Shown here: positions 1 through 23,598 of the stretch, piece after piece
Layout of the letters: every line of letters starts with the position of its first letter
Numbering within the stretch: the stretch's first letter is position 1
Source of the DNA: a virus
Virus record (IMG/VR): IMGVR_UViG_3300027759_000430
Span: 1 to 23,598 of that record
Direction: 5' to 3' (one strand)
DNA length: 23,598 nucleotides
Notes under the pieces: model-generated
The model's database searches: none
What the model was told of the DNA's origin: nothing
Seen by the model: only the letters and a program-made list of their open reading frames with translations
Translations under genes and position numbers: made by a program

Positions 1-1
1 A

Positions 2-76
2 ATGCAAGACCCAAATCGATATGACGCTTTAAGTGATGAAATCATGCAAGCCTATCAAGAGGGTCGGGTTCGTTAA
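2..76 (+). CDS. C-terminal end of an upstream gene, probably capsid scaffold (partial)
   Basis: Only the last 24 codons are inside the window, reading in frame to a TAA 18 nt before the capsid gene. The visible peptide is charged (…DPNRYDALSDEIMQAYQEG…) and ends in Arg-Val-Arg. Position just upstream of the major capsid gene, plus a short charged helical C-terminus, fits a capsid assembly (scaffolding) protein, whose C-terminus normally contacts the coat protein. This is inferred from gene order; the fragment is too short to identify by sequence. The ATG at position 2 is probably internal, and the true start should lie left of the window. Confidence 0.55.
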   Translation: MQDPNRYDALSDEIMQAYQEGRVR

Positions 77-94
77 ACTTTAGGAGATTTAATC

Positions 95-1057
95 ATGGCA
101 TATCCAACACCAGCGGTAACAGTAACAACCGCAGCAACGTTCATTCCAGAAATCTGGTCTGATGAAATCATAGCCGCTTACAAGAAAAACCTTGTTTTGG
201 CTAACATCGTAATGAAGATGAATTTCAAAGGTAAGAAGGGCGATGTGGTTCACATTCCCGCACCTACCCGTGGTTCAGCTTCAGCAAAAGCGGCATCTAC
301 TGCCGTAACTCTGATTGCCGATACTGAGACAGAGATTCAAGTGTCTATTAACAAGCACTTTGAATATTCACGTTTCATTGAGGACATCGTTGAAGCACAA
401 GCCTTAAACAGCTTGCGCCAGTTCTACACTGCTGATGCGGGCTATGCGCTTGCCAAGCAAGTAGACACTAGCTTGATCCAATTGGGTCGCTCATTCAATG
501 GTGCTACTGTCGGTACTAACGACTATGCAACTTCTGCAGCTACTACCAAAGCCTTTATTGGCGGTGATGGTACGACTGCTTACAATAGCTCTTCATCCAA
601 TGCTTCCGCTTTGACTGATGCCGCTATTCGCAGAACCATTCAGCGTTTGGATGACAACGATACTCCTATGGACAATCGTTTCTTTATCATTCCTCCTTCA
701 AGCCGCAATACGTTGATGGGTCTTTCCCGTTACACAGAACAGGCTTTTGTGGGTAATGGTAATGCCATCCGTACTGGTGAAATTGGTCAACTGTATGGTA
801 TTCCTGTGTTCACATCTAGCAATGCTGATACTGGTGCGGGCAACTCCACCACAGATCGTATCTGCTTGATGGGTCACAAGGACTCTATGGTTTTGGTTGA
901 GCAAGTTGGTATCCGTTCACAAACTCAGTACAAGCAAGATTACCTTGCTACTTTGTTTACATCTGATACTTTGTATGGTGTTGCCGCACTTCGTGCAGCA
1001 GCCTCCACTGGTGCAGCTTTGTCTTCTAGCGCATATGCGTTAGCAGTTCCAGCCTAA
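95..1057 (+). CDS. Major capsid protein
   Basis: A 320-residue protein with the layout of a phage HK97-fold coat protein. The N-terminus reads FIPEIWSDEIIAAYKKNLVL, followed by a GKKGDVVHIPAPTRGSAS segment of the kind seen in many podovirus and marine or freshwater phage capsids. A Ser/Ala/Gly-rich insertion lies at about residues 140-175, and the C-terminal half carries the GQLYGIPVFTSSN stretch typical of these coat proteins. Length is normal for the family. The start has a clear AGGAG-type site 8-9 nt upstream. It follows a scaffold-like gene and precedes an intrinsic terminator, as expected for the most strongly expressed virion gene. No delta domain or maturation protease is seen, so assembly probably uses the separate scaffold. 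The family call rests on pattern recognition and was not searched. Confidence 0.9.
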   Translation: MAYPTPAVTVTTAATFIPEIWSDEIIAAYKKNLVLANIVMKMNFKGKKGDVVHIPAPTRGSASAKAASTAVTLIADTETEIQVSINKHFEYSRFIEDIVEAQALNSLRQFYTADAGYALAKQVDTSLIQLGRSFNGATVGTNDYATSAATTKAFIGGDGTTAYNSSSSNASALTDAAIRRTIQRLDDNDTPMDNRFFIIPPSSRNTLMGLSRYTEQAFVGNGNAIRTGEIGQLYGIPVFTSSNADTGAGNSTTDRICLMGHKDSMVLVEQVGIRSQTQYKQDYLATLFTSDTLYGVAALRAAASTGAALSSSAYALAVPA

Positions 1058-1069
1058 TAGTTGCCTTTT

Positions 1070-1100
1070 CCCCTCGCCTTAATCGGTGGGGGGATTTTTT
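1070..1100 (+). terminator. Intrinsic terminator after the capsid gene
   Basis: Nine C/T/G-rich bases (1070-1078) pair with 1085-1093 across a 6-nt TTAATC loop. All nine pairs form in RNA, two of them as G-U wobbles (G76-U87 and U74-G89 in local numbering), and a run of six T follows. The wobbles work only for rightward RNA. The hairpin lies 12 nt after the capsid stop and 18 nt before the next start, so it probably trims transcription of downstream genes relative to the capsid gene. Confidence 0.8.
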
Positions 1101-1118
1101 ACATCAAGGAGATTTATT

Positions 1119-1442
1119 ATGGCAGCAGCAACAGCAGTAGTTTCCCGTAGGGGAACTGACCAATTCCGAGGTCTTTTTTCGGATACTTGGTCTGTAACAG
1201 CAACACTTAACGCTTCATCTTTAGCTGATGGCGTGGGTGAAACAAATACCATTGCAGTACCTGGCGTGAAGCTAGGCGACATTGTGATGAACATCAGTAT
1301 GGGCGTGGATGTCTCTGGCATTAGCGTTACACCTTATGTCTCAGCAGCAGATGTTGTCTCTATTCGTTTCCAAAACGAATCGGGCGGTACTTTGGACTTA
1401 GCAAGCACTACAGTTCGGTGCGTAGTGGTTCGTTTGGTATGA
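1119..1442 (+). CDS. Small virion protein, possible head decoration protein
   Basis: A 107-residue protein. The ATG at 1119 is chosen over an in-frame upstream ATG at 1086 because AAGGAGA sits 7-8 nt before it and the longer form would start inside the terminator hairpin. The sequence is beta-rich: VTATLNASSLADG, then TIAVPGVKLGDIVMNIS, SVTPYVSAADVVSIRFQN and ESGGTLDLAS. This arrangement recurs in small phage structural proteins of the decoration or capsid-fibre kind. It has its own ribosome binding site and is bracketed by two terminators, so it may be made at a dosage of its own. The role is inferred from position and fold style; there is no catalytic motif. Confidence 0.7.
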   Translation: MAAATAVVSRRGTDQFRGLFSDTWSVTATLNASSLADGVGETNTIAVPGVKLGDIVMNISMGVDVSGISVTPYVSAADVVSIRFQNESGGTLDLASTTVRCVVVRLV

Positions 1443-1447
1443 TAAAA

Positions 1448-1471
1448 GGGGGCTAATACCCCCCTTTTTTT
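1448..1471 (+). terminator. Intrinsic terminator
   Basis: Five G (1448-1452), a CTAATA loop and six C are followed directly by seven T. AAAA precedes the stem, so the hairpin can extend into the T run. It starts 5 nt after the stop of the small virion gene. It is a textbook rightward terminator and may be bidirectional. Confidence 0.9.
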
Positions 1472-1480
1472 GGAGTTTTT

Positions 1481-1651
1481 ATGGCTACTTTTAGATGTTT
1501 ACAGTCTGGTACTGAAGTCACTTTTACCTATCAGTATGATATTGATAGCATGAAAAATCATCAAGGATACGTTCTTGTTGAGGAAACTCCAAAGGAAGAC
1601 AAACCTAAGTTGGGCAGACCAAAAAAAGAGGTTTCAAATGTCGGAAATTGA
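1481..1651 (+). CDS. Hypothetical small protein
   Basis: A 56-residue ORF starting at ATG 1481 with a GGAG site just after the T run of the preceding terminator. The N-terminal half looks like a small beta domain (MATFRCLQSGTEVTFTYQY). The C-terminal half is charged (EETPKEDKPKLGRPKKE) and probably disordered. Its last 14 nt overlap the next gene, which suggests translational coupling. Short proteins of this form are common beside phage head genes. No function can be assigned. Confidence 0.65.
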   Translation: MATFRCLQSGTEVTFTYQYDIDSMKNHQGYVLVEETPKEDKPKLGRPKKEVSNVGN

Positions 1652-1841
1652 TCCACGAGAATTTGGTAAACTTGAAGCTCAAGTTGAGTCTTTACAGGTA
1701 GAAGTTCAAGCACTTCGCCAAGATATTAAAACGCTTTTAGAAATGGCAAATAAATCTAAAGGTGGCTTTTTCGTTGGAATGGCTATCGCCTCTGTTATTG
1801 GCGGTATCATTTCTTTTGTTGCAACCAAGCTAGTTCGATAG
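1638..1841 (+). CDS. Small coiled-coil membrane protein
   Basis: A 67-residue protein. The ATG at 1638 is preferred because AGAGG lies just upstream and the longer in-frame form would overlap the preceding gene extensively. Residues 8-40 form a heptad-patterned coiled coil (FGKLEAQVESLQVEVQALRQ). Residues about 45-64 are one transmembrane helix (FFVGMAIASVIGGIISFVA), ending in a positively charged TKLVR tail. This N-coil/C-anchor layout resembles small phage membrane proteins of the hemolysin XhlA or holin-accessory type, but it sits in the head-tail gene block far from the lysis genes. The function is open. Confidence 0.7.
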   Translation: MSEIDPREFGKLEAQVESLQVEVQALRQDIKTLLEMANKSKGGFFVGMAIASVIGGIISFVATKLVR

Positions 1842-1849
1842 GAAAAACC

Positions 1850-2026
1850 ATGAAAAAGACACAAACGTACAAAAATGAAAGTAGTGCTTTAAAAGATGCA
1901 AAGAAAAAGGGTGCGCCAAGCATTACTTTTATGATTGCTGTGGGTAAGCCTAAAACTAGTCCAATGCCCATGCGTGGTCAGCGTACTGCTACCAACATGA
2001 TGAAAAAATCTTCAAGGGGTAAATAA
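1850..2026 (+). CDS. Hypothetical Lys-rich small protein
   Basis: A 58-residue, very basic protein beginning MKKTQTYKNESSALKDAKKK, with a short hydrophobic patch (SITFMIAVGK) and a Met/Lys-rich C-terminus. Its stop overlaps the next start as TAATG, so the two genes are probably translationally coupled. It is the first of four neighbouring Lys-rich micro-genes. The composition would suit binding to DNA or to an acidic virion surface, but this is conjecture. Confidence 0.65.
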   Translation: MKKTQTYKNESSALKDAKKKGAPSITFMIAVGKPKTSPMPMRGQRTATNMMKKSSRGK

Positions 2027-2307
2027 TGCCATTAGCTTCTCCAATTACTCTTTTGAGTGCCGTTACTGCAACTGGTGCATCAACCGCAGTTCAAGTCGAC
2101 CCTGGTCAACCCGCATTCCTACAAGTCTCAGGCATCACAAGTGCTACTGTTGCTTTGCAAGGAAGTCTTGACGGGGTAACATATTCAACGATTGGTACGG
2201 CCTTAACTGGTGATGGCATTGTTACTGTGGCAAATGCGCCTAAGTATTTAAGAGCTAATTGCACAGTCTATGTGACTGGAACAATCACAGCAAAGGTTTT
2301 GTACTGA
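2026..2307 (+). CDS. Hypothetical beta-rich virion-associated protein
   Basis: A 93-residue protein poor in charged residues and rich in Thr, Ser, Ala and Val, with alternating beta-strand patterns (STAVQVDPGQPAFLQVSG, TVALQGSLDGVTYSTIG). It resembles the small Ig-like or jelly-roll-like proteins in phage head and tail modules and is comparable in style to the gene at 1119. The start is fixed by the TAATG junction with the preceding gene. A decoration or neck role is possible, but there is no diagnostic motif. Confidence 0.65.
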   Translation: MPLASPITLLSAVTATGASTAVQVDPGQPAFLQVSGITSATVALQGSLDGVTYSTIGTALTGDGIVTVANAPKYLRANCTVYVTGTITAKVLY

Positions 2308-2308
2308 T

Positions 2309-2479
2309 ATGAAAAAAACTAAAGCCGAAACTAAGATTAGCAAGGTTATGAAAGAGTATGGTGCGGGTATGTTGCATTCTGGCTCTAAGAAAGGCCCTGC
2401 TGTAACTTCTAAGAAACAAGCCATTGCCATTGCTTTAAGTGAAGCTGGAATGAGCAAACCTATGAAGAAAAAGAAATGA
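2309..2479 (+). CDS. DUF6496-like small basic protein
   Basis: A 56-residue protein with the pattern KISKVMKEYGAGMLHSGS, then VTSKKQAIAIALSEAGMS. This is the hallmark of DUF6496-type proteins, found in many phages and bacteria and usually ending in a Lys-rich tail, as here (PMKKKK). Its function is unknown. The start lies one base after the previous stop, and the gene overlaps the next by 4 nt (ATGA). I recognise the family from sequence pattern only. Confidence 0.75.
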   Translation: MKKTKAETKISKVMKEYGAGMLHSGSKKGPAVTSKKQAIAIALSEAGMSKPMKKKK

Positions 2480-2622
2480 AACAAGGTCTTTACGCTAACA
2501 TCCATGCCAAACAAGAACGCATCAAAGCGGGTTCTAAGGAAAAGATGCGTAAAGTTGGTTCTAAAGGTGCTCCTACTGAGGCGGCATTTAAGCAAGCAGC
2601 TAAGACTGCTAAAAAGAAATGA
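2476..2622 (+). CDS. Hypothetical Lys-rich small protein
   Basis: A 48-residue protein starting MKQGLYANIHAKQERIKAGS and continuing KMRKVGSKGAPTEAAFKQ, with a Lys-rich end. Short proteins with this LYANI…RIKAGS…KMRK pattern are frequent beside phage head genes and often neighbour DUF6496 genes, as here. It overlaps its neighbours by ATGA on both sides, so it is part of a tightly coupled translation unit. No biochemical role is known to me. Confidence 0.7.
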   Translation: MKQGLYANIHAKQERIKAGSKEKMRKVGSKGAPTEAAFKQAAKTAKKK

Positions 2623-2897
2623 CCTTAAAAGCGCATCAAAACCCCAAAGGGGGCTTGAATGCTAAAGGCAGAGCATCGTATAATGCAGAAACTGGTGGAA
2701 ATCTAAAACCACCCGTCAAATCGGGAGACAACCCTCGCAGGGCATCCTTTCTAGCACGAATGGGCGGCAATTCTGGCCCTGAGATGAAAGATGGAAAGCC
2801 TACCCGACTTTTACTTTCTCTTAGAGCTTGGGGCGCAACGTCCAAGGAAGACGCTAAAGCCAAGGCTAAAGCGATCTCTAAGAGGAATAGTAAATGA
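2619..2897 (+). CDS. DUF6321-like small protein
   Basis: A 92-residue basic, Gly-rich protein. Its features are NAKGRASYNAETGGNLKPPV near the N-terminus, then PRRASFLARMGGNSGPEM and TRLLLSLRAWGATS, ending in alternating Lys/Ala (KEDAKAKAKAISKRNSK). The combination of G-R-x-x-Y-N, R-x-S-F-x-A-R-M-G-G and a Trp near the end matches small phage proteins I associate with DUF6321. The start is fixed by the ATGA overlap at 2619. Function is unknown. The basic tail could bind nucleic acid. Confidence 0.7.
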   Translation: MTLKAHQNPKGGLNAKGRASYNAETGGNLKPPVKSGDNPRRASFLARMGGNSGPEMKDGKPTRLLLSLRAWGATSKEDAKAKAKAISKRNSK

Positions 2898-3229
2898 GGC
2901 CAGTATCAGTCGGAGTTAGCCCAACAGCCAATACGTTAACAACTGTTTATACAGTTCCTACGGGTTATTACGCCAAGTTTACTGTGATGTACATTCACAA
3001 TACTGGTGGCTCGACTAAGCACATTACTGTTCAATGGTATGACGCAAGTGCTGCCACAACACTAGATATTCTTACTTCTTACGACTTTACTTCAAAGCAA
3101 TACCTTCAGTTTGATGGCAATGCTTATATCGTTTTAGAAGAAGGCGATAGAATTCAGATTACTACTCAAAGTGCAAGTACATTCAGTTTTATTGCTACAT
3201 TTGAGGTTCAAGGAGCGCAAAGAACATGA
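2894..3229 (+). CDS. Hypothetical phage structural protein
   Basis: A 111-residue protein predicted to be all-beta, with TVYTVPTGYYAKFTVMYIHN, KHITVQWYDAS and QLQ-like strands, and DRIQITTQSASTFSFIATFE near the end. This sandwich-like pattern is common in small head-tail interface or decoration proteins. It overlaps the previous gene by ATGA and the following tail adaptor gene by 4 nt, so it is expressed with the head-tail junction genes. I infer a virion role from position. Confidence 0.65.
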   Translation: MRPVSVGVSPTANTLTTVYTVPTGYYAKFTVMYIHNTGGSTKHITVQWYDASAATTLDILTSYDFTSKQYLQFDGNAYIVLEEGDRIQITTQSASTFSFIATFEVQGAQRT

Positions 3230-3870
3230 CCTACTTAGAACTTGTTAACGATGTGCTAGTTCGCTTGCGTGAAAGCACAGTATCTACTGTTGGCGAAACA
3301 ACCTATTCTTCTTTGATTGGCAAGTTTGTCAATGATGCTAAGCGTCAGATTGAGGATTCCTTTAATTGGAATGTTCTTAGCACAACAGTGACTATCACAA
3401 CTACTGCGAACACACACGCATATTCAATGACGGGTGCGGGTCAGAAGTTCCAAGTTAACGATGCTATTAACTCAACAAGTTTTATTGGTTTAAAAAATAT
3501 TAGTTTTGTGGACATGAACCGCAAACTAAATTTTGGCACTCCATCAACTGGTATACCTTCTGAATTCACCTTTGATGGTGTTGATGGTAGTGGAGACACT
3601 AAAGTAGAGTTATTTCCAATTCCTAATGGGGTCTATACAGTCATGTTTGACTTGGCTGTACCGCAAGCAACTCTGTCATCAGACGCTACATCTGTAAAAG
3701 TATTAGATTATTTGGTTGCCCAAAGTGCTTATGCAAGGGCTTTGATTGAGCGTGGTGAGGATGGAGGAACTGCCTCTTCCGAAGCCTATGCTTTGTTCAG
3801 GGGAATGCTCTCGGATGCCATTGCACTCGAAGGTACTCGCTATGTAGAAAACAACTTTGAACCTGTCTAA
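3226..3870 (+). CDS. Head-tail adaptor, T7 gp11-like (tail tubular protein A type)
   Basis: A 214-residue protein, close to the 196 residues of T7 gp11. The N-terminus is helical (MTYLELVNDVLVRLRES), with a conserved DAKRQIEDSFNWN segment at about residues 37-50 that marks this adaptor family. A beta-rich middle follows (about 55-150), then a helical C-terminus with LVAQSAYARALIERGEDGG. Adaptors of this kind form a dodecameric ring under the portal and dock the nozzle. It is directly followed, through a TAATG overlap at 3870, by the nozzle protein, as in T7-like genomes. Confidence 0.8.
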   Translation: MTYLELVNDVLVRLRESTVSTVGETTYSSLIGKFVNDAKRQIEDSFNWNVLSTTVTITTTANTHAYSMTGAGQKFQVNDAINSTSFIGLKNISFVDMNRKLNFGTPSTGIPSEFTFDGVDGSGDTKVELFPIPNGVYTVMFDLAVPQATLSSDATSVKVLDYLVAQSAYARALIERGEDGGTASSEAYALFRGMLSDAIALEGTRYVENNFEPV

Positions 3871-5414
3871 TGTCTAAGCCTCTACAAAGTTACAGTCTTT
3901 CAGCACCAGGCTTTTATGGCCTGAACACTGAAGATTCTCCCCTTGATTTAGGGGCTGGCTTTGCCTTGGTTGCTACTAACTGCATCTTGGATCAATATGG
4001 TCGTATTGGTGCTAGAAAAGGTTGGTCAAGGGTTAACTCTTCCTCTGGCAATCTAGGCGCTAATGATGTTGGTGTTATCCATGAGTTAGTCCAGACTGAC
4101 GGGACTCTTACAGTTCTGTTTGCTGGCAATAACAAGATATTCAAACTTGGTACTGCTAATGCGGTTACTGAGTTGACCTATGGTGGTGGCGGTTCTGCTC
4201 CTACTATTACCGCATCTAACTGGCAATGTGCCTCTTTGAATGGCATTACATACTTCTTCCAAACAGGTCACGATCCACTCATTTATGACCCCGCAGTAAG
4301 TACAACTACTTATCGCAGAGTGTCAGAGAAGTCTGGTTATGTAGCTACAGTTCCTCAAGCCAATATCGCTATTTCAGCATTTGGTCGTCTTTGGGTAGCT
4401 AACACTTCTACAGATAAGGTCACTATTAGCTTCTCTGATCTGATTGCAGGTCATGTCTGGGGGGGTGGAACTTCAGGCTCATTAGATGTCTCCCGTGTAT
4501 GGCCTAATGGTGCAGATGAAGTCATGGGTTTGGCAGCTCACAATGATTTCTTGTTTATCTTTGGTAAACGACAAATTCTTGTTTACTCAGGTGCTTCTAC
4601 TCCTGCATCTCTTGTTCTGAGCGACACAGTAGGCTCTATTGGGTGTATCGCAAGAGATACGATTCAAAGCATTGGCTCTGATGTTGTGTTCTTGTCTGAC
4701 TCAGGTGTTCGCTCTTTGATGAGGACGATTCAAGAGAAGTCTGCACCTCTGAGAGATTTGTCTAAGAATGTTCGCTTTGATCTGAACTCATCATTGGCGG
4801 GTGAGACATTGGCTAATCTAAAGTCTGTTTACTCAGAAAAAGAAGCCTTTTATCTGCTTGTTCTACCCGCTACCTTCCAAGTTTATTGCTTTGATACCAA
4901 ACAATCTTTGCAAGATGGTTCTTCACGGGTTACTAAGTGGGACTCTATTTCTCCAACATCATTGCGGTCACTCAGAAATGGTGATTTGTACATTGGCAAG
5001 AATGGGTATATCGGCAAGTATGGTGGTTACTTAGATGACACATCTACTTACAGATTTGCCTATTACACCAACAATGCTGACCTTGGCAACCCTAATCAGA
5101 TTTCTGTTTTAAAGACTATTTCAGCAATTGTGATTGGTGGCTCAAACCAGTTCTTAACGATCAATTGGGGCTTTGATTACTCAGGTGCTTATGAAGCACA
5201 AAACGTCTATATCCCTACCCAAGTTAGTTATGAGTATGGAACTGCTGAATATGGCACTGCTGAGTACACAAGTGGTATTCCAATTAAGACTTTAAGAGCC
5301 AATGCCTCTGGTGCGGGAAAGATTGTCCAGACTGGTTATGAGACAACCATCAATGATGTTGCATTGTCTTTGCAAAAGATTGAAATTCAAGCCAAAGATG
5401 GCAGAACAGCTTAA
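3870..5414 (+). CDS. Tail nozzle / DNA stabilisation protein (P22 gp10- or T7 gp12-like role)
   Basis: A 514-residue, beta-rich protein. The N-terminus [20 protein letters not shown] followed by [19 protein letters not shown] is a recurrent signature of phage nozzle or stabilisation proteins that follow a gp11/gp4-type adaptor. The middle repeats beta-propeller-like strands ([30 protein letters not shown]). A small tandem, [15 protein letters not shown], lies near residues 450-465. The length is nearer to P22 gp10 (about 470) than to T7 gp12 (about 790). It closes the tail channel and probably anchors the fibres. Which structural class it belongs to needs a profile or fold search. Confidence 0.75.
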
Positions 5415-5425
5415 GGAGAATTACT

Positions 5426-7216
5426 TTGAGTAACTATACAAAAACAGTAAACTTTGCGACTAAAGACAACTTGTCGCCTGGCAATCCTCTAAAGATTGTC
5501 AAAGGCACTGAGATTGACACTGAGTACAACAACATTGCTACTGCTGTTGCGACAAAGACAGATAACTCTGCTGCCGCAATTACAGGCGGTACTATTGTTG
5601 GCATTACCGATCTAGCGGTAGCTGATGGCGGTACGGGTGCTTCTACAGCGGCTAATGCACGAACTAATTTAGGCGCTGCGGCTAGTGGCGCTAATAGCGA
5701 CATTACTTCTATAACAGGTCTTACAACAGCGTTGACAGTTGCTCAAGGCGGTACTGGCGTTGCAACTTCTACAGGTACAGGTTCTGTAGTTCTGTCAAAC
5801 AGTCCTACTCTAGTGACTCCCGCCTTGGGAACACCCGCATCTGGCACTTTGACTAACGCAACGGGTCTGCCGATCTCAACAGGTGTTTCAGGTCTTGGTA
5901 CTGGTGTAGCGACATTCTTGGGTACGCCATCATCTGCTAACCTAGCCTCTGCTGTAACAGATGAAACTGGTTCTGGTGCTTTGGTGTTTGCCAATAGCCC
6001 AACTCTGGTTACTCCTGCTCTTGGAACGCCCTCTAGCGGTACTTTAACCAATGCTACTGGCTTGCCTATCAGCACAGGAGTTTCTGGTCTAGGAACGGGT
6101 ATAGCAACCTTTTTAGCGACTCCTAGTTCAGCAAATCTTGCTTCTGCGGTTTCTGATGAAACAGGCACAGGGGCTTTGGTCTTTGCTAACTCTCCTACAT
6201 TAGTGACACCTGCTTTGGGTACACCTGCTAGTGCGACTTTGACAAACGCTACAGGATTACCTTTGTCTACTGGTGTAACAGGAAATCTGCCAGTTACTAA
6301 TCTGAATTCAGGAACATCTGCAAGTGCATCTACCTTTTGGCGAGGCGATGGTTCTTGGGCAACACCATCTGGAAGTGGAACAGTTACAAGTGTTTCGGTT
6401 GTCTCTGCCAATGGTTTAGCAGGAACAGTAGCTACAGCGACATCAACTCCCGCTATTACCTTATCAACATCAATTACAGGTGTTCTTAAAGGTAATGGAA
6501 CGGCAATATCTGCGGCTACTGCGGGTACTGATTACGTTGCTCCTAGTGGTGCATTGGGAACTCCATCTTCAGGCACATTAACTAATGCGACAGGTCTTCC
6601 AATATCAACTGGTGTATCAGGATTAGGAACTGGTGTTGCAACTGCATTGGCAGTTAATGTTGGCTCATCGGGAGCGCCAGTAGTCAATGGTGGTGCTTTA
6701 GGCACTCCATCTAGCGGTACTTTAACCAATGCTACTGGTTTGCCAATTTCAACGGGCGTGTCAGGATTAGGGACAGGTGTTGCGACTTTCTTGGCGACTC
6801 CATCTAGTGCCAATTTAGCTTCTGCGGTTACAGATGAAACAGGATCGGGTTCTTTAGTCTTTGGGACATCACCAACTCTGACAAACCCAACTGTCACCAA
6901 CTATGTTGAGACTCCATATTCAGCCAATAGTTCTACTGCGATTACTTTAGCTTTGACTAATGGAACAGTACAAATCATTACCCTGACAGCAACTACAACT
7001 ATTACGATGCCAACGGCTACAAGTGGCAAGTCTTTTATTCTTTTGTTAAAACAAGATGCAACAGGCTCACGCACAGTCACTTGGACAACAGTTAAATGGC
7101 CTGGTGGTACTGCACCAACAATTACAAGTACAGCATCAAAGCAAGACATTTATTCATTCTTTGCTGATGGAACTAATTGGTATGGCACGACAGTTGGTCA
7201 GAATTACACACCATAA
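5426..7216 (+). CDS. Repetitive tail fibre protein ([14 protein letters not shown] repeats)
   Basis: A 596-residue protein starting at TTG 5426 ([16 protein letters not shown]), fixed by AAGGAG 7 nt upstream. The N-terminal ~60 residues ([20 protein letters not shown]) are the virion-attachment kind of domain. Residues ~75-480 are built from near-identical modules containing [17 protein letters not shown] and [14 protein letters not shown], rich in Gly, Thr, Ser and Ala, as in fibrous triple-beta shafts. The C-terminal ~110 residues are a compact beta domain ([20 protein letters not shown]…[16 protein letters not shown]) resembling fibre tips. It sits between the nozzle gene and a LamG fibre gene, so it probably forms a shaft. 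Protein repeats are far more alike than their DNA. Confidence 0.8.
5822..6860 (+). repeat. Degenerate tandem repeat in the fibre gene
   Basis: Five copies of the [17 protein letters not shown] module begin at 5822, 6017, 6212, 6551 and 6695. The first three have an exact 195-nt (65-residue) period and include the SPTLVTP and SSANLASAV segments. Between copies 3 and 4 lies a different stretch with [11 protein letters not shown] and [12 protein letters not shown]. Codons differ widely between copies despite near-identical protein. The exception is a 28-nt identical tract shared by copies 2 (6033-6060) and 5 (6711-6738). Confidence 0.85.
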
Positions 7217-7226
7217 GGACTGATAA

Positions 7227-9137
7227 ATGTTTGCCGCATCTAAAACAGCTTCAGTCTCTGCCGCAGCACCAGATGGTCAGTTTAACTACGTCACTATGTT
7301 ATTGCATGGTGATGGGACTAATGGCGCACAGAACAATACATTCTTAGACAGCAGTACAAACGCATTTAGCATCACCCGAAACGGCAATACAACCCAAGGT
7401 TCTTTATCGCCTTATGGGTCTAATTGGTCTAACTTCTTTGATGGTACTAGTGATTATTTAAGTATTGCAAACAATGCCGCTTTAAATATGGGCACTGGGG
7501 ACTTTACTGTTGAAGCATGGATAAATATCAGTAATATTGATTTTAGATGTATTATTTGCTTAGGACAATATAACAATGGTGCTGGTGTTTTAAGAATTAC
7601 TAATTCTGGAAATCTTCAATGGTATTGGAATGATGCGTCTTTTATTGTTACAAGTTCAACCACAGTAACAGTTGGTGTATGGAGTCATGTTGCTGTTGTT
7701 CGTTCAAGTGGAACAACAAAGTTATACATCAATGGAACAAACTCAGGTTCTGGGTCTGACTCAAATAGTTATTCAAGCACTTATCCAACATGGGTTGGTT
7801 CTGAAAATCAAGGGTCTGTTGAAAGTCCTTTTCATGGCAACATCTCAAATGTTCGTGTTGTAAAAGGGACTGCTGTTTACACAAGCAATTTCACACCTCC
7901 AACAAGTGCATTAACAGCAATTTCTGGAACTTCTTTATTGACTTGCCAAGCAAATCGTTTTCTTGATGCGTCATCTAATGCTTTTGCCGTCACAAGAAAT
8001 GGCGACACAAGCGTTCAACGCTTCAACCCATTTGGTACTTCTACCGCCTACTCTACAAGCGTGATTGGTGGGTCAGCGTACTTTGATGGTAGTGGGGACA
8101 ACATAACAACATCTGGTACTGGAAGTTTTAACCCAAGAAGTACCTTTACTGTTGAGTTCTGGACTTATCCAATTACTAACAGCACAGTAACTTGGATTAA
8201 CTCCAACACAGACAATTATTTTTATATTGAGACTAATGCTGGCACTCTTTATATTGGTGATGGAAGTTTAAACACAATTAGCACAACGCCTCCTCCATTA
8301 AATCAATGGACTCATTTAATGTTGTCTTTTGATGGAACAACATACAGGCTGTTCTACAACGGGGTTTCACAAGCAACTTCAACAAATTTGCTTGCTAGTA
8401 ACACAATAACTGTGTTTAAAGTTGGTCAGAAGAATGATGGTAATCGTTCTTTTAACGGCTACATAACCGATATGCGAGTGCTTGTTGGTACTGCTTTGCA
8501 GACTTCAACATTCACGCCTCCAACTGCACCGCTAACTGCAATTACTAATACGACTGTATTGCTTAAATTTCAAAACGCAGCAATCTTTGACAACGCCATG
8601 ATGAACGACTTAGAAACTGAAGGTGTTACTCAGATTTCTACAAGCGTGGTGAAGTTTGGTACTGGTTCAATTTCTTTTAATGGCAGTCGTTTAGTTGTTC
8701 CATCAGCACCTACTCTTATTTTTAATGGCAATTTCACTATGGAATGTTGGTTCTATCCAACTACATTAACTGGAAATGATGGAATATTTGCATCATCAGG
8801 TCAACGCTTTGGTTTGATTAGAGTTGGTGATTCTATTTATTGGTTAGGCTCACCTGATGTTGCTGGTAGTTCTGGAACTTTAACTGTTAATACTTGGCAT
8901 CATATTGCTGTTTCTCGCTCAGGTAGCACATTAAGACTTTTTGTAAATGGTGTTTTAGGCGGTAGTGGAACAACAACACAAGTTAATAGTTCAAACATTT
9001 GGTATGTTGGAAGTAATCAAGGCAATGAAAATTTAGAAGGTTATATTGATGACCTACGAATCACCAATGGATACGCTCGTTACACAGCTACCTTTACCGC
9101 CCCAACATCAGCATTCTCAGATACAGGCCCATATTAA
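7227..9137 (+). CDS. Triple LamG/concanavalin A-like tail fibre or receptor-binding protein
   Basis: A 636-residue protein made of three related LamG-type (concanavalin A-like) jelly-roll domains at about residues 20-230, 236-440 and 448-632. Each has an entry strand with LLHGDGTNG, LLTCQANRF or LLKFQNAAI. Each then has a strand like GDFTVEAWINI, STFTVEFWTYPI or GNFTMECWFYPT, and a W(S/T/H)H(V/L/I) strand ending in a Y/F-x-N-G turn (KLYINGT, RLFYNGV, RLFVNGV). Each closes with a DLR/DMR/NVR…GTAVYT-like strand. Such domains bind carbohydrates or proteins and are common in phage fibres and baseplates. The ATG at 7227 follows AAGGA. Its place beside the shaft gene and before a fibre chaperone suggests a host-binding fibre. 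Confidence 0.8.
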   Translation: MFAASKTASVSAAAPDGQFNYVTMLLHGDGTNGAQNNTFLDSSTNAFSITRNGNTTQGSLSPYGSNWSNFFDGTSDYLSIANNAALNMGTGDFTVEAWINISNIDFRCIICLGQYNNGAGVLRITNSGNLQWYWNDASFIVTSSTTVTVGVWSHVAVVRSSGTTKLYINGTNSGSGSDSNSYSSTYPTWVGSENQGSVESPFHGNISNVRVVKGTAVYTSNFTPPTSALTAISGTSLLTCQANRFLDASSNAFAVTRNGDTSVQRFNPFGTSTAYSTSVIGGSAYFDGSGDNITTSGTGSFNPRSTFTVEFWTYPITNSTVTWINSNTDNYFYIETNAGTLYIGDGSLNTISTTPPPLNQWTHLMLSFDGTTYRLFYNGVSQATSTNLLASNTITVFKVGQKNDGNRSFNGYITDMRVLVGTALQTSTFTPPTAPLTAITNTTVLLKFQNAAIFDNAMMNDLETEGVTQISTSVVKFGTGSISFNGSRLVVPSAPTLIFNGNFTMECWFYPTTLTGNDGIFASSGQRFGLIRVGDSIYWLGSPDVAGSSGTLTVNTWHHIAVSRSGSTLRLFVNGVLGGSGTTTQVNSSNIWYVGSNQGNENLEGYIDDLRITNGYARYTATFTAPTSAFSDTGPY

Positions 9138-9145
9138 GGAACATC

Positions 9146-9610
9146 ATGCAAATTGCAATCTTAACTAGCCCCATTACAGTAGGGGATTATCGTGAACTGT
9201 TTAGCAATACATCATTCAACGCTAACGGCCCAAGTGATGAATTCTTAACTGCCAACAATGCCAAGAAGGTCAATGCCTTTAAAGCACACGACAGTCTGAC
9301 TCAGAAGTTGGTTTCATGCTCTGCCTATGACGATGGTGCATTTGTTTCTGTCGTTCAAGTGGCTGACCTAAGTGCTGAAGAAATCCAAGCCGCCAAGGAT
9401 TCTGCAATGGCACAACTGAGAGCCACACGCAATGCTTTATTGCTTGCTTGTGATTGGACTCAGATTGCTGACTGCACCATTCCTAAGAAGGCTGAGTGGG
9501 CAACATACCGCCAGACATTGAGAGACTTTCCATCGACTGTTTCTGATGCAAGATCGACTATCACTTGGCCTCATAATCCTGATTGGGTTGAGCCAATTGG
9601 AATAGCGTAA
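9146..9610 (+). CDS. Tail fibre assembly chaperone-like protein
   Basis: A 154-residue protein. The C-terminal half carries RATRNALLLACDWTQIADC, then KKAEWATYRQTLRDFP and WPHNPDW. The signature R-N-x-L-L-x-x-C/S-D-W-T-Q…W-x-x-Y-R-Q-x-L-R-D-x-P is the recognised motif of phage tail fibre assembly and tail assembly chaperone proteins (XkdW/DUF4376-like). The N-terminal half is variable (AILTSPITVGDYRELFS), as expected of a part that matches its particular fibre. It follows the LamG fibre by 8 nt with an AAGGA site, so it probably serves one or both fibres. It could also be a minor virion component. Confidence 0.8.
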   Translation: MQIAILTSPITVGDYRELFSNTSFNANGPSDEFLTANNAKKVNAFKAHDSLTQKLVSCSAYDDGAFVSVVQVADLSAEEIQAAKDSAMAQLRATRNALLLACDWTQIADCTIPKKAEWATYRQTLRDFPSTVSDARSTITWPHNPDWVEPIGIA

Positions 9611-9622
9611 TAAGGAGCAATC

Positions 9623-12412
9623 ATGGCAGCGACTAACCAACAAGTTCTAGATTTTTTATTGTCATCACCTAATTTAAGTGATGCTGATATTTATTCTTTC
9701 ATGCAAGAAAAAGGTGTTTCTGCATCTCAAATTTCTAATGTCACAGGTGTTCCAATATCAGAAATTTCTTCTCGTGTTGAAGCAATTGCCCCACAAAATG
9801 TACTTGGTGGTACGATTTTGGCGGGTGACAGTTGGTTAGCGGGAGAAGAGAAAACTGCTATTGCTAAAGAAGCATTTGGCGAAGATGTAACCAATGTTGC
9901 TGTTGGTGGATTTAAGACTCAAGATGCTTTGGATCAGTTAAATAGCTTTCTAAACAAGGGTGGTGTTTTTAAAGCAGGTTCTACTGTTGTCTTAGATATT
10001 GGTGGTAATGATCTTTTGCAAGGTGTTAGCAGAAATACTGTTAAGAGCAACATAGATCAAATGCTATCAATCTTTGAGCGTGAAGGCGTAAAGGTTGTTC
10101 TATCTGGTGCGCCAGCAGTAGGTTCTGTTTCAGACGTTACTTCAAGCAATAACTTGAAGATGGACTCTTTGTATAAAGAAGTTGCTCAAGGCTATGACAA
10201 CGTAACTGTAGTTGATGCCATGTCTGGTTTACTGAACAGTAAAACTTTGGTTGATGCGTCAGGATTCCACGTTAACACAGCGGGTCAAACTGAGTTTTTA
10301 AACCAATTAGCAAGTGCAACTAACACAAAAGCTACTCCTACTGAAGTTGTTGCTGAGATAACACAACCACAGAAAGACTTGGCTTTAACCACAGAAAACA
10401 TCAATAAATTAGCGGCTCAAATTCTTGCTCAAAACACAACTGGTGCATGGTCTGGTGGATTGCCTCCTGAGACTTCTGCTTTGTATATGGCTAGCGACTT
10501 AGCCAAGAGTGGTGTTACTGATATCAACCAAGTTGGAAAAGGAACAGACGGGATCATCAACAAACTTACTGGTGAAAAACTTGTTTCTGGTTATGCAGAA
10601 AGAACTAAAGGAAACCTTTGGTCTGGTTCTTACTCTGGTGTGGGAAACACGGGTTTTGGCGTTGAGTTTGATGAGGGTGGAAAGCCTATCTTCTTTACAC
10701 AAGGCGCATCTTCTAGCACCTTAAAGAAAGACTTGCTTAAACTAGCGGCTGTTGCGGGTGCGGTTTATGGCTTGGGTGGCTTTGAAAGTTTGCTTGGTGG
10801 TCTTGGTGCTACTGAGGCCGCAGCATTAACTGCGGGAGACTTAGCCATAGGCGGTGGTGCTTTGGCGGGAACGCCTTTTACTGCGGCACAACTAGCTGGT
10901 TTTACAGCAGGAACAGCGGGTACAGGATTGTTATCTGGCGGCAGTTTGACAGCGGGTTTAACAGCCGCAGATATTGCCGCATTAGAGGCGGGTTTGCCAT
11001 CAGGATTAGGTAGTCTCACGGCAGGTATAACAGCGGCAGATATAGCGGCATACGAAGCCGCATTGCCATCAGGATTGGGAAGTTTAACAGCGGGTATTAC
11101 AGCCGCTGACATTGCGGCAGCCGAAGCGGGATTGCCTGGATTGACAGCGGCACAACTTGCGGCATTGTCTAGTGGAGGGTTGTTAAGCGGTGGTAGTCTA
11201 ACAGCGGGTTTAACGCCAGCTCAAATTGCGGCAGGAGAGACTGCATTAACAACAACAGCGGGAACAACTGCTGGATCAAAACTATTAGCCGATACTCTTA
11301 CAAAAGCAGGTATTTCAACTGCGGTAAATAGTGTTCTTGGTGGTGGAACACCAAACCTCAGTAACTTGTTTTCTGGTGGACTAGGAACAGCAGGTAATCT
11401 GCTTCAGATGCAACAATCAAGGGAAGCGGCTCAACAAGCCCAAGCCCGTATTGATGCTGAGACTGCTGCGGCTAAGGCTGCGGCTCAGTTTAGACCTGTT
11501 GGCATGACTACTCGCTTTGGTACTTCACAATTCCAAACTGATCCAGTAACAGGTCAATTGATTAGCGCAGGTTACACACTAAGCCCTGAAGCTAAAGCCC
11601 AACAAGACAGGTTTGTTGCCTTGTCAAACCAAGGATTAACTCAAGCAGAAGGCGCACAGGCTCAATTTGCACCATTGCAGACGGGTGCAACAAGTTTGTT
11701 TACTCTTGGTAACAAGTATCTTGCCCAATCACCACAAGATGTTGCTCAAAATTATCTTGCTCAACAGATGGCTTTGTTGCAACCAGGCCGTGAGTTAGAG
11801 TTTGCTAATCTGCAAACCAAATTGAGAAATCAAGGTCGTCAAGGTTTGTCTGTAGCTCAAGGCGGTGATTTAGGTGCTACTACTCCTGAGTTACAGGCTT
11901 TGTTTAATGCTCGTGCTAGACAAGAGGCTGAGTTGGCGGCTAATGCTCAACAATTAGGTCAAAGAGATGTCTTGTTTGGTTCAAGTCTATTAGGTCAAGG
12001 TGCTCAAGCTATGGGTCAATACTATGGCGGTCAACAAGCCTCTTACGCTCCTTATACGACTGCAATGGGTCAGGTTCAAAATCTTGAGGCTTTGGGACAA
12101 CAGCCATTCACTTTGGGTACACAACTTGGTCAAACAGCATCAAATGCGGGTGCAAGAGTTGGTCAATTAGGTTTAGAAGGTGCTAGATTGAGTGCTGGTT
12201 TAGCAACAAGTGCTGATGCAACAAGAAACCTTGGCGCTCAAAGTTTGATTGCGGCAGGTAATCCTAATGCTATGTTTGGTCAGTCATTAAATAATATGTT
12301 TAGTGGGTTATTTAATAATCCACAAGGCAGTTTGACATCGGGCTTAACGCCTTCTTCAGTTGCGGCATCAGAAGCTGGGCTGCCTATTGACTATAATTTT
12401 CTTTACAGTTAA
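9623..12412 (+). CDS. Internal virion protein with N-terminal SGNH/GDSL hydrolase domain
   Basis: A 929-residue mosaic. Residues ~1-55 are a small helical segment (QQVLDFLLSSPNLSDADIYS). Residues ~60-230 are an SGNH hydrolase: block I GDS with Ser70, block II VAVGG, block III GGND with Asn129, and block V with His216 in GFHVN. The Asp normally three residues before this His is Ser213; Asp211 is nearby. Residues ~365-440 are Gly/Ala-rich and hydrophobic. Residues 441-545 hold 23-residue repeats (SLTAGITAADIAAYEA type). Residues ~600-890 are Gln/Ala-rich and helical, as in podovirus ejection proteins. It is the first of three large consecutive internal-protein-like genes. A plausible role is DNA ejection with cell-surface ester or glycan cleavage, but neither is shown. 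Confidence 0.75.
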   Translation: MAATNQQVLDFLLSSPNLSDADIYSFMQEKGVSASQISNVTGVPISEISSRVEAIAPQNVLGGTILAGDSWLAGEEKTAIAKEAFGEDVTNVAVGGFKTQDALDQLNSFLNKGGVFKAGSTVVLDIGGNDLLQGVSRNTVKSNIDQMLSIFEREGVKVVLSGAPAVGSVSDVTSSNNLKMDSLYKEVAQGYDNVTVVDAMSGLLNSKTLVDASGFHVNTAGQTEFLNQLASATNTKATPTEVVAEITQPQKDLALTTENINKLAAQILAQNTTGAWSGGLPPETSALYMASDLAKSGVTDINQVGKGTDGIINKLTGEKLVSGYAERTKGNLWSGSYSGVGNTGFGVEFDEGGKPIFFTQGASSSTLKKDLLKLAAVAGAVYGLGGFESLLGGLGATEAAALTAGDLAIGGGALAGTPFTAAQLAGFTAGTAGTGLLSGGSLTAGLTAADIAALEAGLPSGLGSLTAGITAADIAAYEAALPSGLGSLTAGITAADIAAAEAGLPGLTAAQLAALSSGGLLSGGSLTAGLTPAQIAAGETALTTTAGTTAGSKLLADTLTKAGISTAVNSVLGGGTPNLSNLFSGGLGTAGNLLQMQQSREAAQQAQARIDAETAAAKAAAQFRPVGMTTRFGTSQFQTDPVTGQLISAGYTLSPEAKAQQDRFVALSNQGLTQAEGAQAQFAPLQTGATSLFTLGNKYLAQSPQDVAQNYLAQQMALLQPGRELEFANLQTKLRNQGRQGLSVAQGGDLGATTPELQALFNARARQEAELAANAQQLGQRDVLFGSSLLGQGAQAMGQYYGGQQASYAPYTTAMGQVQNLEALGQQPFTLGTQLGQTASNAGARVGQLGLEGARLSAGLATSADATRNLGAQSLIAAGNPNAMFGQSLNNMFSGLFNNPQGSLTSGLTPSSVAASEAGLPIDYNFLYS
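10943..11260 (+). repeat. 23-residue SLTAG(L/I)TAADIAA repeat, with a detached C-terminal copy
   Basis: Copies start at 10943, 11012, 11081 (exact 69-nt period) and 11195, encoding SLTAGLTAADIAALEAGLP and variants. A further copy, SLTSGLTPSSVAASEAGLP, lies more than 1 kb away at 12329, forming almost the last residues of the same protein (903-929). The repeat resembles a short helical hairpin with a Thr cap. Confidence 0.8.
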
Positions 12413-12421
12413 GGATTCATC

Positions 12422-13675
12422 ATGGCAGAAAATATCGTAGCGGGTCTGTTTGGTATGACTCCACAAATGTATCAAAACCAACAATATGGGCAAGACTTAA
12501 ATCGTGGCATTGCATTGGCACAACTCTCGCCTGGTGCTGCGGCACAAGCGGGACTTCAGGCTAGTGTTGGTCAACTAGGTCGTGGCTTTGCGGGTGCTAT
12601 GGGCATAGAAGACCCTCAGTTAAAGTTAATTAGTGCTAGACAACAAGTTTTTGGACAGATAGATCAATCTAACCCTGAATCCATGTTGCAAGGCATAAAA
12701 ATGCTAGGACAAATGGGTGACAATCAAGGTGCTATGGCTTTGGCAGAATACTATCGTAAAGCTCAAGGTGAGATGGCTCAAGCTGAACAGCGTTTGGCGG
12801 CAAGTAAAGCATCTTTGGCACAGGCGGCTCGTGAGCGTCAACAGGCAACTCCCAACGATATTCAGATTGCCAATGAGATTGCTACTTTGGAAGACACGCT
12901 TGCTCAAATTGAGGGTCTACCAGCAGACCCAGAGCGCACTCGTGCTAAGAATTTATTAAATACTCGTTTGACAGAGTTACGTAGATTAACAACTAAAGGT
13001 GAAAAAGCAGATACAAAAACTGAAATTCAAAAACTTCAAGAATATGCCGCTACATTGCCAGAAGGTTCTCCTCTTTTAGCTCAAGTTCAAGCGGTAATTA
13101 AGGCAAAGGCTGAAGCAAAAGGCACTACTATTACCAATGTGTTGCCTGGTGACAAAACTTTGGCTGATATTCCTGCATTTAGGGCTAGTGTCCAACGCAC
13201 GATTGATCCTCAACTTAAAGCAGTAACTGCTGCTGATAATGCTTTGGAAAATATCCAAGACTCTATCAATACAAATAACTTTGCCTCTTTTAGGGCGGCA
13301 CAAACACAATTTGCTAGGGCTATTTCTGGTAGTGGTGATTTGAGTCAGAAAGAATTGTTAGCGGCTGGCGCTGATCCATCATTGCTTGGTGGGACTGCGG
13401 ATTATGTGGCTAGATTATTTACTTCTACTCCAACTCTTGATACACAAGAAAAAATCAAGAAGACACTTTTAGCCATTAAGAAAGTTTCTACAAATAAAGC
13501 TAAGACTGAGATTGAAGCACAGCGCAAAATTGCTTACAGTAATCCTGGCTATGACAAGGCTCGTGTTGACCAAGCTCTTGATTTTCCTGAGTTTGTAGGT
13601 GCTGGTGGTGCAGAAAAGAAAACTAATACCAGAACATTAAAAAGCGGTAAAGTTGTTACTGTTGTTGAAGAATAA
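12422..13675 (+). CDS. Internal virion / DNA ejection protein (T7 gp15-like position)
   Basis: A 417-residue, mainly helical protein rich in Ala and Gln. The N-terminus is MAENIVAGLFGMTPQMYQNQ, followed by LSPGAAAQAGLQASVGQLGR and MLQGIKMLGQMGDNQGAMAL. A strong coiled coil spans about residues 110-170 (AEQRLAASKASLAQAARERQ). The C-terminal part (about 260-400) is helical with KEDL-like repeats and ends KSGKVVTVVEE. These features, the location between two other large virion genes and the 9-nt spacing to the previous gene fit an internal core or ejection protein. Sequence divergence in this class is extreme, so the assignment rests on synteny and composition. Confidence 0.65.
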   Translation: MAENIVAGLFGMTPQMYQNQQYGQDLNRGIALAQLSPGAAAQAGLQASVGQLGRGFAGAMGIEDPQLKLISARQQVFGQIDQSNPESMLQGIKMLGQMGDNQGAMALAEYYRKAQGEMAQAEQRLAASKASLAQAARERQQATPNDIQIANEIATLEDTLAQIEGLPADPERTRAKNLLNTRLTELRRLTTKGEKADTKTEIQKLQEYAATLPEGSPLLAQVQAVIKAKAEAKGTTITNVLPGDKTLADIPAFRASVQRTIDPQLKAVTAADNALENIQDSINTNNFASFRAAQTQFARAISGSGDLSQKELLAAGADPSLLGGTADYVARLFTSTPTLDTQEKIKKTLLAIKKVSTNKAKTEIEAQRKIAYSNPGYDKARVDQALDFPEFVGAGGAEKKTNTRTLKSGKVVTVVEE

Positions 13676-13684
13676 GGATACATC

Positions 13685-16327
13685 ATGGCGGTTTACGAAA
13701 TTGATGGTAAGCGGTATCAAAGCGATACACCTTTAACAGATGTCGAACTAGAGGAGTTATCTGGAAAGCCAACTCCTTCTATGGGTGCGGTGGTTGCTGA
13801 GTCTGCACGAAAAGGTTTGGCAAGTAGTGTTGGCACTACTTCTGGTCTTGCTAATTTACTATTTTCTGCTTTGGAGCGTACTGGTATAAACCCATTAACA
13901 ATGGGGATGAGAGCTTCTGGTGGAACTGTTGCTCCTGCACCAACAGAGGGCGGGATTGTTGAGACATTTAAAGCTGGTCGCCAACCTGTTTATAAAAGTG
14001 TCATGGAATCTTTGGGGACTACTGGTGTAGAGCCTCAAGGTGGTTTCCAAAAGATTATTGGTCAAGGTACAGAGGCTGTTACTTCCCCAGAAAGTTATCT
14101 ATTCCCTCCATTGGCAGCCACAAAGCGTCTAGGTTTGTTTGGTCAAACATTATTACGTCCTACTGAGCAACAAGTTATTGGCTCTACCGCTGAAGCGGGT
14201 GGTCAAGCGGGTGAGTATGTTGGCGAAAAAATGGGCGCTCCCACTACAGGTCGGATTATGGGTAGTGTTTTGGGTGGTGGCGGTGGCTCTTATGCTTTAG
14301 GAACTACGCTAAAAACTGTTCCTTTGGCTGGAAAAGCGTTTGATGCCGCTGCTTCTCAATGGAGTAAGGTTCGTGGAACTATTCCTGAAGATGAATTGCT
14401 TAGAGATGTAGACAACCGCATTAGCAATATCTTTATTGCCGCAGGTTCTGCCGATCCAACAATCATGGATACGATTACCAAAGCCGCCAAAGCACAACAA
14501 AATCTTTCATTGAAAACACCTGGTGGTGCGCCAATACAGATGCCTGTAAGTTCTTTGTTGGCAGACAATCCTGTTGTCAATCAATTGATCCAAAGTCTTT
14601 CTGCTAAAGACCCTGTGTTTAGAGCGCAGTATGGCAATCAGTTTGAGCAAGCAAAACAGGCTTTGGCTGCTAGTCAAGTTCGATTGTTTGGTGACCCATC
14701 TAAAGTTAAAGTGGATATTTCACCACTTGATTTGGCTAAACCACAAGCCCGTAGAACTCGCACCATTGATGAGCAGATTGCAGACACCTATAAGGACGCT
14801 ACGCTTGATCCTAATGTCTTTGGTCAACGGGTTTCTGCACTTGTTGCCGCCAAAGAAGATGCGGCATTAAAATCAGTTCAGCCGCTTTATTCAGAGGCTT
14901 TTGACATTGCAAAACAGAATAATGTTAAATTACCTGCCAACTCGGTGGATGACATCTTTAACTTTGTTGCGGGTGAGCAAGCATCTGACATCTTCAAAAC
15001 TTTCCCGTCTATCTACAATCGTGTGAAGGCTAAATTTCGTCCTTCAGAAGTACCACCTAGTCCCATTCTTACCGCAGAAGGCAAGCCTATGACTGAGGGT
15101 GGCATTAAGTTTTCTGCCGCTACAGTAGAAGATTTGGACTCTCTCAAGCGAGAAATCAATAAGCAATTGCGTAAAACAAGCGAACCTGCTGATATTCGAC
15201 TGCTCTCAGAGTTAAAAGCCCGTGTTGGTGGACACATTGACAACCTTGATCCTGACTTTGTTCAGGCTTATCGCAATGCAGATGCTTCTTACTTCCAAAA
15301 GGTTGGTTTGCCATTCAATTCTGAAACATTGAAGGCTGTTGACCGAAAGAAGTTTGTTGAGCAGATTGCTCCCGCCATCATTGGCAACAAGTCTAATGTT
15401 GATGACTTTATTAAAGCTACTGGCGAAGAGGGTGTTCGTGTTGCTAGAGATGCCTTCTATGACAGTTTCAGTCGTGCGGCTTTAAAGAATGATGTTATCG
15501 ACCCCAAAGCGGCTAATAAATGGCTTACCAAAAATCAAGGTGGGATGTCTTTAGTGCCAGGCTTAGAGGATGAACTTCGTACTGCTTCAAACAATGTTAC
15601 TGCCCTGATTGCAGAGCGTAATCGTTTGGATGCCGCCTTTAAGAAGGTTGCTGGTGACCAAATCATAAGTTCTGGTGGTTTTAAGAGTCCACAAGATTTG
15701 GTTTCTAGAATGTATGGCGATGTGAACTTTACCAATAAGTTCATGCAACAGTATGGGGCTAATAAGGATGCAGTAAATGCGGCTCGTTCTTTCATGTTGG
15801 ATGACATTGTTCGTGCGGGTGATCCAGTTGCAGTATTGAACGATAGAACAAAAGCGGCTGTGTTTAACAGAGTGTTTGGCCCAACATACGCTCAGAAGAT
15901 TCAAGACTTTGCTTTGGTTTCTGGCAGACTGAATAGAGACTTGACCAATGTGCCATTTAAGGTCGAAACAGTACCCAAAACACCATTTGAGAGTGTTGTT
16001 GGCATACCTCCAGAGCAAGTTATTTCACGCTTCACAAACCCTGTTTCTGGGCCGTTCTATGCCATTAGTTCATTGATGAGTAAGTTTTGGGCAAACAAGG
16101 CATCGGCAGCAACAGAAGAGAAGCTGAAGACTCTATTGCTAAACCCTTCTGAGGCAGTAAAAGTTTTTGAATCTCTAAAGCAAAAGAATGGTGCTTTTGA
16201 CCAAGATAAAATTCAAGAAGCTATCAGGATTGGTAAGAAGTTTGGCATTGATTGGGGTCGTGATGCAATTCAAGATATTGCAACTGGTGCAGCTAGAGGC
16301 GCTGTTCAACCAATGACTGAAGAATAA
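13685..16327 (+). CDS. Large internal virion / DNA ejection protein (T7 gp16-like position)
   Basis: An 880-residue protein, the third in the internal-protein block. The N-terminus has a short YEIDGKRYQSDTPLTDVELE domain found at the start of many phage core proteins. Residues ~40-75 and 185-215 are Gly/Ser/Ala-rich and partly hydrophobic (SVLGGGGGSYALGTTLK), possible membrane-inserting segments. Residues ~225-770 are helical and charged. The C-terminus is amphipathic (IGKKFGIDWGRDAIQDIATG). No transglycosylase motif is evident, unlike T7 gp16. It probably crosses the envelope during ejection. Function is inferred from order and size. Its TAA overlaps the next start as TAATG. Confidence 0.65.
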   Translation: MAVYEIDGKRYQSDTPLTDVELEELSGKPTPSMGAVVAESARKGLASSVGTTSGLANLLFSALERTGINPLTMGMRASGGTVAPAPTEGGIVETFKAGRQPVYKSVMESLGTTGVEPQGGFQKIIGQGTEAVTSPESYLFPPLAATKRLGLFGQTLLRPTEQQVIGSTAEAGGQAGEYVGEKMGAPTTGRIMGSVLGGGGGSYALGTTLKTVPLAGKAFDAAASQWSKVRGTIPEDELLRDVDNRISNIFIAAGSADPTIMDTITKAAKAQQNLSLKTPGGAPIQMPVSSLLADNPVVNQLIQSLSAKDPVFRAQYGNQFEQAKQALAASQVRLFGDPSKVKVDISPLDLAKPQARRTRTIDEQIADTYKDATLDPNVFGQRVSALVAAKEDAALKSVQPLYSEAFDIAKQNNVKLPANSVDDIFNFVAGEQASDIFKTFPSIYNRVKAKFRPSEVPPSPILTAEGKPMTEGGIKFSAATVEDLDSLKREINKQLRKTSEPADIRLLSELKARVGGHIDNLDPDFVQAYRNADASYFQKVGLPFNSETLKAVDRKKFVEQIAPAIIGNKSNVDDFIKATGEEGVRVARDAFYDSFSRAALKNDVIDPKAANKWLTKNQGGMSLVPGLEDELRTASNNVTALIAERNRLDAAFKKVAGDQIISSGGFKSPQDLVSRMYGDVNFTNKFMQQYGANKDAVNAARSFMLDDIVRAGDPVAVLNDRTKAAVFNRVFGPTYAQKIQDFALVSGRLNRDLTNVPFKVETVPKTPFESVVGIPPEQVISRFTNPVSGPFYAISSLMSKFWANKASAATEEKLKTLLLNPSEAVKVFESLKQKNGAFDQDKIQEAIRIGKKFGIDWGRDAIQDIATGAARGAVQPMTEE

Positions 16328-16419
16328 TGAAAGACTGGCTGATTGCATTCATTGCCGCAGCCTGTTTTTCTGTCTTCATTATCTTTTGTAGTTACATCAT
16401 CATTTGGGCGTACCCGTGA
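16327..16419 (+). CDS. 30-residue single-span membrane peptide
   Basis: A micro-ORF of 30 codons: MKDWLIAF, a long hydrophobic span (IAAACFSVFIIFCSYIIIW) and AYP. It is linked to the preceding gene by TAATG and to the next by GTGA, so it fits the coupled gene pattern of the region and is probably real despite its size. A single transmembrane helix with a charged N-terminus at the edge of the lysis cassette suggests a membrane-acting helper such as an antiholin-like or lysis accessory peptide. This is inferred from position only. Confidence 0.55.
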   Translation: MKDWLIAFIAAACFSVFIIFCSYIIIWAYP

Positions 16420-16703
16420 AATGGCTAATAGCACTTGTTTTAACTCTAGCACTTCACTCTACAGGGCAAGACCTATGTAGTGTGCGGGAGTTTTACTCAA
16501 TTGCTTGGGGTGTGCATGACCCGACTGAGAGACATAGAAAGATGGCTGAGTGGCTTACAAAACATCAGCAGTTATGTAAAAGTACCGACTTTATGGTAAT
16601 TTGGAATAACTTGAGTGAATGGGGTGGAACTTCTGATTCGCACAACTTGAGAGCATTGGTGATTAGTGGGTATAAAAACGCACTTGAGAGGGAGAAAAAA
16701 TGA
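16416..16703 (+). CDS. Hypothetical exported small protein
   Basis: I place the start at GTG 16416, overlapping the previous stop as GTGA. An upstream TTG at 16404 is possible, but GTG gives a cleaner signal sequence. The 95-residue product begins MKWLIALVLTLALHSTG, a good signal peptide, followed by a soluble part with two Cys (QDLCSVREF and HQQLCKSTD). The rest is charged and helical (DPTERHRKMAEWLTKHQQ). A periplasmic location near the lysis genes could mean a role at the envelope. There is no lipobox and no coiled coil like a canonical spanin, so I do not call it Rz. Confidence 0.6.
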   Translation: MKWLIALVLTLALHSTGQDLCSVREFYSIAWGVHDPTERHRKMAEWLTKHQQLCKSTDFMVIWNNLSEWGGTSDSHNLRALVISGYKNALEREKK

Positions 16704-16939
16704 CCATCGACACCATCAAATTGTTTCCTACTGTTCAGCCATCAGGGTATCCAGACAGGCACGATCTTGCCCAAGTAAAGCTAGAAAAACAGCATGAAAT
16801 GAACAAGGCAAATGAAGTAGCAAAGCAAAAACAGACAGAACTGCAAGACTTAGCGTTTGAGATTTATACTAAAAAAGTAGTTCAAGAGCGACTCCGTATG
16901 GAGATATTTCAGAATCGTAAACTGGATATTTATGTATGA
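16700..16939 (+). CDS. Hypothetical coiled-coil small protein
   Basis: A 79-residue soluble protein with an N-terminal TIKLFPTVQPSGYPDRHDLA followed by a long charged helix (KLEKQHEMNKANEVAKQKQT…) from about residue 25 to 70. Both ends overlap neighbours by 4 nt (ATGA). It has no membrane segment. A role in lysis timing or in virion assembly cannot be told apart from sequence alone. Confidence 0.6.
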   Translation: MTIDTIKLFPTVQPSGYPDRHDLAQVKLEKQHEMNKANEVAKQKQTELQDLAFEIYTKKVVQERLRMEIFQNRKLDIYV

Positions 16940-17202
16940 CCAAGAAACCAATAAAACCATCAATAGAAGTCAAAGACAAGTTAACCCTGTGGGTGACTCT
17001 CATGGTAAGCGCAACCCTGTGCATCTCTGTTTTGGCTATGGTAATCAGCTTTATGCTTGGCCTCTGGGCCAAAGAAGTGGACAACGCAGAGATATTCAAA
17101 ATGATTTCACCCGCTTTTTCTACACTTATCGGAGGCATGATTGGCTTCCTGAGTGGTATCAAGCTGATGCAAAATGACGAAAAATCTAAATGTAAGGAAT
17201 AA
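16936..17202 (+). CDS. Two-span membrane protein, possible holin or antiholin
   Basis: An 88-residue protein with two predicted transmembrane helices, about residues 17-44 (LTLWVTLMVSATLCISVLAM…) and 55-78 (FSTLIGGMIGFLSGIKLM). It has a Lys-rich N-terminus (MTKKPIKPSIEVKDK) and a charged C-terminal tail (QNDEKSKCKE). The size, the two spans and the place just before a 3TM holin-like gene and the endolysin match a class II holin or an antiholin partner. The ATGA overlap at 16936 fixes the start. With two holin-like genes in a row, this one could be the regulator. Confidence 0.6.
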   Translation: MTKKPIKPSIEVKDKLTLWVTLMVSATLCISVLAMVISFMLGLWAKEVDNAEIFKMISPAFSTLIGGMIGFLSGIKLMQNDEKSKCKE

Positions 17203-17204
17203 CC

Positions 17205-17699
17205 ATGTTTGAAATGCTATCTGGTGGAATACTAGGCTCAATCTTTGGTGGGGTGTTTCGCCTAGCCCCTGAAGTTCTTAAATGGATGGATAAGAAGAAT
17301 GAGCGTGAGCATGAACTCAATATGTTTAAGTTTCAATGCGATCTTGAACAACAAAGAGGCGCACAGAAACTCGCAGAAATAGGCGCACAAAGAGAGGCCG
17401 CTGTTGACGTAGGTGTCATGAATGCCTTTCAATCAGCCATAGAACAGCAAGCAACGATGGTTAAAGCCGCAGGTGGATGGGTAGCCTCACTTTCAGCTTC
17501 TGTACGTCCTGTAGTCACCTATTGGGTGCTGTTTGTTTGGTCATTCATCCATGTTTGGTTTGCATGGAACGCATGGCTTGGTGGCGCACCCGCTGTTGAA
17601 GTGTTCAAAACAATGATGACCCCTGACTTTTCTGCTTTGCTATCAGGAACTATTAACTATTGGTTTCTTGATAGAACTCTCTCTAAGCGTGGAATATGA
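17205..17699 (+). CDS. 3TM-type holin (GTA_holin_3TM-like)
   Basis: A 164-residue protein. The N-terminus is amphipathic and Gly-rich (LSGGILGSIFGGVFRLAPEV), and a charged helix with EHELNMFKFQCDLEQQRGAQ follows. A membrane region starts at ASVRPVVTYWVLFVWSFIHV (about 98-122), and the protein ends with SALLSGTINYWFLDRTLSKR. The SxRPxxTY start of the span and the YWFxxRxxxKR end are hallmarks of the 3TM holin family of gene transfer agents and phages. It probably forms the inner-membrane lesion that releases the endolysin. ATGA overlap with the endolysin gene supports a lysis pair. Confidence 0.75.
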   Translation: MFEMLSGGILGSIFGGVFRLAPEVLKWMDKKNEREHELNMFKFQCDLEQQRGAQKLAEIGAQREAAVDVGVMNAFQSAIEQQATMVKAAGGWVASLSASVRPVVTYWVLFVWSFIHVWFAWNAWLGGAPAVEVFKTMMTPDFSALLSGTINYWFLDRTLSKRGI

Positions 17700-18139
17700 A
17701 CTTAGAACTGGCAGCAGAACTATGTAAAAGGTTTGAGGGCTTTCGTTCTAAGCCCTACCTTTGCCCCGCTAACGTGCCGACAATTGGCTACGGGTCTACT
17801 TACTATGCTGATGGGCGTAAAGTGACTCTAGAAGACCCCCCAATGAGTGAGCAAGAGGCTAATCAACTGCTTCTGATTGAGTTAGAGCATACTTATTTGC
17901 CAGGTGTTCTAAGAAACTGTCCGATTCTTGCAACAGATGAAAAAAAATGTAATGCCATTGTTGACTTTGTTTACAACCTTGGAATTGGTCGTTTACAGAC
18001 ATCTACTTTGAAGCGAAAAATCAATGCTCTAGAGTGGGAACAGGCTAAAGAACAACTCATGTTGTGGAACAAAGGTGGTGGCAAAGTCTTGTCAGGATTG
18101 ACAAAAAGGCGTGTTGCTGAGTGCGCCTTGTTAAATTAA
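17696..18139 (+). CDS. Endolysin, T4-type lysozyme (GH24)
   Basis: A 147-residue muramidase. The catalytic region reads KRFEGFRSKPYLCPANVPTI, with Glu14, Cys23 and Thr29. The spacing (9 and 6) is identical to Glu11-Asp20-Thr26 of T4 lysozyme, but Cys replaces Asp. A GYGSTYY strand follows, then DFVYNLGIGRLQTSTLKRKI (the N-x-G…S-T-L motif) and GLTKRRVAECALL at the end. There is no signal or SAR-type N-terminal span, so it needs the holin to reach the peptidoglycan. E-8-(D/C)-5-T endolysins are known and active, so this is not a sign of decay. It ends the lysis operon, 30 nt before the next gene. Confidence 0.9.
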   Translation: MNLELAAELCKRFEGFRSKPYLCPANVPTIGYGSTYYADGRKVTLEDPPMSEQEANQLLLIELEHTYLPGVLRNCPILATDEKKCNAIVDFVYNLGIGRLQTSTLKRKINALEWEQAKEQLMLWNKGGGKVLSGLTKRRVAECALLN

Positions 18140-18169
18140 ACTGTAACAATACTTGTATAAGGTGTTGAA

Positions 18170-18541
18170 ATGCCTAACATTCCTACGCCAGAAGATACTA
18201 AACTGTTCGCACAAAGTGTAAAAAAGTGGCAACAAGTGCTGAGTTTGGGTGATTGGAGAATTGAGAAGGGAAGTAAGGCGGCAAAGGCGGCTATGGCTTC
18301 TGTGGAGTTTAATGCTTCTGCTAGGTTGGCTACTTATAGGTTAGGTGACTTTGGTGCTGAGAAGATCACACCAGAATCTCTGGATCAGACTGCTTTACAT
18401 GAGTTACTTCATGTATTCCTACACGATTTGATGACTGTGGCTCAAGACCCTAAATCCTCTCAAGATGAGGTAGAAATGCAAGAGCATAGAGTCATAAATC
18501 TTTTAGAAAAGTTACTTTCAAAGGATTCCAATGGGAAGTAG
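18170..18541 (+). CDS. HExxH putative zinc metallopeptidase-like protein
   Basis: A 123-residue cytosolic protein with HELLH at residues 77-81 and a downstream EMQEHRVINLLE, where Glu105 or His106 could be the third zinc ligand. The N-terminal half has a WRIEKGS strand and an alternating strand (SARLATYRLGDFG), as in minimal SprT/IrrE-like phage proteases. Such small proteins are common near phage lysis or terminase genes, with no assigned substrate. The start at 18170 follows AAGGTG. It overlaps the phosphoesterase gene by 11 nt, so the two are probably co-expressed. Confidence 0.65.
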   Translation: MPNIPTPEDTKLFAQSVKKWQQVLSLGDWRIEKGSKAAKAAMASVEFNASARLATYRLGDFGAEKITPESLDQTALHELLHVFLHDLMTVAQDPKSSQDEVEMQEHRVINLLEKLLSKDSNGK

Positions 18542-19517
18542 TACCGAAACGTGTACCGATACCGAGTTTATCCAGCTCTGGGGTCAACTTCAATCTGCCA
18601 CAAGAGTAGCCGAGCATCTTGGAATTAGTGTTAGAGCAACTCATCTGCGTAGAAGGTGGATTGAAAAAGAATACAACATGGCACTTAGCGCAAGTGATTG
18701 GCGTGGTGTCAAATACGATAAAAACAAGCCTAAATCATTCTCTCCTTTAAAACAGATAGACCTTGGCATACTGGATGGCACAGTAATCGTGTTCTCAGAT
18801 GCCCACTTCATACCTGGTCAACGAACAACTGCCTTTAAAGGGCTTCTATGGGCTATAGAGAAGTTCAAACCCAAGGCGATAATCTGTAACGGGGATGCTT
18901 TTGATGGGGCTTCTATATCTCGCCATGATATAACTGACCAGCCACAGACTTCTGTTGTTCAAGAGCTAAAAGCTACGCAAGGTGCGTTGGGTGAGATAGA
19001 AGAGGTTGCTAAAGCAGCAAGGCACAATGTAAAGCTACTGTTTACATGGGGAAATCACGATATTCGGTTTGGCAATAGATTGGCGCAACAAGCACCCCAA
19101 TTTAAAGAAGTTCAGGGCTTTAAGCTGACAGACCACATAACCGAGTGGGACTTCTGTTGGGCAGTATGGCCTACAGATAACGTCATTATCAAGCACCGAT
19201 ACAAGGGTGGAGTCCACGCTACACACAATAATACTGTCAATGCGGGTGTCTCGGTGGTCACGGGGCATCTTCATAGCCTGAAAGTAACCCCTTTTAGCGA
19301 CTATAACGGGGTTCGGTATGGGGTAGATACGGGGACTTTGGCTGAGACTGACGGGCCACAATTTACCTATGCTGAGATAAACCCAAATAACCACAGATCG
19401 GGTTTTGCTGTGCTAAACTTCTTCAATGGTCAGCTTTTATGGCCTGAACTCGTCCACAAATTTGATGAGGACATGGTTCAGTTTAGAGGCGAAGTAATTG
19501 ATGTAGGTGCATTTTGA
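18531..19517 (+). CDS. HTH-calcineurin-like metallophosphoesterase
   Basis: A 328-residue two-domain protein. Residues ~10-48 form a helix-turn-helix (SATRVAEHLGISVRATHLRR). Residues ~80-320 are a calcineurin-type phosphoesterase with every metal-binding block: D90-x-H92 (FSDAHF), G121-D122, G174-N-H-D177, H222 or H229 (IKHRYKGGVHATH) and G245-H-L-H248. The fold covers Mre11/SbcD-like nucleases, phosphodiesterases and phosphatases. Fusion to a DNA-binding HTH favours a nucleic-acid substrate such as phage DNA ends or host DNA. AAGGA lies 5 nt before ATG 18531, supporting the long start. Activity and substrate are not determined. Confidence 0.8.
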   Translation: MGSSTETCTDTEFIQLWGQLQSATRVAEHLGISVRATHLRRRWIEKEYNMALSASDWRGVKYDKNKPKSFSPLKQIDLGILDGTVIVFSDAHFIPGQRTTAFKGLLWAIEKFKPKAIICNGDAFDGASISRHDITDQPQTSVVQELKATQGALGEIEEVAKAARHNVKLLFTWGNHDIRFGNRLAQQAPQFKEVQGFKLTDHITEWDFCWAVWPTDNVIIKHRYKGGVHATHNNTVNAGVSVVTGHLHSLKVTPFSDYNGVRYGVDTGTLAETDGPQFTYAEINPNNHRSGFAVLNFFNGQLLWPELVHKFDEDMVQFRGEVIDVGAF

Positions 19518-19657
19518 GTGCATGGCTAATCATTCTGACGGGGGCTATTTACGCCTATATCGCTGGTGAACAGCTTTTAAAAGAAAACCCCTACATGGCT
19601 ATCGTGTACGCAGGGTACGCATTTAGCAATGTGGGGCTTTATCTATTGGCAAAGTAG
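19514..19657 (+). CDS. Small two-span membrane protein
   Basis: A 47-codon ORF starting at TTG 19514, overlapping the preceding stop as TTGA. The product has two hydrophobic segments, SAWLIILTGAIYAYIAGEQ and MAIVYAGYAFSNVGLYLLA, joined by a short polar loop (LLKENPY). Small membrane proteins with this I-Y-A-Y…GYAxSNxGLYxLAK design occur in other aquatic phages as far as I recall. No function is known. It ends one base before the last codon of the oppositely oriented gene, so the two strands converge with no spacer. Confidence 0.7.
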   Translation: MSAWLIILTGAIYAYIAGEQLLKENPYMAIVYAGYAFSNVGLYLLAK

Positions 19658-19658
19658 C

Positions 19659-19874
19659 TTATTCGCTATCGTCTAAACCAGCAGCAATTATTTCTTCTGC
19701 TGCGTCTTCTTCAAACTCATCCTCAAGTTCGTCAATTGCTTCATATTCAACTTCCCATCCATTTTCCTCTTGGAACTGGATAAATTCTTGAATGACTTGA
19801 ATCTTCTCGAAGTCAAAGGTTTCAACTGTAATTTTCTCACCGCCTGTCCAACCAAATTCCATTTCAAATTTCAT
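19659..19874 (-). CDS. Hypothetical acidic small protein
   Basis: A 71-residue, strongly acidic protein (about a third Glu/Asp). It has an N-terminal beta hairpin (MKFEMEFGWTGGEKITVETF), a helix (FEKIQVIQEFIQFQEENGWE) and an acidic tail (DELEDEFEEDAAEEI). It could be a DNA mimic or an inhibitor of a host factor, a common role for small acidic early phage proteins, but nothing specific supports this. GGAG lies 6-7 nt upstream of the start. It is the last gene of the leftward operon. Confidence 0.65.
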   Translation of the reverse strand: MKFEMEFGWTGGEKITVETFDFEKIQVIQEFIQFQEENGWEVEYEAIDELEDEFEEDAAEEIIAAGLDDSE

Positions 19875-19888
19875 GATTTTCTCCTAGT

Positions 19889-19903
19889 GCAACCGATTGT
19901 TGC
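19889..19903 (-). other. Small hairpin in the 5' leader of the acidic protein gene
   Basis: GCAAC and GTTGC form a 5-bp stem with a 5-nt loop, about 15-29 nt upstream of the start codon and just before the ribosome binding site. It may modulate translation, or it may be chance. Confidence 0.25.
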
Positions 19904-19947
19904 TGTTAAATCGTAGATCAACTTTATGTCATAAACAAGACTGAGTT

Positions 19948-20127
19948 TTATCTAACTCTCCTTAACTCCATCACTTTCTCGGGTGGTGGTGGCGGCATCT
20001 TCTCGCTTGGTGGATTCCATCCATGCTTTTTCCATATTGCCTGGACATCCGATCCAGAAGACCATTTAAAGTCTTTTGTTGGAGTAGATGGATAACTAAT
20101 CTTGGAATGCGGTGGTTTTTCTAGCAT
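19948..20127 (-). CDS. Hypothetical small proline-rich protein
   Basis: A 59-residue ORF starting one base inside the previous stop (TAATG on the leftward strand). The sequence is MLEKPPHSKISYPSTPTKDF, then a short conserved-looking core KWSSGSDVQAIWKKHGWNPP, five consecutive Pro (MPPPPPEKVM) and a basic end LRRVR. The SDVQAIWKKHGW segment resembles a compact helical motif seen in small phage early proteins. The tight coupling supports expression. Function is unknown. Confidence 0.6.
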   Translation of the reverse strand: MLEKPPHSKISYPSTPTKDFKWSSGSDVQAIWKKHGWNPPSEKMPPPPPEKVMELRRVR

Positions 20128-20453
20128 TACTTAGCCTTCATAATTCGTTGATTTCTGCCAAACCGACCTCGTTTGACCCCCGAAACTTCAATTAAATCCT
20201 TGTCTAACAAAGCACGATACCTTGCTGTTATTGAGGAATATGGGTAGTTTGGGAACATTCCGAGGATGTCGTCTGATATACACCCATCTGGAAAGCCTTT
20301 AATGGCCTCATAGACCATTGTTTCTAGCTTGGTGGTATCAACTGCTTGAGCCGCCTGATGGCTCGTTACAGGGTCTTCTCTTCTAGCCAGTTTAAACGCT
20401 GGCGTACCAAAGAATCTCTCCATTGATTCTTTCATGTTGTCAAAAATCATCAT
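20127..20453 (-). CDS. Winged-helix DNA-binding protein
   Basis: A 108-residue protein. A short N-terminal region (FDNMKESMERFFGTPAFKLA) leads to ARREDPVTSHQAAQAVDTTK, a motif frequent in small phage replication-region proteins. A winged-helix domain follows, with YEAIKGFPDGCISDDILGMF as helices 1-2 and YPYSSITARYRALLDKDLIE as the recognition helix and wing, ending in a basic tail. It could be a regulator of the leftward operon or a replication accessory protein. Two consecutive ATGs exist at the start; the second (top-strand 20448-20450) has the better spacing from AGGAG. Confidence 0.65.
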   Translation of the reverse strand: MMIFDNMKESMERFFGTPAFKLARREDPVTSHQAAQAVDTTKLETMVYEAIKGFPDGCISDDILGMFPNYPYSSITARYRALLDKDLIEVSGVKRGRFGRNQRIMKAK

Positions 20454-20468
20454 TAACTCCTATTAGGT

Positions 20469-20524
20469 GAGGGGAAAACTGCTCGTCTGCAAGCTAGGAA
20501 AATCCTTTGCACAGCTCTCCCCTC
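20469..20524 (-). ncRNA. Structured intercistronic RNA element, strand-specific
   Basis: Outer arms 20469-20481 and 20512-20524 pair over 13 consecutive positions in leftward RNA, two as G-U wobbles; the rightward RNA would have A-C mismatches there. Nested inside is a second hairpin (20489-20510) with GCAA/TTGC and AGGA/TCCT stems and a 3-nt bulge. There is no T run, so it is not a terminator. It lies between the SSB-tail gene and the winged-helix gene, ending 15 nt before the latter. Possible roles are RNase processing, translational control or protein binding. Confidence 0.6.
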
Positions 20525-20538
20525 GGGTTTATATTAAC

Positions 20539-20775
20539 TCAAAACGGCAGGTCTTCGTCTTCAAAACTAGCCTTTTTAGGGGCTTGTTTGGGCTGATAGT
20601 CTTCTTTGGGTGATACTGCTAAACCCATGAATTTGCCTGACTTGCCCTCTTTAATCCATGCAGATAGCCAGTAATCCTGACCGCCCACTGTAATATTTCC
20701 TTTGTAATCAGGGTGTTTCTCCGACTCTTTTTTGTCGTTCTTAAATAAAACGCCACTGTTGTCCTTCTTTTCCAT
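20539..20775 (-). CDS. Hypothetical ssDNA-associated protein with SSB-like C-terminal tail
   Basis: A 78-residue protein. The N-terminal part (EKKDNSGVLFKNDKKESEKH) and the core (PDYKGNITVGGQDYWLSAWI…FMGLAVSPK) form a small beta-barrel-like domain frequent in phage replication regions, where it neighbours annealing proteins as here. The C-terminus is disordered and ends EDEDLPF, nearly the acidic tip (DDDIPF) by which bacterial SSB recruits repair and replication enzymes. I use the ATG at 20775, overlapping the previous gene by one base; a GTG three bases earlier is possible. An OB-like fold is conjecture. Confidence 0.65.
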   Translation of the reverse strand: MEKKDNSGVLFKNDKKESEKHPDYKGNITVGGQDYWLSAWIKEGKSGKFMGLAVSPKEDYQPKQAPKKASFEDEDLPF

Positions 20776-21383
20776 CACATTTCCTTTGCTTTCTTTAACG
20801 CACTTCTTACTTTACTGGGTAGGAGTGTCCACAATGCAATCTTTTGTTCTGCATCAAGGTTCTCTCCTTCCAACTTATCCCAAGCTGCCTTGGGGTCACC
20901 TTGCTCACAGGTAGCAATCAATTCAACTGCCATCTCTTGCAAGTACTGTAATTCCTCTGGAGGAATGTTATCTTGTGCGCCCTGAGTAGGTGTAATCACT
21001 ACCGATCTGCCCTCTTCAGGCAAGTCTTCACCCGCATAGATGTATAGACCCAAGCCATGCAGACTTAAAGCCTTTGTCATGCACCGCATGATGGCAGTGT
21101 TTACCGCAAACGCATCGGGAGTAGGGATGGCCTTATTTCTGTAGTCCATCACAGGCAATTGACAGGTCATTGGTTTGCCAAACATGGTAGCGGTAACAAA
21201 CACCATTGCCGTACCATTGATTTCCATGAAACACTTGTCGCCAAACATCTCTACTTTGTAGGTGGCGGTAGGATCAGCTTTGAGAGCTTCTGCCCATGCC
21301 CAAGCCCATGATAGGTAGGTCAGGTTGTTTTTCTTCTCTGTATGAGAATTGACATCTTTTTTAAGTAACGCTTCTATTGACAT
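20775..21383 (-). CDS. DUF1071/Sak-type single-strand annealing protein
   Basis: A 202-residue protein. The N-terminal domain contains NNLTYLSWAWAWAEALKADP, a strand KVEMFGDKCFMEINGTAMVF, then VMDYRNKAIPTPDAFAVNTA and MRCMTKALSLHGLGLYIYAG. The sequence LSWAWAW, MDYRNK…P and the NTAxMRCxxKAxSLxGLGLYxYAGEDLP block are the recognised core of DUF1071 (Sak3-like) annealing proteins, placed with the Rad52-like recombinases. These coat single-stranded DNA and anneal complementary strands in phage recombination. The C-terminus (about 140-202) is a charged linker plus a small helical domain. It shares an operon with the SSB-tail protein. No exonuclease partner is in the window. Confidence 0.8.
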   Translation of the reverse strand: MSIEALLKKDVNSHTEKKNNLTYLSWAWAWAEALKADPTATYKVEMFGDKCFMEINGTAMVFVTATMFGKPMTCQLPVMDYRNKAIPTPDAFAVNTAIMRCMTKALSLHGLGLYIYAGEDLPEEGRSVVITPTQGAQDNIPPEELQYLQEMAVELIATCEQGDPKAAWDKLEGENLDAEQKIALWTLLPSKVRSALKKAKEM

Positions 21384-21384
21384 A

Positions 21385-21573
21385 TTAACTCCTTTGATTT
21401 TGATCTAATTCAGCATTGATGATTTCTTTTTGATCCTCGATATCTAAGTCTTGAAACTCGATAAAGTGGTTTTCATGGCAACAACTCCAGCTTTCGCCCT
21501 TGGGTTCTAAGCAATAACAGCAGTACAAAATGTCTGCAAACTGCTCTCTGTACTGTTCAAACAATGTCTTCAT
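21385..21573 (-). CDS. Hypothetical small Cys-rich (zinc-binding) protein
   Basis: A 62-residue protein when started at ATG 21573, which has AGGAG 5 nt upstream; a GTG two codons earlier overlaps the ribosome binding site and is less likely. A CCYC cluster (residues 18-21) and a CCHENH cluster (31-36) provide a set of zinc ligands separated by EPKGESWS. The C-terminus is acidic and helical (DIEDQKEIINAELDQ). It is the first gene of the leftward operon, one base before the annealing protein. It may be a nucleic-acid or protein adaptor; the function is unknown. Confidence 0.65.
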   Translation of the reverse strand: MKTLFEQYREQFADILYCCYCLEPKGESWSCCHENHFIEFQDLDIEDQKEIINAELDQNQRS

Positions 21574-21797
21574 ATTCACTCCTTTAGTTTATTAAAATTG
21601 TCCGTTTTTGCAATTCGTCCCTGAATGATCTCCAATGGAAGTCGTTGGCCTCAAGTTTCGATGGCATTGCAACTTTTTAACACGATGGACTTCGCATAAA
21701 CACTGACCAACACCTCTAATATGCCACATGGATTCCTGAATTTACATAGGGGTTTTCCCTAATTTACGCAACTTTTTTATGATGTTAGGCTACTCGT
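21574..21797. promoter_or_regulatory. Divergent intergenic control region
   Basis: A 224-bp non-coding stretch between divergently read operons, the only such head-to-head region in the window. At 21747-21761 TAGGG and CCCTA form an inverted repeat around GTTTT, flanked by direct repeats AATTTAC at 21739-21745 and 21761-21767. A TATGAT (21778-21783) upstream of the rightward gene at 21798 could be a -10 box, which would leave a very short leader; a good -35 is missing. Leftward promoter elements must exist here, but none is strong. The palindrome is a candidate operator. Confidence 0.4.
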
Positions 21798-21977
21798 ATG
21801 AAAACTGAAATACTTGAAAAAAGATGCGCTGAAGCCTTGCTTGGGTACTCTCAAACAATGGCAGATGCTTATACAACCGAACCAGAGGACTTTGATGCGG
21901 CTGTAACAGCTTTGCTTGCCAGAACGCTAGAACTCCATCTAAACCGAACAATCAACTTGGAGAACCTTTACCAATGA
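21798..21977 (+). CDS. Hypothetical small helical protein
   Basis: A 59-residue ORF, mainly helical: MKTEILEKRCAEALLGYSQT, then TTEPEDFDAAVTALLARTLE and HLNRTINLENLYQ. It is the first rightward gene after the divergent region. The start has no clear ribosome binding site, so translation may be leaderless or weak. The stop overlaps the next start by ATGA, which supports a real gene. No family is recognised. Confidence 0.55.
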   Translation: MKTEILEKRCAEALLGYSQTMADAYTTEPEDFDAAVTALLARTLELHLNRTINLENLYQ

Positions 21978-22342
21978 CCCAAGAATCCGTAATCCGAGCA
22001 TTACAAAACGGCCCACTTACTTCCTACCAAATAGAGGATTTAACAGGCATACCAAGACTATCCATTGCTGCTTGTTGCACAAAGATGAGCTACAAGAAGA
22101 AACTAAAAATCGGGAAAATCAAGATTGGGCGATCATGGGTTTCTCAGTACACGCTAGAGCCACACATGATTGAAGCCACAAAAGCCGCTAACGATGAACC
22201 CTACGACAAGCTAAACCCGTTTGACATCAGAAACGCTAAAGGTATCTTCACTAAGGCTGAGTATGCTTCTATGAACAACCAAGCTATTCGTTTGTTTGGC
22301 AGAAAACCAACAAATGAAATCACAAATAATCAATTTATTTGA
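21974..22342 (+). CDS. Putative helix-turn-helix regulator or replication accessory protein
   Basis: A 122-residue basic protein. Residues ~1-45 form a winged-helix-like domain: SVIRALQNGPLTSYQIEDLT then GIPRLSIAACCTKMSYKKKL, followed by a wing (KIGKIKIGRSWVSQYTLEP). The C-terminal part, with FDIRNAKGIFTKAEYASMNN, is charged. This resembles small phage regulators or replication accessory HTH proteins. Its gene ends just 9 nt before the -35 element of a strong promoter. The divergent location would suit a repressor, but no lysogeny genes are present. Confidence 0.65.
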   Translation: MTQESVIRALQNGPLTSYQIEDLTGIPRLSIAACCTKMSYKKKLKIGKIKIGRSWVSQYTLEPHMIEATKAANDEPYDKLNPFDIRNAKGIFTKAEYASMNNQAIRLFGRKPTNEITNNQFI

Positions 22343-22351
22343 AAAAACTTC

Positions 22352-22378
22352 TTGACACATGAAAGAACTGTGTATAAT
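22352..22378 (+). promoter_or_regulatory. Consensus sigma-70 promoter
   Basis: The -35 TTGACA (22352-22357) and -10 TATAAT (22373-22378) are both perfect. The spacer is 15 nt, shorter than the optimal 17, which would weaken it or imply a need for DNA distortion or an activator. The predicted start is near 22385, exactly where the first hairpin of the downstream structured RNA begins. Confidence 0.75.
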
Positions 22379-22384
22379 CCTAAT

Positions 22385-22537
22385 CGTCTGAGTGGCATCA
22401 GGCGATGAAAACGATACGAAACCCCATAGATTTCTGTGTGGTCTTGCCTGACAACAGGCGAACTTTTGATCGTTTTCAATCGTCCGTTGTTGCTCTCGCC
22501 AAGAGCCAAGACCACAGAGTGATTTATGGGGTTTTTT
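22385..22537 (+). ncRNA. Candidate phage small RNA of about 150 nt with rod structure and own terminator
   Basis: A 5' hairpin (22385-22391 with 22398-22404; 7 bp, one G-U, 6-nt loop) starts at the predicted transcription start. A linker follows, then a long rod: 22419-22446 pairs with 22507-22534, matching at 24 of 28 positions when compared as reverse complements. Its base ends in GGGG and six T (22528-22537), as in an intrinsic terminator. Inside the rod a GCCTG-ACAA-CAGGC hairpin occupies 22446-22459. The whole unit, promoter to T run, is self-contained. An ORF from ATG 22405 runs across it, but its sequence here looks non-coding. No known RNA family is recognised. A possible role is RNA-polymerase or replication control. 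Confidence 0.65.
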
Positions 22538-22785
22538 GCGTTTGGCGGCTATGCAATGCGGTACGTCGGTGGTTGCATTTAGGGATACCCTGTTACACGA
22601 GCGAACTAAAGCAGGGGCGGTGGGCTAAGGATAGAGCCGAGTGGTTGGGACGCAAGTCTCAGAAGTCTGTCCGATGCGATGCGATGACATGGCTCCGAAG
22701 AGGAAGTTATCCACAAGCAGAGCGAAAACTGGGTTTTGACTCGGTAAGGCTTTGCTTTGCTCAAACATTCACCAAAGAGGAACTT
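22538..22785 (+). other. Hairpin-rich non-coding interval with a perfect DnaA box (origin-like)
   Basis: No convincing gene lies here. An open frame runs through it, but its product is Arg-, Cys- and Trp-rich, unlike neighbouring proteins. Hairpins occur at 22551-22578 (ATGCAA/TTGCAT), 22581-22591 (AGGG/CCCT), 22623-22638 (GGCT/AGCC) and 22647-22660 (GGGAC-GCAA-GTCTC, a GNRA-type loop). Three tandem CGATG units lie at 22672-22686. A perfect DnaA box, TTATCCACA, is at 22707-22715. Together with the neighbouring replication gene at 22922, this could be an origin or a second structured RNA. Confidence 0.45.
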
Positions 22786-22935
22786 ATGAGGATATGTAAG
22801 TGTGGAGGAGTAGTAGGACAACATCAACTGACAAACAACCGAGAGGCTTGGACTTGTCGAAGTTGTGGAAGATATGAGATTGTTGAAGTAAAAAAACCCG
22901 AACCTGATAGGAGTCAAGAAGATGGAAAAGTTTGA
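22786..22935 (+). CDS. Small zinc-ribbon protein
   Basis: A 49-residue product starting at ATG 22786, chosen because AGAGG lies 5-6 nt upstream. The in-frame ATG at 22405 would run back across the small RNA. Cys4 and Cys6 (ICKCGG) and Cys24 and Cys27 (TCRSCG) form a CxC…CxxC zinc ribbon around the sequence QHQLTNNREAW. The C-terminus is charged and disordered (VKKPEPDRSQEDGKV). It overlaps the next gene by 14 nt. Such ribbons commonly bind nucleic acid or act as adaptors in phage replication regions. Function is not known. Confidence 0.6.
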   Translation: MRICKCGGVVGQHQLTNNREAWTCRSCGRYEIVEVKKPEPDRSQEDGKV

Positions 22936-23287
22936 GTTATTTTGGGCAGCATGGCCTAAGTCGTTCAGAAAAGGCGGCAAGTCTGCTTGTTTGGCAAAGT
23001 GGAAAAAGTACTATTGCGAGACTTGTGCAGACCAAATCATCAAACACATAGAGTGGATGAAAACAACCGATGCCTGGCGAAAAGACGATGGTGCTTTTAT
23101 TCCCGCACCTTTGGTCTATCTGAACCAACAAAGATGGGATGGGGCTGAGATTCCTGAATCATTCGGGATCAAAGTTGAAGTGCAAATTGATCCTGCGCTT
23201 GCCAAGATTGAGGCTGACAACAAAAAAGCCGTTCCTATGCCTGAACACATTAGGCAAGCAATGGCTCAATTAAGGAATAAATCTTGA
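22922..23287 (+). CDS. Replication-region protein, similar to the C-terminal part of phage replication initiators
   Basis: A 121-residue protein starting with MEKFELFWAAWPKSFRKGGK, followed by ACLAKWKKYYCETCADQIIK, then DAWRKDDGAFIPAPLVYLNQ and RWDG. The pattern F-x-x-F-W-x-A-W-P…K-x-x-x-x-x-W-K-K…W-x-K…G-x-F-I-P-x-P-x-x-Y-L-N-Q-x-R-W is common to the C-terminal region of phage replication proteins (lambda O- and DnaD/helicase-loader-like proteins). Here it stands alone, without the usual N-terminal DNA-binding domain. AGGAG lies 8-9 nt before the start. It may act in helicase loading. That role is inferred from the motif. Confidence 0.65.
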   Translation: MEKFELFWAAWPKSFRKGGKSACLAKWKKYYCETCADQIIKHIEWMKTTDAWRKDDGAFIPAPLVYLNQQRWDGAEIPESFGIKVEVQIDPALAKIEADNKKAVPMPEHIRQAMAQLRNKS

Positions 23288-23391
23288 GCTACTTTCAAGC
23301 TATGAGACTGCTAGACAGAGTTAAGGAAGGCGTACCTTATCCCGTACGTTTAATAAACCAAGCATTAGAGCTTACTGGCGACCTAGAGTAA
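23284..23391 (+). CDS. 35-residue conserved phage micro-protein
   Basis: Starts at TTG 23284 overlapping the previous stop as TTGA. The product is MSYFQAMRLLDRVKEGVPYP followed by VRLINQALELTGDLE. The Y-F-Q-A-M-R-x-L-D-R-V-x-E-G-x-x-Y-P…I-N-x-A-L-E-L-T-G-D pattern occurs in short proteins of other phages as far as I recall, in replication regions. The small size and stop-start coupling fit a real gene. No function is known. Confidence 0.6.
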   Translation: MSYFQAMRLLDRVKEGVPYPVRLINQALELTGDLE

Positions 23392-23397
23392 ACCCCT

Positions 23398-23598
23398 ATG
23401 GCGTATTCGAGGAAAACAATATCCAATGTTGGAGACAGAGTTGTTCTAGAGAAAGCCGAAGCAAGGGAGATATTCCGAACTTGGCAATCCCTGAGAGACA
23501 ATGATTTTGTTCGTGCCAGGCTTGAGCGTTGCGAAAAGGTCTATGGATCAGGAGCAAGAGATCGGGTCAGGTTTTATATGCGTCAAATGAAAGAAGGA
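23398..23598 (+). CDS. Hypothetical protein (partial, runs off the right edge)
   Basis: At least 67 codons open from ATG 23398 to the window end, with no stop. The visible part is MAYSRKTISNVGDRVVLEKA, then EAREIFRTWQSLRDNDFVRA and RLERCEKVYGSGARDRVRFY, ending MRQMKEG. It is basic and helical. The E-x-F-R-T-W…R-x-R-x-x-R-C-E-x-V-Y-G layout looks like a small DNA-binding or regulatory domain. There is no obvious ribosome binding site in the 6-nt gap, so it is probably coupled to the upstream gene. No family is assigned. Confidence 0.6.
   Translation, partial: MAYSRKTISNVGDRVVLEKAEAREIFRTWQSLRDNDFVRARLERCEKVYGSGARDRVRFYMRQMKEG

Follow-up and report, generated by a model that had tools for sequence, protein, structure and literature searches.

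An SGNH hydrolase-fold domain in the N-terminal part of a long phage protein that may help DNA injection

The occurrence of an esterase-type domain at the head of a long phage protein raises the question of what kind of protein carries the domain and at which step of infection it would act. The locus considered in the present work belongs to an uncultured virus of bacteria that looks like a short-tailed phage, and is contained in a stretch of 23,598 nucleotides (IMG/VR record IMGVR_UViG_3300027759_000430) referred to here as the window. An open reading frame for 929 aa (9623..12412; this and all features below lie on the + strand), supported by the ORF list, by relatives and by a ribosome-binding site (AAGGAG at 9612-9617, with the ATG five bases on), encodes in order an N-terminal helical motif, the SGNH domain, a mid domain, Gly/Ala-rich repeats and a helical body. 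The sequence-only reading had described this product as a giant, Gln/Ala-rich internal virion protein of the ejection type. For 929 aa the word "giant" is generous (SGNH-bearing relatives in the sample reach 1907 aa), and "Gln/Ala-rich" fits the C-terminal body (Q 14%, A 17% over residues 575-895). The analysis described below suggests that the protein may help DNA injection.

Fold and active site of the SGNH domain

The domain occupies residues 56-235 (9788..10327; Pfam, AF2, Foldseek and VIA). The 929-aa ORF matches Pfam Lipase_GDSL_2 (8.6e-11; 43.1 bits, cut-off 32.9) and Lipase_GDSL (31.5 bits, cut-off 23.6), and the best PDB sequence matches found by phmmer are the SGNH esterases CrmE10 and AlinE4 (3.2e-8 to 8e-8). 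The AF2 model (pLDDT 87.8, pTM 0.83, from an 80-row alignment) has the alpha/beta/alpha SGNH fold and superposes on TesA of P. aeruginosa (4JGG) over 161 residues with Z 18.3 and rmsd 2.5; polyesterase 9OTV ties with TesA at Z 18.2, and E. coli thioesterase I (1U8U, 1IVN) follows at 17.4 and 16.9. TesA and thioesterase I, which are among the closest folds, are bacterial single-domain enzymes with 19-24% identity to the window domain. The esterase-type domain proposed from the letters alone is thus a genuine SGNH domain, and the model region bearing Ser70 and His216 superposes on SGNH enzymes. Chance motif matches are ruled out by the Pfam scores, the model and the TesA superposition. The best viral structure match listed (BFVD), A0A6J5LR05, is an uncharacterized protein of 1293 aa from an uncultured Caudovirales phage; its likeness lies in the SGNH domain, over which it was compared and is 39% identical. 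The domain is under purifying selection, with dN/dS of 0.10-0.16 in all four window-type pairs compared, two of which are near synonymous saturation.

From 96 SGNH-bearing ORFs, identical domains and those under 160 aa (e.g. L047) were dropped, and the 80 distinct domains that remained were compared at the active site. The motifs GDS (68-70), GGND (127-130) and GFHVN (214-218) are present in the translation where they had been reported. The Block I nucleophile candidate, Ser70 (9830..9832), is Ser in every domain whose sequence extends this far (79, the remaining one of the 80 being truncated), and the Block V histidine, His216 (10268..10270), is His in 80 of 80. Block II is represented by VGG at residues 94-96, with Gly or Ala at 95 in 78/80 and Gly at 96 in 78/80, and Block III by the oxyanion candidate Asn129 (10007..10009) of GGND. 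The window domain therefore has the Ser, Gly, Asn and His of the four blocks. A different state prevails in the sample: 68 of the 80 domains form one group in which Val or Leu has replaced the oxyanion Asn (the loci were fetched with degenerate patterns, and type counts are not natural frequencies). In all 67 of these with a readable Block I, GAS replaces GDS while Ser, Asp and His are retained. For this GAS group, dN/dS was evaluated on a random sample of pairs, 103 of which lay within the dS limits.

The usual Asp three residues ahead of the His (DxxH) is absent in the window, where, as had been noted from the translation, Ser213 (10259..10261) stands at that position and Asp211 (10253..10255) lies nearby in a longer loop, giving D-x4-H. 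The absence does not remove the domain from the family: the His-3 Asp is not taken as defining SGNH because accepted members lack it, among them some CE2 members, SsEst and NanS as described in PMC9487903. Column 213 holds Ser in five domains, Thr in four, Asp in one (L127) and a gap in 70 of the 80. An Asp nevertheless precedes the His by 3-9 residues in 80/80 distinct domains, and in the nine longer-loop domains, window included, it is found without exception at His-5 or His-9, which makes Asp211 a candidate displaced catalytic Asp.

Whether Asp211 replaces the catalytic Asp hinges on gap placement. One alignment sets it opposite the GAS-type Asp, with a two-residue insertion after it and one gap before; the 80-domain alignment puts the two one column apart; and phmmer pairs Ser213, not Asp211, with Asp178 of CrmE10, an enzyme whose Asp-to-Ala mutant is reported as inactive in PMC7294632. 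CrmE10 and AlinE4 (PDB 7C23, 7C82; PMC7294632) have Ser and His in the same places as the window domain, but they are free bacterial enzymes with DxxH. Asp211 is probably the replacement, and loss of the catalytic Asp in the window is judged less likely, every sampled domain having an Asp ahead of its His. The altered active site suspected in the sequence-only reading is made less likely in part, by the Asp211 counterparts in all longer-loop domains and by the Asp found throughout the sample; it retains some standing because CrmE10 and L127, whose loop length equals that of the window, carry Asp at the Ser213 position. The predicted catalytic set would comprise Ser70, His216 and probably Asp211, with an oxyanion hole formed by Gly and Asn129.

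An interchangeable domain on a conserved body

The N-terminal motif of about 50 aa (residues 4-54, 9632..9784) is common to SGNH-less relatives and is doubled in L018; the mid domain (residues 256-362, 10388..10708) has a confident fold in the model; and one relative from a named phage, MW202710.1, covers the mid domain together with the first 54 residues of the window protein. The Gly/Ala-rich stretch that follows (residues 381-570, 10763..11332) contains a 69-bp tandem repeat at 10949-11136, and precedes the body (residues 575-895, 11345..12307), which shares 66-83% identity with 21 other chosen members. In one comparison 43 of 56 rows were kept, those with a region shorter than 350 aa and those nearly identical to a row already included being dropped.

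Among 30 distinct body proteins, window included, that come from loci in which the nozzle-like protein is at least 90% identical, 21 lack the SGNH domain and nine have it (six of the GAS/V type, two GDS/N and one GMNE); this count covers body ORFs with an intact 5' end, identical copies being counted once, in loci with an adaptor or nozzle-like homologue. In those full-length relatives compared that lack the SGNH domain or have one with 27-44% identity, the body is 73-84% identical to that of the window. The SGNH domain is thus an optional, interchangeable cassette on a strongly conserved body.

Searches outside the sample yielded few relatives. Megablast of the window found no match in 50,697 phage records, and in tblastn against phage records there was none for the SGNH part, for a GAS-type domain, or for the body, for which low-complexity filtering may mask Ala/Gln-rich matches; the whole protein gave one phage record, over residues 254-365. 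The genome contigs held no relative of the whole protein and none of the SGNH profile, and the window protein has no match in PHROGs.

Gene order and the nature of the body

Upstream of the fusion gene lie an SU10-type adaptor (3226..3870; Pfam SU10_adaptor), a product which we take to be nozzle-like (3870..5414; PHROGs 5107 "amidase", 3287 virion structural and 578 head closure), and two fibre- or lectin-type tail proteins with a tail fibre assembly chaperone, Tail_APC (together 5426..9610; Pfam, PHROGs). Downstream are ORFs of 417 aa (12422..13675) and 880 aa (13685..16327), possible gp15-like and gp16-like ejection proteins by position and size, which have no identifying family match in searches that included Pfam and PHROGs. 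The order is therefore adaptor, nozzle-like gene, fibres with chaperone, and then the 929-, 417- and 880-aa ORFs. Relatives of the capsid and nozzle-like proteins come from unrelated hosts. The fusion gene follows a tail fibre chaperone, a place where a tail fibre gene might be, and this counts against an ejection role.

Podoviral ejection genes are described as clustered, a gp14-like and a gp15-like gene being followed by a larger gp16-like one (PMC8954989), and the order and sizes of the three window ORFs fit such a trio, the last two being identified by position and size alone. Of three ejection-type proteins, the one with this body would most likely be the first. Direct comparison with gp14 counts against this: the gp14 members described in PMC8954989 have 181-240 aa and predicted transmembrane helices, whereas the window protein has 929 aa and its body alone about 320, and by a crude hydropathy test no 19-residue window exceeds a mean of 1.6 (Kyte-Doolittle maximum 1.37). 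The body shows no similarity to the T7 gp14 profile (hhalign probability 0.1), and its profile matches only repeat proteins among PDB sequences, at E 2.3-2.7. The body is modelled with moderate confidence as long helices and one hairpin; Foldseek with this model gives nothing in the PDB that reaches E 0.001, and the best phage fold matches are T7 gp14 chains (8e4g_a, Z 7.9; 9jz0_0, Z 7.0), which stand amid unrelated helical proteins at Z values that the comparison tool grades as possibly non-specific. The ejection-type assignment remains plausible by gene order and by the separate body gene of L148 described below, but membership of the T7 gp14 family is not borne out by size, hydropathy or profile.

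Alternative explanations and meaning

The explanation judged best overall, with a chance of being right that is about even, is an ejection-type fusion which delivers an SGNH esterase. In such a protein the conserved helical body would be the first member of the ejection trio and the N-terminus an interchangeable slot, filled here by the esterase. At infection the protein would be released early from the virion, and its esterase would strip acyl groups off glycans or lipids of the envelope at the site of entry.

The fusion could instead be an external, fibre-like appendage of the tail or head, whose SGNH domain deacetylates surface polysaccharide before entry in the manner of tailspike esterases. 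This is unlikely, though it has several observations behind it: the gene comes directly after the two fibre/lectin-type genes and the chaperone, four of the 50 viral structure matches listed bear the name tail fibre, tailspike or tail hyaluronidase, and among 56 body relatives five show a weak match to a PHROG called "head fiber protein". Tailspike and fibre esterases are described in PMC11126041, PMC10925440 and PMC11654681, and DEV gp53, which has a "carbohydrate esterase-like domain" (PMC10925440), and the Acinetobacter phage esterases (PMC11126041) are likewise phage proteins in which an SGNH or esterase-like domain occurs; these are external fibres or spikes, however, whereas the remainder of the window protein is helical and Gly/Ala- and Gln-rich. 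Against an appendage, the body is predicted, with moderate confidence, to be helical and not a beta-helix or fibre. It is also strongly conserved, while receptor-binding parts usually vary. In L148, moreover, a body homologue of at least 332 aa (its 3' end is cut by the locus edge) is a gene of its own close behind the nozzle-like gene, with just a 76-aa fibre-like ORF between them. A structural or late protein not delivered to the new host (a scaffold, tape measure, or assembly or lysis protein), in which the domain is incidental, is very improbable. It draws on another lineage, L153, in which the SGNH-bearing protein is encoded directly after the portal and ahead of the scaffold and capsid genes, on a weak tape-measure match in L130 (E 0.0095), and on a lysozyme homologue 2.2-4.5 kb upstream of the SGNH gene in six of the 96 loci (L131, L137, L146, L149, L162 and L168), which showed no counterpart of the virion genes of the window. 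Against it, homologues of those virion genes are present in 37 of the 96 loci, window included, the remaining 59 not being classed, and no tape-measure match occurs among the ORFs of the window that were covered (10 with both Pfam and PHROGs; 10 with Pfam, including one repeat).

Two further explanations concern the chemistry of the site. A non-catalytic SGNH fold, which would bind an acylated glycan or other ligand and whose altered sites would reflect lost hydrolysis, is decidedly unlikely. In its favour are the replacement of the oxyanion Asn by Val or Leu in most sampled domains, the reading of DxxH as SxxH in the window, and Pfam matches at E 0.01 to NonGDSL in 66/80 domains (scores of 19.7-21.3 for the NonGDSL matches shown, cut-off 80) and to OSK in 11/80. 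An Asn-to-Ala change is reported to abolish the activity of an SGNH lipase from Streptomyces (PMC10779480). The window type, however, retains Gly, Asn, Ser and His, and the persistence of Ser, His and a preceding Asp, in the Val/Leu group as well, counts against this explanation because a dead site would not account for it. It is likewise doubtful, if a little less so, that the site in the ejection slot has been rebuilt coordinately (GAS with Val or Leu) into an acyltransferase or acyl-binding module delivered into the envelope. The idea is drawn by analogy from acetyltransferases, in which hydrophobic residues near or replacing the Block III Asn have been proposed to keep water out. On this reading the GDS/Asn type of the window would presumably be the older form.

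The ejection-type fusion has precedents of another kind. T7 gp16 and K1E gp35 (PMC8954989) are podoviral ejection proteins that also contain an enzyme domain, which in T7 gp16 is N-terminal, and this peptidoglycan hydrolase domain is described there as able to move between ejection proteins and as missing from some phages, like the domain of the window. In the window the enzyme is an SGNH rather than a murein-cleaving domain, it lies on the first gene of the trio, and its ejection is inferred. The enzymes that PMC8954989 and PMC10925440 describe on phage ejection proteins are peptidoglycan hydrolases and, in N4-like phages, RNA polymerase, and among the titles of the literature matches listed, none places an SGNH/GDSL domain on an ejection or internal virion protein.

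That related viruses swap, alter or omit the domain suggests a changeable tool for passing the bacterial surface. The two coordinated active-site states constitute a natural experiment on the tolerance of SGNH enzymes to loss of the oxyanion Asn, and if the acyltransferase or acyl-binding explanation were true, ester chemistry at the entry site would form a layer of host interaction apart from the tail fibres. If the ejection explanation is true, a swappable esterase on the first ejection protein would make envelope acyl groups a barrier at DNA entry and not just at adsorption, in phages that are common in IMG/VR, and would raise the question of whether variation in the slot goes with host range in a way that does not depend on the tail fibres.

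The SGNH domain and its active site

The 929-amino acid ORF at 9623-12412 contains a genuine SGNH domain, as the sequence-only reading had claimed: Pfam, sequence relatives in the PDB, an AlphaFold2 model and fold matches agree, and the positions which that reading gave for GDS, GGND, GFHVN, Ser213 and Asp211 are all correct. Residues 80-222 match Lipase_GDSL_2 above the curated cut-off (8.6e-11), and among solved proteins the SGNH esterases CrmE10 and AlinE4 are nearest to it in sequence. The AlphaFold2 model of residues 50-250, generated from an 80-row alignment, has a pLDDT of 87.8 and a pTM of 0.83. Foldseek returned 106 PDB matches to it at E 0.001 or better, the best 50 of which are headed by TesA and other SGNH/GDSL enzymes and include three designed-scaffold chains, and VIA-align superposes the model on TesA with a Z of 18.3 over 161 residues.

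The active site was compared across 80 distinct domains, including that of the window, drawn from 96 ORFs. Ser is present at the Ser70 column in 79 of the 79 rows that reach it, His is present at the His216 column in 80/80 domains, and an Asp precedes the His in 80/80. GAS is combined with GGVD and D-x2-H in 65 domains and with GGLD and D-x2-H in two, and one domain with a truncated Block I has GGVD and D-x2-H. GDS and GGND occur with D-x4-H in seven domains (window included), with D-x8-H in two and with D-x2-H in one (locus L127); the remaining two have GDS, GMNE and D-x2-H.

The suspicion that the site is altered was based on Ser213, which does occupy the usual Asp position: the Asp of CrmE10, in a gapless alignment, and that of L127, whose loop is of equal length, both sit there, and the column holds Ser in five rows, Thr in four and Asp in one (L127). 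Asp211 lies just upstream, however, and we read it as the Block V Asp displaced within a longer loop, an interpretation which hinges on gap placement, since one alignment pairs it with the GAS-type Asp while the 80-row alignment puts the two one column apart. A Leu-Val or Leu-Met pair stands before the Asp in the nine longer-loop rows, and Leu-Leu-Val or a like sequence stands before it in the majority of GAS rows. The model has single bridge residues on both sides of the Asp211-to-His216 loop, which would fit a close approach of these two residues. According to the sections cited, CrmE10 is inactive once its Asp is replaced by Ala (PMC7294632), and SGNH enzymes can act without the Asp as Ser-His dyads, a water-linked Asp being another working arrangement (PMC9487903, PMC12313940).

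Two forms of the oxyanion position

The oxyanion Asn is replaced by Val or Leu in 67/67 GAS rows and kept in 12/12 GDS rows, so that the coupling between the two positions is strict in the aligned sequences. In an unrooted maximum-likelihood tree a branch with support of 100/99 separates the 68 Val/Leu rows from the rest, and therefore a single origin of the change is sufficient; given this shared descent, the coupling may amount to no more than one event. L127, which has GDS, GGND and DxxH, adjoins the Val/Leu rows on a long branch. Both forms are under purifying selection, with dN/dS values of 0.10-0.16 in 4/4 pairs of the window type (two with dS near 1.4) and a median of 0.121 in 103 sampled pairs of the GAS type.

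In the passages cited, replacement of the Block III Asn by Ala abolishes the activity of a Streptomyces SGNH lipase (PMC10779480), while some acetyltransferases dispense with this Asn and hydrophobic residues at its site are proposed to limit water (PMC9487903). The Val/Leu group (L017, L065, L153, L155 and others; 68/80), which retains Ser, His and Asp, is therefore possibly a non-hydrolytic or transferase form.

An N-terminal slot with exchangeable cargo

Whole-protein relatives have the body (residues 575-895) in common, and in 21 chosen members besides the window it is 66-83% identical to the window's. Many of the relatives also have residues 1-50 and the mid domain (256-362), but the stretch between these two differs. 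Lipase_GDSL was found in seven and DUF4214 in eight of 56 members scanned. SGNH is carried by 22/96 distinct body-bearing ORFs with a start, window included, and by 12/68 distinct body proteins whose loci include an adaptor or nozzle-like homologue. Thirty of these 68, the window's among them, have a nozzle-like protein at least 90% identical to the window's; of the thirty, 21 lack SGNH, six have the GAS type, two have GDS/GGND (the window and L003) and one has GMNE.

With L002 and L003 set aside, full-length SGNH-bearing relatives have 75-82% identity to the window in the body but 27-44% in the SGNH domain; for five bodies that lack SGNH the figure is 73-84%. The corresponding values in L002 and L003 are 80 and 83% for the body and 92-93% for SGNH; L049, which is cut short, has 91% identity over 123 body residues. 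Because a conserved body accompanies a divergent or absent SGNH domain, the slot is exchanged much faster than the flanking parts.

A motif of about 50 residues at the N-terminus (9632-9784; also in L018, where it is doubled, L005 and L056) ends near VTG-P-EI and is found on proteins with different cargo; it could be a docking module. A 69-bp tandem repeat of 2.7 copies at 10949-11136 encodes a 23-residue Gly/Ala-rich unit, and one resembling it is present again close to the C-terminus.

The body was modelled within residues 250-929 (42 rows; pLDDT 64.9, pTM 0.31). This model is confident for the mid domain but not for the repeats, and it gives the body, with moderate confidence, as long helices and one hairpin. 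Foldseek gave no match to the body model at E 0.001. VIA-align ranked T7 gp14 chains 2nd (Z 7.9) and 12th (Z 7.0) amid unrelated helical proteins, Z values that are possibly non-specific. Membership of the gp14 family is not claimed, because profile comparison with T7 gp14 gave no similarity, a hydropathy scan found no strongly hydrophobic segment, and 929 residues falls outside the size of gp14 proteins in the account cited (PMC8954989).

In viral contigs 78 loci were detected with the SGNH profile, and with the body profile at least 586 stretches; the SGNH part was not found in 50,697 phage records, nor were matches found in genome contigs searched with the whole protein and the SGNH profile. 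Among viral structures, an uncharacterized phage protein of 1293 residues matches best, with 39% identity, and it is therefore likely that a family member without assigned function is already public.

Gene position and the proposed role

The 23,598 bases of the window are the full IMG/VR record, probably a fragment. Its left part contains the genes of the major capsid protein, an SU10-type adaptor and the protein at 3870-5414, which we take to be nozzle-like and label so; two fibre- or lectin-type tail proteins and a tail fibre assembly chaperone follow, then long ORFs of 929, 417 and 880 residues, and after these small ORFs together with a phage lysozyme. Its adaptor and nozzle-like genes suggest that the virus is a short-tailed phage. 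PHROG matches of the nozzle-like protein include 'amidase', virion structural and head-closure families, the best (phrog_5107) being labelled 'amidase', possibly a propagated misannotation. Elsewhere, the 636-residue tail protein at 7227-9137 has three Laminin_G_3 stretches (9e-62), the opposite strand at 20775-21383 encodes a Sak-type single-strand annealing protein (6.9e-40), and ORFs at 16932-17177 and 16936-17202 overlap in different frames with starts four bases apart, the product of the latter resembling a membrane protein.

The position of the 929-residue ORF, first of three long ORFs behind the adaptor, nozzle-like and fibre genes, favours an ejection role. L148 has the body homologue as a gene of its own (46% over 224 residues; 332 residues, truncated by the locus edge), which a single 76-residue fibre-like ORF separates from the nozzle-like gene upstream; SGNH there belongs to a different protein, encoded behind the capsid gene after an intervening ORF of 110 residues. 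In L153 and similar loci an SGNH protein is encoded with the portal gene on one side and the scaffold gene on the other, the 710-residue ORF upstream being a portal by PHROG in L153. In MW202710.1, the sole named relative, residues 1-54 and the mid domain occur on a 508-residue protein. Its gene comes after that of the portal, which is annotated there as head to tail connecting protein, and a single small ORF separates it from the scaffold gene. Homologues of the window's virion genes are present in 37/96 SGNH loci; none were seen in 6/96 loci in which a lysozyme homologue precedes the SGNH gene by 2.2-4.5 kb, which argues against a uniform virion context.

Those six loci (L131, L137, L146, L149, L162, L168) have a layout unlike the window, and four of their SGNH ORFs exceed 700 residues. 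In another phage lineage SGNH heads proteins of 735-860 residues (L153:5144-7351, L155:7803-10385, L160:6377-8689, L185:7815-10202), encoded directly after a 710-residue ORF and before scaffold and capsid genes. SGNH proteins of 1213-1907 residues (L130:7620-11261, L193:7662-13385, L151:4223-9625) share a similar GDGQSD-type C-terminal motif, where L130 weakly matches a tape-measure PHROG.

That the protein is instead an external appendage bearing the esterase is less likely, but the idea retains some weight because the phage esterases described in the parts of the literature cited sit on tail fibres and tailspikes (PMC10925440, PMC11654681, PMC11126041). Enzyme-bearing ejection proteins offer an analogue for the SGNH-bearing protein, T7 gp16 carrying a transglycosylase and K1E gp35 having lysozyme activity in the account cited (PMC8954989). 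Fold, conservation, selection, modularity and gene order are established by the analysis; catalysis, presence in the virion, delivery and substrate are proposals. We judge it most likely that the domain is a modular esterase which would ride in the virion on an early ejection-type protein and, once delivered, would act catalytically at the site of entry on acylated components of the envelope.
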